From Pseudomonas alloputida (lineage in GTDB: Bacteria > Pseudomonadota > Gammaproteobacteria > Pseudomonadales > Pseudomonadaceae): DNA of 64,000 nucleotides. Shown here piece by piece: positions 1 to 64,000 of this stretch; position 1 is the stretch's first letter, and every line of letters begins with the position of its first letter. The DNA is taken from positions 1,151,501 through 1,215,500 of the forward strand of contig NZ_CP128540.1 of assembly GCF_021283545.2 (NCBI RefSeq). Reading direction: 5' to 3'. The position numbers and the translations under genes were made by a program. The notes beneath the pieces were generated by a model. That model made no database searches. It saw only the letters and a program-made list of their open reading frames with translations, and was not told the origin of the DNA.

Positions 1-566
1 AGGTCATGCGCGGTGCAGTGGCCGAGGAGCGCCTTGGCGGTCTTGAACGGATAGGCCAGCACCGTGGTGTCTTCGACGATGCGGTCATGGCCGGCAGCGT
101 CCTCGTCGACCACGAAACCACCGCCTACCGAGTAATACTCGCGGCTTCGGATTTGCAGGCCTGCGTCGTCGAACGCGCGGAAGATCATGCCGTTGGGGTG
201 GTAGTCCAACGGCTTGCGGATCATCGCCAGGTGCTGCTTTTCGATGAACGCAATGCTGTGTTCGCCCAGCAGGTTGATGTGTCCGCTGTCGCGGATGACC
301 TGCAGGCGGGCGGGAATGCTGTCGGTGTCGATAATGTCCGGGTGTTCGCCTTCAAGGCCCAGCAGCACGGCTTTGTCACTGCCGTGGCCTTTGCCTGTGG
401 CGCCCAGTGAGCCATACAGCTCGGCTTTGACGCTGGCGGTGCGGGCCAGCAGGCCGTCACGGCGCAGCCCTTCGGCAAACCGCGCAGCGGCGCGCATCGG
501 GCCGACCGTGTGGGAGCTGGAGGGGCCGATGCCGATCTTGAACAGGTCGAAGACGCTCAGTGACAT
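1..566 (-). CDS. sdaA: L-serine ammonia-lyase (serine dehydratase), 5' part only
   Basis: Only the first 188 codons are in the window; the rest lies beyond the left edge. The enzyme deaminates L-serine to pyruvate and ammonia in the cytoplasm. The N-terminus matches the single-chain bacterial L-serine dehydratase family, with the segment GPSSSHTVGPM at residues 14-24, typical of the beta domain. The C-terminal domain with the Fe-S cysteines is not visible. The ATG at 564-566 has a purine-rich stretch (GGAGG) upstream. The gene follows gcvP on the same strand across a REP pair, so glycine cleavage, serine formation and serine deamination appear to be co-encoded. Identification is from motifs and context and is firm; the exact paralogue name is an inference. 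Confidence 0.93.
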   Translation of the reverse strand, partial: MSLSVFDLFKIGIGPSSSHTVGPMRAAARFAEGLRRDGLLARTASVKAELYGSLGATGKGHGSDKAVLLGLEGEHPDIIDTDSIPARLQVIRDSGHINLLGEHSIAFIEKQHLAMIRKPLDYHPNGMIFRAFDDAGLQIRSREYYSVGGGFVVDEDAAGHDRIVEDTTVLAYPFKTAKALLGHCTAHD

Positions 567-605
567 GTGGACCTCCTGCCAGGTTGTTGGGTGGACATTG
601 AGCCC

Positions 606-678
606 TGTAGGCGCGGGTTTACCCGCGAATGCGGAGGTATAGCCACCATCGCATTCGCGGGTAAACCCGCTCCTACAC
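606..678. repeat. REP pair (P. putida REP, inverted copies)
   Basis: Two copies of the P. putida REP palindrome (core GCGGGTTTACCCGC) lie head to head between gcvP and sdaA. The outer arms are CTGTAGG and CCTACA. They sit inside the presumed gcvH-gcvP-sdaA transcript, so they may affect mRNA stability or readthrough. Confidence 0.85.
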
Positions 679-715
679 AGAGCCCGCCACCCAAGCCAGG
701 TGGCGGGGAGGGCTA

Positions 716-3571
<2,856 letters not shown>

Positions 3572-3582
3572 GGCGGGATTCC

Positions 3583-3966
3583 TCAGGCGTCGTCGTTGGC
3601 TTTGAGCAGGCGGTCGTAGGCGTCCTGGTCGAGCAGAGCGGTTACGGCTTCTGCATCGGCAGGGATGAAGCGGAAGAACCAGCCTTCGCCCATCGGGTCT
3701 TCGTTGACCAGTTCAGGGCTGTCTTCGAGCTGGCCGTTGACCTCGACCACTTCACCCGTCAGTGGCATGTACACGCCGCTGGCGGCCTTGACCGATTCGA
3801 CGGTGGACGCTTCGTTGCCTTTTTCATACTGCTGCAACTCTGGCAGTTGCACGAAAACCACGTCGCCAAGGGCATTCTGGGCGTAGGCGGTGATGCCCAC
3901 GGTGACGCTGCCATCGGCTTCGACGCGCAGCCATTCGTGATCTTCAGTGAAACGCAACTCGCTCAT
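3583..3966 (-). CDS. gcvH: Glycine cleavage system H protein
   Basis: A 127-residue lipoyl carrier that shuttles the aminomethyl group between the P, T and L proteins. The lipoylation lysine is Lys60 in the motif ESVKA, and the surrounding hammerhead fold sequence is complete. An in-frame ATG further upstream would add 36 residues with no similarity to the family; the start chosen (3964-3966) gives the usual N-terminus MSELRFT and is preceded by GAGGA. It is the first gene of the gcvH-gcvP-sdaA unit. Its 5' untranslated region is about 57 nt if the sigma-54 promoter at 4034-4050 is used. No glycine riboswitch structure was recognised in that leader. Confidence 0.96.
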
Positions 3967-4033
3967 GGGGAATCCTCGGGAAGCAGGGCGTTGGGGGCGC
4001 GGTGGCGCCGCGCTCTTAGGGTAGGATTCCCTT

Positions 4034-4050
4034 AGCAATAATGCGGCCAA
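4034..4050 (-). promoter_or_regulatory. Sigma-54 promoter of gcvH-gcvP-sdaA
   Basis: The minus strand reads TTGGCCGCATTATTGCT. It keeps the GG and GC dinucleotides with the correct 10-nt gap of the -24/-12 sigma-54 consensus (YTGGCACGN4TTGCW) and differs at three inner bases. It lies 68 nt before the gcvH start codon. A sigma-54 promoter fits control by a TyrR-like activator such as the one encoded at 9486-10994. Confidence 0.72.
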
Positions 4051-4081
4051 CCTATAAAATTTCTTATTTATCAATAGATTA

Positions 4082-4131
4082 CGTAAATTTACGGAGAAGC
4101 CGTATTTATTGTGTGGAATGATATCGTTACA
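4082..4131 (-). promoter_or_regulatory. Candidate GcsR enhancer sites upstream of gcvH
   Basis: The 18-nt site at 4114-4131 reads TGTAACGATATCATTCCA on the minus strand. From memory this resembles the TGTAACG-N4-CGTTCCG element described for the P. aeruginosa glycine regulator GcsR. Two further dyads follow towards the promoter: TACGG-N5-CCGTA at 4090-4104 and the palindrome CGTAAATTTACG at 4082-4093. Their position 30 to 80 nt upstream of the sigma-54 promoter suits an enhancer-binding protein. Confidence 0.55.
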
Positions 4132-4144
4132 GGTGCCTCTGAGA

Positions 4145-4171
4145 GGAAAAGGGTTTGAGCATCAAACCCTT
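4145..4171 (-). terminator. Intrinsic terminator of the bufferin-type operon
   Basis: A 10-bp perfect stem (AAGGGTTTGA with loop GCA and TCAAACCCTT, 4149-4171) is followed on the minus strand by TTTTCC. It lies about 100 nt downstream of the DoxX gene stop and separates this operon from the gcvH promoter region. Confidence 0.7.
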
Positions 4172-4194
4172 GTGCACCGACGGCGAGGAGGCTG

Positions 4195-4231
4195 TGTATC
4201 GTTTTCGCTACGACGTAGCGAAAACGATACA
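4195..4231. repeat. Perfect 37-nt palindrome
   Basis: Two 18-nt arms, TGTATCGTTTTCGCTACG and CGTAGCGAAAACGATACA, flank a single A. No mismatch is present. It lies in the 300-nt gene-free stretch between the DoxX gene stop (4270) and the operon terminator (4149-4171). It could be a mRNA 3'-end hairpin, a cruciform, or a high-affinity site for a dimeric regulator. No U-tract follows it on either strand, so it is not a standard terminator. Confidence 0.85.
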
Positions 4232-4269
4232 TGTGGTGCCTGGACTGGCGAGGTGCCAATGGCCTTCGG

Positions 4270-4737
4270 TCATCTCACTTTCAGCAGATGATCCAGCGAA
4301 AACGCGCCGGCGCCTCGGGCAACCAGGAGCAGCAAGAGCCCTGCCCAGGTCAGGTGGGTGGGCCACGCATCGGGGTAGACGAACACTTCGATCACCAACG
4401 TCATGCCCAGCAGTGCCAGCGCCGATAGCCGGGTCATCAGCCCGAGCACCAGCAATAGCGGGAACAAGTGCTCAGCGTAGGCGGCCAGGTGCGCTGCAAG
4501 CCAGGGCGAGAGTAGAGGCAGCGCGTACTCGGTGCGGAACAGCTCATAGGTGCCGGGTGTAAGGGTGAGGAAACCCTCCACTTTGGTGCGTCCGGAAAGA
4601 AAGAATATCGAGGCGATCCCGAACCGGGCGACCAGGCACAACAGGTCATCGCTCAAACGGCGCTCGAGGCTCTGTGCAACGTGGTTCCAGGCGCGCCGCA
4701 GGCTGCTGGCCGGAGGTGTGAAATCGGCACTAGCCAT
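4270..4737 (-). CDS. DoxX family membrane protein (BufD-like)
   Basis: A 155-residue inner membrane protein of the DoxX/DoxD family. Hydrophobic segments are visible around residues 35-50 ([13 protein letters not shown]), 75-100, 103-120 and 125-145, giving about four membrane spans. DoxX proteins are frequent fourth members of operons that make bufferin-type copper-binding peptides, where a redox or quinone-linked role is proposed but not settled. The ATG at 4735-4737 lies inside the end of the preceding DUF2063 gene (8-nt overlap), which shows tight translational coupling. The gene is last in the operon and is followed by the 37-nt palindrome and a terminator. Confidence 0.85.
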
Positions 4738-5503
4738 GGTGGTGTTCTCCTGTGAAGGCGAGTGAGCGAAACGCCTGGGCCGTCATCAGGCGCCCGAGCA
4801 TCTCGGTGAAATCCAGGTCGGTTTCAGCGTGTCGCGCCAGGTCCGAGGCCTGCATCAGCGACTGTCCGGCAGCACAGGCCTTGAGGAACGCATGGCCACC
4901 TTTTCCCAGTGGCTGGTGGCATACGCCATCAGCGGTGCCGACAAACAGCACCCCTTCGCCCACCCATGGCTGGTCATCGGGCCAGGCAACCTGCTCGCGG
5001 GCGCAGCGCCACAGGGTGTACACAGGGTGCGCCTCGCACCAGTACCAGCGAGCACTGGCACGGGGGTGCAAGCAACCGTGATCAAGATCGCTGGGGGTCA
5101 TGCCTGCCAGTTCGACAAGGTTCAGGCACGTTTCGTACGGCGCACTGAAGGCTTCTGTCCAACGCAGGTCCAGGCGGGCGACTTCCGCCAGATACGGCAC
5201 AGCGTGCTGTGACTGAATGTCTTCGAGGAAATCCGGGAAGGTCGCGCCGTAGCAGATCAGCCGGGGATCGCTGGGGGGGAATTGCCGCGCATAGATTGCC
5301 GCGGTCTCGTCCATCCAGGCGCGCCCGACGAGTGTGCACACGCTCGGAAAGTTTGCGCGCAGCGCATCCACGCAGCCGGCCAACACCGTGTTGCGATAAA
5401 CCGCGAACGCCGCTTGTTCGGTCACGCCCGCAAGCTGGGGAGCGGGACGGGAATAGAGTGCCTCGATGAACGCTTGCTGGAACTGACCAAGGGAAAGGTT
5501 CAT
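4730..5503 (-). CDS. DUF2063 protein, putative MNIO partner (BufC-like)
   Basis: A 257-residue cytoplasmic protein of the DUF2063 (HvfC/BufC) family. The N-terminal domain ([11 protein letters not shown], then a segment with [20 protein letters not shown]) is typical. In bufferin systems this partner binds the precursor peptide and presents it to the DUF692 enzyme. The start is placed at ATG 5501-5503, which overlaps the stop of the DUF692 gene as ATGA; a longer reading with six more residues is possible but less likely. It also overlaps the DoxX gene at its 3' end, so the operon is compact. Nothing in the frame is broken. Confidence 0.88.
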
Positions 5504-6333
5504 GGCAATACACCTGGGCAAGTCATGATCGACTGTGCAATGGACCGTTCAGCAAGCAGTTCGGTGAACGGGGGAAGCTTGTCGTCACGTTCAATGAGGG
5601 TCGGGCGCGGGCCGACACGGGATACCAGTTTGCGGTACAGCGCCCATACAGGCTCGGCGACCTGCGCATCATGAGAGTCGATCAGCAGGCTGCCTTGGTC
5701 ATCGTCGCTGTGCCCGGCCAGATGAACTTCTGTGATGGCTTGCGCTGGAAAGCGGTCCAGGTAGGCAGTTGCCGAGAACCCCAGATTGTGAGCGCTCACG
5801 TAGACGTTGTTGATGTCCAGCAACAGACCACAACCGGTGCGACGTGTCAGTTCGCCAAGAAAGTCGATCTCGTCCCATTCATGGCCCTGCAGCTGCAAGT
5901 AATGACTGGGGTTTTCGATGGATATCCGCCGGCCCAAAACCTCCTGGCATCGCTGGATGTTTTCAGCGATGCGCTGCAGGGCTTCGTTGCTGCGCGGAAA
6001 TGGCAGCAGGTCTGGATGGTAGTGCCCCTGCCAGGTTGACCAGGCCAGGTGCTCTGATACCAGTACCGGTTCGATCTGATCGCACAGTGCGCGCAGACGC
6101 TGCAGATGGTCCTGATCGGGGGCCGCGTCAGCCGCAAGCGAAAGTGCCACACCATGCAATGAGACCGGGTGCCGCTCTGCGATTCGGTTCAGCCAGGCAA
6201 GGCGAGGGCCACCGACCATGTAGTTCTCCGGGTGAACTTCAAACCAGAGCCCTTCGAGATTGCACGCCAGCGCCTGGTCGTAGTGCTCGGCCTTCAGGCT
6301 GACTCCGGCGCCCATTCGTGCGTCTGTGTTCAT
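5500..6333 (-). CDS. DUF692 family MNIO enzyme (BufB-like)
   Basis: A 277-residue TIM-barrel protein of the DUF692/UPF0276 family, multinuclear non-heme iron oxidases that modify cysteines in ribosomally made peptides. Metal-ligand motifs typical of the family are all visible: [42 protein letters not shown] and LIERDD. In bufferin biosynthesis the related enzyme converts precursor cysteines to copper-binding heterocycles. The gene starts 17 nt after the precursor gene stop and ends in an ATGA overlap with the DUF2063 gene. All key residues are present, so the enzyme should be active even though the neighbouring precursor gene is frameshifted. The precise substrate chemistry here is inferred from family knowledge. 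Confidence 0.9.
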
Positions 6334-6349
6334 GGTCGGTTTCCCCTGA

Positions 6350-6636
6350 TCAAGACTTGATAGGTGTCAGCGAGCCCATGCCGGCGGGTGTCTTGATCGA
6401 TGTGCAGGTGCCGGCGGGGACGTTTTTCCAGTGCATGCCGTCGTAGTCCTTCTTCCCACTGCCAGCGCAGCTGGTGCCGGCGCCGGCCTTGCAATCGTTC
6501 TTCCTGCCATGGCGACGCCGTAGCATTTTTCCATGGCAGCGCCATTGCCTGCGGGTTGCGTGCTGTCGGCCGCCATGGCGGCGCCTGCAAGCGTGGCAAG
6601 CGCGAGTGCTGCGGTGGTGAGGGCGAGGGTTTTCAT
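6350..6636 (-). pseudogene. Bufferin-type precursor (DUF2282/BufA1-like), one-base frameshift
   Basis: The start ATG (6634-6636), with AGGAGA upstream, opens a signal peptide ([22 protein letters not shown], cleavage near residue 23) and the motif MEKCYG with Cys38. After codon 45, between positions 6502 and 6503, one base is missing compared with the family pattern. The next frame continues AGKNDCKAG, TSCAG, the DYDG/W segment and GTCTS to a natural stop at 6350. The intact protein would have 95 residues and four cysteines at 38, 49, 57 and 78. As written, translation instead gives 89 residues with an unrelated basic C-terminus ending at 6367. The cause may be a true mutation or a sequencing error; no standard slippery heptamer is present. 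Confidence 0.85.
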
Positions 6637-6689
6637 GGTCAATCTCCTGAGAGTGTGGCCGTGGTCTATACCGGCGGCTCATGGAGTAA

Positions 6690-6716
6690 TTCGTGCCTTG
6701 CGTAAAACGGGTTACA
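6690..6716 (-). promoter_or_regulatory. ECF-type promoter of the bufferin operon
   Basis: The minus strand reads TGTAACC, then 16 nt, then CGAA. It is 54 nt upstream of the precursor start codon. The same two boxes with the same spacing occur in front of the divergent sigma gene (6843-6869), as expected for an ECF sigma factor that drives its own operon and its target. Confidence 0.75.
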
Positions 6717-6842
6717 GCCTTGGAAGAAATTTTTTCAGGGCGAGTCTTCACGACCTGATGTTGAAGCCAAGGGCATGGCATATTTGCAGCACCTGCGTGC
6801 CACACGGCGGGAGCGGATGAATCAAGTCAATTGTATTCAGGG

Positions 6843-6869
6843 TGTAACCCAGGCGACCCATGCAGCGAA
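6843..6869 (+). promoter_or_regulatory. ECF-type autoregulatory promoter overlapping the sigma gene start
   Basis: TGTAACC at 6843-6849 is followed after exactly 16 nt by CGAA at 6866-6869, identical in boxes and spacing to the promoter of the divergent operon. The -10 box covers codons 3-4 of the apparent sigma reading frame. Transcription from here would begin near 6876, after the ATG at 6860. Confidence 0.68.
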
Positions 6870-7444
6870 CTAACTCACAGGATGAGCTCGAGGCTCGCGA
6901 GGCCCGGTTGAAAGCACTGTTGCTTCAGGGGCTGACAGGCGACCAGCTGGCCTATCAGGATTTTCTTGGCACGCTTGCGCTGCATGTACGTGCGTTTCTG
7001 CGCAGCCGTCTGAGCAGGCGCCCGGCCGAGATAGAGGACATGGTGCAGGATGTGCTACTGGCGGTGCATAACGCGCGCCACACTTACCAGCCGCAGCAGC
7101 CTTTGACTGCCTGGGTGCAGGCGATTGCCCGTTACAAGCTGGCGGATCATCTGCGAAGTGTTTCACGTCGCGACGCCCGGCATGATGTGCTGGACGATGA
7201 TGCGCAACTGTTTGCCGTCTCGGAGGTTGAATCAGCCGAGGCCAGCCGAGACCTGACCAAGCTGCTCAAACAGCTGCCAGAGCGGCAACGACTGCCGATT
7301 GTTCATGTCAAGCTGGAGGGGTTGTCTGTCGAAGAGACGGCACAACTTACCGGGCTTTCCAGTTCAGCGGTAAAGGTTGGGATACATCGAGGTCTGAAAG
7401 CGCTATCCAGGCTGATTGGAGGAGCCAACAACCATGAAGACTGA
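6860..7444 (+). CDS. ECF sigma factor (SigF-like, bufferin-associated)
   Basis: A 194-residue sigma-70 family factor with region 2 (YQDFLGTLALHVRAFLRSRL and EIEDMVQDVLLAVH, about residues 32-75) and region 4 (LPERQRLPIVHVKLEGLSVEETAQLTG, about 140-175). It resembles the SigF group that partners DUF1109 membrane anti-sigmas and controls metal-responsive bufferin operons in Caulobacter. The gene overlaps the anti-sigma gene by 11 nt. The ATG at 6860 lies inside a predicted self-promoter, so the real start may be the in-frame TTG at 6908 (giving LKALLLQGLTGDQ, which matches where related proteins begin) or a second promoter may exist further upstream. Confidence 0.87.
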   Translation: MQRTNSQDELEAREARLKALLLQGLTGDQLAYQDFLGTLALHVRAFLRSRLSRRPAEIEDMVQDVLLAVHNARHTYQPQQPLTAWVQAIARYKLADHLRSVSRRDARHDVLDDDAQLFAVSEVESAEASRDLTKLLKQLPERQRLPIVHVKLEGLSVEETAQLTGLSSSAVKVGIHRGLKALSRLIGGANNHED

Positions 7445-8075
7445 CGATTTGATTGCCTTGCTGGCCGCAGGCGAAGGGCCAGTGCCGCGCCACGCCGTTG
7501 GCAGGCGGATGGCAGTGGCTGCGCTGGGCGGGCTGACCGCAGCACTGCTGCTGACTATTACCCTTTACGGTGTACGCAGTGATATCACAGAGGTCGCACA
7601 AACCCCGTTGTTCTGGGGCAAAGTCGCCTTTCCAACCAGCTTGGCGTTGATCGGGCTGTGGTTGACGAGCCGCTTGGCCAGGCCAGGGGGGAAGGGTGCT
7701 GCAGGCTGGAAGATGCTCGGCTTGCCACTGCTGCTGGTCTGGTGCGGGGCGGCGGTGAGTATCGCCGGGGCGCCTGTGGATGCGCGCGCCGACCTGTTGT
7801 TCGGGCGCACATGGCGTACCTGCGCACTGAATATCGCGTTGCTGTCGGTGCCGGCCTTTGTCACCGTGTTCTGGGCGCTGAAAGGCCTGGCGCCGACCCG
7901 GTTGCGGCTGGCAGGTGCTGCCGGTGGCCTGCTGGCGGGCTCGAGCGCAACGGTGGCCTACTGCCTGCATTGCCCGGAAATGGGCGTGCCGTTCTGGGGT
8001 GTGTGGTATGTCCTCGGCATGCTCGTGCCGACGGTACTCGGTGCCTGGTGGGGCCCCCGCATGCTGCGTTGGTAG
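7434..8075 (+). CDS. NrsF-type anti-sigma factor (DUF1109), membrane protein
   Basis: A 213-residue protein of the DUF1109/NrsF family with six predicted membrane spans, starting with a short cytoplasmic segment MKTDDLIALLA. Near the C-terminus it has YCLHCPE, the conserved cysteine pair thought to sense metals in NrsF proteins, followed by the last span (VWYVLGMLVPTVLGAWW). It probably holds the sigma factor at the membrane until metal stress releases it. The ATG at 7434 has TGGAGGAG upstream and overlaps the end of the sigma gene, so the two are co-translated. An upstream in-frame start adding six residues is less likely. Confidence 0.88.
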   Translation: MKTDDLIALLAAGEGPVPRHAVGRRMAVAALGGLTAALLLTITLYGVRSDITEVAQTPLFWGKVAFPTSLALIGLWLTSRLARPGGKGAAGWKMLGLPLLLVWCGAAVSIAGAPVDARADLLFGRTWRTCALNIALLSVPAFVTVFWALKGLAPTRLRLAGAAGGLLAGSSATVAYCLHCPEMGVPFWGVWYVLGMLVPTVLGAWWGPRMLRW

Positions 8076-8100
8076 GCTGTACCGGCAGGCCCCACGCAAC

Positions 8101-8117
8101 TCAGAACGACGTTCTGA
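8101..8117. repeat. Short perfect palindrome between convergent genes
   Basis: TCAGAACG-A-CGTTCTGA lies between the anti-sigma gene stop and the gltS stop. It has no U-tract on either side. It may be a weak bidirectional 3'-end hairpin or simply chance. Confidence 0.5.
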
Positions 8118-8152
8118 TTGCTTGCCCTGGCTTCACAGGTTCGTGACCTCGC

Positions 8153-9358
8153 TTAACCCGCAACAAACCAAGGCAATGCCAGGTACAGCTTGATCACGAT
8201 GACATTGATGATGTCGATGAAGAACGCCCCCACCATCGGCACCACCAGGAAGGCGAGGTGCGAGGCCCCATAGCGTTGTGTCACCGCCTGCATGTTGGCG
8301 ATGGCTGTCGGTGTAGCACCCAGGCCGAAGCCACAGTGGCCGGCAGCCAGGACTGCTGCATCGTAGTTGCGCCCCATTACCTTGAACGTCACGAAGATTG
8401 CGAACAGCGCCATGACCAGTGTCTGTGCGGCCAACAAGGTAAAGAAGGGTAATGCCAGGGCTGCCAGGTCCCACAACTTGAGCGACATCAAGGCAATGGC
8501 CAGGAACAGGGACAAACTCACATTGCCCAGTACCGACACTTCCCGTTCGAATACTTTGTAAACACCTAAAGCCCGAAGCCCATTGCGCAACACTACACCG
8601 ACGAAGAGTACGCAAACGAATGTCGGCAGTTCGAATGCTGTGCCTTTCAACAAGCCATTAAGTAATGTGCCCGTCAGTAAGCTGACAGCAATAAGTGCCA
8701 AGGTTTCTATAAATGAAAACGAGGTGATCAGGCGCTCTTTGTCCGGTTGTTCAAAGCCTTTGGGTAATTGCGGTGCTTCTTCTTGCACCCCAGGCGTTTC
8801 GACCCGTTTGATCAGCAACCGGGCGACTGGGCCACCAATCAAACCGCCCAACACCAGGCCGAAAGTGGCAGAGGCCATTGCCAGTTCCGAAGCCGAAGCC
8901 AGGCCGAACCGCTCAGTGAAGGTCGCGCCCCAGGCAGCGCCTGTGCCGTGGCCACCCGACAAGCTGATCGATCCGGCTAGCAGGCCCATCAGCGGGTCGA
9001 GCCCCAATGCTGTTGCCAGGCCGATGCCCATGGCGTTCTGAACCATTAGCAAACCCGTCACCACCAGAAGGAATACGGCGACCACGCGTCCACCCTTCTT
9101 CAGGCTTGCGAAGTCTGCACTCAAGCCGATGGTAGCGAAGAATGCCAGCATCAACGGTGTTTGCAACGAGGTATCAAATTGGACGTGTACATCGAAACTG
9201 CGCAATGCCAGGAGTGACAAGGCAACGACCAGGCCGCCTGCAACAGGCTCCGGGATATTGTATGCGCGCAGGAAACCAATGCGTGCAACCAGGCCGCGTC
9301 CCAGTAGCAGTACCAAAGAGGCGGCTACAAGTGTCCCGTAAAAATCGAGTTCGAACAT
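8153..9358 (-). CDS. gltS: Sodium/glutamate symporter
   Basis: A 401-residue inner membrane carrier of the GltS (ESS) family, importing glutamate with sodium. The two inverted halves are visible, each with a glycine-rich loop: SISLSGGHGTGAAWG near residue 135 and AGHCGFGLGATPTAIANMQAV near residue 340, typical pore-loop signatures. About ten to twelve hydrophobic segments are present. The ATG at 9356-9358 begins directly with a hydrophobic helix (MFELDFYGTLVAASLVLLLG). It converges with the anti-sigma gene and lies downstream of the TyrR-like regulator on the same strand, with a gap of about 125 nt, so co-transcription is possible but not evident. Confidence 0.93.
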   Translation of the reverse strand: MFELDFYGTLVAASLVLLLGRGLVARIGFLRAYNIPEPVAGGLVVALSLLALRSFDVHVQFDTSLQTPLMLAFFATIGLSADFASLKKGGRVVAVFLLVVTGLLMVQNAMGIGLATALGLDPLMGLLAGSISLSGGHGTGAAWGATFTERFGLASASELAMASATFGLVLGGLIGGPVARLLIKRVETPGVQEEAPQLPKGFEQPDKERLITSFSFIETLALIAVSLLTGTLLNGLLKGTAFELPTFVCVLFVGVVLRNGLRALGVYKVFEREVSVLGNVSLSLFLAIALMSLKLWDLAALALPFFTLLAAQTLVMALFAIFVTFKVMGRNYDAAVLAAGHCGFGLGATPTAIANMQAVTQRYGASHLAFLVVPMVGAFFIDIINVIVIKLYLALPWFVAG

Positions 9359-9485
9359 CAGGGTACTCTTCGTTCAGGGTGACAAGCAAAATTACAATGT
9401 CGCCATTCTACGGGGAGCACTCCAGTCAAATGTGGCTGAGCGGCTAGGAAAAGTCCGATTCAATTATGGGTTTTGACCACAGTCG

Positions 9486-10994
9486 TTATGGTTTCCCGGG
9501 TATTCCATATTTACGCAGCCTCTGCGCGATAGCCGTGTGCGAAGTTTGCAAGCGCCCGGCCAGTTGCCGTGTTGACGGGTAGCTGGCGTATAAGCGCTGT
9601 AACAGTTCGCGCTCGAAATCACCTACAGCCTGTTCCAGGCTGGCCACTTCGCCGTCTTGCCCGCGTGCCACCGAGGTGCCGGCGATATCCAGGTCGCCGA
9701 TATCCACCAGGTTGCCCTCGCAGATAGCCGCGGCGCGGAAGATCACGTTCTGCAACTGGCGCACATTGCCCGGCCAAGGGTTGGCCAGCAGTGCCGAATG
9801 GGTGGAGGGGGTCAGCCGACAGGCTGGGCGCTGGATCTGCGTGCACGCCTGCTGCATGAAGAAGTGCGCCAGCATCAGGATGTCCTGGCCACGGTCGCGA
9901 AGCGGCGGTACCTCCAGGTTAAGCACGTTCAGACGGTAGAACAGGTCTTCGCGAAAGCTGCCTTCGGCGACCATGCGCTCCAGATCGCGGTGGGTGGCGC
10001 TGATGATGCGCACATCCACCTTCACTTCACGGTCGCCACCCACCCGGCGGAAGCTGCCATCGCTGAGAAAACGCAGCAGCTTGGCCTGCAGGTAGGGCGA
10101 CATTTCACCAATTTCATCGAGGAACACGGTGCCCTGGTTGGCCAGTTCCATCAGCCCAGGCTTGCCACCGCGTTGCGCGCCGGTAAAGGCCCCGGGCGCG
10201 TAGCCGAACAGCTCGCTTTCGGCCAGGCTCTCGGGCAGCGCGGCGCAGTTCAGGGCCAGGAACGGGGCCGCATGGCGGCTGCTGACGGCATGGCAGGCGC
10301 GGGCTACCAGTTCTTTACCGGTGCCGGTCTCGCCATGCACCAGCAGCGGTGCATCGAGCGCAGCCACGCGTAAGGCGCGGGCCTTGAGGGTGCGGATGGC
10401 CGGCGACTCGCCCAGCAAGGCATCGAAGCCTTCGGCGTGGTCGTGGTGCAGGGCCGACAGGCGTTCGCCCATACGCGAAGGTGGGTACAGCGTCAGCAGG
10501 CCACCGGCGTTGGTAATCGGCATGGCGTCCAGCAGCAGGCTATGGCCGTTCAGCTGCATTTCGCGCATGGGCAGGTGGAAGTTGTTGTCCAGCAGCGCCT
10601 GCAGCAGCGCGGGGTCGCCAAACAGCTCACCCACCGAGCGGCCGGCAGATTCGCGGCCGCACAGTTCGATCAGCGCCGGGTTGGCCAACAGCACCAGGCC
10701 TGCACTATCTACCGCCAGCACCGGGTCGCTCATGGCGGCCAGCAGGGCATCGAGTTGCAGGTGGCGGCGCTGGCCGGGGAGGATGTCGACCACGTCCACC
10801 GATTGCACGCCGTGTACTTCGAACAGCGCGTCGTGCAGTTCTTCAAGTACGGCGGGGCTGAGGGTGGGGGCGTCGATGTAGACGTTCGGCGGGACCATCT
10901 CCACGGCGTCCAGGTTGAGGTTGCGGGCACCGAGCAGGGCGAGGACTTCCTGGGTGATGCCGACGCGGTCGATGAAGCTGACGTGGATGCGCAT
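9486..10994 (-). CDS. TyrR-like sigma-54-dependent activator, candidate GcsR
   Basis: A 502-residue enhancer-binding protein. Domains in order: ACT (about 1-70), PAS (about 78-140), AAA+ ATPase (about 190-420) with Walker A GETGTGKE, the sigma-54 contact loop GAFTGA, and a C-terminal TyrR-type helix-turn-helix (TRQLAGRLQTSHTAIAQRLRKYG). This is the architecture of both PhhR/TyrR (aromatic amino acids) and GcsR (glycine). Because gcvH nearby has a sigma-54 promoter and a GcsR-like site, GcsR is the better guess here. Unlike E. coli TyrR, the GAFTGA loop is intact, so it should activate sigma-54 promoters. Function is inferred, family is sure. Confidence 0.88.
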   Translation of the reverse strand: MRIHVSFIDRVGITQEVLALLGARNLNLDAVEMVPPNVYIDAPTLSPAVLEELHDALFEVHGVQSVDVVDILPGQRRHLQLDALLAAMSDPVLAVDSAGLVLLANPALIELCGRESAGRSVGELFGDPALLQALLDNNFHLPMREMQLNGHSLLLDAMPITNAGGLLTLYPPSRMGERLSALHHDHAEGFDALLGESPAIRTLKARALRVAALDAPLLVHGETGTGKELVARACHAVSSRHAAPFLALNCAALPESLAESELFGYAPGAFTGAQRGGKPGLMELANQGTVFLDEIGEMSPYLQAKLLRFLSDGSFRRVGGDREVKVDVRIISATHRDLERMVAEGSFREDLFYRLNVLNLEVPPLRDRGQDILMLAHFFMQQACTQIQRPACRLTPSTHSALLANPWPGNVRQLQNVIFRAAAICEGNLVDIGDLDIAGTSVARGQDGEVASLEQAVGDFERELLQRLYASYPSTRQLAGRLQTSHTAIAQRLRKYGIPGKP

Positions 10995-11068
10995 GGGGTT
11001 CGAACAGTTGGCAATGGAGGCCGCCAGTATGCCCTGAGACGGGGGTCAGGCCCAAGGTTGGCGGTGGC

Positions 11069-11133
11069 GCATTCGCGGGCGCGCCCGCTCCCACAGGCTT
11101 GCTGCTGTAGGGGCGGGCTTGCTCGCGAAAAGG
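11069..11133. repeat. REP pair
   Basis: Two oppositely oriented REP copies (cores TTCGCGGGCGCGCCCGC and GGGCGGGCTTGCTCGCGAA) sit between the TyrR-like gene start and the DUF5064 gene stop. The second abuts the stop codon. Confidence 0.8.
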
Positions 11134-11134
11134 G

Positions 11135-11503
11135 TCACTCCAGATGTTCAGGTTTGATCGGGTCGCCCGATTTCACATCGAGCTTTTCGCGAATGTCCGC
11201 GAACATATGGTCATAGAGCTTGTGCGGCGAACTCAGGGTCTCGAATTTCTTCGGCGGCGCCAGATATGACTGCGCCTTGCGGGTCAGTAGCATGAGGAAG
11301 CTGGGCAAGACCTGGTCCTTGGCCAGGAAGAACTTTTCTTCCACCGGCTTGCCTTCGATGCTGCCATGCATGTGAAACTGAATACCTCTGCCTTCCTTGG
11401 GGTCCGCCACGGCCTCGTACTCGATGTTCAGGTCATAGCTGTGGTCGGCGTTGTTCAGCGCAGTGCGCTCGATGTGTACATGACCGGAGTGATACTGGGC
11501 CAT
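11135..11503 (-). CDS. DUF5064 family protein, arginine deiminase cluster member
   Basis: A 122-residue soluble protein of unknown function, rich in charged residues, with no signal peptide or membrane segment. It matches the DUF5064 family found in pseudomonads behind arcC. The start is ATG 11501-11503 with AAAGGAG upstream; a longer frame would add 20 residues across that ribosome binding site and is rejected. It is 56 nt downstream of arcC and is probably the last gene of the arcDABC transcript. No catalytic motif is recognisable. Confidence 0.75.
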   Translation of the reverse strand: MAQYHSGHVHIERTALNNADHSYDLNIEYEAVADPKEGRGIQFHMHGSIEGKPVEEKFFLAKDQVLPSFLMLLTRKAQSYLAPPKKFETLSSPHKLYDHMFADIREKLDVKSGDPIKPEHLE

Positions 11504-11559
11504 GGCTATCTCCTTTGGAAGGTCGAAAATGGCGGGCCGCGTAAGCCCGCCGACTGCAT

Positions 11560-12489
11560 TCAACGGTAGCTGATCCCCGGCTTCTCGGTGGAAACCCGAG
11601 TGCCGGCTTTGCCTTTGACGATGTCTTCGATGTTCTCCAGCGAACTGATCACCGCCACCTTGCCGGTGTTGCGGGCAAAGTCGCAGGCGGCCTGCACCTT
11701 CGGCCCCATGGAGCCGGCGGCAAACCCCAGCGTTTCCAACGCGTCCGGGTGGGCCTGGGCGATGGCCTTCCGCGTCGGCTTGCCCCAGTCAATGTAGGCT
11801 GCATCGACGTCGGTGGCGATAATCAGAAGGTCGGCTTCCAATTGCTCGGCCAGCAGCGCCGAGCACAGGTCTTTGTCGATCACCGCCTCGATGCCTTTGA
11901 GCTTGCGGTTTTCATCGTACATGGTGGGGATGCCGCCACCGCCTGCGCAAATCACGATGCTGCTTTTTTCCAGCAGCCACTTGATCGGGCGAATTTCGAA
12001 GATGCGCTTGGGTTTCGGGCTGGCTACCACGCGGCGGTACTTGTCGCCGTCGGCCTTGACCACCCAGCCCTTTTCCTTGGCCAGGCGCTCGGCCTCTTCC
12101 TTGCTGTAGACCGGGCCGATGAACTTGGTCGGGTCCTTGAAGGCAGGGTCGTTGGCGTCCACTTCCACTTGGGTGAGCAAGGTGGCGAACGGCACCTCGA
12201 AGGCCAGCAGGTTGCCCAGTTCCTGTTCGATCATGTAACCGATCATGCCCTCGGTCTCGGCACCCAGCACGTCCAGCGGGTAGGCCTCGTCTGGCTTGTA
12301 CGACAGGGCCTGAAGCGACAGCAGACCCACTTGCGGGCCGTTGCCGTGGGCGATGACCAGCTCGTTGCCAGGGTGAATCTTGGCGATCTGTTCGGTGGCG
12401 GTGCGGATATTGGCGCGCTGGTTGTCAGCGGTCATGGGCTCGCCGCGACGAAGCAGGGCGTTGCCGCCCAATGCAACAACGATACGCAT
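11560..12489 (-). CDS. arcC: Carbamate kinase
   Basis: A 309-residue enzyme of the amino acid kinase family. It makes ATP from carbamoyl phosphate in the last step of the arginine deiminase pathway. The N-terminal phosphate-binding segment [14 protein letters not shown], the HGNGPQVG motif and the ICAGGGGIP segment are typical of ArcC. Length is normal for the family. It follows the ornithine carbamoyltransferase gene after a REP pair, which may lower or separate its expression from the upstream arc genes. Confidence 0.96.
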
Positions 12490-12550
12490 GTGGAATGTCC
12501 TTTAGCGAAAGAATGAATGGACTGTCGCTGCACGGAAGCTGCGGAGTTCG

Positions 12551-12640
12551 CTGTGGGAGCGGGCATGCCCGCGAAGAGGCCAGACCTGACATCATCGATG
12601 ATGCGGCTGACGCCTTCGCGGGCACGCCCGCTCCCACAGG
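12551..12640. repeat. REP pair between arcB and arcC
   Basis: Two inverted REP copies (GGAGCGGGCATGCCCGCGAA and TTCGCGGGCACGCCCGCTCC) with outer arms CTGTGGGAG and CTCCCACAG lie in the gap between the carbamoyltransferase stop and the arcC start. ATCATCGATGAT in between forms a further small palindrome. Confidence 0.85.
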
Positions 12641-12653
12641 GACTGCGGGCTAC

Positions 12654-13664
12654 TTATAGATCAGCCAGGGTCGATACCAGGATCGCCTTGATCGTGTGCA
12701 TGCGGTTTTCCGCCTGCTCGAAGGCGATGCACGCTGGCGACTCGAACACGTCATCGGTCACTTCGATGCCGTTGGCCAGGTCCGGGTATTGTTCGGCGAT
12801 CTGCTTGCCTACCTTGGTTTCGGAGTTGTGGAATGCCGGCAGGCAGTGCATGAACTTGGTCCGTGGGTTACCGGTGGACTTCATCAGTTCGGCATTCACC
12901 TGATAAGGCTTGAGCTGCTTGATGCGCTCACCCCAGGCTTCGATCGGCTCGCCCATCGATACCCACACGTCGGTATGCACAAAGTCGACACCCTTGACCG
13001 CGGCTTTCGGGTCTTCGGTGAGGGTAATGCGTGCGCCGCTTTCTTCAGCGTACTGCTTGCAGCGCTCGACCAGGTCGTCATGTGGCCACAGTGCCTTGGG
13101 CGCGGCGATGCGCACATCCATGCCCAGCTTGGCGCCGATCAGCAGCAGCGAGTTGCCCATGTTGTTGCGGGCATCGCCCAGGTAGGCGTAGCTGATGTCG
13201 TGCAGCGGCTTGTCGCTGTGCTCACGCATGGTCAGCACGTCGGCGATCATCTGGGTCGGGTGGTATTCGTCGGTCAGGCCGTTGAACACCGGTACGCCGG
13301 CGAACTTGGCCAGCTCTTCGACGATTTCCTGCTTGAAGCCACGGTACTCGATGGCGTCATACATGCGCCCGAGCACACGGGCGGTGTCCTTCATGCTTTC
13401 CTTGTGGCCGATCTGCGAGGAGTTGGGGTCGATGTAGGTGACGTTGGCGCCTTGGTCATAGGCTGCGACTTCGAAGGCACAACGGGTACGGGTGGAGGTT
13501 TTTTCGAAGATCAGGGCGATGTTGTTGCCCTTCAGGTGCTGCTGCTCGGTGCCCGTGTACTTGGCGCGCTTGAGGTCGCGGGACAGGTCCAGCAGGTAGC
13601 GCAACTCACGGGTGGTGTGGTGTTCCAGGCTGAGCAAGTTGCGGTTGTGAATGTTGAACGCCAT
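12654..13664 (-). CDS. arcB: Catabolic ornithine carbamoyltransferase
   Basis: A 336-residue enzyme that phosphorolyses citrulline to ornithine and carbamoyl phosphate. The carbamoyl phosphate site STRTR (in [19 protein letters not shown], near residue 55) and the ornithine-site motif HCLPAFH (near residue 272) are present. The length and the arc context point to the catabolic enzyme, ArcB, rather than anabolic ArgF. The ATG at 13662-13664 is preceded by AAGGAGAAA; an upstream ATG would add 15 residues and span that site. It lies between arcA and arcC in the usual pseudomonad order. Confidence 0.96.
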
Positions 13665-13733
13665 GACAGTTTCTCCTTGAGTTCGGTGATGTCCCGGCCG
13701 CCACTTCATGGGTGCGGCCGGGCGTAATGGTCG

Positions 13734-14987
13734 TTAGTAGTTGATCGGGTCGCGCACGATAGGGCAGGTCATGCAGTGGCCGCCGCCACGGCCCCGGCCC
13801 AGTTCGCCGGCGCTGATGGTGATGACCTCGATGCCGGCCTTGCGCAGCAGGGTGTTGGTGTAGGTGTTGCGGTCGTAGCCAATGACCACGCCCGGCTCGA
13901 TGGCCACCACGTTGTTACCGTCATCCCACTGTTCGCGCTCGGCGGCGAAGCTGTTGCCGCCGGTCTCGACCACGCGCAGCTGCACGCCCAGTTGCTCGCC
14001 CACCACTTCGATGAACGACTTGTTGATGCGGCGTACATCCATTCCGTAAGGCTTGCTTTCGTCCGGGCGGATGATGAATGGCACAATCTCTTTCACCACT
14101 TCCGGGAAGACCGTAACCAGGTCGCGGTCGCAGAAGCTGAAGACAGTGTCCAGGTGCATGGCGGCGCGGGACTTTGGCAGGCCGGCGACGATCACTTCCT
14201 TGACGGCGCCCTTGGCAAACAGGTTTTGCGCGAGCTGGCCGATGGCCTGGCGCGAGGTGCGCTCACCCATACCGATGAGCACGATGCCATTGCCGATCGG
14301 CATCACATCACCGCCTTCGAGCGTGGCATTGCCATGGTCCTTGTCCGGGTCGCCATACCACACCTGGAAGTCGGCCTCGGTGAACTCCTTGTGGAACTTG
14401 TAGATGGCGGTGGTCAAAAGCGTTTCCTGGCGACGCGCCGGCCAGTACATCGGGTTCAACGTCACGCCGCCGTAGATCCAGCAGGTGGTGTCGCGCGTGA
14501 ACTGGGTGTTGGGCAGTGGTGGCAGGATGAAGCTGGAGTGGCCCAGGTAGTCGTTGTACATCTTCACGACATCGGCGCCTTCGCTTTGCGGCAGGTCCTG
14601 GCCCGCCACGCCGCCGATCAGGAATTCGGCCAGGTGGCGTGGCTCCAGGCCTTCGAGCCAGCTACGCACTTCGTTGGTCAGGCCTACGCCGACGGTGTCA
14701 GGGGTGATCTTGCGGTCGAGGATCCACTTGAGCGCCTCTTTGTTCTGCACGATATCGGTCAGCAGGTTGTGCATCTCCAGCACATCCACGCCACGCTCGC
14801 GCATCTTGGTGACGAAGTCGAAATGGTCACGCTTGGCCTGGTCGACCCAGATCACGTCGTCGAACAGCAGTTCGTCACAGTTGCTCGGCGTCAGGCGCTT
14901 GTGCGCCAGGCCCGGGGCGCAAACCATCACTTTGCGCAGTTTGCCGGCTTCGGAGTGGACACCGTACTTCTGTTTTTCAGCGGACAT
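13734..14987 (-). CDS. arcA: Arginine deiminase
   Basis: A 417-residue enzyme converting arginine to citrulline and ammonia. The catalytic cysteine lies in [15 protein letters not shown] at the extreme C-terminus, and the [12 protein letters not shown] segment with the catalytic histidine is near residue 278. Both are family hallmarks and the length is standard. ATG 14985-14987 has a GGAGGAATG sequence upstream. The gene follows arcD after 33 nt and precedes arcB after about 70 nt, so arcDABC is one operon. It makes ATP from arginine when oxygen is scarce. Confidence 0.97.
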
Positions 14988-15020
14988 GGTTTCATTCCTC
15001 CAATTGATCGAAGACGTGGG

Positions 15021-16448
15021 TCAAAGGGTCAGGAAGCCGTCATACAGGCCATAGGCTGCCACCAGGGCGCCAATGACCACGGCTGCGAAGATCAGTTTTT
15101 CCACGTTGGTGAAGACCGGTTTGCCCACCTCACGCTTGGCCTTGGCGAACAGGATGGCGCCAGGTGCGTAGAGCAGGGCAGAGAGCAGCAGGTATTTCAC
15201 GCCGCCGGCGTACAGCAGCCAGATGGCGTACAACAGGGCGATGCCACCGATGATCAGGTCCTTCTTGCGTTCGGCCAGGGCTTGTTCGTAGGTTTCGCTG
15301 CGCAGTGCCAGCAGGAACGCATAGGCTGCCGACCACAGGTAGGGCACCAGGATCATCGAGGTGGCGAGGTAGATCAGAGACAGGTAGGTGCTGCTTGAGA
15401 ACAGCGTGATGACCAGAAAGATCTGCACCATGGCGTTGGTCAGCCACAGGGCGTTGGCCGGTACCTGTTTGGCGTTCTCGCGGCGCAGGAACTCCGGCAT
15501 GGTGTGGTCCTTGGCTGCGGCGAACATGATCTCGGCGCACAGCAGCACCCACGACAGCAGCGCCCCGAGCAGCGAGATGACCATGCCGACGCTGATCAGC
15601 ACCGCCCCCCAGTGGCCGACCACATGCTCCAGCACGGCAGCCATCGACGGGTTCTGCAGCTTGGCCAGTTCCGGCTGAGTCATGATGCCCAGCGACAGCA
15701 CGTTGACCAACACCAGGAACAGCAGCACGGTCACGAAGCCGATCACCGTTGCCTTGCCCACGTCGGTGCGTTTTTCCGCCCGCGCCGAGAAGATGCTCGC
15801 GCCCTCGATGCCGATGAACACCCACACGGTGACCAGCATCATGTTGCGCACCTGGTTCATGACACTGCCAAGCTCTGGCGTGCCCATGGCCCAGATATCG
15901 GCGGTGAAGATGTCGAGCCTGAAGGCGAACAGGCAGATCAGGGCGAACAGCACCAGCGGCACCACTTTGGCCACAGTGGTGACCAAGTTGATGAAGGCGG
16001 CTTCCTTGATGCCGCGCAGTACCAGGAAGTGCACCGCCCACAACAGGATCGACGCGCCAATTATGGCGGCTGGGGTGTTGCCTTCACCGAAGATCGGGAA
16101 GAAGTAGCCCAGGGTGCTGAACAGCAGCACGAAGTAGCCGACGTTGCCCAGCCAGGCACTGATCCAGTAGCCCCAGGCTGAGGAAAAGCCCATATAGTCG
16201 CCGAAGCCAGCCTTGGCATACGCATACACCCCACCATCCAGGTCGGGCTTGCGGTTGGCCAGGGTCTGGAACACGAAGGCCAGGGTCAGCATGCCGACTG
16301 CGGTGATCGCCCAGCCGATCAGTACGGCCCCAACCCCTGCGCTGGCGGCCATGTTTTGTGGCAGCGAGAAGATACCGCCGCCAATCATCGAGCCGACGAC
16401 AAGTGCAACTAACGCGCCGAGCTTTAGTTTTCCGGATGAATCAGACAT
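15021..16448 (-). CDS. arcD: Arginine/ornithine antiporter (first copy)
   Basis: A 475-residue APC-superfamily carrier exchanging external arginine for ornithine. The N-terminal segment VGSMIGGGIFSLPQNMAA is the substrate-binding unwound helix of APC antiporters. About twelve to thirteen membrane spans are visible. It is the first gene of arcDABC. An ANR-type dyad lies upstream at 16509-16522, consistent with low-oxygen induction. A second, very similar 475-residue copy is encoded divergently at 16885-18312. Confidence 0.95.
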   Translation of the reverse strand: MSDSSGKLKLGALVALVVGSMIGGGIFSLPQNMAASAGVGAVLIGWAITAVGMLTLAFVFQTLANRKPDLDGGVYAYAKAGFGDYMGFSSAWGYWISAWLGNVGYFVLLFSTLGYFFPIFGEGNTPAAIIGASILLWAVHFLVLRGIKEAAFINLVTTVAKVVPLVLFALICLFAFRLDIFTADIWAMGTPELGSVMNQVRNMMLVTVWVFIGIEGASIFSARAEKRTDVGKATVIGFVTVLLFLVLVNVLSLGIMTQPELAKLQNPSMAAVLEHVVGHWGAVLISVGMVISLLGALLSWVLLCAEIMFAAAKDHTMPEFLRRENAKQVPANALWLTNAMVQIFLVITLFSSSTYLSLIYLATSMILVPYLWSAAYAFLLALRSETYEQALAERKKDLIIGGIALLYAIWLLYAGGVKYLLLSALLYAPGAILFAKAKREVGKPVFTNVEKLIFAAVVIGALVAAYGLYDGFLTL

Positions 16449-16884
16449 TTAACAACTCCTGCCAGGAGAAAGTTGACGACAGAATAGATCCGACGCCTTT
16501 GCCTTGAGCTGACTTATGTCAGTTTAAGGCGCCGTGAAGGTAGGAAATTTCCTTCACGGGTGCTCCTGGAGAGTGCCGACAGCTTGAGCTGCAGGCCTTG
16601 CGTACTGGCACCTCCATGTCCTTCTAGAGCAAACGCTCTGTTCAGCCTGCGATGCTTGAAACTAGCTGCTTTTGCCGCTTTCGCAAATTTTCCACAAGAA
16701 TTTCGAGTTTTATCCGTTTCTTTTCTAGTTGCCGGACTGCTGCTAGTTTTGAGAGAGCAGGCACATAGACAAAGCAGTTATGAGTGATATAGGTTGAACG
16801 CACAGCTTTAGTATAAGTAACGATATTCATATAGCCCGCAAGGCTGTTTCAAACGCATGACAGGGCTCGAAGAAAGGGAGGCTC
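16449..16884. other. Divergent intergenic region between the two arcD genes
   Basis: This 436-nt gene-free stretch is AT-richer than its surroundings. Its left part has the ANR-type dyad at 16509-16522. The right part, leading into the second arcD, has an A/T-rich block with TATAAG near 16813 that could be a -10 box. No convincing ANR site was found for the rightward gene. Short open frames here have no recognisable product. Confidence 0.6.
16509..16522 (-). promoter_or_regulatory. anr box: ANR/FNR-type site upstream of arcD
   Basis: The minus strand reads CTGAC-ATAA-GTCAG, an inverted repeat close to the ANR consensus TTGAT-N4-ATCAA (it keeps TGA and TCA with a 4-nt gap). It is 61 nt upstream of the arcD start codon. 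Anaerobic control of arcDABC by ANR is well established in pseudomonads. Confidence 0.6.
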
Positions 16885-18312
16885 ATGAGCGAACCGGGAC
16901 AGAAGCTGCGCCTGGGCGCGCTGATCGCGCTGGTGGTCGGGTCGATGATTGGCGGCGGGATCTTCTCGCTGCCGCAGAACATGGCCGCGCGTGCTGATGT
17001 GGGCGCAGTGCTGATCGGCTGGGGGATCACCGCGGTCGGCATGTTGGCCCTGGCCTTCGTGTTCCAGACCCTGGCCAACCGCAAGCCGGAACTGGACTCG
17101 GGGGTATATGCCTACGCCAAGGCCGGCTTTGGCGAGTACATGGGCTTTTCCTCGGCCTGGGGCTACTGGATCAGCGCCTGGCTGGGCAACGTCGGCTATT
17201 TCGTGCTGCTGTTCAGCACCCTGGGCTTCTACTTCCCGGTGTTCGGCGAAGGCAACACACCCATCGCCATCGGTTGTGCATCGCTGCTGCTGTGGTCGGT
17301 ACATTTTCTGGTGCTGCGCGGTATCAAGGAGGCGGCCTTCATCAACCAGGTCACCACCGTCGCCAAAGTGGTGCCTTTGCTGATTTTCGTGGTGATCGCT
17401 GCATTCGCCTTCCGCGCCGATATCTTCACCCGGGATATCTGGGGCTTGAGCAACCCACAATTCGGCAGCGTGCTGGAGCAGGTGCGCAACATGATGCTGG
17501 TGACCGTGTTCGTGTTCATCGGCATCGAGGGCGCCAGTGTGTATTCCGGGCGCGCCCAGCGTCGGTCAGACGTGGGCAAGGCCACGGTCATCGGTTTTCT
17601 GGGTGTGCTGGCGCTGCTGGTGCTGGTCAACGTGTTGTCGCTGGGCATCATGACCCAACCGGAACTGGCCGGGCTGCAGAACCCCTCGCTGGCCTCGGTG
17701 CTGGAGCATATCGTCGGCCCCTGGGGCGCCTTGCTGATCAGCCTCGGCCTGGCGGTCTCGCTGCTTGGCGCCTTGCTTTCATGGGCGCTGCTGTGTGCCG
17801 AAATCCTTTACGCCACGGCGCGGGACAAGACCATGCCGCGCTTTCTGGCCAAGGAAAACGCCAACCATGTGCCGGCTAACGCCCTGTGGCTGACCAACTG
17901 CATGATTCAGGGTTTCCTGCTGATTACGCTGTTCTCCGCCGGTACGTACACCAGTCTGATCTACCTGGCCTCGTCAATGATCCTGGTGCCCTACCTGTGG
18001 TCTGCGGCCTATGCCGTGCTGCTGGCGATGCGCGCAGAAACCTATGCCGGGCAGCCGAGGTTGCGGCGCAAGGACTTGCTGGTGGCGCTGGTTGCCCTGC
18101 TGTATGCCGTGTGGCTGCTGTATGCCGGCGGGCTCAAGTACCTGCTGCTTTCGGCGCTGCTGTACGCCCCCGGCGTCATCTTGTTCGCGAGGGCCAAGCA
18201 TGAGCAGGGGCAGACGTTGTTCACGGCCTGGGAAAAGCTGATTTTCGCCGCCGTGCTGGTGGGTGCCGCGCTGGCGGCCTACGCCTTGTATTCAGGGCTG
18301 CTGAGCTTGTGA
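16885..18312 (+). CDS. Arginine/ornithine antiporter paralogue (second arcD)
   Basis: A 475-residue APC-family antiporter, the same length as arcD and near-identical in large parts (for example VGSMIGGGIFSLPQNMAA and FQTLANRKPELDSGVYAYAKAGFG). Differences are spread out, so it looks like an old duplication rather than a recent one. It is transcribed away from arcDABC and lacks a clear ANR site, so it may serve aerobic uptake or a different amino acid pair. The ATG at 16885 has AGAAAGGGAGG upstream. Its 3' end overlaps the convergent DUF454 gene by 21 nt. Confidence 0.92.
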   Translation: MSEPGQKLRLGALIALVVGSMIGGGIFSLPQNMAARADVGAVLIGWGITAVGMLALAFVFQTLANRKPELDSGVYAYAKAGFGEYMGFSSAWGYWISAWLGNVGYFVLLFSTLGFYFPVFGEGNTPIAIGCASLLLWSVHFLVLRGIKEAAFINQVTTVAKVVPLLIFVVIAAFAFRADIFTRDIWGLSNPQFGSVLEQVRNMMLVTVFVFIGIEGASVYSGRAQRRSDVGKATVIGFLGVLALLVLVNVLSLGIMTQPELAGLQNPSLASVLEHIVGPWGALLISLGLAVSLLGALLSWALLCAEILYATARDKTMPRFLAKENANHVPANALWLTNCMIQGFLLITLFSAGTYTSLIYLASSMILVPYLWSAAYAVLLAMRAETYAGQPRLRRKDLLVALVALLYAVWLLYAGGLKYLLLSALLYAPGVILFARAKHEQGQTLFTAWEKLIFAAVLVGAALAAYALYSGLLSL

Positions 18313-18705
18313 CGGGGCAGGGCAGGCATGTTCCGGGCGTGACCAGATCCACAGGTTGCCCAGGGTCATGCCGGCGATTGCCAGGAATACCGGCCAGTGA
18401 TGTTCCAGAAAGGTCAGCATCAGGCCCGCGCACAGCAGCATGCTGATGGTTGCGCTGACCTTGGCCCGGCGCTGGATCACCTTGCCGTTGCGCCAGTTAT
18501 GCAGAATTGGCCCGAACAGCCGGTGGTTCTCCAGCCATGCCGACAGGCGCGGTGAACTGCGTGTGGCGGCCCAGGCGGCCAGCAGGATGAACTCGGTGGT
18601 CGGCAAGCCGGGAATCACAATGGCGACCAGGCCCACCCCGAGGCTCACGTAGGCCAGGATTCCATACGACAGGCGGGCGAGTTTCGAGCGGGCTGGTAGG
18701 GTCAT
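18292..18705 (-). CDS. DUF454 (YbaN-like) inner membrane protein
   Basis: A 137-residue membrane protein of the DUF454/YbaN family. The N-terminal double helix (YGILAYVSLGVGLVAIVIPGLPTTEFILLAAWAA) with the PGLPTTEF motif is the family signature, followed by a conserved RLSAWLENHRLFGPILHNWR loop and two more membrane spans. Its function is unknown. It overlaps the convergent arcD paralogue by 21 nt. In pseudomonads it is often next to the heme oxygenase gene, as here, but it has about 50 nt to spare from that gene's stop and a link is only suggestive. Confidence 0.85.
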   Translation of the reverse strand: MTLPARSKLARLSYGILAYVSLGVGLVAIVIPGLPTTEFILLAAWAATRSSPRLSAWLENHRLFGPILHNWRNGKVIQRRAKVSATISMLLCAGLMLTFLEHHWPVFLAIAGMTLGNLWIWSRPEHACPAPSQAQQP

Positions 18706-18759
18706 GTTCTCACTGCATAAAACGGTTCGGCCACCGGAGGGGTGGCCGGCTACGGCGTA

Positions 18760-19353
18760 TCAGACCAGCGCGGCATCCGCAGCGTAGGCGTGCTTGAGCA
18801 ACTGGGTGAAGCGCTCGAAGGCGGCCACTGCACCGCGTTCGGCAGCCGCTTCCTCTTCAGGCGAGAGCGCCAGGCCATCGAGGATGCGGGTGAACTGCTT
18901 CCAGCCTTCGGCACGGCCACCGGCGGGCTCCCCCAGGTGACGGGCGCCGAAGCTGTCGGACAGTTCCAGGGCCACGGCACGCTTGATCAGAAACGCAGCG
19001 CCCAGTTTGGAGCCTTCGGAGACGAAGATCCAGCCCATTGCCTCGCCCAGGCTCGGCTTGCCCACGGCACCCGGTACGGCGGCCGGTACTTCGGTGTCGA
19101 GGTCGGCAAGGTCAAGGCGGGCCTGCTCGGCACGGCAGCGCTCAGCCAGATCAGGGACGATTGCGATCAGCTGAGGGTCGTTGTACAGGGCCTGCAGCTC
19201 GGACTGGAATAGGTACTGTGCGACGACGAAGCGGGCGAAACTTTCGCGGCTGTCGAAAGGCGCGTGGGATTTCACCAGGGCATCCAGCTCGGCGTGCGGG
19301 GCGTGGGTGATCTGGTTCAGGCGCTGGGAGCGCAGGGCTGGGCGGTCGGTCAT
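18760..19353 (-). CDS. hemO: Biliverdin-producing heme oxygenase (HemO/PigA type)
   Basis: A 197-residue soluble enzyme that opens heme to release iron. It matches the pseudomonad HemO/PigA type: LRSQRLNQITHAPHAELDALV with the proximal histidine in the first 25 residues, FARFVVAQYLFQSELQALY, and the distal helix GWIFVSEGSKLGAAFL. A longer reading frame would add 51 residues of no similarity and run through a REP-like hairpin, so ATG 19351-19353 with AAGGACTCC upstream is chosen. It lies downstream of the TonB receptor, across a terminator, and completes a heme iron acquisition unit. Confidence 0.93.
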   Translation of the reverse strand: MTDRPALRSQRLNQITHAPHAELDALVKSHAPFDSRESFARFVVAQYLFQSELQALYNDPQLIAIVPDLAERCRAEQARLDLADLDTEVPAAVPGAVGKPSLGEAMGWIFVSEGSKLGAAFLIKRAVALELSDSFGARHLGEPAGGRAEGWKQFTRILDGLALSPEEEAAAERGAVAAFERFTQLLKHAYAADAALV

Positions 19354-19413
19354 GGGGGAGTCCTTGGAAAGAGGGCGTCTAGATACAAGACGAAACAGCG
19401 GGAGCGAGACAGT

Positions 19414-19447
19414 AAAAAAAGCCGGTATTTGCGTTGCCAGTACCGGC
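19414..19447 (-). terminator. Intrinsic terminator after the heme receptor gene
   Basis: On the minus strand GCCGGTA (19441-19447) pairs with TACCGGC (19421-19427) and is followed by seven T residues (19414-19420). It lies 46 nt after the receptor stop and before hemO, so part of the transcription should stop here. Confidence 0.75.
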
Positions 19448-19480
19448 CTCTTCGCGGGCGTGCCCGCAAAGAGGCCGGTA
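19441..19480. repeat. Single REP-like hairpin
   Basis: TACCGGCCTCTTCGCGGGC and GCCCGCAAAGAGGCCGGTA form a near-perfect 40-nt hairpin directly after the receptor stop codon. One base opposite the loop is unpaired. Its left arm also supplies one side of the adjacent terminator, so the two structures compete. Confidence 0.75.
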
Positions 19481-19493
19481 CAGACGTAACGCC

Positions 19494-22082
19494 TCAGATA
19501 TCCCAAACCACATTGATACCGAAGTTGCGCCCCGGCATGGTCAGGCGGTCGATGTTGGCTGGCTGGGTCACAGCCGCCTCACCCTGGCCGTCGTAGCTGC
19601 GCACCGAATCCCACTGCCAGTATTTCTTGTCGGTAAGGTTGTACAGCCCGGCATTGATGGTGACGTCGTCGGTGACCTTGTAGTAACCGGTCAGGTCCAG
19701 CACACCGTAGCCCGGGGTGCGGAACTTCGAGGTAGAACCGTCAGGCGAATAGAAGGTGCTGTCGTCGACACGGGTCTTGCGCTTGACCAGCGTCCAGCTC
19801 AGCAAGCCACCGTAGTTCTGTTGCTCGTAGCCCAGGCCGAATACGCCTTTGAGCGGGTTGACACTGTTCAGCGGCTGACCGGTGTCATCGTTACGACCAT
19901 AGGTGTAGGCAATCGAAGTTTGGGTATAGAGACCCTGCGGTGCGCCGAAGTGGTCGAGGTTCAGGCGGCCCTTGAATTCGGCACCCTTGATCGTGGCGTG
20001 CTTGATGTTGTTGGCCTGGAAGGTCTGTTCCAGGTTGGCGCTTTGCACGGCATCTTCGTCGATGAAATCACGGTACTTGTTGTAGAACACTGCCACGTCG
20101 AAGTTGCCGGCGTCGAAGTTGCCACGCAGGCCGGTTTCGTAGCTTTTGCTCTTTTCAGGCTCAAGGTTAGGGTTGCCCTCCACGCGGTAGCCTTGGTCCA
20201 GGTTCTGGAAGCGGCCATACATGGCTTTGGCGGTCGGCGTGCGGAAGCCCTCTGCATACTGGCCGTACCAGGTGTAATTGTCGTTGAAGGCGTAGGTCAG
20301 GCCGAACTTGGGCGAGACGCGGTGCCACTTCTTGTCCGAATCGTCCTGGGCGGTAGGCGCCGTACCGCTGGACTCCAGACCGCGCAGGAATTCCTCCGTG
20401 AATTTGGGCTCCATGCGGGTGTAGTCGTAGCGCGCGCCGGGCATGAAGGTCCAGTTGTTCCAGCGGATTTCATCCTGCGCGAACAGGCTGTAGGTATTCA
20501 CGGTCGGGTCCGGGAAGTCGCTGACCAAGGCCTGCCCGTCACGCGCGCTGTCCTGTCCGATGGCTGTACAGGTACCACCGATGTTCAGGCAAGTGCCGGT
20601 GCCGCTACGTGAACCCGTGACTTTCTCCTGTTTGAGTGTGGTGCCGTAGGTAAACAGGTGGTCGGTTTGGCCAATGCTGAAGGCCTTGTCCAATTGGGCG
20701 TCGAATACCCACTGGCGATCCTTGTAGGTAGTCTGCCGGTCCCGAAACACTTGGCGTCCCGAGGCGACATACAGCTCATCGGTACGTTGGTCGGTCTTCG
20801 CGATCTGGTAGTTGAAACTCCATTTGACGTGATCCGCGACCACGCTATCGAGGTCGAATTCATGATTGAGGCCGAAGCGTTCACGGGTGATCGTGTCGTT
20901 GCCTTGGCGCATGCGGTACGAGTTCATGCCACCGAAGCCCGGAATGAACGGCCCACCCACCGCGCTGAGGATGTTCTGGTCACGGTCATCCTTGTAGCGC
21001 TCGTAGGTGAACCCCAGGCGTGCGTCGTCGGCGTAGTTCCAGCCCAGCTTGGCCAGCACGTTGGTGGTGCGCGCATCCATCGGGTTGGCTTCGGTGCGCG
21101 ACAGGCCGTCGCCACTGTGGCTGCCGTGGGTTTCGGTCTCGTGGCCGTTGCGCTGGCTCAGGTGCAGCAGGCCGTCGAAGTCACCCTGGCGGCCGGCGAC
21201 GGTGGCGGAGGTCAGCCAGCTTTCGTCGGCCGAGCTGTAGCCGGTTTTCAGGCGTGCCCCCACATCTTTACCGGGCTTGATGATGTCGTCCGGGTCGAGG
21301 GTGAAGTAGCTCACCGCACCGCCGATGGCGTTGCTGCCATACAACACCGAGGCCGGGCCGCGGAGGATTTCCACACGCTTGACGATTTCCGGGTCGACGT
21401 AGTTGCGCTGGGTCTGGGCGTAAGGGCCGTAGAAGAAGCTGTCGGGGATCGACACGCCGTCGACTTGGGTGAGGATCCGCTCGCCGTCGATACCACGGAT
21501 GTTGTAGCCGTTCAGCCCGCTGCGTTGGCCGGTTCCGGATACCGAAACCCCCGGCTCGTAGCGCACCAGATCCTGGATATTGTTCACGTTCTGCCGGTCC
21601 AGTTGCTCACGGGTCTGCACGCTGACAGTGCTCGGCACCTGGCTGACGTCCTGTGCGCTGCGGGTGGCGCTGACGGTCACCTGCTGCAGGGCGATCACGT
21701 TGCTTGCGGTTTGGCGCTCCAGTACCACATTGCCGTTGCTGATCTTGCGAAAGCTCAGCCCGGTGCCCCGCAACAGGCGCTTGAGGGCAGCATCTGGCGG
21801 CAGCGAACCTTGTACGCCTGGCGAAGCCACGCCGTCGGCCAGCTCGGCGCTGAAGCCGACCTGCCAGCCGGTGACCTGGCTGAAGGCGTTGATCGCCGAC
21901 ACCAGCGGCTGCTGGCCGATGCTGAAGCGGTAGTCGCCCATGCGCGGGCTGCTGGCCTGGGCCGGCTCGGCGGCCAGCGCCGGCAGGCTGCAGGCGCCGC
22001 TGGCGAGCAGGGCAAGGGTCAACAGGGACAGTTGTCCTGTACGGCGGGGAAGGTTGGACGAGCGGGTAGGACCAGTGGACAT
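19494..22082 (-). CDS. TonB-dependent heme/hemoglobin-type receptor with signalling domain
   Basis: An 862-residue outer membrane receptor. A signal peptide (about 1-37) is followed by a secretin/TonB N-terminal domain (about 48-110, RFSIGQQPLVSAINAF), which marks receptors that signal through FecR. The plug begins near residue 130 (VTVSATRSAQDVSQVPSTVSV) and the barrel ends in a typical aromatic C-terminus (NFGINVVWDI). A GFRTPTAKAMY segment and an NPNLEPEKS segment resemble the FRAP and NPNL boxes of heme receptors; no histidine occurs between them, unlike the classical hemoglobin receptors. Together with downstream hemO and upstream FecIR genes this is a heme-sensing uptake system. Confidence 0.9.
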   Translation of the reverse strand: MSTGPTRSSNLPRRTGQLSLLTLALLASGACSLPALAAEPAQASSPRMGDYRFSIGQQPLVSAINAFSQVTGWQVGFSAELADGVASPGVQGSLPPDAALKRLLRGTGLSFRKISNGNVVLERQTASNVIALQQVTVSATRSAQDVSQVPSTVSVQTREQLDRQNVNNIQDLVRYEPGVSVSGTGQRSGLNGYNIRGIDGERILTQVDGVSIPDSFFYGPYAQTQRNYVDPEIVKRVEILRGPASVLYGSNAIGGAVSYFTLDPDDIIKPGKDVGARLKTGYSSADESWLTSATVAGRQGDFDGLLHLSQRNGHETETHGSHSGDGLSRTEANPMDARTTNVLAKLGWNYADDARLGFTYERYKDDRDQNILSAVGGPFIPGFGGMNSYRMRQGNDTITRERFGLNHEFDLDSVVADHVKWSFNYQIAKTDQRTDELYVASGRQVFRDRQTTYKDRQWVFDAQLDKAFSIGQTDHLFTYGTTLKQEKVTGSRSGTGTCLNIGGTCTAIGQDSARDGQALVSDFPDPTVNTYSLFAQDEIRWNNWTFMPGARYDYTRMEPKFTEEFLRGLESSGTAPTAQDDSDKKWHRVSPKFGLTYAFNDNYTWYGQYAEGFRTPTAKAMYGRFQNLDQGYRVEGNPNLEPEKSKSYETGLRGNFDAGNFDVAVFYNKYRDFIDEDAVQSANLEQTFQANNIKHATIKGAEFKGRLNLDHFGAPQGLYTQTSIAYTYGRNDDTGQPLNSVNPLKGVFGLGYEQQNYGGLLSWTLVKRKTRVDDSTFYSPDGSTSKFRTPGYGVLDLTGYYKVTDDVTINAGLYNLTDKKYWQWDSVRSYDGQGEAAVTQPANIDRLTMPGRNFGINVVWDI

Positions 22083-22208
22083 CGGAAGCGCTCCCAGACG
22101 CGCGGGCTGTTATAGGTGATGGCTGTTCTCGTTCTCAAACAAGAATCAGTTGCATTGGCTATAACGAGACGGGCGGCCGAGTGCGATCGCGTAAAAATAA
22201 TTCAGGGG

Positions 22209-23171
22209 TCAGTTCAGGATGACCAGCGCTGGGTACTCATGCAGTTGTGCCGAGGTGATGTGGGCCAGTGCGCGCAGGGTTTCCAGTGGCTGGTCGAGGC
22301 GGTAGTTACCGGTGACGGCAACGTGCTCCAACTGCGCATTGCGGTTGATGATCCAGCCCGGGTAGTAGCGCTGTACTTCGGCCAGCACTTGGCTCAACGG
22401 GCAGTTCTCGAACACCAGGCGGCCGTCGATCCAGGCCAGGTCCTTGTGCATGTCGGGGCGCTGGCGCTGGCCAAAGCCTTGGGGGCCGACGCTGATGCTG
22501 TCGCCGGCACTCAGGCGGATGCGCTGGTCGCGCTCCCCCTGCAGGTCGACATCGCCGCGTTGCACCCGTACCTGGGCCTCGCCGTCAAGGTAGCGCACGG
22601 CAAAGTCGGTGTCGCGCACCTGTGCGCGCAACGGCCCGGCTTCCACTTCCAGCGGCAGCTGCGCGCCCTCGGGGACCTGGAAGTAAGCCTCGCCCTGTAG
22701 CAGGCGGGCGACCTGGCGGCCGTCCTGGCGTTCGCTGGCGAATGCCGAATTGGTGTTGAGCAGCACTTTTGCGCCGTCTTCCAGTTGCAGGCGCTGGCGC
22801 TCGCCGACCACCGTAAGGTGGTCGGCCTGCAGGCGCATGGGCAGGTTACCGACGGTGAATAGCCCGACCAGCAGCAGCGCTGCGGTGGCCAGGGGTTTCC
22901 AGTGACTGCGCAGGCGCCCGCGCCATGACCTGCGTTGCTGCTGGTGCATGTGCGTGGCCACCTTGTGCAACGGCGTACCGTTCCACAGCGCCTCGGCTTC
23001 GACATAGGCCTCGGCGTTTTCGGGCGCGGCGCTCAGCCAGGCTTCAAAGGCCTGGGTGTCTGCGGCATCTGCGCATTGCAGGCGCACCAGCCAGTCCAGC
23101 GCCTCGTCCATGGCACGAGCACGGGCATCAGGCCTGGCAGGTGACGGGCGAGGGGCAGGGCTGTCGGTCAC
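22209..23171 (-). CDS. FecR-type anti-sigma regulator
   Basis: A 320-residue regulator. The N-terminal cytoplasmic part holds the conserved tryptophan-rich FecR segment (ALDWLVRLQCADAADTQAFEAWL), one membrane span lies near residues 92-110 (LATAALLLVGLFTVGNLP), and the periplasmic part ends with an STN-like segment (VTGNYRLDQPLETLRALA). It passes the signal from the TonB receptor to the sigma factor. The start is set at GTG 23169-23171, preceded by CAAGGATT; a longer frame from upstream has no family similarity. It lies between the FecI gene and the receptor gene on the same strand. Confidence 0.88.
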   Translation of the reverse strand: MTDSPAPRPSPARPDARARAMDEALDWLVRLQCADAADTQAFEAWLSAAPENAEAYVEAEALWNGTPLHKVATHMHQQQRRSWRGRLRSHWKPLATAALLLVGLFTVGNLPMRLQADHLTVVGERQRLQLEDGAKVLLNTNSAFASERQDGRQVARLLQGEAYFQVPEGAQLPLEVEAGPLRAQVRDTDFAVRYLDGEAQVRVQRGDVDLQGERDQRIRLSAGDSISVGPQGFGQRQRPDMHKDLAWIDGRLVFENCPLSQVLAEVQRYYPGWIINRNAQLEHVAVTGNYRLDQPLETLRALAHITSAQLHEYPALVILN

Positions 23172-23260
23172 GGTGAATCCTTGAATGGTTTTTTTGCGAA
23201 TGATCAAGGCTAAGGCGGGGTGTGGCAAGGGCTTTGCGTTGCCGTTCGCCTGGGGGCAGC

Positions 23261-23773
23261 TCACTTGAGTCGTTCGGCAACACCCATGCAGATTGCCATG
23301 ATCAGTTTCAGTTCCTTTTGTACCGTGCTGGGCGAAACACTCAGTTGTTCGGCGATTTCCAGATAGGTGGCGCCATGCAGGCGGCTGAGGATGAAAATGC
23401 GTTGTTGGCGTTCGCTCAGTTGATTGAGGCTGACGCTGAGGTGCTTGAGCAACTGCTCGGCGTGGGCGGCATCCTCGCTGCTGGTGGCTGGCGCGGCGAC
23501 ACTGTGCAGCACTTCGTCGGGCACGTCGTCGACCAGCATGCGTGCCTGCACCCGGCGTGCACGCAGGTGGTCCAGCGCCAGGTTGCGCGCGGTCTGAAAC
23601 ACGAACGGCTCGATGTGCTCGATGGGCCGCTCGCCCAGCGCGCGGGACACCCGCAGGTAGGTTTCCTGCAGCAGGTCTTCGGCCGTGCTGGGGTTACCGA
23701 CCATGCGCTGCAGGGTACGCAGCAGGGTGAGGCGCTGAACGAGGAAGACGGAATTGAACCGGGACTGACTCAC
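23261..23773 (-). CDS. FecI-type ECF sigma factor
   Basis: A 170-residue iron-starvation sigma factor. Region 2 includes TAEDLLQETYLRVSRAL (about 30-48) and FVFQTARNLALDHLRA, and region 4 includes LSERQQRIFILSRLHGATYLEIAEQLSVSPSTVQKE. It probably directs the receptor gene and perhaps hemO. The start codon is GTG (23771-23773) with AGGT upstream. A Fur-type site lies just upstream at 23800-23816, so iron should repress this gene. Confidence 0.9.
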   Translation of the reverse strand: MSQSRFNSVFLVQRLTLLRTLQRMVGNPSTAEDLLQETYLRVSRALGERPIEHIEPFVFQTARNLALDHLRARRVQARMLVDDVPDEVLHSVAAPATSSEDAAHAEQLLKHLSVSLNQLSERQQRIFILSRLHGATYLEIAEQLSVSPSTVQKELKLIMAICMGVAERLK

Positions 23774-23799
23774 GGGGGGACCTGGCCGACGAAAGGTTA

Positions 23800-23816
23800 A
23801 TGATAATGCTTATCAT
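23800..23816 (-). promoter_or_regulatory. Fur box upstream of the FecI-type sigma gene
   Basis: ATGATAA-GCA-TTATCAT is a perfect inverted repeat close to the Fur consensus (GATAAT hexamers). It lies 27 nt upstream of the GTG start, in the expected promoter position. Confidence 0.78.
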
Positions 23817-23935
23817 CCGTGCGGCAGGTCAAGTGTGGAATTATCAGGAAAAGGTAAAGATTGTAGTCACTGGATGCCGTTTGCTTTTTTTGGGAGCAAC
23901 TGTCTTGCTCAATTTCTAAAAGCTGGCGCGATCCC

Positions 23936-24024
23936 TGGGGGAGCGGGCTTGCCCGCGAACACGGGCGAAGCCCGTGCCATCCACCACGGTGTTGGCTTCG
24001 CGGGCAAGGCCGCTCCCACACGGG
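23936..24024. repeat. REP pair downstream of gap
   Basis: Two inverted REP copies flank a small ACGGGCGAAGCCCGT hairpin just after the GAPDH stop codon. The right-hand copy ends 5 nt before the stop codon, so it would shape the 3' end of the gap transcript. Confidence 0.8.
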
Positions 24025-24029
24025 TCGCG

Positions 24030-25031
24030 TCAGCCAGCCCGGTGCAGCGCCAGGCAGTTGTCCAGCATCCGGTTGCTGAACCCCCACTCGTTGTCATACC
24101 AGGCCAGCACCTTGAGCATCCGCCCGTTGGCCCGGGTATGGTTGGCATCGAAGATCGACGACAGCGGGTTGTGGTTGAAATCGCAGGAAACCAATGGCAG
24201 AGCGTTGTAGCCCAATACCTTGGAATGCTTGCTGGCCTCGAGGAACAGCTGGTTCACTTGCTCGGCCGTGGCCTCGCGCTTGAGGTTGACGGTGAGGTCC
24301 ACCAACGACACGTTGATGACGGGCACCCGCACCGCCATGCCGGTCAGCTTGCCGGCCAGCTCCGGCAGCACCAGGCCCACGGCCTCGGCGGCACCGGTCT
24401 TGCTCGGGATCATCGACTGGGTGGCTGAACGCGCGCGGTACGGGTCGCTGTGGTAAACGTCAGTCAGCACCTGGTCGTTGGTGTAGGCGTGGATGGTGGT
24501 CATCAGGCCTTGCTCGATGCCGAACTCACGGTGCAGCACCTGGGCGATCGGCGCCAGGCAGTTGGTGGTGCAGGAGGCATTGGAAATGATCTGGTGCGAG
24601 GCGCGCAGGATGTCGTGGTTGACCCCGTATACCACGGTGGCATCGGCACCCTTGGCCGGCGCCGAGACAATCACCTTGCCCGCCCCGGCGGCCAGGTGCG
24701 CAGCGGCTTTGGCGCGGTCGGTGAACAGCCCGGTGCACTCGAACACCACGTCGATCGCCTCGGCCTTCCAGGGCAGTTCGGCCGGATTGCGAATGGCACT
24801 GACCGCGATACGGTCACCGTTGACCGTCAGGCTTTCGTGGTCGGCCTCGACGGTCGCGTCGAAGGTGCCGTGGACACTGTCGTACTTGAGCAGGTGGGCA
24901 TTCATGGTGCTGTCGCCCAGGTCGTTGATGGCGACGACCTGCAGGTCCTGGCGGTAGCCTTGGGTATACAGTGCGCGCAGGACATTGCGCCCGATTCGGC
25001 CGAATCCATTGATGGCGATGCGAAGGGTCAT
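24030..25031 (-). CDS. gap: Glyceraldehyde-3-phosphate dehydrogenase, type I
   Basis: A 333-residue NAD-dependent enzyme of the cytoplasm. The Rossmann start [15 protein letters not shown] (residues 5-20) and the catalytic cysteine region [17 protein letters not shown] (Cys near 155) are intact. The start at ATG 25029-25031 has CAGAGGTACTGCC upstream; an upstream start would add 17 residues. It is divergent from edd, with HexR-type boxes between, as in the known P. putida gap-1/edd arrangement. In the Entner-Doudoroff route it handles the triose phosphate made by Eda. Confidence 0.96.
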
Positions 25032-25095
25032 GGCAGTACCTCTGGCAGTTCGAGTGAAACCTGTGGCACAAAGGAGCTTCACTGAAACGGTTTTG

Positions 25096-25110
25096 TTGTT
25101 GGAATTACAA
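25096..25110. promoter_or_regulatory. HexR-type site near gap
   Basis: TTGT-TGGAATT-ACAA fits the HexR half-site pattern TTGT-N7-ACAA. It is 65 nt upstream of the gap start codon in the gap/edd divergent region. Confidence 0.7.
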
Positions 25111-25157
25111 GATTATTCACTGGCTGATAGAAAACAAGCCTTTTTAGTGGCAGTATT

Positions 25158-25173
25158 TTGTTTAAATATACAA
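25158..25173. promoter_or_regulatory. HexR-type site near edd
   Basis: TTGT-TTAAATAT-ACAA fits TTGT-N8-ACAA, the other spacing reported for HexR. It lies 123 nt upstream of the edd start codon in an A/T-rich block that could hold a promoter. Confidence 0.7.
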
Positions 25174-25295
25174 CGAGTGGTTGGGTGTCGTGCCTCCACC
25201 GATGCAGCGGGCTCCTAACCATGAGCCTAGGCCGCAATCGTTTGGAGGGGAAATGCTCGGTAAACCGCCCTTACAATTAGCCTGGAGTCCAGTAC

Positions 25296-27122
25296 ATGCA
25301 TCCGCGCATCCTTGAGGTCACCCAGCGGCTGGTCGAACGCAGCCGCGCCACCCGCGAACGCTACCTGCAACTGATTCGCGGCGCGGCCAGTGAAGGCCCC
25401 ATGCGTGCCAGCCTGCAGTGCGCCAACTTCGCCCACGGCGTGGCCGGTTGCGGCAGCGAAGACAAGCAGACTCTGCGCCTGATGAACGCGGCCAACGTGG
25501 CCATCGTCTCGGCCTACAACGACATGTTGTCTGCCCACCAGCCTTACTTGCACTTCCCCGAGCAGATCAAGCAGGCCCTGCGCGAGGTCGGCTCGGTCGG
25601 CCAGTTCGCCGGTGGCGTGCCGGCCATGTGCGATGGGGTGACCCAGGGCGAGCCGGGCATGGAGCTGGCGATCGCCAGCCGTGAAGTGATCGCGATGTCC
25701 ACGGCGGTAGCGCTGTCGCACAACATGTTCGACGCGGCACTCATGCTGGGCATCTGCGACAAGATCGTCCCCGGCCTGATGATGGGCGCGTTGCGCTTCG
25801 GCCACCTGCCGACCATCTTCGTCCCGGGTGGGCCAATGGTTTCCGGCATCTCCAACAAGCAGAAGGCCGATGTGCGCCAGCGCTATGCCGAAGGCAAGGC
25901 CAGCCGCGAAGAGCTGTTGGAGTCCGAGATGAATTCCTACCACAGCCCCGGCACCTGCACCTTCTACGGCACCGCCAACACCAACCAGTTGGTGATGGAA
26001 GTGATGGGGCTGCACCTGCCGGGCGCCTCGTTCGTCAACCCGTACACGCCGCTGCGTGACGCACTCACCGCCGAGGCTGCGCAGCAGGTGACGCGCATGA
26101 CCAAGGCCAGCGGCAGCTTCATGCCGCTGGGCGAAATCGTCGACGAGAAGGCGCTGGTCAACTCCATCGTCGCGCTGCACGCTACCGGCGGCTCGACCAA
26201 CCACACCCTGCACATCCCGGCGATCGCCCAGGCTGCGGGTATCCAGCTGACCTGGCAGGACATGGCCGACCTCTCCGAAGTGGTGCCGACCCTGTCGCAC
26301 GTCTACCCCAACGGCAAGGCCGACATCAACCACTTCCAGGCTGCCGGCGGCATGGCCTTCCTGATTCGTGAACTGCTCGACGCCGGCCTGCTGCACGAAG
26401 ATGTCAACACCGTGGCCGGCCATGGCCTGCGCCGCTACACCCAGGAACCCTTCCTCGACAATGGCAAGCTGGTGTGGCGCGAAGGGCCGCAACACAGCCT
26501 GGACGAAAGCATCCTGCGCCCGGTGTCGCGACCATTCTCGGCCGAAGGCGGTCTGCGGGTGATGGAAGGCAACCTGGGCCGTGGCGTGATGAAAGTATCT
26601 GCCGTCGCCCCCGAGCACCAGGTGGTCGAGGCCCCGGCGCGGGTGTTCCAGGACCAGCAGTCGCTGGCCGATGCGTTCAAGGCCGGTGAGCTGGAGCGTG
26701 ACTTTGTCGCGGTGGTGCGCTTCCAGGGCCCGCGCTGCAATGGCATGCCGGAACTGCACAAGCTCACCCCGTTCCTCGGTGTATTGCAGGACCGTGGCTA
26801 CAAGGTTGCGTTGGTCACCGACGGGCGCATGTCCGGTGCCTCGGGCAAGATCCCCGCGGCCATCCACGTTTGCCCGGAGGCTTACGACGGCGGCCCGCTG
26901 GCACGGGTGCGCGATGGTGATATCGTGCGGGTCGACGGAGTCGAAGGCACGTTGCGGATCATGGTGTCGGCCGAAGAACTGGCCAGCCGTGAGCTGCCGC
27001 CGGCACCCCAGGGCAACGACCTGGGGTGTGGGCGCGAGCTGTTCGGCTTCATGCGCATGGCGTTCAGCCCGGCAGAGCAGGGCGCCAGTGCCTTTACCTC
27101 GGCCCTGGAGCACCTCAAATGA
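25296..27122 (+). CDS. edd: 6-phosphogluconate dehydratase
   Basis: A 608-residue [4Fe-4S] dehydratase of the IlvD/Edd family that makes 2-keto-3-deoxy-6-phosphogluconate. Cluster cysteines are visible in [11 protein letters not shown] and [15 protein letters not shown]. The [15 protein letters not shown] and [16 protein letters not shown] segments are Edd hallmarks. ATG 25296 has TGGAGTCC upstream. The stop overlaps the glk start as ATGA, and gltR/gtsS follow, so edd-glk-gltR-gtsS is likely one operon. The HexR-type box upstream ties it to KDPG-responsive derepression. Confidence 0.97.
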
Positions 27123-28078
27123 AGCACCTGCTGGTTGGTGATATTGGCGGCACCAATGCCCGTTTTGCGTTGTGGCGTGACAACCAGCTGCATGAAGTAA
27201 ATGTTTTCGCCACCGTGGACTACACCAACCCGGAGCAGGCCATCGAGGCCTACCTGGAAAGCCAAGGTATCGCCCGCGGTGGCCTGGCGGCGGTGTGCCT
27301 GGCGGTGGCCGGCCCGGTCGATGGCGATGAATTTCGCTTCACCAACAACCACTGGCGCCTGAGTCGCACGGCATTTTGCAAGACCTTGCAGGTCGAGCGG
27401 CTGTTGCTGATCAATGATTTCACCGCAATGGCACTGGGCATGACGCGTCTGCGCGAAGGCGAGTTCCGCGAGGTGTGCCCCGGCCAGGCCGACCCCTCGA
27501 GGCCGGCACTGGTGATCGGGCCAGGTACTGGCCTGGGTGTGGGCTCGCTGCTGCGCCTGGGCGAACAGCTCTGGAAGGCCCTGCCGGGTGAAGGCGGGCA
27601 TGTTGACCTGCCGGTAGGCAATGCTCGCGAAGCGGCAATCCACCAGCAGATCCACAGTCAGATCGGTCATGTCAGCGCCGAGGCCGTGCTCAGTGGGGGT
27701 GGCCTGGTGCGGCTGTACCAGGCGATCTGTGCGCTGGACGGCGACACGCCCAGGCACAAGACCCCGGCGCATATCACCGATGCCGCGCTGGGCGGGGAGC
27801 CACGGGCGCTGGCGGTGGTCGAGCAGTTCTGTCGTTTCCTTGGGCGAGTGGCGGGTAATAATGTGCTGACGCTGGGCGCGCGAGGCGGGGTCTATATTGT
27901 GGGCGGTGTGATTCCGCGCTTTGCCGAGCTGTTCCTGCGTAGCGGGTTTGCCGCGAGTTTTGCCGACAAGGGGTGTATGAGTGGCTATTTCACCGGGGTG
28001 CCGGTGTGGCTGGTGACGGCGGAGTTTTCCGGGTTGGAGGGAGCAGGGGTAGCGTTGCAGCAGGCGTTGGATCACTGA
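27119..28078 (+). CDS. glk: Glucokinase
   Basis: A 319-residue ROK-independent bacterial glucokinase (Glk family). The ATP-binding start [13 protein letters not shown] (residues 7-19) and the glucose-contact EGGHVDLPV region (near 160) are present. A longer frame would overlap edd by 97 nt; the ATG at 27119 overlaps the edd stop by 3 nt and gives the normal length. It phosphorylates glucose that enters by the Gts transporter encoded downstream. Confidence 0.96.
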
Positions 28079-28156
28079 GGGGGGCGCTTTGCGGCCCCGA
28101 TGGCAATACCCGACAGCAGGCAAAAAGACCTGTAATCAACAAGAGGAAGGACCACC

Positions 28157-28882
28157 TTGAGCACTGCCGGCAAATCGATCCTGATGGTCGACGACGACCA
28201 GGAAATCCGTGAACTGCTGCAAACCTACCTGAGTCGATCCGGCTTCCAGGTGCATGCCGAGGCTGACGGCAAGGGCTTTCGCCACGCGCTGGAAACCACG
28301 CCCTGCGACCTGGTCATTCTTGACGTCATGTTGCCCGACGAAGACGGCTTCAGCTTGTGCCGCTGGGTACGCCAGCACCCTCGCCAGGCGCGCGTACCTA
28401 TCATCATGCTCACCGCCAGTTCGGACGAGGCCGACCGGGTCATCGGCCTGGAGCTGGGCGCTGACGACTATCTGGGCAAGCCGTTCAGCCCCCGCGAACT
28501 GCAAGCGCGAATCAAGGCTTTGTTGCGTCGCACCGAGTTCGGCCAGACGGCGCCGGGCAACGCCGTGCTGGCCTTCGACGACTGGCGCCTGGACACGGTC
28601 AGCCACCGCCTGTTCCACCGTGATGGAGAGGAGGTGATCCTCTCCGGCGCCGACTTTGCCCTGCTCAAACTGTTCCTCGATCACCCGCAGCAAATCCTCG
28701 ACCGCGACACCATCGGCAACGCCACCCGTGGTCGCGAACCGATGCCGTTGGACCGTATCGTCGACATGGCGGTCAGCCGTCTGCGCCAGCGCCTGCGCGA
28801 TACCGACAAGCCTCCCCGGCTGATCCGCACGGTGCGCGGCAGTGGCTACTTGTTGGCGGCACATGTCTGCTGTGCGCCCTGA
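28157..28882 (+). CDS. gltR-2: Response regulator GltR-2 of glucose uptake
   Basis: A 241-residue OmpR-type regulator. The receiver (about 7-120) has the acidic pair near 12-14 (VDDD), phospho-acceptor Asp in LVILDVMLPDEDGF and Lys in GKPFSPREL; the winged helix lies at 140-235 (LDRIVDMAVSRLRQRL). The start codon is TTG at 28157, supported by AGAGGAAGG 7 nt upstream; the later ATG at 28186 would cut the first beta strand. It overlaps the sensor kinase gene by 20 nt. From P. putida work, this pair governs the glucose porin and ABC transporter. Confidence 0.9.
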   Translation: MSTAGKSILMVDDDQEIRELLQTYLSRSGFQVHAEADGKGFRHALETTPCDLVILDVMLPDEDGFSLCRWVRQHPRQARVPIIMLTASSDEADRVIGLELGADDYLGKPFSPRELQARIKALLRRTEFGQTAPGNAVLAFDDWRLDTVSHRLFHRDGEEVILSGADFALLKLFLDHPQQILDRDTIGNATRGREPMPLDRIVDMAVSRLRQRLRDTDKPPRLIRTVRGSGYLLAAHVCCAP

Positions 28883-30317
28883 GCGGCGCTGGCGCCTGCT
28901 GCCGCGCTCCTTGCTGGGGCGGATGCTGCTGCTGACCTTGCTGGTTGTCCTGCTGGCCCAGGGGTTGTCCAGCATTATCTGGGTATCTCAGCTGCGCGCC
29001 AGCCAGCTTCAGGGGCTGCGTGCCAGCGCCAGCAGCCTGGCGCATTCCATGAGTGCCAGCGTCAGTTACTTCCGCTCGCTGCCGGTGGCCTACCGGCCGC
29101 TGGTGCTCGACCAATTGCGCAGCATGGGCGGCACGCGTTTCTTCGTGTCGCTCAACGCCACGCCGCTGGACATGCAGGCACTGCCCGTCACCCCTCGCAA
29201 GCAGGCGGTGATCGATGTGTTTCAGCAGGTGCTGCACGAGCGCTTGGGTTCGCAGATGGAAATTTCCGTGGAGTTTGTCGGGCCTGACGACCTGCGCATC
29301 TTCAACAGCGGCCTCAAACTCGACGAGCTGCCGCGCTCATGGGCCCATTATTCGCTGACCTTGGAGCCGCTGAAACCCCCGGTACTGGTCACGCAGATCC
29401 GCTTGGGCGAGGGCGAATGGTTGTACATCGCCTCGCTGTTGCCCGAACCGTACACGGGGCTGGAAGCCGAACGCCTGCCGCGCCAGCAGATCGGCTTCAT
29501 CGTGCTGACCACGGCCTTGCTGTTGCTGTTCATCGGCTTGCTGGTGCACTGGCAAAGCTGGCCACTGAAGCGCCTGGCGCGGGCCGCCCGAGAGATGTCG
29601 CTGGGTGCCGATGTGGCGCCAGTGGCTGAAGCAGGCGGCAGTGAAGTGGTCGAGGTGAGCCGGGCATTCAACAGCATGCGCGAGCGTATCAGCCGTTACC
29701 TGACCGAACGCAGCCAGCTGTTCAGCGCCATTTCCCACGACCTGCGCACGCCGATCACCCGCCTGCGCCTGCGCGTCGAACTGCTGGAGGACGAGCGCCT
29801 GCAGGCCAAGTTCAGCCAGGACCTGGACGAGCTGGAGTTGCTGGTCAAAGGCGCCTTGCAGTGCGTAAAGGACACCGACATCCACGAAAACATCGAGCCG
29901 GTCGACCTTAACCAGGTGCTGGAGATTCTGGCCGAGCCTTACCTGGGCGATGGTCGCATCACCGTCGAGGGCCAGGCGCTGGCGCCATACCCGGGCAAGC
30001 CGCTGGCGTTGCGTCGCTGCATCGGCAACCTGATCGACAACGCCATCAAGTACGGCGAACGGGCGCGGCTGCGCATCATCGACGGGGCAGAGGGTTTTGT
30101 GCTGCAGGTGGATGACCAGGGGCCCGGGGTGCCGCAGCAGCAGCTGGAACAGGTGTTCGAGCCGCATTTCCGGCTGGCCGGGCAGCAGCAGGGGTATGGG
30201 CTGGGGTTGGGCATTGCGCGCAACATCGCCCATAGCCATGGGGGCGAGGTGAGCTTGCTGAACCTGCGGGAGGGCGGGCTGCGGGTGACCCTGTATCTGC
30301 CGCGGGGTATGGATTGA
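28863..30317 (+). CDS. gtsS: Sensor histidine kinase of the glucose two-component system
   Basis: A 484-residue inner membrane kinase. Membrane helices near 20-40 (LLLTLLVVLLAQGL) and 205-225 (FIVLTTALLLLFIGLLV) enclose a periplasmic sensor domain. A HAMP follows, then the H-box SHDLRTPITRLRLRVELLED (His near 288), N-box NLIDNAIKYGE, G1 DQGPGVP and G2 GYGLGLGIA. The ATG at 28863 overlaps the regulator stop; an in-frame ATG at 28842 is possible. It is directly followed by a large REP hairpin that probably ends or trims the transcript. Confidence 0.9.
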   Translation: MSAVRPERRWRLLPRSLLGRMLLLTLLVVLLAQGLSSIIWVSQLRASQLQGLRASASSLAHSMSASVSYFRSLPVAYRPLVLDQLRSMGGTRFFVSLNATPLDMQALPVTPRKQAVIDVFQQVLHERLGSQMEISVEFVGPDDLRIFNSGLKLDELPRSWAHYSLTLEPLKPPVLVTQIRLGEGEWLYIASLLPEPYTGLEAERLPRQQIGFIVLTTALLLLFIGLLVHWQSWPLKRLARAAREMSLGADVAPVAEAGGSEVVEVSRAFNSMRERISRYLTERSQLFSAISHDLRTPITRLRLRVELLEDERLQAKFSQDLDELELLVKGALQCVKDTDIHENIEPVDLNQVLEILAEPYLGDGRITVEGQALAPYPGKPLALRRCIGNLIDNAIKYGERARLRIIDGAEGFVLQVDDQGPGVPQQQLEQVFEPHFRLAGQQQGYGLGLGIARNIAHSHGGEVSLLNLREGGLRVTLYLPRGMD

Positions 30318-30324
30318 GTTTTTG

Positions 30325-30432
30325 GGGTGCCTGTGCGGGCTTCTTCGCGGGTGAACCCGCTCCTACAACGACCGAGTCAGGTTTGCGTCGTAGGAGCGGG
30401 TTCACCCGCGAAGAGGCCCGCACAGGCACCCA
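30325..30432. repeat. Large REP inverted pair
   Basis: Two REP copies extended by outer arms GGGTGCCTGTGCGGGC and GCCCGCACAGGCACCC make a 108-nt near-perfect inverted repeat just after the sensor kinase stop. The flanks are TTTT and AAAA, so it could act as a bidirectional terminator. Confidence 0.85.
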
Positions 30433-30532
30433 AAATGTCACTGCCCGGTGACAATCCCGTCGTCCTTCGTGACATCCGCCTTGACCCCGCTGGCTAGAAT
30501 TCGCAAACGACTGGCAAGGATCAAGCTGGCCC

Positions 30533-31783
30533 ATGACCCCCCTCAACCTGTATGTGAACAGTTGGCTCAATGCCCCGGCCCACACCGCCTGGCGCCTGGC
30601 TGAAGCACAGCGCCTGCTGGCCTTTGCCAAGGCCGCGAAACTACCCGACGGTTTCGGTAACCTGGATGCCAATGGGCAACTCGCCCCCGGTGCCCGTGCC
30701 GAAACCATCAACACCGCCCGCATGACCCATTGCTTTGCCCTGGCCCACCTGCAGGGCATCCCCGGTAGCCTGGCCTATGCCGAGCACGGTGTGGCAGCAC
30801 TGCGCGGTGCCATGCAGGATGCCACCCACGGCGGTTGGTTCGCCCATCCTGGCGGCCACGACGATAGCGGCAAGGCGGCGTACCTGCATGCCTTCGTCGC
30901 GCTGGCCGCCAGCTCGGCGGTGGTGGCCGGCGCTGTCGACGCCAATACGCTATTGGCAGACGCAATCCAGGTGATCGAAGCGCATTTCTGGAGTGAAGAC
31001 GAAGGTGCTCTGCGGGAAACCTTCTCCCGCGCCTGGCAGCTCCCCGAGCAGTACCGGGGCGCCAACAGCAACATGCACGCGACCGAGGCCTTCCTGGCGT
31101 TGGCAGACGTCACCGGCAACGGCCTGTGGCTGCAACGTGCCTTGCGTATCGCCGAACGCATCATCCATACCCATGCCACCGCCAACGGCTATCGGGTGAT
31201 CGAGCATTTCGATGTCCATTGGCAGCCGCTGCCGGATTACAACCTCGAACACCCCGCCGACCCCTTCCGGCCTTATGGCACTACACCCGGGCATGCCCTG
31301 GAGTGGGCGCGGTTGCTGTTGCACCTGGAAGCAAGCCTTGAACGGGCCGGCCTGTACGCCCCGCAATGGCTGCCGGACAGTGCCCGCGCATTGTTCGACA
31401 CAGCCTGCCAACAGGCCTGGAACGTCGATGGCGAACCGGGCTTCGTCTATACGCTGGACTGGGCTGATCGCCCGGTGGTGCATGCACGATTGCACTGGGT
31501 GCACGCTGAGGCTTGCGCGGCTGCGGCAGCCCTGTTGCAACGCACCGGCGAGGCGCATTACGAACAGTGGTACCGCTGCTGCTGGGGCTTTATCGCCAAC
31601 CATTTCATCGACCCCATTGGCGGCAGCTGGCACCACGAACTCGATGCGCACAACCAGCCGGCCGGGTCCCTCTGGCCGGGCAAGCCCGACCTCTATCACG
31701 CCTACCAGGCGCTGCTGCTGCCAGGTTTGTCCCTGGCACCCAGCCTGGCCAGCAACCTGGCCGGCAATGTAACCAAACGATGA
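30533..31783 (+). CDS. AGE-family sugar epimerase/isomerase
   Basis: A 416-residue alpha/alpha-barrel protein of the N-acylglucosamine 2-epimerase (AGE) family, close to bacterial mannose/fructose or YihS-type isomerases. Signatures include ARMTHCFALAHLQG near residue 62, the GGWFAHPGG segment near 101, and the late histidine regions GTTPGHALEWARLLL and KPDLYHAYQALLLPG. No signal peptide is seen, so it acts in the cytoplasm. Its place ahead of the gts transporter suggests a role with mannose, glucose or fructose, but the substrate cannot be read from sequence. It is separated from gtsA by about 100 nt. Confidence 0.85.
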   Translation: MTPLNLYVNSWLNAPAHTAWRLAEAQRLLAFAKAAKLPDGFGNLDANGQLAPGARAETINTARMTHCFALAHLQGIPGSLAYAEHGVAALRGAMQDATHGGWFAHPGGHDDSGKAAYLHAFVALAASSAVVAGAVDANTLLADAIQVIEAHFWSEDEGALRETFSRAWQLPEQYRGANSNMHATEAFLALADVTGNGLWLQRALRIAERIIHTHATANGYRVIEHFDVHWQPLPDYNLEHPADPFRPYGTTPGHALEWARLLLHLEASLERAGLYAPQWLPDSARALFDTACQQAWNVDGEPGFVYTLDWADRPVVHARLHWVHAEACAAAAALLQRTGEAHYEQWYRCCWGFIANHFIDPIGGSWHHELDAHNQPAGSLWPGKPDLYHAYQALLLPGLSLAPSLASNLAGNVTKR

Positions 31784-31866
31784 CATTCACGCATCGCTTC
31801 GTTACCTGACGAGGCGGGCACGCTGTTTAGACTTCATGCTACGCAAGCGATCGACTTGCACGGCAT

Positions 31867-31874
31867 AACAACAA
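31867..31874 (+). promoter_or_regulatory. Crc/Hfq-type A-rich motif before gtsA
   Basis: AACAACAA in the gtsA ribosome-binding region matches the AANAANAA motif bound by Hfq/Crc in pseudomonads. It lies just upstream of the AAAGG ribosome site and start codon at 31888. Confidence 0.5.
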
Positions 31875-31887
31875 GAAAGGTGCTCCG

Positions 31888-33174
31888 ATGAATTCCACGC
31901 TTCGTCTCGCTGCCGCAATTTCCTTTGCCTCGTTAATCCCCTTGGGTGCCCAGGCTGCTGACGCCAAAGGCAGTGTCGAAGTGGTGCACTGGTGGACCTC
32001 CGGTGGTGAAAAAGCGGCGGTCGATGTGCTCAAGGCCCAGGTCGAAAAAGACGGCTTCATCTGGAAGGACGGCGCCGTCGCCGGCGGCGGTGGTGCAACG
32101 GCCATGACCGTGCTCAAAAGCCGCGCAGTGGCCGGCAACCCGCCGGGCGTCGCGCAGATCAAAGGCCCGGACATCCAGGACTGGGCGGCCACCGGCCTGC
32201 TCGACGCCGATGTGCTCAAGGATGTGGCCAAGGAAGGAAAGTGGGACTCGCTGCTCGACAAGAAAGTGGCCGACACCGTGAAGTACGACGGTGACTACGT
32301 TGCCGTACCGGTGAATATCCACCGCATCAACTGGCTGTGGATCAACCCCGAGGTGTTCAAAAAAGCCGGCATCGACAAGGCGCCCACCACCCTCGACGAA
32401 TTCTACGCCGCCGCCGACAAGCTCAAGGCTGCCGGTTTCATCCCGCTCGCCCATGGTGGGCAACCCTGGCAGGACAGCACCGTGTTCGAAAGCGTGGTGC
32501 TGTCGGTGATGGGCGTCGATGGCTACAAGAAGGCCTTGGTCGACCTCGACAGCGCAACGCTGACCGGGCCGCAGATGGTCAAGGCGCTGACCGAGTTGAA
32601 GAAAGTCGCCACCTACATGGACCCGGACGGCAAGGGCCAGGACTGGAACCTGGAAGCCGCCAAGGTCATTAACGGCAAGGCCGGCATGCAGATCATGGGC
32701 GACTGGGCCAAGAGCGAATGGACCCTGGCGAAGAAAACTGCTGGCAAGGATTACCAGTGCGTGCCGTTCCCCGGTACTGACAAGTCCTTCCTGTACAACA
32801 TCGACTCGTTGGTGGTGTTCAAGCAGAACAACGCTGGCACCTCTGCTGGTCAGCAGGACATCGCCCGCAAGGTGTTGGGTGAGGACTTCCAGAAGGTCTT
32901 CAGCATCAACAAGGGTTCGATCCCGGTACGCAACGACATGCTTGCCGACATGGGCAAGTATGGTTTCGATGCCTGTGCTCAAACCTCCGCCAAGGACTTC
33001 CTGGCTGACGCCAAAACGGGCGGCCTGCAACCGAGCATGGCGCACAACATGGCCACCACGCTGGCCGTGCAGGGCGCGTTCTTCGATGTGGTGACCAACT
33101 ACATCAACGACCCCAAGGCCGACCCGGCCGATGCGGCGAAGAAGCTGGCGGCGGCTATCAAGGCTGCCCAGTAA
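31888..33174 (+). CDS. gtsA: Glucose/mannose ABC transporter substrate-binding protein
   Basis: A 428-residue periplasmic protein of solute-binding family 1. The signal peptide (about 1-23) ends at AQA before [17 protein letters not shown], the usual start of sugar-binding members. It delivers glucose to GtsBC. The gene begins the gtsABCD-oprB cluster and is followed by a REP pair before gtsB, which would protect the gtsA part of the mRNA. Length and the W-rich motifs ([20 protein letters not shown]) fit the family. Confidence 0.94.
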
Positions 33175-33178
33175 CGGC

Positions 33179-33273
33179 TGTTCGCGGGCACGCCCGCTCC
33201 CAGATGGGCCCTGCTCACCACTGTTCCTGGTCATGACGCCGGACCTGTGGGAGCGGGCTTGCCCGCGAAGCGG
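33179..33273. repeat. REP pair inside the gts operon
   Basis: Two inverted REP copies (GTTCGCGGGCACGCCCGCTC and GAGCGGGCTTGCCCGCGAAG) lie in the 133-nt gap between gtsA and gtsB. This resembles REP placement after other binding-protein genes, where it raises the amount of the first product over the membrane parts. Confidence 0.85.
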
Positions 33274-33307
33274 TGCGTAGCACCGCCACTACCTCGGGAT
33301 CCAATAC

Positions 33308-34216
33308 ATGACAACGACCACCGCCCAACTGCGGGCCTCACCCCTGGACGCGCTTCAGCGCTGGCTGCCCAAGCTGGTGCTGGCACCCAGCATGTTCATC
33401 GTCCTGGTGGGCTTCTACGGCTACATCCTCTGGACCTTCGTGCTGTCCTTCACCACCTCGACCTTTCTGCCCACCTACAAGTGGGCGGGCCTTGCGCAAT
33501 ACGCCCGTCTGTTCGACAACGACCGCTGGTGGGTGGCGAGCAAGAACCTGCTTCTGTTCGGCGGCCTGTTCATCGCCATCAGCCTGGCCATCGGTGTGTT
33601 GCTGGCGGTGCTGCTGGACCAGCGCATCCGTCGCGAGGGCTTCATTCGCACCATTTACCTGTACCCCATGGCACTGTCGATGATCGTCACCGGCACGGCC
33701 TGGAAGTGGCTGCTCAACCCGGGCATGGGCCTGGACAAGCTGCTGCGCGACTGGGGCTGGGAGGGCTTTCGCCTGGACTGGCTGATCGATCCCGACCGGG
33801 TGGTGTATTGCCTGGTGATCGCGGCCGTGTGGCAGGCTTCGGGCTTCATCATGGCCATGTTCCTTGCCGGCTTGCGTGGCGTCGACCCGTCGATCATCCG
33901 CGCTGCGCAGATGGATGGCGCCAGCCTGCCGCGCATCTACTGGACCGTGGTGCTGCCCAGCCTGCGCCCGGTGTTCTTCAGCGCGCTGATGATCCTCTCG
34001 CACATTGCCATCAAGAGCTTCGACCTGGTGGCGGCAATGACGGCCGGCGGCCCGGGTTACTCCTCCGACTTGCCGGCCATGTTCATGTACTCGTTCACCT
34101 TCAGCCGCGGCCAGATGGGCATGGGCTCGGCCAGCGCCATCCTGATGCTCGGGGCAATCCTGGCGATCCTCGTGCCTTACCTGTACTCGGAGCTGCGGAG
34201 CAAACGCCATGCATAG
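33308..34216 (+). CDS. gtsB: Glucose ABC transporter permease 1
   Basis: A 302-residue inner membrane permease of the MalF-like (CUT1) family with about six spans. The cytoplasmic EAA loop reads AAQMDGASLPRIYWTVVLPSLRP near residue 200, the contact to the ATPase GtsD. Length and order (binding protein, permease, permease, ATPase) are standard. It overlaps gtsC by 8 nt. Confidence 0.94.
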   Translation: MTTTTAQLRASPLDALQRWLPKLVLAPSMFIVLVGFYGYILWTFVLSFTTSTFLPTYKWAGLAQYARLFDNDRWWVASKNLLLFGGLFIAISLAIGVLLAVLLDQRIRREGFIRTIYLYPMALSMIVTGTAWKWLLNPGMGLDKLLRDWGWEGFRLDWLIDPDRVVYCLVIAAVWQASGFIMAMFLAGLRGVDPSIIRAAQMDGASLPRIYWTVVLPSLRPVFFSALMILSHIAIKSFDLVAAMTAGGPGYSSDLPAMFMYSFTFSRGQMGMGSASAILMLGAILAILVPYLYSELRSKRHA

Positions 34217-35054
34217 TCCTGTCGACAAGCCAGTGCTCAGCCTCAGCCGCATGGCCATCCATGCCGTGTTGCTGATCGCCGTGCTGCTGTATCTGGTGCC
34301 GCTGGTGGTGATGCTGCTGACCAGCTTCAAGACCCCCGAAGACATCACCACCGGCAACCTGCTGAGCTGGCCTGCAGTGATTACCGGCATAGGCTGGGTC
34401 AAGGCCTGGGGAGCGGTCAGCGGTTACTTCTGGAACTCGATCATGATCACCGTGCCCGCGGTGCTGATCTCCACCGCGATTGGTGCACTGAACGGCTATG
34501 TGCTGTCGATGTGGCGCTTCCGAGGTTCGCAACTGTTCTTCGGCCTGCTGCTGTTCGGCTGTTTCCTGCCGTTCCAGACCGTGCTGCTGCCGGCCTCGTT
34601 CACCCTCGGCAAGCTTGGCCTGGCCAGTACCACTGGTGGCCTGGTGCTGGTGCATGTGGTCTACGGCCTGGCCTTCACCACGCTGTTCTTCCGCAACTTC
34701 TACGTGAGCATCCCCGACGCGCTGGTCAAGGCCGCGCGGTTGGACGGTGCCGGGTTCTTCACCATCTTCCGCCGCATCATCCTGCCGATGTCCACGCCGA
34801 TCATCATGGTCTGCCTGATCTGGCAGTTCACCCAGATCTGGAACGACTTCCTGTTCGGCGTGGTGTTCTCCAGCGGCGATTCGCAACCGATCACCGTAGC
34901 CCTGAACAATCTGGTCAATACCAGCACCGGGGCCAAGGAATACAACGTCGACATGGCGGCAGCGATGATCGCTGGCCTGCCAACCCTGCTGGTCTACGTG
35001 GTGGCAGGCAAATATTTCGTGCGCGGGCTGACGGCCGGCGCGGTCAAGGGGTAA
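34209..35054 (+). CDS. gtsC: Glucose ABC transporter permease 2
   Basis: A 281-residue MalG-like permease with six membrane spans. Its EAA loop is AARLDGAGFFTIFRRIILPM near residue 175. The start codon lies inside the end of gtsB, so the two permeases are translationally coupled and likely made in equal amounts. It stops 3 nt before the gtsD start. Confidence 0.94.
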   Translation: MHSPVDKPVLSLSRMAIHAVLLIAVLLYLVPLVVMLLTSFKTPEDITTGNLLSWPAVITGIGWVKAWGAVSGYFWNSIMITVPAVLISTAIGALNGYVLSMWRFRGSQLFFGLLLFGCFLPFQTVLLPASFTLGKLGLASTTGGLVLVHVVYGLAFTTLFFRNFYVSIPDALVKAARLDGAGFFTIFRRIILPMSTPIIMVCLIWQFTQIWNDFLFGVVFSSGDSQPITVALNNLVNTSTGAKEYNVDMAAAMIAGLPTLLVYVVAGKYFVRGLTAGAVKG

Positions 35055-35057
35055 GCC

Positions 35058-36212
35058 ATGGCAACGCTCGAACTTCGCAATGTGAACAAGACCTACGGCA
35101 GCGGCCTGCCGGATACCCTCAAGGACATCCAGCTGTCGATCAAGGACGGCGAGTTCCTGATCCTGGTGGGCCCGTCGGGCTGCGGCAAGTCGACCCTGAT
35201 GAACTGTATCGCCGGCCTGGAGCAGATCACCGGCGGCGCCATCCTCATCGACGAACAGGACGTCAGTGGCATGAGCCCGAAGGACCGCGATATCGCCATG
35301 GTGTTCCAGTCCTATGCGCTGTACCCCACCATGAGCGTGCGTGAAAACATCGAGTTCGGCCTGAAGATTCGCAAGCTGCCCCAGGCCGCCATCGACGAGG
35401 AAGTGGCGCGGGTGGCCAAGTTGCTGCAGATCGAACACCTGCTGGCGCGCAAGCCGGCGCAGCTGTCCGGTGGCCAACAGCAGCGCGTGGCCATGGGCCG
35501 GGCATTGGCGCGGCGACCCAAGATCTACCTGTTCGATGAACCCCTGTCCAACCTCGATGCCAAGCTGCGGGTCGAAATGCGCACCGAAATGAAGTTGATG
35601 CACCAGCGCCTGAAGACCACCACGGTGTACGTCACCCATGACCAGATCGAGGCCATGACCCTGGGCGACAAGGTGGCGGTGATGAAGGACGGCATCATCC
35701 AGCAGTTCGGCACCCCGCAGCAGATCTACAACGACCCGGCCAACCAGTTCGTGGCCAGCTTCATCGGTTCGCCGCCAATGAACTTCATTCCGGTGCGTCT
35801 GGCCAGGCAGGATGGCCGCTTGCTGGCGCTGCTCGACAGCGGCCAGGCGCGCTGCGAACTGCCCTTGGGGGAGGCTGCTGACGCGCTTGAGGGGCGCGAG
35901 ATCATCCTCGGCATCCGCCCTGAGCAGATCGCCCTGGGCGCTGCTGACGGCAATGGTTTGCCGGCTATCCGCGCCGAGGTGCAGGTGACAGAGCCCACCG
36001 GGCCGGACCTGCTGGTGTTCGTCACGCTCAACCAGACCAAGGTGTGCTGCCGCCTGGCGCCAGATGTGGCGTGCCGGGTGGGTGACACCCTCAACCTGCA
36101 ATTCGACCCGGCCCGGGTGCTGCTGTTCGACGCCGCCAATGGCGAGCGCCTGCACCTGGCCAGTACTGGCGCAACCGCAAAGGACAACGTGGCTCACTTC
36201 AAAGGCCGTTGA
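35058..36212 (+). CDS. gtsD: Glucose ABC transporter ATP-binding protein
   Basis: A 384-residue ATPase of the MalK/UgpC type. Walker A is GPSGCGKST (about residues 37-45), the signature [17 protein letters not shown] lies near 135, and Walker B is IYLFDEP near 157; a switch histidine follows in YVTHDQ. The C-terminal 130 residues form the regulatory OB domain ([17 protein letters not shown]). It powers GtsBC. A short gap with a ribosome site connects it to oprB. Confidence 0.96.
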
Positions 36213-36227
36213 CTCGTCTACACCATC

Positions 36228-36235
36228 AATAAGAA
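36228..36235 (+). promoter_or_regulatory. Crc/Hfq-type A-rich motif before oprB
   Basis: AATAAGAA, continued by AAAGAGGACG, sits in the ribosome-binding region of oprB. It fits the AANAANAA pattern of Hfq/Crc targets. Confidence 0.45.
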
Positions 36236-36252
36236 AAAGAGGACGCAAAGGG

Positions 36253-37596
36253 ATGGAACAGCGCAAACGCATCAAGACACTGGGATCGTTGGCCTTGCTT
36301 GCACTTGTAGGCAGCAGCGGTACACAGGCTGCCGAGGCTTTTTCCAGCGAATCCAAATGGATGACCGGCGACTGGGGCGGCACCCGGACCGAGCTGCTGG
36401 ACAAGGGCTATGACTTCACCCTCGATTATGTGGGTGAGGTGGCTGGCAACCTGCATGGCGGCTACAACGACGACAAGACGGCACGCTACAGCGACCAGTT
36501 CGCCCTCGGCGCGCATCTGGACTTGCAGAAGATACTGGGCTGGCATGATGCCGAGTTCAAGCTGGCAATCACCGAGCGAAGCGGTCGCAACCTGTCCAAC
36601 GACCGCATCAGCGACCCGCGCGCCGGGCAGTTCAGCTCGGTGCAGGAGGTGTGGGGCCGTGGCCAGACCTGGCGCCTGACCCAGATGTGGATCAAGCAGA
36701 AGTACTTCGACGGCGCGCTGGACGTGAAATTTGGCCGTTTTGGCGAGGGCGAGGACTTCAACAGCTTCCCTTGCGACTTCCAGAACCTGGCCTTCTGCGG
36801 CTCGCAGGTGGGCAACTGGGTGGGCGGCATCTGGTACAACTGGCCGGTCAGCCAGTGGGCGCTGCGGGTGAAGTACAACATCACGCCGGAGTTCTTCGTA
36901 CAGGTCGGGGCCTTCGAGCAGAACCCTTCCAACCTGGAAACCGGCAACGGCTTCAAGCTCAGCGGCAGTGGTACCAAGGGGGCGATCTTGCCGGTGGAAG
37001 CGGTGTGGTCGCCCAAGGTCAATGGCCTGCCGGGCGAGTACCGCCTGGGTTACTACTACAGCACGGCCAAGGCTGACGATGTGTACGACGACGTCAACGG
37101 CAACCCGCAGGCGCTGACAGGTGAAGCCTTCAAGTCGCACTCCAGCAAGCACGGATGGTGGGTGGTGGCGCAGCAGCAGGTCACTGCCCATGGCGGCGAC
37201 GTCAACCGGGGCCTCAGCCTGTTCGCCAACTTCACCGTGCACGACAAGGCCACCAACGTGGTCGACAACTACCAGCAGGTGGGGCTGGTCTACAAAGGCG
37301 CTTTCGACGCCCGGCCCAAGGATGACATCGGCTTCGGCGTGGCGCGTATTCATGTGAATGACGACGTGAAGAAGCGCGCCGAACTGCTCAACGCACAGAG
37401 CGGCATCAACGATTACGACAACCCTGGTTTCGTGCCGCTGCAGCGTACCGAATACAACGCAGAGCTCTACTACGGCTTCCACGTTACCAACTGGCTGACC
37501 GTGAGGCCCAACCTGCAGTACATCAAGAGCCCTGGCGGGGTGGACGAGGTGGATAACGCGCTGGTCGCTGGCTTGAAGATTCAGTCGTCATTCTGA
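36253..37596 (+). CDS. oprB: Carbohydrate-selective porin OprB
   Basis: A 447-residue outer membrane porin. The signal peptide is about residues 1-27 (ending TQAAEA), and the mature start KWMTGDWGGTRTELLDKGYDF is the OprB family hallmark. The sequence ends in phenylalanine (IQSSF), the usual barrel-insertion signal. It admits glucose into the periplasm for GtsA. The ATG at 36253 has AAAGGG upstream; a longer frame overlapping gtsD is a shadow. It is 40 nt after gtsD. Confidence 0.95.
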   Translation: MEQRKRIKTLGSLALLALVGSSGTQAAEAFSSESKWMTGDWGGTRTELLDKGYDFTLDYVGEVAGNLHGGYNDDKTARYSDQFALGAHLDLQKILGWHDAEFKLAITERSGRNLSNDRISDPRAGQFSSVQEVWGRGQTWRLTQMWIKQKYFDGALDVKFGRFGEGEDFNSFPCDFQNLAFCGSQVGNWVGGIWYNWPVSQWALRVKYNITPEFFVQVGAFEQNPSNLETGNGFKLSGSGTKGAILPVEAVWSPKVNGLPGEYRLGYYYSTAKADDVYDDVNGNPQALTGEAFKSHSSKHGWWVVAQQQVTAHGGDVNRGLSLFANFTVHDKATNVVDNYQQVGLVYKGAFDARPKDDIGFGVARIHVNDDVKKRAELLNAQSGINDYDNPGFVPLQRTEYNAELYYGFHVTNWLTVRPNLQYIKSPGGVDEVDNALVAGLKIQSSF

Positions 37597-37693
37597 GGCA
37601 ACTTGTTGTAAATTTACGCCAATCCATTTTCGGTTCCCGGCACCCACTGGTCTGCAGTGGGTGTTGGGGATAGGCCGAGACAGCGCTATCTCA

Positions 37694-37701
37694 AACAACA
37701 A
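37694..37701 (+). promoter_or_regulatory. Crc/Hfq-type A-rich motif before the aldose epimerase gene
   Basis: AACAACAA, followed by GAGCTCTGA and the start codon at 37714, is identical to the motif before gtsA and lies in the ribosome-binding region. Confidence 0.45.
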
Positions 37702-37713
37702 GAGCTCTGAACC

Positions 37714-38568
37714 ATGCCCGAACATCCGCTCCATCGCTTCTTCTCCTCGCAGCGGCCCCGGCCGACATTCGAGTGGGAGCGTTATCAGCAGCGCGATGTC
37801 CTGATCATCGACCACCCCCGTTGCCAGGCGGTGTTCAGCCGCCAGGGCGCGCAGTTGCTGCACTTTCAACCAGCGGGTGAACGGCCGTGGCTGTGGTGCG
37901 CCGAACAGTGGCCGCAGGTGGGGGCGATCCGCGGTGGTGTGCCGGTGTGCTGGCCCTGGTATGGCCGTCATCCCAGCGAAGACCTGTGGCCGGCCCACGG
38001 TTGGGCGCGGTTGCTGGACTGGAAGCTGGTGGACAGCCGTGAGGACGAGGAGGGCGTGACCCTGAAATGGCGGCTGGACCTGTGCGACTGGCAGGTCGAC
38101 CTGCATGCCCGGCTGGGTAGCCGCATGGAGCTGAGCCTGAGCACCGAACATCAGGACAGCGAACCCTGCCAGTTGAGCCATGCGCTGCTGGCGTACTGGC
38201 GCATCAGTGACGTGTCCGAGATAGCGCTGTCTGGTCTGGAAGACATCGAGGGCTACGACCGCCTCAACCGTCAGGCTTGCCGTGAAGATGGCGCGCTGAA
38301 GCTCAAGGGCGGCTGCCAGAAGGTCTACCCCGGTACGCCACGGGTGCAATTGCAGGGCCCGGCCTGGCAGCGCGAGCTGTGCATCGATACCGGTGACAGC
38401 GACGACACCGTGGTCTGGCACCCTGGCAATCGCCCGCTGATGGGGGTGACCGGCCGCGAGTCGCAGCGTTTTGTCTGCGTCGAGGCGACCAGTGGCAGTG
38501 GCGAAGGCCTGAGCCTGGCACCTGGGCAGCGTGCGCACCTGCGTTTGCAGGCGCACCGGCTCAGTTGA
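37714..38568 (+). CDS. D-hexose-6-phosphate mutarotase (YeaD-like aldose epimerase)
   Basis: A 284-residue aldose 1-epimerase superfamily protein of the YeaD type, which interconverts alpha and beta glucose 6-phosphate in the cytoplasm. Family segments [14 protein letters not shown] (near residue 90), [11 protein letters not shown] and the late [21 protein letters not shown] are present. No signal peptide is seen. It provides the beta anomer for Zwf and lies between oprB and the convergent hexR gene, overlapping the hexR end by 8 nt. Confidence 0.9.
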
Positions 38569-39433
38569 GGTCGTCGTCCTCGATCGGGTAACGGCTGGCG
38601 TTGAGGCTTTCCTTGATCTTGCGCAGGTGAGGCTGGAAGTCCACGCCGCGGCGCAGGGTCATGCCGGTGGCCAGTACATCGAGCACGGTCAGCTGGATGA
38701 TCCGCGAGGTCATTGGCATGTAGATGTCGGTATCTTCCGGCAGCGGAATGTGCAGGCTCAGGCTGCAGGCATTGGCCAGTGGCGAGCCTGCGGCGGTGAG
38801 GCCCAGCACCGAAGCGCCGTTTTCACGTGCCAGGCGCGCCACTTCGACCAGTTCGCGGGTGCGCCCGGTGTAGGAAATGATCACGAACAGATCGCCGGTG
38901 TGGGCGACCGAGGCCAGCATGCGCTGCATCAGCACATCGGCGTGGGCCGACACGGCCAGGTTGAAGCGGAAGAACTTGTGCTGCGCATCCAGGGCCACCG
39001 GGGCTGAGGCGCCGAGGCCGAAGAAGTGGATCTGCCGGGCCTGGATCATCATGTCCACGGCGCGGCTGACCTGCTGCGGGTCCAGTTGCTGGCAGGCGCT
39101 GTCAAGCGAGGCGATGGCGCTGGCGAAGATCTTCTGGGTGTAGGCGGCCGGGTCATCGTCGGCCTCTACCGCGCGGCTGACATAGGCGGCACCACTGGCC
39201 AGGCTCTGCGCCAGTTGCAGCTTGAGTTCGGGGTAGCCGCTGACGCCGAACGAGCGGCAGAAGCGGTTGACGGTCGGTTCGCTGACCTTGGCCGCCTGGG
39301 CCAGCGCAGCGATGCTGAAACGGGTGGCTTGTTGCGGGTTGAGCAGGATGACTTCGGCGACTTTGCGTTCGGCCTTGTTCAGCTCGTCGAGGCGGCCCTG
39401 GATCTGTTCCAGGAGGTTTCGCACGCGGTCCAT
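38561..39433 (-). CDS. hexR: HexR, RpiR-family repressor of glucose catabolism
   Basis: A 290-residue repressor. The N-terminal helix-turn-helix of the RpiR family ([35 protein letters not shown] cut here as [20 protein letters not shown]) lies at about 35-70, and the SIS sugar-phosphate domain at about 125-260 ([24 protein letters not shown]). KDPG binding releases it from zwf, edd and gap promoters. The start ATG 39431-39433 gives the usual [13 protein letters not shown]-terminus; an upstream start adds 19 unrelated residues. It is divergent from zwf. Confidence 0.95.
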
Positions 39434-39553
39434 GGGTGTGTCCTTGGGTCGGGAAGACAGCCGGCTGTGTGAGCAGCAGGCTTTTTGCACGGTCGTCTAT
39501 CGTACTGTCGGTGCGGTTGACGTACCACTTGTCTGTAACACTTGTGTGTAATG

Positions 39554-39570
39554 TTGTGGTTTTTACTACA
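39554..39570. promoter_or_regulatory. Degenerate HexR-like site before zwf
   Basis: TTGTGGTTTTTACTACA has the left TTGT arm and an imperfect right arm (CTACA instead of ACAA at the normal spacing). It is 66 nt upstream of the zwf start in the hexR/zwf divergent region, where a HexR site is expected. Confidence 0.4.
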
Positions 39571-39635
39571 TTATCCCTTGAAAACCGTGTGTGAAAGCGG
39601 TATTCCTAGACCAACTTTAGGAAAGAACCAACATC

Positions 39636-41105
39636 ATGGCCGCAATCAGTGTCGAACCTTGCACCTTTGCCCTGTTTGGCGCCCTCGGCGACCTGGCATT
39701 GCGCAAGCTGTTTCCTGCGCTCTACCAGCTCGACCGGGCCAACCTGTTGCACCCGGACACCCGCCTGCTGGCCCTCGCCCGTGAGGTCGGCAGTGCGCAG
39801 GAGCACCTGGACAGCATCGAAGCCCACCTGCGCCGGCACGTGCCCGAGGCAGATATCGAGCCTGCTGCGCTGGGGCGCTTCCTTGCCCGCCTGAATTACC
39901 AGCACCTGGACTTCCTTCAGCCCGAGGGCTATCAGGCCCTGGCCGAGCAGCTGCCGGGCGAGCTGCCGCTGATCGCCTACTTCGCCACGGCGGCGGCGGT
40001 GTATGGGGCCATCTGCGAAAACCTCGACAAGGTCGGGCTGGCTGCGCGCACCCGGGTAGTGCTCGAGAAACCTATTGGCCACGACCTGGAGTCGTCGCGC
40101 CGGGTCAACGACGCCGTGGCGCGGTTCTTCCCTGAAAGCCGGGTTTACCGCATTGACCATTACCTGGGCAAAGAGACGGTGCAGAACCTGATTGCCCTGC
40201 GCTTCGCCAATAGCCTGTTCGAAACCCAGTGGAACCAGAATTCCATCTCCCATGTGGAGATTACCGTCGCGGAAAAGGTCGGTATCGAGGGCCGTTGGGG
40301 TTATTTCGACAAGGCCGGCCAACTGCGCGACATGATCCAGAATCACCTGCTGCAGTTGCTGTGCCTGATCGCCATGGACCCGCCCAGCGAACTGTCCGCC
40401 GATGCCATCCGCGACGAGAAGGTGAAAGTGCTCAAAGCCCTGGCACCGATCACTGGCGACGGCCTGAGCACCAGCGTGGTGCGCGGCCAGTACATTGCCG
40501 GCTACAGCGAAGGCAAGCCGGTGCCGGGTTACCTGGAAGAAGACAACGCCAACGCCCAGAGCGACACCGAAACCTTCGTCGCCCTGCGCGCCGACATCCG
40601 TAACTGGCGCTGGTCGGGCGTGCCGTTCTACCTGCGAACCGGCAAGCGCATGCCGCAAAAACTGTCGCAGATCGTCATTCACTTCAAGGAAACGCCGCAC
40701 TACATCTTCGCCCCGGAACAGCGTTTGCAGATCGGTAACAAGCTGATCATCCGCCTGCAACCGGACGAAGGCATTTCTTTACGGGTGATGACCAAGGAGC
40801 AGGGCCTGGACAAGGGCATGCAACTGCGCAGTGGCCCATTGCAGCTGAATTTTTCCGATGCCTGGCGCAGTGCACGAATTCCGGATGCCTACGAGCGGCT
40901 GTTGCTCGAAGTGATGCGCGGCAACCAGAACCTGTTCGTGCGCAAGGACGAAATCGAGTATGCCTGGAAGTGGTGCGACCAGTTGATCGCCGGCTGGCGT
41001 AATGCGGGCGATGCGCCCAAGCCATACGCGGCGGGCTCCTGGGGGCCGATGAGCTCGATTGCACTGATCACACGCGATGGGAGGGCGTGGTATGGGGATA
41101 TCTGA
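39636..41105 (+). CDS. zwf: Glucose-6-phosphate 1-dehydrogenase
   Basis: A 489-residue enzyme oxidising glucose 6-phosphate to 6-phosphogluconolactone. The nucleotide-binding start [20 protein letters not shown] (residues 9-28) and the active-site motif [13 protein letters not shown] (near 170) are intact, and the length is normal. ATG 39636 is preceded by TTAGGAAAG. It overlaps pgl by 14 nt and heads the zwf-pgl-eda operon. Derepression by HexR couples it to the Entner-Doudoroff flux. Confidence 0.97.
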
Positions 41106-41805
41106 ATTGAAACTGCCAGCGGCCGTGAAGGCTCATGAACTGGCGGATGCCAAGGCACTGTCCGTGTCCTTGGCTCATGATGTGGCTGAGCGCCTGCGCG
41201 CCGCGATTGCCGCCAAGGGGCAGGCCTGTGTGGTGTTGTCTGGCGGCCGCAGCCCGGTGCCGTTCCTGGAGAAACTGGCCAGCGAGCACCTGGACTGGGC
41301 CAAGGTCACTGTCAGCCTGGCTGATGAGCGCTGGGTGCCGGTGGAGCACGCCGACAGCAATGCCGGCCTGCTGGCCCGTCACCTGTTGAAGGGCGAAGCG
41401 GCCAAGGCCCGTTTCGTTGGCCTGTACCAGCAGGCGGAGAACCTTGATGCAGCTGCGCTCAAAGCTGACCAGGCCTTGGCCGAGCTACCGCCGATCGACG
41501 TGCTGGTGCTGGGCATGGGCGACGATGGCCATACCGCCTCGCTGTTCCCCGCCAGTCCCAACCTGGAAGCAGGCCTGGACCTGGCGGGCCCACGCCGCTG
41601 CCTGCCGATGCTGGCGCCGAGCGTGCCGCACCAGCGCCTGTCGATGACCCGTTCGCTGCTGGCCAGCGCGGCCTTCATCGCGCTGTCTGTGCAAGGCCAG
41701 GGCAAACTCGCTACCCTGCGCGCCGCGCTGGCGGGCAACGACCTTACTGAAATGCCGATTCGCGCTTTTCTTCACGACCCCCTGGACATCTACTGGTGCC
41801 CATGA
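41092..41805 (+). CDS. pgl: 6-phosphogluconolactonase
   Basis: A 237-residue lactonase of the NagB/DevB-like family. Family segments are [16 protein letters not shown] (near 44-59), [10 protein letters not shown] and [15 protein letters not shown] (near 137-151). It starts inside zwf (14-nt overlap; ATG 41092 with GGAGGG upstream); an ATG 15 nt further upstream is also in frame. It hydrolyses the lactone made by Zwf and is followed by eda with about 17 nt between. Confidence 0.94.
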
Positions 41806-41822
41806 GCCAAGGATCCACAGTC

Positions 41823-42503
41823 ATGACCACCCTTGAACGCCCACAGCCCAAGCTCTCGATGGCTGATAAAGCCGCGCGGATCGACGCCATTTGCAAAAAG
41901 GCGCGCATCCTGCCGGTAATCACCATTGCTCGTGAGGAAGACATCCTGCCGCTGGCTGACGCCCTGGCCGCTGGCGGTATCCGTACCCTGGAAGTGACCC
42001 TGCGCTCACAGCATGGCCTCAAGGCCATTCAGGTGCTGCGTGAGCAGCGCCCGGAGCTGTGTGTCGGCGCCGGTACCGTGCTCGACCGCAGCATGTTCGC
42101 GGCGGTTGAAGCTGCGGGCGCGCAGTTCGTCGTTACCCCTGGTATTACCCAGGACATTCTCGAGGCTGGCGTGGACAGTGAAATTCCGCTGTTGCCGGGC
42201 ATCAGCACGCCGTCCGAAATCATGATGGGCTATGCCCTGGGCTACCGCCGGTTCAAGTTGTTCCCGGCGGAAATCAGCGGCGGCGTAGCAGCGATCAAGG
42301 CCTTTGGTGGCCCGTTCGGCGATATTCGTTTTTGTCCTACCGGTGGTGTAAACCCGGCCAACGTGCGCAACTACATGGCACTGCCAAACGTGATGTGCGT
42401 GGGGGGAACCTGGATGCTCGACAGCAGCTGGATCAAGAACGGTGACTGGGCGCGGATCGAAGCGTGCAGTGCCGAGGCGATGGCACTGCTGGACGCCAAC
42501 TGA
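41823..42503 (+). CDS. eda: KDPG/KHG aldolase
   Basis: A 226-residue class I aldolase splitting 2-keto-3-deoxy-6-phosphogluconate to pyruvate and glyceraldehyde 3-phosphate. The catalytic glutamate (LEVTLRS), the GAGTVLD segment and the Schiff-base lysine in RFKLFPAE (near residue 150) are present. ATG 41823 is chosen as it gives the normal N-terminus; nine extra residues from 41796 are possible and would overlap pgl. A strong terminator follows at 42530-42558, ending the zwf-pgl-eda operon. Confidence 0.96.
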   Translation: MTTLERPQPKLSMADKAARIDAICKKARILPVITIAREEDILPLADALAAGGIRTLEVTLRSQHGLKAIQVLREQRPELCVGAGTVLDRSMFAAVEAAGAQFVVTPGITQDILEAGVDSEIPLLPGISTPSEIMMGYALGYRRFKLFPAEISGGVAAIKAFGGPFGDIRFCPTGGVNPANVRNYMALPNVMCVGGTWMLDSSWIKNGDWARIEACSAEAMALLDAN

Positions 42504-42529
42504 AAACAGTTGTGTGCTTTACGGCTTGT

Positions 42530-42558
42530 GGGGCGCTTGGTCGGCGCCCCTTTTTTTT
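42530..42558 (+). terminator. Terminator of zwf-pgl-eda
   Basis: GGGGCGC and GCGCCCC form a 7-bp GC stem with a 7-nt loop, directly followed by eight T residues (42551-42558), 27 nt after the eda stop. Confidence 0.92.
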
Positions 42559-42582
42559 GCCTGGGGTATTTGCAGTGGTTGT

Positions 42583-42692
42583 GCTGGCCCTTTCGCGGGT
42601 AGACCCGCTCCTACGCACCGATCTGCGGTGGGCACACACCGGGTGTTGGACACAGGCCGTAGTAGGAGCGGGTTTACCCGCGAAAGGGCCAG
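42583..42692. repeat. REP pair between eda and the group II intron
   Basis: Two inverted REP copies (CTGGCCCTTTCGCGGG and CCCGCGAAAGGGCCAG as outer arms, with GTAGACCCGCTCCTAC and GTAGGAGCGGGTTTAC inside) lie 24 nt past the eda terminator. The right copy ends about 9 nt before the 3' end of the intron. Confidence 0.88.
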
Positions 42693-42701
42693 TCCAGGCC
42701 A

Positions 42702-44621
42702 ATCGAGTAGGAGGCGGATTCACACCCGCCGTCCTCTCACACCACCGTGCGTACGGTTCCGTACACGGCGGTTCAGGTTACGCGGCTAAGCCGGTTAATC
42801 GTATCCAGTATCGAGACCAGCCCGAGCCGGTCCCACAGTTTCTTTGGCAGCGCGTAGTTCATATGTTGCGCTCCCGAATTCCACCATGGACCTCGGCCAT
42901 TGAAGGCTGACTTGTTGGCACGCTCCTCGCTCAACCCCAGGCGCATCAAGTTTCTCAGCCTCGTGGGAGGCTGCTTCCATTGACGCCAGATGACGCAGCG
43001 GAGTTTGTGCCTGACCCAACCATCCAGTTCCTCAAGCGGCCGCTTGCTCTGGCTGAGCTTGAAGTAGCTAGCCCAGCCTCTCAGGACGGGGTTGATCCGC
43101 TCGATGACAGTCGCCATTTTGCGAGCCCGTACGCTGCGCAGCAGCATTCTGAGCCGGTCGCGTAAGCGGTCTAGGCTCATCCTTGCCACGCGCAGCCTTG
43201 GCTGCTGGTGCCAGCTCATCCCATAGCCTAGGTAGTCGCACTTCCACGCCCTTGCCACTTGGCTTTTCTTCCTGTTCACCGTCAGCTTCAGACGTTCTCT
43301 CAGGAAGCGCTCGACGCTGACCAACACCCGTTCGCCGGCCCGGGGACTGCGTACATAGATGTTCGCATCATCGGCATAACGTACGAAGCGATGGCCCCGC
43401 CGCTCCAGCTCGCGGTCGAGTTCGTCGAGCAGGATATTCGACAGCAACGGCGAAAGCGGGCCGCCTTGCGGCGTCCCCTCCTGCCGTGGGCTGACGACAC
43501 CGCCCGACATGATCCCGGCTTCAAGGTAGCGGCGAATAAGCCTGAGTACGCACTTGTCTTTGATCCGACGTTCGATGCAGGCCATGAGGATGTCGTGATT
43601 GACCCGATCGAAAAACTTCTCCAGATCGAGTTCCACGCACCAGCGGTGTCCCGCTGTCACATGAGCACGGGCCATCTCGATGGCTTGATGCGTACTTCTG
43701 CCCGGACGAAAACCATAGCTGTAGTCCGAGAACAGTGGGTCGAAGATAGGTGTGAGCTGCTGCTGCAGTGCTTGCTGGATCAGGCGATCCACGACGCTGG
43801 GGATACCCAGTTGCCGTGTGCCGCCCTGCGGCTTGGGAATTTCAACCGCTCGCACTGCTTGGGGATGGTATTCACCGGCCAGCAACCTGGCCTTGAGGGT
43901 TGGCCAATACTGTTTCACGTAGCCCGCCAAGTCAGCGACCGTCATGCCATCGGCACCCGGAGCCCCCTTGTTGCTAACCACGCGTTGATACGCACGCCTG
44001 AGGTTGGCCGGTGCAAGCACCCGCTCCATCAGCGTGTCCGGCTCCGCGTTCGTCCACGTCGCTGACGCCGCCGGCACCTTTGCACTGTCAGGCATCACCC
44101 TCGGCTTCTGGCCGGGATTCGGGATGACAGTTTCCGCTGTGGGAAATTTCTGCATTACGGTTACCAACGAGACGGCGACGCCTACTGGCGGCATAACCTG
44201 TTCGGCCCTTGGTGGCGCGGTTAACCGCCACTTACTACGGCTTCGGCTGACTTCTGCACGCTCATCCCGTCGCCTTTCGACGCGCGGTAGCACAATGGCA
44301 AACGTACAGATCTCCCAGGGTAATTCGCGCGACCTTCCTGCTTATGCCTGTCGGATCTACGTCACAGCGTTCCGTGCAAGTATTGGGCTTTGGCGATTTG
44401 TGCCACCTCACCCCGCTGTGCCGCCTCTATCCGCTTCCTGTTCGTCAGGCCAGCATTTTGCCTCGGGCTTCCTTCAGATTCGCGGTCACCCGCGACACCC
44501 TTGCCTCCGGCTAACACTTCCCCTTGCCGGGTGTGTAGAGGACTTTCACCTCCAAGTCACCCACTTGGCCACCACAACCAAGCGGGTTGCGCTTACGCGC
44601 AACGCGCCATGCCTGGCGCAC
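42702..44621 (-). mobile_element. Group IIC intron inserted after the leuA terminator
   Basis: The element is about 1.92 kb. Its 5' end on the minus strand is GTGCGCCAGGCATGGCGCG (44621 downwards), matching the group II start GUGYG. The 3' end has domain V at about 42737-42770 (stem CGCCGTGTACG/CGTACGCACGGTG with a GAAC-like loop) and domain VI ending in CTCCTACTCGAT near 42702. The intron lies two bases beyond the seven-T tract of the leuA terminator on the same strand, the usual target of bacterial class C introns. About 330 nt of ribozyme (domains I to III) lie before the maturase frame (44294-44621) and hold no gene. The 5' boundary could be 2 nt further upstream. Confidence 0.88.
42773..44293 (-). 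CDS. ltrA-like: Group IIC intron reverse transcriptase/maturase
   Basis: A 506-residue frame. Reverse transcriptase motifs run from about residue 95 to 350, with GAPGADGM, GIPSVVDRLIQQAL, YGFRPGRSTHQA, the DLEKFFDRVNHD segment, GTPQGGPLSPLLSNI and the catalytic FVRYADDANIYV. The maturase domain X follows (INPVLRGWASYFKLS) and the protein ends with WNSGAQHMNYALPKKLWDRL, typical of class C. There is no HNH endonuclease domain. The first 60 to 90 residues are unlike the family, so translation may begin later, for example at the methionine of MQKFPTAETV or MERVLAPANL. The stop lies beside domain V. All catalytic residues are present, so the intron may still move. Confidence 0.9.
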   Translation of the reverse strand: MLPRVERRRDERAEVSRSRSKWRLTAPPRAEQVMPPVGVAVSLVTVMQKFPTAETVIPNPGQKPRVMPDSAKVPAASATWTNAEPDTLMERVLAPANLRRAYQRVVSNKGAPGADGMTVADLAGYVKQYWPTLKARLLAGEYHPQAVRAVEIPKPQGGTRQLGIPSVVDRLIQQALQQQLTPIFDPLFSDYSYGFRPGRSTHQAIEMARAHVTAGHRWCVELDLEKFFDRVNHDILMACIERRIKDKCVLRLIRRYLEAGIMSGGVVSPRQEGTPQGGPLSPLLSNILLDELDRELERRGHRFVRYADDANIYVRSPRAGERVLVSVERFLRERLKLTVNRKKSQVARAWKCDYLGYGMSWHQQPRLRVARMSLDRLRDRLRMLLRSVRARKMATVIERINPVLRGWASYFKLSQSKRPLEELDGWVRHKLRCVIWRQWKQPPTRLRNLMRLGLSEERANKSAFNGRGPWWNSGAQHMNYALPKKLWDRLGLVSILDTINRLSRVT

Positions 44622-44623
44622 AC

Positions 44624-44652
44624 AAAAAAAGCCCGCATCAAACGATGCGGGC
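44624..44652 (-). terminator. Terminator of leuA
   Basis: GCCCGCATC (44631-44639) and GATGCGGGC (44644-44652) form a 9-bp stem with loop of four bases, followed on the minus strand by seven T residues (44624-44630). The intron starts two bases after this tract. Confidence 0.93.
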
Positions 44653-44675
44653 TTTCTCATCCCTCATTTCAGGCT

Positions 44676-46349
44676 TCAGGCCGCCTTGGCTTCCTGCTGG
44701 CTCAGCGAGCGGTTCAGCGCACTGAACAGCGCCTTGAAGCTGGCCGTGGTGATGTTCTCATCGATACCCACGCCATGTACCGGGCGGCCACCGGCCACGC
44801 GCAGTTCGATGTAGGCAGCTGCCTTGGCATTGGTGCCAGCGCCAATCGCATGCTCGTTGTAGTCCATGATCTCCACGGCAATCGGCAGGCCGGCCACCAG
44901 TGCTTCCAGGGCGCCGTTGCCCTTGCCGCGCCAGTGCAGGGTGGTTTCGCCTTCACCGGCAACTTCCACTTCCACGGCGCTGTGGCCGTTTTCTTCCTGC
45001 AGGCGATGGCTGACCAGTGCATATGGCGCGTTGGCCTGGAGGTATTCCTTGTGCAGCAGGCTGTAGATCTGCTGGGCGGTCATTTCCAGGCCCAGGCGGT
45101 CAGTCTCACCCTGCACCACCTGGCTGAATTCGATCTGCATGCGACGCGGCAGGCTGATGCCATATTCCTGCTCGAGCAGGTAGGTGATACCGCCTTTGCC
45201 CGACTGGCTGTTGACGCGGATTACCGCTTCGTAGCTGCGGCCGATGTCGGCCGGGTCGATCGGCAGGTAAGGCACCTCCCACAGTTCCCCATCCTGCTGC
45301 TTGGCGAAGCCCTTGCGGATGGCGTCCTGGTGCGAGCCGGAGAACGCGGTATGGACCAGATCCCCCACATAGGGGTGACGAGGATGTACCGGCAACTGGT
45401 TGCATTCTTCGACCACCTTGCGCACGCCGTCGATGTCGGAGAAGTCCAGCAACGGGTCGATGCCCTGGGTGTAGAGGTTCAGTGCCAAGGTCACCAGGTC
45501 GACGTTACCGGTACGCTCGCCGTTGCCGAACAGGCAGCCTTCGGCACGGTCGGCGCCGGCCATGAGGCCCAGTTCGGTGGCAGCGATGCCGGTGCCGCGG
45601 TCGTTGTGGCAGTGCAGGCTGATGATCACGCTGTCGCGGCGGCTGACGTTGCGGCAGAACCACTCGATCTGGTCGGCGTAGATATTTGGCGTGGACACTT
45701 CCACGGTGGCCGGCAGGTTGAGGATGATCTTGTGTTCAGGGGTAGGGTTCCACACCTCGATGACCGCGTCGCAGACCTCCTTGGCGAACTCCATTTCAGT
45801 GGCGCTGAAGGTTTCTGGCGAGTACTGGAAGGTCCACTGGGTTTCCGGCTGCTGGGCGGCGTACTTGACGAACAGCTTGGCCGCGTTCACCGCGATGTCC
45901 TTCACGCCTTGCTTGTCCTGATTGAAGACGATGCGGCGGAACGACGGGCTGGTGGCGTTGTACAGGTGGACGATGGCCTTCTTCGCACCGCGCAGTGATT
46001 CGAAGGTACGGGCAATCAGGTCTTCACGTGCCTGGGTGAGCACCTGGATGGTGGTGTCATCCGGGATGTGGCCGTCCTCGATCAGGGTGCGCACGAAGTC
46101 GAAATCGGTTTGCGAGGCAGACGGGAACGAGGCTTCGATCTCCTTCACGCCAACCTGCACCAAGGTCTTCCAGAAGCGCAGTTTCTTCTCCGAGTCCATC
46201 GGCTCTATCAGCGACTGGTTGCCGTCACGCAGGTCGGAACTGCACCAGATAGGTGCCTGGGTGATGGTCTTCGACGGCCAGGTACGGTCAGGCAGGTCGA
46301 TGGTCGGGAAAGCGCGGTATTTCTTCGAAGGGTCTTTGAGCATGGTCAT
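44676..46349 (-). CDS. leuA: 2-isopropylmalate synthase
   Basis: A 557-residue enzyme (the long LeuA form) making 2-isopropylmalate from acetyl-CoA and 2-ketoisovalerate, first step of leucine synthesis. The catalytic [15 protein letters not shown] segment is near residue 35-50, the metal-ligand HCHNDRGTG near 240, and a C-terminal leucine-sensing domain occupies the last 130 residues. The ATG at 46347-46349 has AAAGGA upstream; a second ATG two codons later would also serve. A leucine-rich leader peptide upstream suggests attenuation. The gene converges with the eda operon across the intron. Confidence 0.96.
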
Positions 46350-46425
46350 GGAAGCAATCCTTTTGTGTGCGGCCGAGATCGGGCCTGCCGAGCGATAACG
46401 ATATGAAGAGGCGAGGCGACGCGAT

Positions 46426-46503
46426 TCAGCCTGGTAGTCGGGCGCTGACCAGGCAGAGGCTGCGATGTTGTCGGAGCAGGATGAGGGTGCTGAAGGTTTT
46501 CAT
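46426..46503 (-). CDS. leuA leader peptide (attenuator)
   Basis: A 25-codon frame with ATG at 46501-46503, GAAGG just upstream, and stop at 46426-46428, lying 76 nt before the leuA start. Six of 25 residues are leucine ([19 protein letters not shown] is followed by SARLPG), with a TLILL cluster and an LCLV cluster. This is the pattern of a leucine-sensing leader. The region between it and leuA is GC-rich with possible alternative pairings (GGCCGAGATCGGGCC), but a clear terminator with a U-tract is not obvious. No signal for another function is seen. Confidence 0.7.
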
Positions 46504-46678
46504 GCCTTCAAACTTAACCAGTGGGGTGGGGGATGGCAAGCGTTCGGGAAAAATTGAGAGGAATGCTTAAAAAAAGCCATTAGGCGAGATTTTATGGCTT
46601 GGATCTGCTAGGCGCTTATTGATGTTTGCGCAGTATTTTTCGATGGCGCAACACAGTTGAACTGCTGTCGACTGTGCT

Positions 46679-46770
46679 GGCCTCTTCGCGGGCATGCCCG
46701 CTCCCACAAGTATTGTGCTGTGTCTGAAGGCTTCGCTGTACCTGTGGGAGCGGGCGTGCCCGCGAAGCAG
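46679..46770. repeat. REP pair between the M23 peptidase gene and the leuA leader
   Basis: Two inverted REP copies (TTCGCGGGCATGCCCGCTCC and GGAGCGGGCGTGCCCGCGAA) with 30-nt spacer lie downstream of the M23 peptidase stop. The rest of the 430-nt stretch before leuA holds only the leader peptide and an A/T-rich promoter area near 46560-46600. Confidence 0.85.
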
Positions 46771-46781
46771 GCGCCGCAGTT

Positions 46782-47609
46782 TCAGGGCTGGAACGCGCCA
46801 ATGAAAATCGCCGGGTCCACCCGCGCATCGTTCAGGCTGACGTTCCAGTGCATGTGCGGCCCGGTTGCCCGCCCGGTCGAGCCCACGCGCCCGACCACCT
46901 CGCCACGACGCAGTTGCTGGCCGACCTGCACATCGATTTTCGACATGTGGCAGAACATGCTGATAAAGCCCTGCCCATGGTCGACGAACACCGTGCGGCC
47001 GTTGAAGAAATAATCCCCCACCAGAATCACTTTGCCATTGGCGGGTGTCTTGATCGGCGTGCCTGCCGGCACCGCAAAATCCAGCCCCGCATGCGGGTTG
47101 CGTTCTTCGCCGTTGAAGAAGCGGCGCACGCCGAACTTGCTCGACAGCGGGCCGTTGACCGGCTTGTCGAGAACCAGGTTGCTCGGCAGGTTCGGGCTGA
47201 AGCTGCGGTAGGCCTTGATCTGCTCGGCCAGCTCGCGCTCGATGCGTTTGAGGTCGGCCGGGTTCGGGTTGACCTGGCGCGTGTTCTTCAGGGTGATGCG
47301 CTGCTCAGGGTACTTCTTGCTGCGTACGCTGAAAGGCAGGGTGCGCCCGCCCTGGTTCAGCACTGCGGTGCCGGGCTTCTGGGTCAGCGGGATGCCGACG
47401 ATGGCCAGCCAGTTGTCCTGCTCCTTCACCACCAGCACCGGCTTGCCGTCGAAACGGGCGCTGGGTGCATTGGCGGCGGGGCCCAGGTCGACGACTGCCA
47501 CACCGCCGGGTACCGGTTTGTTCAGTGTGCGGGTGATGTAGCTGGCCTGGGCGCCGCCGGCCAGCAGCAGCAGGGAAAGGGCAAGCAGGGGCGCGAGCAC
47601 GCGGGGCAT
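46782..47609 (-). CDS. M23 family metallopeptidase (LytM-type)
   Basis: A 275-residue secreted peptidase-like protein. A signal peptide (about 1-22, LLALSLLLLAGGAQA) leads into a beta-rich N-terminal region, then the LytM domain from about residue 155 (SSKFGVRRFFNGEERNPHAGLDFAVPAGTPI) to the HxH motif HMHWNVSL near 255. The zinc ligands appear complete, so it may cut peptidoglycan cross-links in the periplasm. It follows xseA on the same strand with only 3 nt between, so they are probably co-transcribed. Confidence 0.9.
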   Translation of the reverse strand: MPRVLAPLLALSLLLLAGGAQASYITRTLNKPVPGGVAVVDLGPAANAPSARFDGKPVLVVKEQDNWLAIVGIPLTQKPGTAVLNQGGRTLPFSVRSKKYPEQRITLKNTRQVNPNPADLKRIERELAEQIKAYRSFSPNLPSNLVLDKPVNGPLSSKFGVRRFFNGEERNPHAGLDFAVPAGTPIKTPANGKVILVGDYFFNGRTVFVDHGQGFISMFCHMSKIDVQVGQQLRRGEVVGRVGSTGRATGPHMHWNVSLNDARVDPAIFIGAFQP

Positions 47610-47612
47610 GTG

Positions 47613-48992
47613 TCAGTCCAGTAGTGAGAGGGTGACCGGGGTCAGGTGGTTGTCTTCGACCCGCACCAGCAACTCGCCTTCGTTCAGGCGGGCGGTCAGG
47701 CGTTGGCCATTGCGGGTCTGTTCGGCGCTGCGAATGGCCTGGCCTTGCTCATCCAGCAAAATGCTGTATCCACGGGCCAGAGTGGCCAGCGGACTGACCA
47801 CCTGCAGTGTCTGCAACTGGGCCTGGAACCGCTGGCGACGGTCCTTGAGCACCTCGCGCATGGCCCGTGGCAGGCGCTCGGCCAGGCTGTCCAGGCGCTG
47901 GTTCAGCAGTTTCAGGTTACGCCCCGGATGCTGCGCGGCCAGGCGGGCGTCCAGGCGTGCCAGGCGTTCGCGGCGCTGGTTGAGGTTGAGCATGAACGCG
48001 CGACGCAGGCGCATGTCCAGGTCGTCCAGGCGTTGAGCCTGCTGGCGCAAACGCTCGCCTGGGTGGCGCAGGCGCCGGGTGAGTGACTCCAGGCGCAGGC
48101 GGTCGTGGGTCAGGCGGTTCTGCATGCGCAGCAGCAGGCGCCGTTGCAGGCCATCCAGGCGTTGCCGAAGGCCGCTGTTGTCAGGGGCCAGCAGCTCGGC
48201 GGCCGCAGACGGGGTGGGCGCGCGCACGTCAGCCACGAAGTCGCTGATCGACACGTCGGTTTCATGGCCCACGGCGCTGACAATCGGCGTGACGCAGGCG
48301 GCCACGGCACGCGCCACGGCTTCCTCGTTGAAACACCACAGGTCTTCCAGCGAACCCCCACCCCGCGCCAGGATCAGCGCATCGAAGCCGAGGCTGTCGG
48401 CCAGGCGGATGGCGCGTACGATCTGCGCGATGGCTTCGCGGCCCTGTACCGCCGTAGGTATCAGGTTCAGCTCCACCTGCGGGGCACGGCGGCCGAACAC
48501 GCTGATGATGTCGCGGATCACCGCGCCAGTGGGCGAGGTGATGATGCCGATGCGCTGCGGGTGAGCCGGCAGTGGCTTCTTTCGTTCGGCGCTGAACAGC
48601 CCCTCGGCCCCGAGCTTTTCCTTCAGGGCCTCGAAAGCCAGGCGCAGCGCGCCATCACCGGCTGGCTCGACGGTGTCGAGAATAAGCTGGTAGTCGCCAC
48701 GCCCCTCGAACAGCGAAACCTTGCCACGCACCCGCACCGCCAGGCCGTCGCGCAGCGCCTGGCGTACCCGCGTGGCGTTCTGCCGGAACAACGCACAACG
48801 CACCTGGGCGCCGCTGTCCTTGAGGGTGAAGTACATGTGGCCGGACGCCGGGCGGGCGAGGTTGGAGATTTCGCCTTCCACCCACACGCTGCGGAAAACG
48901 TCTTCCAGCAGCACGCGGGCGCGGCCGTTGAGTTGGCTGACGGTAAGGACCTCGCGGTCCAGCCCGAGTCGTTCGAAAGGGTCTTTGATCAT
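47613..48992 (-). CDS. xseA: Exodeoxyribonuclease VII large subunit
   Basis: A 459-residue nuclease subunit. The N-terminal OB domain (VWVEGEISNLARPASGHMYFTLKD) is near residues 35-60, the catalytic region has GIITSPTGAVIRDI and LILARGGGSLEDLWCFNEE, and the long coiled-coil C-terminus is rich in arginine and leucine. The start is set at ATG 48990-48992 to give MIKDPFERLG; an upstream ATG would add seven residues. It degrades single-stranded DNA together with XseB, which is not in the window. Confidence 0.95.
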   Translation of the reverse strand: MIKDPFERLGLDREVLTVSQLNGRARVLLEDVFRSVWVEGEISNLARPASGHMYFTLKDSGAQVRCALFRQNATRVRQALRDGLAVRVRGKVSLFEGRGDYQLILDTVEPAGDGALRLAFEALKEKLGAEGLFSAERKKPLPAHPQRIGIITSPTGAVIRDIISVFGRRAPQVELNLIPTAVQGREAIAQIVRAIRLADSLGFDALILARGGGSLEDLWCFNEEAVARAVAACVTPIVSAVGHETDVSISDFVADVRAPTPSAAAELLAPDNSGLRQRLDGLQRRLLLRMQNRLTHDRLRLESLTRRLRHPGERLRQQAQRLDDLDMRLRRAFMLNLNQRRERLARLDARLAAQHPGRNLKLLNQRLDSLAERLPRAMREVLKDRRQRFQAQLQTLQVVSPLATLARGYSILLDEQGQAIRSAEQTRNGQRLTARLNEGELLVRVEDNHLTPVTLSLLD

Positions 48993-49086
48993 GGCTGGCA
49001 TCATAAATGACATCGGCCCCGGTTGTCTGTCTTGCCCCTAGTGTCAGCCTTGACCCAATCCTTGTGGGAGACCGCAACCGGTGCCT

Positions 49087-49965
49087 TCAGCCCTGCATCG
49101 TCGCCACGAACTGCCGCACCAGTTGCCCCGCATCACGGCGACAGGCCAGTGCCACTGTGCTCTGGCAATCACCCTCCAGCGCTACGAAGCTGACTGAAGC
49201 CGGGGCAATCTCGCACATGCACCGCGGCAACAACGCCACCCCAAACCCCGCCTGTATCAGCTGCAACTGCGTAGTCTTGCGCGACAGTACCTGCGCCGCC
49301 TGCGGGAAGAACCCTGCCTCCATGCACAACGAGGCAGACAAGTAGCTCAAACCACCACGATCCCGGTGCGGGATGGAAATGAAGCGCTCTTCCTTCAATT
49401 GCTCCAGTTGCACGTGCTGAGTACCCGCCAAGGGGTGTCCAGCGGCGACCGCCAGCAACAAGGGTTCGTCGAACAACTCGTGCAGCACCACGCCTTCATG
49501 CTGGCGCAGCACCGGCAAGCGCAACAGGCCGATATCCAGCCGTCCGGCAGCAATGTCTTCCAGCTGTGCCTCCGATGACTGCTGCGCAATCTCCAGCGAA
49601 ACCCCTGGGTTGTGCTTCAGGTAGTTCCCCAGGCGAGCCAGAAGCCCGCCGGTCAGTGGCACGGTGCTGGAATGGTTCAGGCGCAAGCTGCCTTGCAACC
49701 CTTGGCCAATGTCACGGGTAACCCGCTCGGCCTGTGCCAGGTCGGCCAGCAAGCGTCGCGCCCGTTCAAGAAAGGCCTGACCCGCCAGCGTCAGGCGAGG
49801 CAGGCGCGCCGTGCGTTCGAACAGCGGCGTGCCGAGTTGTTGCTCCAGCTCCTTGATCTGCCGGCTAAGGGCCGACTGGGCGACGTACAGGCGCTCGGCT
49901 GCACTGCTGAAACTGCCGCACTCGGCGATCTCCACGAAGTAACGCAACTGTCGGATTGACGTCAT
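49087..49965 (-). CDS. LysR family transcriptional regulator
   Basis: A 292-residue regulator. The winged helix-turn-helix is at residues 1-60 (MTSIRQLRYFVEIAECGSF, then SAAERLYVAQSALSRQIKELEQQL), followed by the substrate-binding domain. It is divergent from the TauE/SafE-like transporter gene with 97 nt between, the classic arrangement for a LysR regulator and its target. The ligand cannot be told from sequence. The protein resembles regulators of aromatic or sulfonate metabolism only in general form. Confidence 0.88.
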   Translation of the reverse strand: MTSIRQLRYFVEIAECGSFSSAAERLYVAQSALSRQIKELEQQLGTPLFERTARLPRLTLAGQAFLERARRLLADLAQAERVTRDIGQGLQGSLRLNHSSTVPLTGGLLARLGNYLKHNPGVSLEIAQQSSEAQLEDIAAGRLDIGLLRLPVLRQHEGVVLHELFDEPLLLAVAAGHPLAGTQHVQLEQLKEERFISIPHRDRGGLSYLSASLCMEAGFFPQAAQVLSRKTTQLQLIQAGFGVALLPRCMCEIAPASVSFVALEGDCQSTVALACRRDAGQLVRQFVATMQG

Positions 49966-50062
49966 GTCATGCCTTTTCGAGATGGCTTTTGGGATAAAGG
50001 CATATTAGTCGGCATGGCTCATGGCTGGCTAACCTTTGCCTGTCTTCCCAGGAACTGCTGCC

Positions 50063-50818
50063 ATGCTTGCCCAACTGTCGTTTTCCGGCCTTGACTGGCT
50101 GCCGATCCTGTTCGCCATTGCCGCGGCCTACATCGTCTTCGGCATCGCCGGTTTTGGTACTGCACTGGTGGCGGGGCCGGTGCTGATTCACTTCATGCCG
50201 TTGTCACGCATCATCCCGTTGCTGGTGCTGCTGGATTTCGTGGCCGCGTTCGGCAACCTGCTGCCGTCGCGCCGGGATGTGGTCCGCAGTGAATTGCTGC
50301 GGCTGCTGCCCTTCATGGCCTTGGGTTGTACGTTGGGCGTGGTGTTCCTGCTGCAACTGAAGTCCGACCTGTTGCTGCTGTTGATGGGGGTATTCGTGAC
50401 TGCCTATGCACTTTACGGGCTGGCAGTGAAAGTGAGGCCAGCGAGCCTGTCCGGCTTCTGGGCGGTGCCGATGGGCACGGCAGGCGGTTTGTTCGGGGCT
50501 TTGTTCGGCAGCGGCGGGTTTCTTTATGCCCTTTACCTGAGCGCACGGCTGGAGGTGAAGGAACAGGTACGCGCCACCCAGAGCGCGCTGATCAGCTGCA
50601 GTACGATAGTGCGTCTGTCGCTGTTCCTGATTGCCGGTGTCTATGCCGACCAACGCCTGCTGCTGCTCGCCGCCTGCCTGCTGCCTGTCATGTTCATTGG
50701 TCTGTGGGTAGGGCGTCGGTTGACCAACCGGTTGTCCCGCGAAGCGTTCGTACGGCTGGTGACCTGGCTGGTGCTGGCCAGTGGGCTGGCGTTGATTGGT
50801 CGCTACCTGAGCGCCTGA
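50063..50818 (+). CDS. TauE/SafE family membrane transporter
   Basis: A 251-residue protein with about eight membrane spans, of the TauE/SafE (DUF81) sulfite or anion exporter family. Repeated glycine motifs (FGIAGFGTALVAGPVLIHF near 25-43 and GGLFGALFGSGGFLYALYLS near 145-165) fit the family. The ATG at 50063, with AGGA upstream, is preferred over an upstream ATG that adds nine residues. It is likely controlled by the divergent LysR gene. The substrate is unknown. Confidence 0.86.
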   Translation: MLAQLSFSGLDWLPILFAIAAAYIVFGIAGFGTALVAGPVLIHFMPLSRIIPLLVLLDFVAAFGNLLPSRRDVVRSELLRLLPFMALGCTLGVVFLLQLKSDLLLLLMGVFVTAYALYGLAVKVRPASLSGFWAVPMGTAGGLFGALFGSGGFLYALYLSARLEVKEQVRATQSALISCSTIVRLSLFLIAGVYADQRLLLLAACLLPVMFIGLWVGRRLTNRLSREAFVRLVTWLVLASGLALIGRYLSA

Positions 50819-50865
50819 GCGGTAGAATTGCGTCATTACCGGCGTTTCTCAGGCTTGTCCCGTTC

Positions 50866-52979
<2,114 letters not shown>

Positions 52980-53000
52980 GGCTTCCAGCTACAACATAAA

Positions 53001-53024
53001 GCGGGGCTGTCATGACAGCCCCGC
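53001..53024. repeat. Perfect palindrome between guaB and guaA
   Basis: GCGGGGCTGTCA and TGACAGCCCCGC form a perfect 24-nt palindrome, 21 nt after the guaB stop and 33 nt before the guaA start. It lacks a U-tract, so it would act as a mRNA stabiliser or partial terminator. Confidence 0.8.
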
Positions 53025-53057
53025 GTCGTTTCCGATTTCCACTGACGAGATTGAGTC

Positions 53058-54635
53058 ATGGCCCTCGACATTCACGCTCACCGCATCCTGATCCTCGATT
53101 TCGGTTCCCAGTACACCCAGCTGATCGCCCGCCGCGTGCGCGAAATCGGCGTGTACTGCGAACTGCACCCGTTCGACATGGACGATGAAGCGATCCGCGA
53201 ATTCAACCCGCGCGGCATCATCCTCGCCGGCGGCCCCGAGTCGGTCCACGAAGCCAACAGCCCGCGCGCTCCGCAGGCCGTGTTTGACCTGAATGTGCCT
53301 GTGCTGGGTATCTGCTACGGCATGCAGACCATGGCCGAGCAGATGGGCGGCAAGGTAGAAGGTTCCGACCTGCGTGAGTTCGGCTATGCCCGTGTGGACG
53401 TTGTCGGCAAGAGCCGCCTGCTCGACGGCATCGAAGACCACGTTGATGACGACGGCGTGCTGGGCCTGGACGTGTGGATGAGCCACGGTGACAAGGTCAC
53501 CCAGATGCCTGGCAACTTCAACATTCTGGCCAGCACCCCAAGCTGCCCGATCGCCGGCATGTACGACGACGTCCGCGGCTACTACGGCGTGCAGTTCCAC
53601 CCCGAAGTGACCCACACCAAGCAAGGTGGTCGTATCCTGTCCCGCTTCGTGCAGGACATCTGCGGCTGTGAAGCCCTGTGGACGGCGTCCAACATCGTCG
53701 AAGACGCCATCGCCCAGGTGCGTGCGCAAGTCGGTTCGGCCAACGTTCTGCTGGGCCTGTCCGGCGGCGTTGACAGCTCGGTGGTTGCCGCGCTGCTGCA
53801 CCGCGCCATCGGCGACCAGCTGACCTGCGTATTCGTCGACAACGGCCTGCTGCGCCTGCACGAAGGCGACCAGGTGATGGCCATGTTCAAAGAGAACATG
53901 GGCGTCAAGGTGATCCGCGCCGACGCTGAAAAGCAGTTCCTCGACAACCTGGAAGGCGAAGCGGACCCTGAGAAGAAGCGCAAGATCATCGGCCGCACCT
54001 TCATCGACGTGTTCGATGCCGAAGCCAGCAAGCTGGAGAACATCCAGTTCCTCGCCCAGGGCACCATCTACCCGGACGTGATCGAGTCGGCTGGCGCCAA
54101 GAGCGGCAAGGCCCACGTGATCAAGTCGCACCACAACGTAGGCGGCCTGCCGGAGGAGATGAACCTCAAGCTGGTCGAGCCGCTGCGTGAACTGTTCAAG
54201 GACGAAGTGCGCAAGATCGGCCTGGAGCTGGGCCTGCCATACGACATGGTCTACCGCCACCCGTTCCCGGGCCCGGGCCTGGGCGTGCGTATCCTCGGTG
54301 AAGTGAAGAAGGAATACGCCGACATCCTGCGTCGCGCCGACCACATCTTCATCGAAGAGCTGCGCAAGGCCGACTGGTACCACAAGACCAGCCAGGCGTT
54401 CGTGGTGTTCCAGCCGGTCAAGTCGGTCGGCGTCGTCGGCGACGGCCGTCGCTACGCCTGGGTCGTGGCCCTGCGTGCCGTCGAGACCGTGGACTTCATG
54501 ACCGCGCGTTGGGCACACCTGCCGTACGAGCTGCTGGAAACTGTCAGCGGTCGTATCATCAACGAAATCGACGGTATCTCGCGCGTTACCTACGACGTGT
54601 CGAGCAAGCCGCCTGCCACTATCGAGTGGGAGTGA
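53058..54635 (+). CDS. guaA: GMP synthase (glutamine-hydrolysing)
   Basis: A 525-residue enzyme that turns XMP to GMP. The N-terminal glutaminase has the nucleophile cysteine in [10 protein letters not shown] (near residue 86) and HPEVTHT with the catalytic histidine; the synthetase P-loop is [16 protein letters not shown] near 230. The C-terminal dimerisation domain ends with PPATIEWE, the usual ending. It is followed by a strong bidirectional terminator. Confidence 0.98.
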
Positions 54636-54676
54636 TCGGGTAGCCAGCCCAGGCTGGCACCCGCAGGACGGATACA

Positions 54677-54708
54677 CCAGAAAGCCCGCATGATTGCGGG
54701 CTTTCTGG
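54677..54708. terminator. Bidirectional terminator between guaA and the sulfatase gene
   Basis: CCAGAAAGCCCGCA and TGCGGGCTTTCTGG form a 14-bp stem with loop TGAT. T-rich sequence follows on the plus strand (TTCTTGTTCGTT). It lies between the two convergent stops. Confidence 0.88.
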
Positions 54709-54728
54709 TTCTTGTTCGTTCAGATTGC

Positions 54729-56615
54729 TTATTCTTCTGGCTTTCTGGCAAATAGCGCTTTCTGGTAGGCGTTATAGGAAAGCAGCCTGCTCCTCACTGC
54801 GATGAACTCGTCACCCTCCACGCGTTGGGGGTGCTTTTCCTGCGGGTCATCCTCAAGGTTGTATTTAGTCAGGGTGTCCGAACTGAATTCGTATATGTAT
54901 TTGTACGGGTGCTCCACCAAGGCTGACGCCAGTTGGTCAAAGAACGTGGACATGAAGAATGTGCGTTTCCCCTGTTCCCTCAACAAGCTGATGCCTTGTA
55001 CCGAGAGGGAGGATTCGGTCACATCAAAAAAATCGGCAACCGTGGGCGCAACATCGATCTGGTGACTGGTGGTTGAGGCGGGTTTGGGCAGTGACTTTCC
55101 ATTACTCCAGAAAATCAGGGGTACGCTCACTTCTTCTTCGTGCATGGACGCGTTGTGAATGAACAGTCCGTGCTCACCAAATGACTCACCGTGGTCACCC
55201 ACGAGTACGAATAATGTCGAGTCCAGAAGGCCTTGCTTGTCGAAGGATGTCAGCATTTCACCCAGCACGCTGTCTGTCTTGGCTATGCAGTCTTCATACT
55301 TTTCCAGCTCGCTCTGTAATGGGGGCCCTTGGCTGCATTGGTAGGGGTAGTGGGCTGCGCTTGGGAAGTAGAGCGCGATGAAACCCTTGCCATTCTTTTT
55401 GATGTTTTCCAGGTAAGCGATGCTGGACGAAAACAGCTGTTCATCACTTTCACCGAAGCTACTGGCGTTTTGTGAGCGGTTCTCGGCGGGGATGAGCTCC
55501 GAAATTCCGTAAGCATTCGACACACCGATGGATTTCAGGAAGCCCTCCATGTTTTCGAACTGCAGGTACAGCGAGCTGAAGGCGACGGCTTCCATGTTTT
55601 TCCTGTTCTTCAGCTCATGGATGACACTGGGTTGTAGCAGGTACATGGCTTCTTTGATTTCAATATCAGGGTAGGCATGCAGCCCCGTCAGGATCGCGTG
55701 GTAGCCTTTGGACGAGTGAGGCACTGAGACGTACGATTTGAAGAGCATGCCCTCCCGAGCGAGCTTATCGAAGGTGGGGTAGCGCTCGGCGGTTTTGATG
55801 TCGGGAGCAAACACGCTGTTCCAGCGCACTGACTCCAGAACGATGAAGACCAGGTTCTTGAAGTCTGGCGTGGGGTGAGATTGAAGTTTTTGGATTTCGT
55901 TGACACTGGTCAGCGGGTAGGCGGGTTGTTCGAATGGCAGCGACGGTCTATGCGGCGCTGCGGTCAAGGTCAAGGAAGTGGTGTTTCTGAGTGTTGTAAC
56001 CAGTGGGCTGATGACAATGTTTTCGTTCAGGTGATAGCGCGCGCTTTTGGCATGGATGGAGCCGAAGAGCAGGGCGCCGATCACCAGCAGTGATGCCCAG
56101 AGGTGTTGTCTTTTCTTTACTGTGCGGGTGCGCTGTTCTTTATAAGCGATGTAGGTTGCCAGCCCAGCGAAAGACCAGGTCGCCAGGTAAGCCAGAAAAA
56201 GCACAAAGACAATGAACCTGAATGTGTGCCCGAAACCGGCAGCTTGCGTGAGAAACACCTCGGCCCCGGAGGTCAGGTTGCTTGCGTTTTGCAGGCTGTA
56301 GCTTATCAGTTGCCAGTCCAGTGGCTTTAGCCATAGCTCCCGAACACGCATGTCCACCAGCAGGAACAACAGCAAGGCGCCTGAGGCGATGCTCAACAGA
56401 TAGAAGTTGAATTTGTTTCTGGTAATGGTGTTGGCGGCAATCACATAGAGGGCAACCACTAACAGCACGTCTTGAAGCAAGTACAGGGCAATGTCGAAAA
56501 CACCGGTCTCCACCCATCGATAGGAGAAAAACTCGATCAGGATGATCTTCGGTGCCAGCAGCAGGCCTGCGGCGAGCAGGAGCGAGATATGCAGTAATGA
56601 ATTCCTGAGCCACAT
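54729..56615 (-). CDS. LTA-synthase-like sulfatase, membrane bound
   Basis: A 628-residue protein with five membrane spans in the first 200 residues, then a periplasmic alkaline-phosphatase-fold domain of the sulfatase/LTA-synthase/phosphoethanolamine transferase group. The region NLVFIVLESVRWNSVF (near 265) holds the first metal ligand and the place of the nucleophile, and VLVGDHGESFGEHGLF (near 490) the second metal site. The start at ATG 56613-56615 gives a helix-first N-terminus (MWLRNSLLHISLLLAAGLLL). Base composition is visibly lower in GC than in neighbours, with many AAA, TTT and ATA-type codons, which suggests acquisition from elsewhere. Substrate unknown; phospholipid head groups are likely. 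Confidence 0.82.
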   Translation of the reverse strand: MWLRNSLLHISLLLAAGLLLAPKIILIEFFSYRWVETGVFDIALYLLQDVLLVVALYVIAANTITRNKFNFYLLSIASGALLLFLLVDMRVRELWLKPLDWQLISYSLQNASNLTSGAEVFLTQAAGFGHTFRFIVFVLFLAYLATWSFAGLATYIAYKEQRTRTVKKRQHLWASLLVIGALLFGSIHAKSARYHLNENIVISPLVTTLRNTTSLTLTAAPHRPSLPFEQPAYPLTSVNEIQKLQSHPTPDFKNLVFIVLESVRWNSVFAPDIKTAERYPTFDKLAREGMLFKSYVSVPHSSKGYHAILTGLHAYPDIEIKEAMYLLQPSVIHELKNRKNMEAVAFSSLYLQFENMEGFLKSIGVSNAYGISELIPAENRSQNASSFGESDEQLFSSSIAYLENIKKNGKGFIALYFPSAAHYPYQCSQGPPLQSELEKYEDCIAKTDSVLGEMLTSFDKQGLLDSTLFVLVGDHGESFGEHGLFIHNASMHEEEVSVPLIFWSNGKSLPKPASTTSHQIDVAPTVADFFDVTESSLSVQGISLLREQGKRTFFMSTFFDQLASALVEHPYKYIYEFSSDTLTKYNLEDDPQEKHPQRVEGDEFIAVRSRLLSYNAYQKALFARKPEE

Positions 56616-56914
56616 GGTGTCTACCTTCGCATTCACAGAGCCGGCGTCTTGTCTGAAGCGATAGGCGGGCAAAAGGCCAGCACCTGCGCACCCCGTTTTT
56701 AGACTTAAGCAGCCCACCCTGAATTCGGCAAGTCAGCCCCGGGGCGTTGGTTGGGTACCGAGGGGGGGCGGATTGCCACTGGCGATCGCGGCCGCTAACC
56801 GGCCGTGCGACAAGACTTCACTTAATATTTCGCAAATGCAGGTGTATCGTATTCGCCCTTCATCGCCAGCCCCTGCTGGCAGACTGATTGCGCAGAAACG
56901 AGGTACCCGCACCG

Positions 56915-58294
56915 ATGTCCTTTACCCGTCGACAAATGCTCAAAGGCCTTACTGGTCTGGTTGTGGTAGGCCTGGGCGCCGGGGGCGCGGCGCGCTACTG
57001 GCTGGGCAAGGTCGAGGACGAGAATGCCGGGCACGACTACGAGCTGATTGCTGCCCCACTGGAAGTGGAGCTGGTGCCGGGTTTCAAGACCGAAGCCTGG
57101 GCCTTCGGCCCATCGGCACCTGGCACCGAACTGCGGGTACGCCAAGGCACCTGGTTGCGGGTGCGCTTCATCAATCACCTGCCGGTCGAAACCACCATCC
57201 ACTGGCACGGCATCCGCCTGCCGCTGGAGATGGATGGCGTGCCATACGTTTCGCAACTGCCGGTCAAGCCTGGTGAGTACTTCGATTACAAATTCCGCGT
57301 GCCGGACGCCGGCAGCTATTGGTATCACCCCCATGTCAGCAGTTCCGAGGAGCTGGGCCGCGGTCTGGTCGGGCCGCTGATCGTCGAGGAACGTGAACCC
57401 ACCGGGTTCCAGCATGAGCGTACGCTGAGCCTGAAGAACTGGCATGTGGACGAGCAGGGCGCATGGCTGCCTTTCAGCATCCCGCGCGAGGCCGCGCGCA
57501 ACGGCACTGCCGGGCGGTTGATCACCATCAATGGCCAGGCCGACTCGATCACCGAGCTGCCGGCCGGCCAGGTGGTGCGGGTGCGCCTGCTGAACCTGGA
57601 CAATACCTGGACCTACCGCCTCAACCTCAAGGGCAACTGCGAGGCGAGAATCTATGCCCTCGACGGCAACCCGGTGACCCCGCGTGCGCTGGACGAATAC
57701 TGGCTAGGCCCGGGCATGCGTATCTGCCTGGCCATCCGCATTCCCGAGGCGGGTGAGGAAATCTCCCTGCGCGACGGTTTCGTGCGCCTGGGCACCCTGC
57801 GTTCGGTGGCCAGCAACGACGCGCCGAGTGACTGGCCGCCCGCGCTGCCGCCCAATCCGATCGCCGAGCCGGACCTGGAGAATGCCGAAAAGCTGAACTT
57901 CAATTTCGAGTGGGCGGCCAGCGTCTCTGTCACCCCTGATCCGGCCAAGCCGTCGAGCATGTGGCAGATCAACGGCCAGGCCTGGGATATTACCGACAAG
58001 ACCTGCGCCGACCGCCCCATCGCCACGTTGCAGAAGGGCAAGAGCTACATCTTCGAGCTTAAGAACATGACCCAGTACCAGCACCCGATCCACTTGCATG
58101 GCATGAGCTTCAAGGTGATCGCCTCCAACCGTCACGACATCAAGGAACCGTGGTTCACCGACACCTACTTGCTGGGCAAGAACGAGCGCGCCCAGGTAGC
58201 ACTGGTGGCGGATAACCCTGGAACCTGGATGTTTCACTGCCACGTCATCGACCACATGGAAACCGGCCTGATGGCCGCGATTGCGGTGGTCTGA
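56915..58294 (+). CDS. Multicopper oxidase, Tat-exported
   Basis: A 459-residue periplasmic oxidase. The N-terminus has a Tat signal (TRRQMLKGLTGLVVVGLG). All copper sites are visible: TIHWHG (type 2/3), SYWYHPHVSS, QHPIHLHGMSF near 390 and the final WMFHCHVIDHMETGLM. The chain is of the CopA/CueO-like three-cupredoxin kind without a methionine-rich insertion. ATG 56915 lies just after GAGGTACCCGCACCG; an ATG nine codons upstream is possible. It likely oxidises Cu(I) or phenolic substrates. It overlaps tadA by one base, an uncommon pairing. It is divergent from the sulfatase gene. Confidence 0.9.
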   Translation: MSFTRRQMLKGLTGLVVVGLGAGGAARYWLGKVEDENAGHDYELIAAPLEVELVPGFKTEAWAFGPSAPGTELRVRQGTWLRVRFINHLPVETTIHWHGIRLPLEMDGVPYVSQLPVKPGEYFDYKFRVPDAGSYWYHPHVSSSEELGRGLVGPLIVEEREPTGFQHERTLSLKNWHVDEQGAWLPFSIPREAARNGTAGRLITINGQADSITELPAGQVVRVRLLNLDNTWTYRLNLKGNCEARIYALDGNPVTPRALDEYWLGPGMRICLAIRIPEAGEEISLRDGFVRLGTLRSVASNDAPSDWPPALPPNPIAEPDLENAEKLNFNFEWAASVSVTPDPAKPSSMWQINGQAWDITDKTCADRPIATLQKGKSYIFELKNMTQYQHPIHLHGMSFKVIASNRHDIKEPWFTDTYLLGKNERAQVALVADNPGTWMFHCHVIDHMETGLMAAIAVV

Positions 58295-58773
58295 TGCGCC
58301 CGCAGATCATCGATCGCAGTCGCGATCAGGAATTCATGCGCCTGGCGCTGGCCTTGGCCGCCGAAGGCGCGGCGTTGGGCGAGGTGCCAGTGGGGGCGGT
58401 GCTGGTGCAGCATGGGCAGGTGATCGGCCAGGGTTTCAACCGGCCGATCATCGACAGCGACCCCAGCGCGCATGCCGAGATGGTGGCGATCAGGGCGGCA
58501 GCCAGGTCGGCCAGCAACTACCGGCTACCCGGCAGCACCCTGTATGTGACCCTGGAACCGTGCAGCATGTGTGCGGGGCTGATCGTGCATTCGCGGGTGA
58601 TGCGCGTGGTGTTTGGCGCGCTGGAGCCCAAGGCCGGGATCGTGCAGAGCCAGGGGCAGTTCTTTGGCCAAGGCTTTCTCAACCACCGGGTGATGGTGGA
58701 GGGCGGGGTGCTGGCGCAAGAGTGCGGGCAGATCCTCAGCGACTTCTTCAAGGCCCGCCGGGCCAAGGCTTGA
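58294..58773 (+). CDS. tadA: tRNA-specific adenosine deaminase
   Basis: A 159-residue deaminase that makes inosine at position 34 of tRNA-Arg. The zinc site motifs HAEMVAIRAAA (near residue 58) and LEPCSMCAG (near 87) are intact. The ATG shares one base with the multicopper oxidase stop, so translation is coupled. As tadA is essential in most bacteria, its place behind the oxidase implies that this oxidase transcript, or a promoter inside it, is active at all times. Confidence 0.95.
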   Translation: MRPQIIDRSRDQEFMRLALALAAEGAALGEVPVGAVLVQHGQVIGQGFNRPIIDSDPSAHAEMVAIRAAARSASNYRLPGSTLYVTLEPCSMCAGLIVHSRVMRVVFGALEPKAGIVQSQGQFFGQGFLNHRVMVEGGVLAQECGQILSDFFKARRAKA

Positions 58774-58779
58774 GCTGCA

Positions 58780-58858
58780 CCGGCCTCTTCGCGGGCAAGC
58801 CCGCTCCTACAGGTTCTGCGCAAATCTTGTAGGCGCGGGTTTGCCCGCGAAGAGGTCC
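58780..58858. repeat. REP pair between tadA and mltF
   Basis: Two inverted REP copies (GGCCTCTTCGCGGGC and GCCCGCGAAGAGG outer arms) lie between the convergent tadA and mltF stops, and take up nearly the whole gap. Confidence 0.87.
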
Positions 58859-58866
58859 TGACAGGC

Positions 58867-60372
<1,506 letters not shown>

Positions 60373-60429
60373 TTAGCTTGTCTGGTAGCGGGTTGTGTGG
60401 TTGGGGGAGGGGGGATTGCATCAGGGCTG

Positions 60430-60607
60430 CCAGGTGGCCGGCTTGAGATATTCAGCGCCTGTGAGATCGAGCGCCGCCAGGTGTCCGCCTTAAGATATTC
60501 AGCGCCTATGAGATCGAGCGCCGCGCGGGCGGCGCTCGATCTCACAGGCGCAGAATGTGTCGAGCCGGACACCTGCGGCGCTCGATCTCGTCTCAAGCCG
60601 GACACCT
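60430..60607. repeat. Cluster of four copies of a 47-nt palindromic repeat upstream of purL
   Basis: Units of 47 nt at 60430-60476 and 60477-60523 are in direct tandem with about four mismatches. An inverted copy at 60530-60575 and a shortened inverted copy at 60576-60607 follow. The common core is CGCCTGTGAGATCGAGCGCC, with outer element CAGGTGTCCGGCTTGAG. This unit is unlike the REP family elsewhere in the window. The four copies can fold into one large hairpin. The stretch 60325-60735 between mltF and purL otherwise holds only a possible -10 box TAGAAT at 60688-60693 for purL. Confidence 0.85.
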
Positions 60608-60735
60608 CTGAAAACTGACCCCGAAGTCCGGTTCCGCCGCCCGGCAGGCGTGGCTTAGAGCAGGTGCCGAAAGCCATCGAATTAGGCTAGAATGCACGGC
60701 CTCTAAGCACACCCCTTCCTGAGGCTGTCCCGACG

Positions 60736-63700
60736 ATGTTGATCCTGCGCGGCGCTCCTGCCCTTTCTGCCTTTCGCCACGGTAAATTACTCGAGCAACT
60801 GAGCCAGAAAGTCCCCGCTGTTACTGGTTTGTATGCCGAATTTGCCCACTTCGCCGATGTCGACGGCGAGCTGACCGCCGACCAGCAGCAGGTGCTGGGC
60901 CGTCTGCTCAAGTACGGCCCGAGCGTGCCGGTACAGGAGCCGACGGGTCGTCTGTTCCTGGTGGTACCGCGCCTGGGCACCATTTCGCCATGGGCCAGCA
61001 AGGCCAGCGACATCGCCCACAACTGCGGCCTGCAGTCGATCCAGCGCCTGGAGCGCGGCATCGCCTACTACGTTGCCGGCACCCTGAGCGACGCTGATGC
61101 CGAACTGATCGCCGCCGAACTGCACGACCGCATGACCCAGCGTGTGCTCGGCCAGCTGGAGCAGGCCGCTGACCTGTTCAGCCACGCCCAGCCCAAGCCA
61201 ATGACCTCGGTCGACATCCTGGCCGGCGGTCGCGACGCCCTGGCCAAGGCCAACATCGACCTGGGCCTGGCCCTGGCCGAAGACGAGATCGACTACCTGG
61301 TCAATGCCTTCCAGGGCCTCAAGCGCAACCCGAACGACATCGAACTGATGATGTTCGCCCAGGCCAACTCCGAGCACTGCCGCCACAAGATCTTCAACGC
61401 CAGTTGGGATATCGACGGCCAGGCCCAGGAAAAAAGCCTGTTCGGCATGATCAAGAACACCTACCAGATGCACAATGAAGGTGTGCTGTCGGCGTACAAG
61501 GACAACGCCTCGGTGATCGTCGGCAACGTTGCCGGCCGTTTCTTCCCGAACCCTGAAACCCGCCAGTACGGCGCGGTGCAGGAGCCGGTGCACATCCTGA
61601 TGAAGGTGGAAACGCACAACCACCCGACCGCCATCGCCCCGTTCTCCGGCGCCTCCACCGGCTCCGGTGGCGAAATCCGCGACGAAGGTGCTACCGGCCG
61701 GGGCGCCAAGCCCAAGGCCGGCCTGACCGGCTTCACCGTGTCCAACCTGCGCATTCCGGGCTTCGAACAGCCTTGGGAGCAGGCCTATGGCAAGCCCGAG
61801 CGTATCGTCGACGCCCTCGACATCATGATCGAAGGCCCTCTTGGCGGCGCTGCGTTCAACAACGAATTCGGCCGCCCGGCCCTGACCGGGTACTTCCGTA
61901 CCTTCGAGCAAGCCATCAACACCCCGCACGGTGAAGAAGTGCGCGGCTACCACAAGCCGATCATGCTCGCCGGCGGTATGGGCAACATCCGTGAAGACCA
62001 CGTGCAGAAGGGCGAAATCACTGTCGGCGCCAAGCTGATCGTGCTCGGTGGCCCGGCCATGCTGATCGGCCTGGGCGGCGGCGCTGCTTCGTCGGTGGCT
62101 ACCGGTGCCAGCTCGGCTGACCTGGACTTCGCTTCGGTACAGCGCGAAAACCCGGAAATGGAGCGCCGTTGCCAGGAGGTCATCGACCGTTGCTGGCAGC
62201 TGGGCGACGAAAACCCGATCGCCTTCATCCACGACGTGGGCGCTGGCGGTATTTCCAACGCCTTCCCTGAGCTGGTCAACGACGGTGGCCGCGGTGGTCG
62301 CTTCGAGCTGCGCAACGTGCCCAACGACGAGCCGGGCATGGCCCCGCACGAAATCTGGAGCAACGAATCGCAAGAGCGTTACGTGCTGGCCGTCAGCGCG
62401 GTCGACTTCGAGCGCTTCAAGGCCATCTGCGAGCGCGAACGTTGCCCGTTTGCCGTGGTGGGTGAAGCGACTGAAGAACAGCACCTGACCGTCAGCGACA
62501 GCCACTTCGGCAACACCCCGGTGGACATGCCGCTGGACGTGCTGCTGGGCAAGCCGCCGCGCATGCACCGTTCGGTTACCCGCGAAGCCGAGCTGGGCGA
62601 TGACTTCGACCCGAGCGAGCTGGACCTGGACAGCGCCGTCCAGCGCGTGCTGAACCACCCGGCCGTGGCCAGCAAGAGCTTCCTGATCACCATTGGCGAC
62701 CGCACCATCACCGGCCTGGTTGCCCGCGACCAGATGGTCGGCCCGTGGCAGGTTCCGGTGGCCGACTGCGCCGTTACCGCCACCAGCTTCGACGTCTACA
62801 CCGGTGAAGCCATGGCCATGGGCGAGCGTACGCCGCTGGCGCTGCTGGATGCCCCGGCGTCCGGCCGCATGGCCATCGGCGAAACCCTGACCAACCTGGC
62901 GGCTTCGCGCATCGAAAAGCTGTCCGACATCAAACTGTCGGCCAACTGGATGTCCGCTGCTGGTCACCCAGGTGAAGACGCACGCCTGTACGACACCGTC
63001 AAGGCTGTCGGCATGGAGCTGTGCCCGGAGCTGGGCATCACCATTCCGGTCGGCAAAGACTCGATGTCGATGAAGACCAAGTGGAGCGACGAGGGCGTCG
63101 AGAAGAGCGTCACCTCGCCGATGTCGCTGATCATCACCGGCTTCGCCCCGGTCACCGACATCCGCAAGACCCTGACCCCGCAACTGCGCATGGACAAGGG
63201 CGAGACCGACCTGATCCTGATCGACCTGGGCCGCGGCAAAAACCGCATGGGCGCCTCGATCCTGGCCCAGACCTACGGCAAGATCGCGGCCCAGGCACCG
63301 GACGTCGACGACGCCGAAGACCTCAAGGCCTTCTTCGCCGTGATCCAGGGCCTGAACGCCGACGGCCACCTGCTGGCCTACCACGACCGTTCCGACGGCG
63401 GCCTGGTCACCACCGTGCTGGAAATGGCCTTCGCCGGCCACTGCGGCCTCGACCTGCAACTCGACCCGCTGACCGACAGCAAGGGCGAAGTGCCGGCCAT
63501 CCTCTTCAACGAAGAGCTGGGTGCGGTGATCCAGGTTCGCCAGGATGCTACCCCGGACGTGCTGGCACAGTTCAGCGCTGCAGGCCTGGGTGAAGAGTGC
63601 GTCGCGGTGATCGGCAAGCCGGTCAACAACGCTGAAGTGACCATCAGCCTGAACGGCGAAGTGCTGTTCGACGATGACCGTCGCATGCTGCAGCGCCAGT

Positions 63701-64000
63701 GGGCTGAAACCAGCTACCAGATCCAGCGCCTGCGCGACAACGCCGACTGCGCTGATCAGGAGTTCGACCTGCTGCTCGAGGAAGACAACCCGGGCCTGTC
63801 GGTGAAGCTGGGCTTCGACGTCAACGACGACATCGCCGCGCCTTACATCAAGAAGGGCGTGCGCCCGCAAGTGGCCATCCTGCGCGAGCAGGGCGTCAAC
63901 GGCCAGGTCGAGATGGCTGCTGCCTTCGACCGCGCCGGCTTCGCCGCCATCGACGTGCACATGAGCGATATTCTCGCTGGCCGTGTCGACTTCGAAGCCT
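60736..64000 (+). CDS. purL: Phosphoribosylformylglycinamidine synthase, 5' part
   Basis: The first 1088 codons of the large single-chain PurL, which makes FGAM from FGAR, ATP and glutamine. The glutaminase end is outside the window. The N-terminal segment [19 protein letters not shown], the catalytic region [15 protein letters not shown] (near residue 213), [29 protein letters not shown] and [19 protein letters not shown] are typical. A long open frame on the opposite strand is a GC-driven shadow. A possible -10 box lies at 60688-60693 with a poor -35, so a purine repressor site could not be identified. Confidence 0.97.

Follow-up and report, generated by a model that had tools for sequence, protein, structure and literature searches.

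A Buf1-type bufferin operon of Pseudomonas alloputida with a one-base frame break in its precursor gene and intact maturation genes

The Caulobacter operon CC3252-CC3257 (bufABCD), in the available sections of its two descriptions (PMC3511200; PMC12452194), consists of a precursor gene followed by genes encoding a DUF692 enzyme of the MNIO family, a DUF2063 protein and a DoxX protein, with the genes for sigma F and NrsF alongside and a promoter of the form GTAACC-N16-CGAA, which is given there as the sigma-F consensus in Caulobacter (PMC3511200). The modified cysteines of Buf1 are the two central ones, and the outer pair is joined in a disulfide, according to the available part of PMC12452194. 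In the same genus as the present strain, the Pep1 cluster of P. fluorescens contains the same four genes (DUF2282, DUF692, DUF2063 and DoxX), and its precursor is reported as a short peptide in the accessible portion of that account (PMC8719888).

The same gene order, regulators and promoter motif are present in the window, the whole stretch of 64,000 nucleotides that was analysed, which covers positions 1151501-1215500 of a single-contig genome of Pseudomonas alloputida (6.44 Mb, 100% complete, 0.19% contamination). Unlike the Caulobacter operon, and in contrast to the reported Pep1 peptide, the precursor of the window is broken, its frame being lost past the first conserved cysteine. The features of the locus, in window coordinates, are as follows.

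6367..6636, minus strand: bufA, the Buf1/DUF2282 precursor gene, in its current reading 89 aa plus a stop codon (translation, alignment).
6350..6502, minus strand: remaining half of bufA, read in the -1 frame up to the natural stop and containing conserved cysteines II-IV (PF10048 match, alignment).
6500..6505, minus strand: one-base deficit in the Ala-Gly-Lys codons after MEKCYGVAM, the exact base being ambiguous (alignment, codon survey).
6643..6648, minus strand: AGGAGA, a ribosome-binding-like sequence upstream of bufA (sequence).
6690..6715, minus strand: sigma-F-type promoter GTAACC-N16-CGAA of the buf operon (consensus from PMC3511200).
5500..6333, minus strand: bufB, encoding the MNIO/DUF692 maturase of 277 aa, intact (Pfam, NCBIfam, conserved columns).
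4730..5503, minus strand: bufC, encoding the DUF2063 partner protein, intact, with its start at 5503 or upstream (Pfam, locus comparison).
4270..4737, minus strand: bufD, encoding a DoxX-family membrane protein, intact (Pfam, locus comparison).
6860..7444, plus strand: gene encoding an ECF sigma factor of the sigma-F type, intact (Pfam, NCBIfam).
7434..8075, plus strand: gene encoding the NrsF anti-sigma factor (DUF1109), intact (Pfam, NCBIfam).
6844..6869, plus strand: second GTAACC-N16-CGAA, directed toward the sigma-factor gene, whose predicted start codon it overlaps (sequence motif).

The bufA gene begins on the minus strand with an ATG at 6634-6636, and the signal region and an 11-residue stretch are in frame. 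As described in an earlier note on this DNA, a normal start, signal region and MEKCYG motif are followed by the loss of one base at 6502/6503, which appears as a single gap column against the relatives in an alignment of nine sequences. The encoded protein is native to about residue 45 and continues in a foreign tail of 44 residues (7 Arg, 8 Pro and 11 Ala) to the frame-0 stop at 6367-6369. The proposal that the original frame is readable one frame away likewise agrees with the analysis: the -1-frame continuation of 54 residues contains cysteines II-IV, has no internal stop and ends at the natural stop at 6350-6352, and it matches PF10048 (DUF2282) with 59 bits (cut-off 22.4), so that its resemblance to a precursor is not due to chance. 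This was the sole PF10048 match when the whole genome was searched, by which another Buf1 precursor as the substrate of BufB is ruled out; a search of the same genome for the BufA2 family gave no match, its controls likewise matching nowhere. The 89-aa product itself matched no Pfam or NCBIfam model at E<=0.001. Regarding the hallmarks of Buf1 precursors, which also include copper binding by thiooxazole-modified cysteines, DUF2282 together with a Sec signal was found (the former as the PF10048 match, the latter judged by eye), while four conserved cysteines are not contained in the encoded product, in which Cys38 alone is left. The earlier description of an 89-residue product retaining the first cysteine is correct in length and in Cys38, but it overlooked a second cysteine, at position 68, which is non-conserved. 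Two residues of the second half are rare, namely a Gly where 119 matched sequences have Ala (74), Ser (43), Gln (1) or Thr (1), and an Ala found once among 100 matched sequences at its column, and these weakly suggest relaxed constraint on the gene.

Genes encoding the remaining components of the operon are complete. BufB, the adjacent DUF692 maturation enzyme, is full length and scores 363.8 bits with NF050167 (MNIO_BufB, cut-off 310) and 329 bits with PF05114. Of its 91 conserved columns, defined as those with the same residue in at least 95% of the compared sequences, two are odd in the window (leucines replaced by Val and by Met), against a median of one and with 24 of 135 sequences having as many or more. 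All polar residues that reach this level of conservation across the 135 sequences are unchanged, in line with the earlier statement that this enzyme keeps its metal-ligand motifs. No odd residues were found at the conserved columns of BufC (0 of 30) or BufD (0 of 44). BufC, which corresponds to the DUF2063-RRE partner of Buf1 clusters, matches PF09836 with 75.6 bits (cut-off 27.2) and scores 22.7 with the NCBIfam model HvfC, under its cut-off of 142; BufD matches PF07681 (DoxX) with 63 bits (cut-off 23.6). Regarding the regulators, the sigma factor scores 313.7 with PRK12536.1 (cut-off 250), and NrsF scores 247.5 bits with PF06532 (cut-off 26.8) and 151.5 with NF042994, under its cut-off of 300.

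Of the 135 loci in the set described below, 101 have GTAAC-N17-CGAA upstream of bufA; spacings of 15-18 were allowed, and 17 was the only one seen. The pattern is present on both strands in 92 of 134 loci. Since the conserved columns are normal and the promoter motif is intact, no sign of decay is visible in the enzymes or the promoter. The motif directed toward the sigma-factor gene covers the predicted ATG at 6860; autoregulation of the sigma factor is probable, and its actual start codon may be downstream of 6860. A second DUF692 enzyme is encoded elsewhere in the genome (L113, G000:C1:4090213-4090995), also with a cysteine-repeat precursor, which belongs to a different family, the EGKCG/HvfA type with KCGExKCG repeats and an EF-hand-like part, and which is intact by reading.

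For comparison, 169 loci were fetched (29 + 80 + 60), giving 170 with the window, of which 135 are distinct and most are from Pseudomonas; 80 of the 169 were found through BufB, a bias against loci with a broken bufB. The precursor reads through in 132 of the 135 distinct loci, the three broken ones being the window, L107 (P. morbosilactucae MAFF 302030) and L102 (P. viridiflava p8.G8). In L107 (2802-2830) the break in bufA affects the same codon as in the window, the change itself being another one, and the near-identical L109 is intact; in L102 (2703-2970) a stop codon replaces the residue after WK. A shifted frame shared by relatives, which the earlier note had named as evidence against its reading, was looked for in the 135 loci, and that of the window is absent from every other one. 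BufB is complete in all 135 loci, BufC in 129 (one partial, five cut by the locus end) and BufD in 121 (two partial, 12 with no match). With the window left out, as it was picked for its break, bufA is broken in two loci against two to three for the other genes. A tendency of bufA to break in preference to bufBCD is thereby suggested only, and because of this choice and of the BufB-based retrieval of 80 loci, no conclusion on preferential breakage is drawn. A separate locus, L153, contains bufA twice, both copies being full and separated by about 4.3 kb. A search of 398 congeneric genomes and of 38 relatives detected no species closer than about 80-84% DNA identity in the region. Distant matches to bufA or its surroundings occur in 117 plasmid records, including 57 from Escherichia and 9 from Klebsiella, and only distant relatives were present among the plasmid matches listed.

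The best fit to these data, with a probability of roughly 70%, is a complete sigma-F-regulated Buf1 operon in which the precursor has recently lost its function by a one-base deletion, the first of the explanations offered by the earlier note. The loss would be recent because both halves of bufA and all of its neighbours are still readable and normally conserved, the promoter also being intact. By analogy with Caulobacter, metal stress would free the sigma factor from NrsF, leading to transcription of bufABCD; synthesis of BufB and BufC would continue in the absence of their substrate, and the maturation enzymes would be idle. The 89-aa product would have an exported-looking N-terminus and the first conserved cysteine only; as Cys38 alone is kept, neither the central cysteines modified by BufB nor the closing disulfide could be present, and we infer that no bufferin is formed. 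As far as is visible, the cause of the break would be an ordinary one-base deletion, and the second MNIO locus may lessen the cost of the loss.

The main rival to a recent loss is an assembly or base-calling error, by which bufA would be intact in the strain with one base missing from the record only. This explanation, also raised earlier, is possible, but after the analyses described here it is regarded as unlikely, if far from negligible. It would agree with the lack of a lone base in a gene that is normal in other respects and whose operon is intact in its other features, and the break of L107, a draft sequence, at the same codon, with L109 near-identical and unbroken, could hint at an error-prone site; the variant proteins P0001-P0003 discussed below could hold errors too. 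The single contig, completeness and low contamination of the genome argue against it, as does a scan for frame switches covering 464 kb (the window plus twenty stretches of 20 kb each), in which 383,040 scanned bases were in coding segments of at least 450 bases. Three places were flagged, namely the gene of a phage tail assembly chaperone, where a frame change is expected, and two unremarkable junctions between genes, so that the 464 kb yielded no unexplained frame break in a scan that is blind to genes as short as bufA, which it treated as non-coding and left unflagged. Of 63 planted one-base losses, 29 were found, and the chaperone served as a natural positive control. By arithmetic from the scan, unexplained breaks number at most about one per 59 kb (95% confidence), and the errors expected in a gene the size of bufA, a length to which the scan is blind, are far fewer than 0.01. 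The break does not lie at a homopolymer of four or more bases, and about 98 GCCGGC sites occur in the window without a general frame problem, which together with the scan rules out a general misreading of GCCGGC in this genome; a generally poor assembly is unlikely. The flagged chaperone gene (L131, 11819-12289, minus strand) is that of a prophage and is followed by the tail frame in another frame, likely representing a programmed frameshift.

Regarding the close clade, protein searches with the bufA of the window (66 and 43 matches) were both topped by the clusters P0001 (96 aa), P0002 (90 aa) and P0003 (102 aa), which hold 2, 2 and 3 sequences, respectively, and of which other members may be intact. 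Residues 1-45 are identical to the window in all three, signal region included, and the remainders map piecewise onto the window DNA in each of its three frames, which implies near-identical DNA behind these proteins. Their frame changes are at Ala-Gly codon pairs, three in P0001, which re-enters the native frame for 11 residues, two in P0002 and one in P0003. Four conserved cysteines are present in P0003, three in P0002 and two in P0001, with DUF2282 scores of 86.8, 69.3 and 34.7 bits, respectively. These variants are known as proteins alone, from unpolished or unlabelled contigs (lgn for two, blank for P0003), and errors in these contigs are possible. Since P0003 has all four cysteines, the peptide has not been lost from the clade as a whole. 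The BufB of the clade is represented at 97% (P0067, 10 members) and 95% (P0068, 166 members); the best of the other listed matches is at about 80%. Because the frame changes at other places of the gene in three clusters sharing this N-terminus, bufA seems, from the sequences, to be weakly constrained in the clade, and the further frame changes may form a pattern of repeated change, which is suggestive but unproven.

Such a pattern could also arise if bufA of the clade were contingency-like, with repeats at its four Ala-Gly codon pairs giving rise to frequent frame changes by template switching, so that the copper-binding peptide is continued, altered or switched off in sister strains and the maturation machinery is kept ready, which is considered improbable. 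Decidedly improbable is the related proposal that bufA is a mutable locus, in which short repeats, direct and inverted, at the Ala-Gly codon pairs lead to frequent template switches, and strains within one species have different C-terminal halves of the peptide or silence the peptide. The frame changes of the window and of P0001-P0003 are all at Ala-Gly codon pairs, and the bufA of the window contains direct repeats of 9-10 bases at distances of 30 and 66 bases; GCCGGC is spanned by two of these direct repeats. The change in P0003, as deduced from the protein, would perfect a short inverted repeat, which is how quasipalindrome mutation by template switching is described in the available part of PMC7202029, and a template-switch cause for the frame changes of the relatives is conceivable. 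The one-base loss of the window, however, fits no obvious repeat correction, and 132 intact loci among 135 show that mutability is no general feature of bufA.

Programmed or tolerated -1 frameshifting that fuses both halves into a working peptide, the third explanation of the earlier note, is scarcely credible. The -1 frame is open throughout, but no slippery heptamer of the type X XXY YYZ occurs in frame, and slippage on the A5 run at 6530 would forfeit the cysteine of KCYG. As the relatives read straight through, there is no shift to conserve among them, and the two other broken loci have changed differently, so that a conserved shifted frame is ruled out among the 135 loci. That the 89-aa shifted product has a function of its own as an exported Arg/Pro-rich peptide, as its intact signal region and the composition of its tail might suggest, is regarded as extremely unlikely, since no protein with the shifted tail is present among the 66 or the 43 matches and such a composition is usual in the wrong frame of GC-rich DNA.

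The operon itself is thus of a known kind, recent loss of its precursor by a one-base deletion being the preferred reading, and what is new, on suggestive evidence, is the occurrence of frame changes elsewhere in the bufA proteins of the clade. The strain would represent a naturally occurring substrate knock-out, with the maturation enzymes, regulators and promoter of the operon all intact, and would provide a null background for the roles of BufB, BufC and BufD without the peptide and for the share of the peptide in copper tolerance. If the variants of the clade are real, a RiPP precursor would have been repeatedly lost or altered with its maturation genes persisting.
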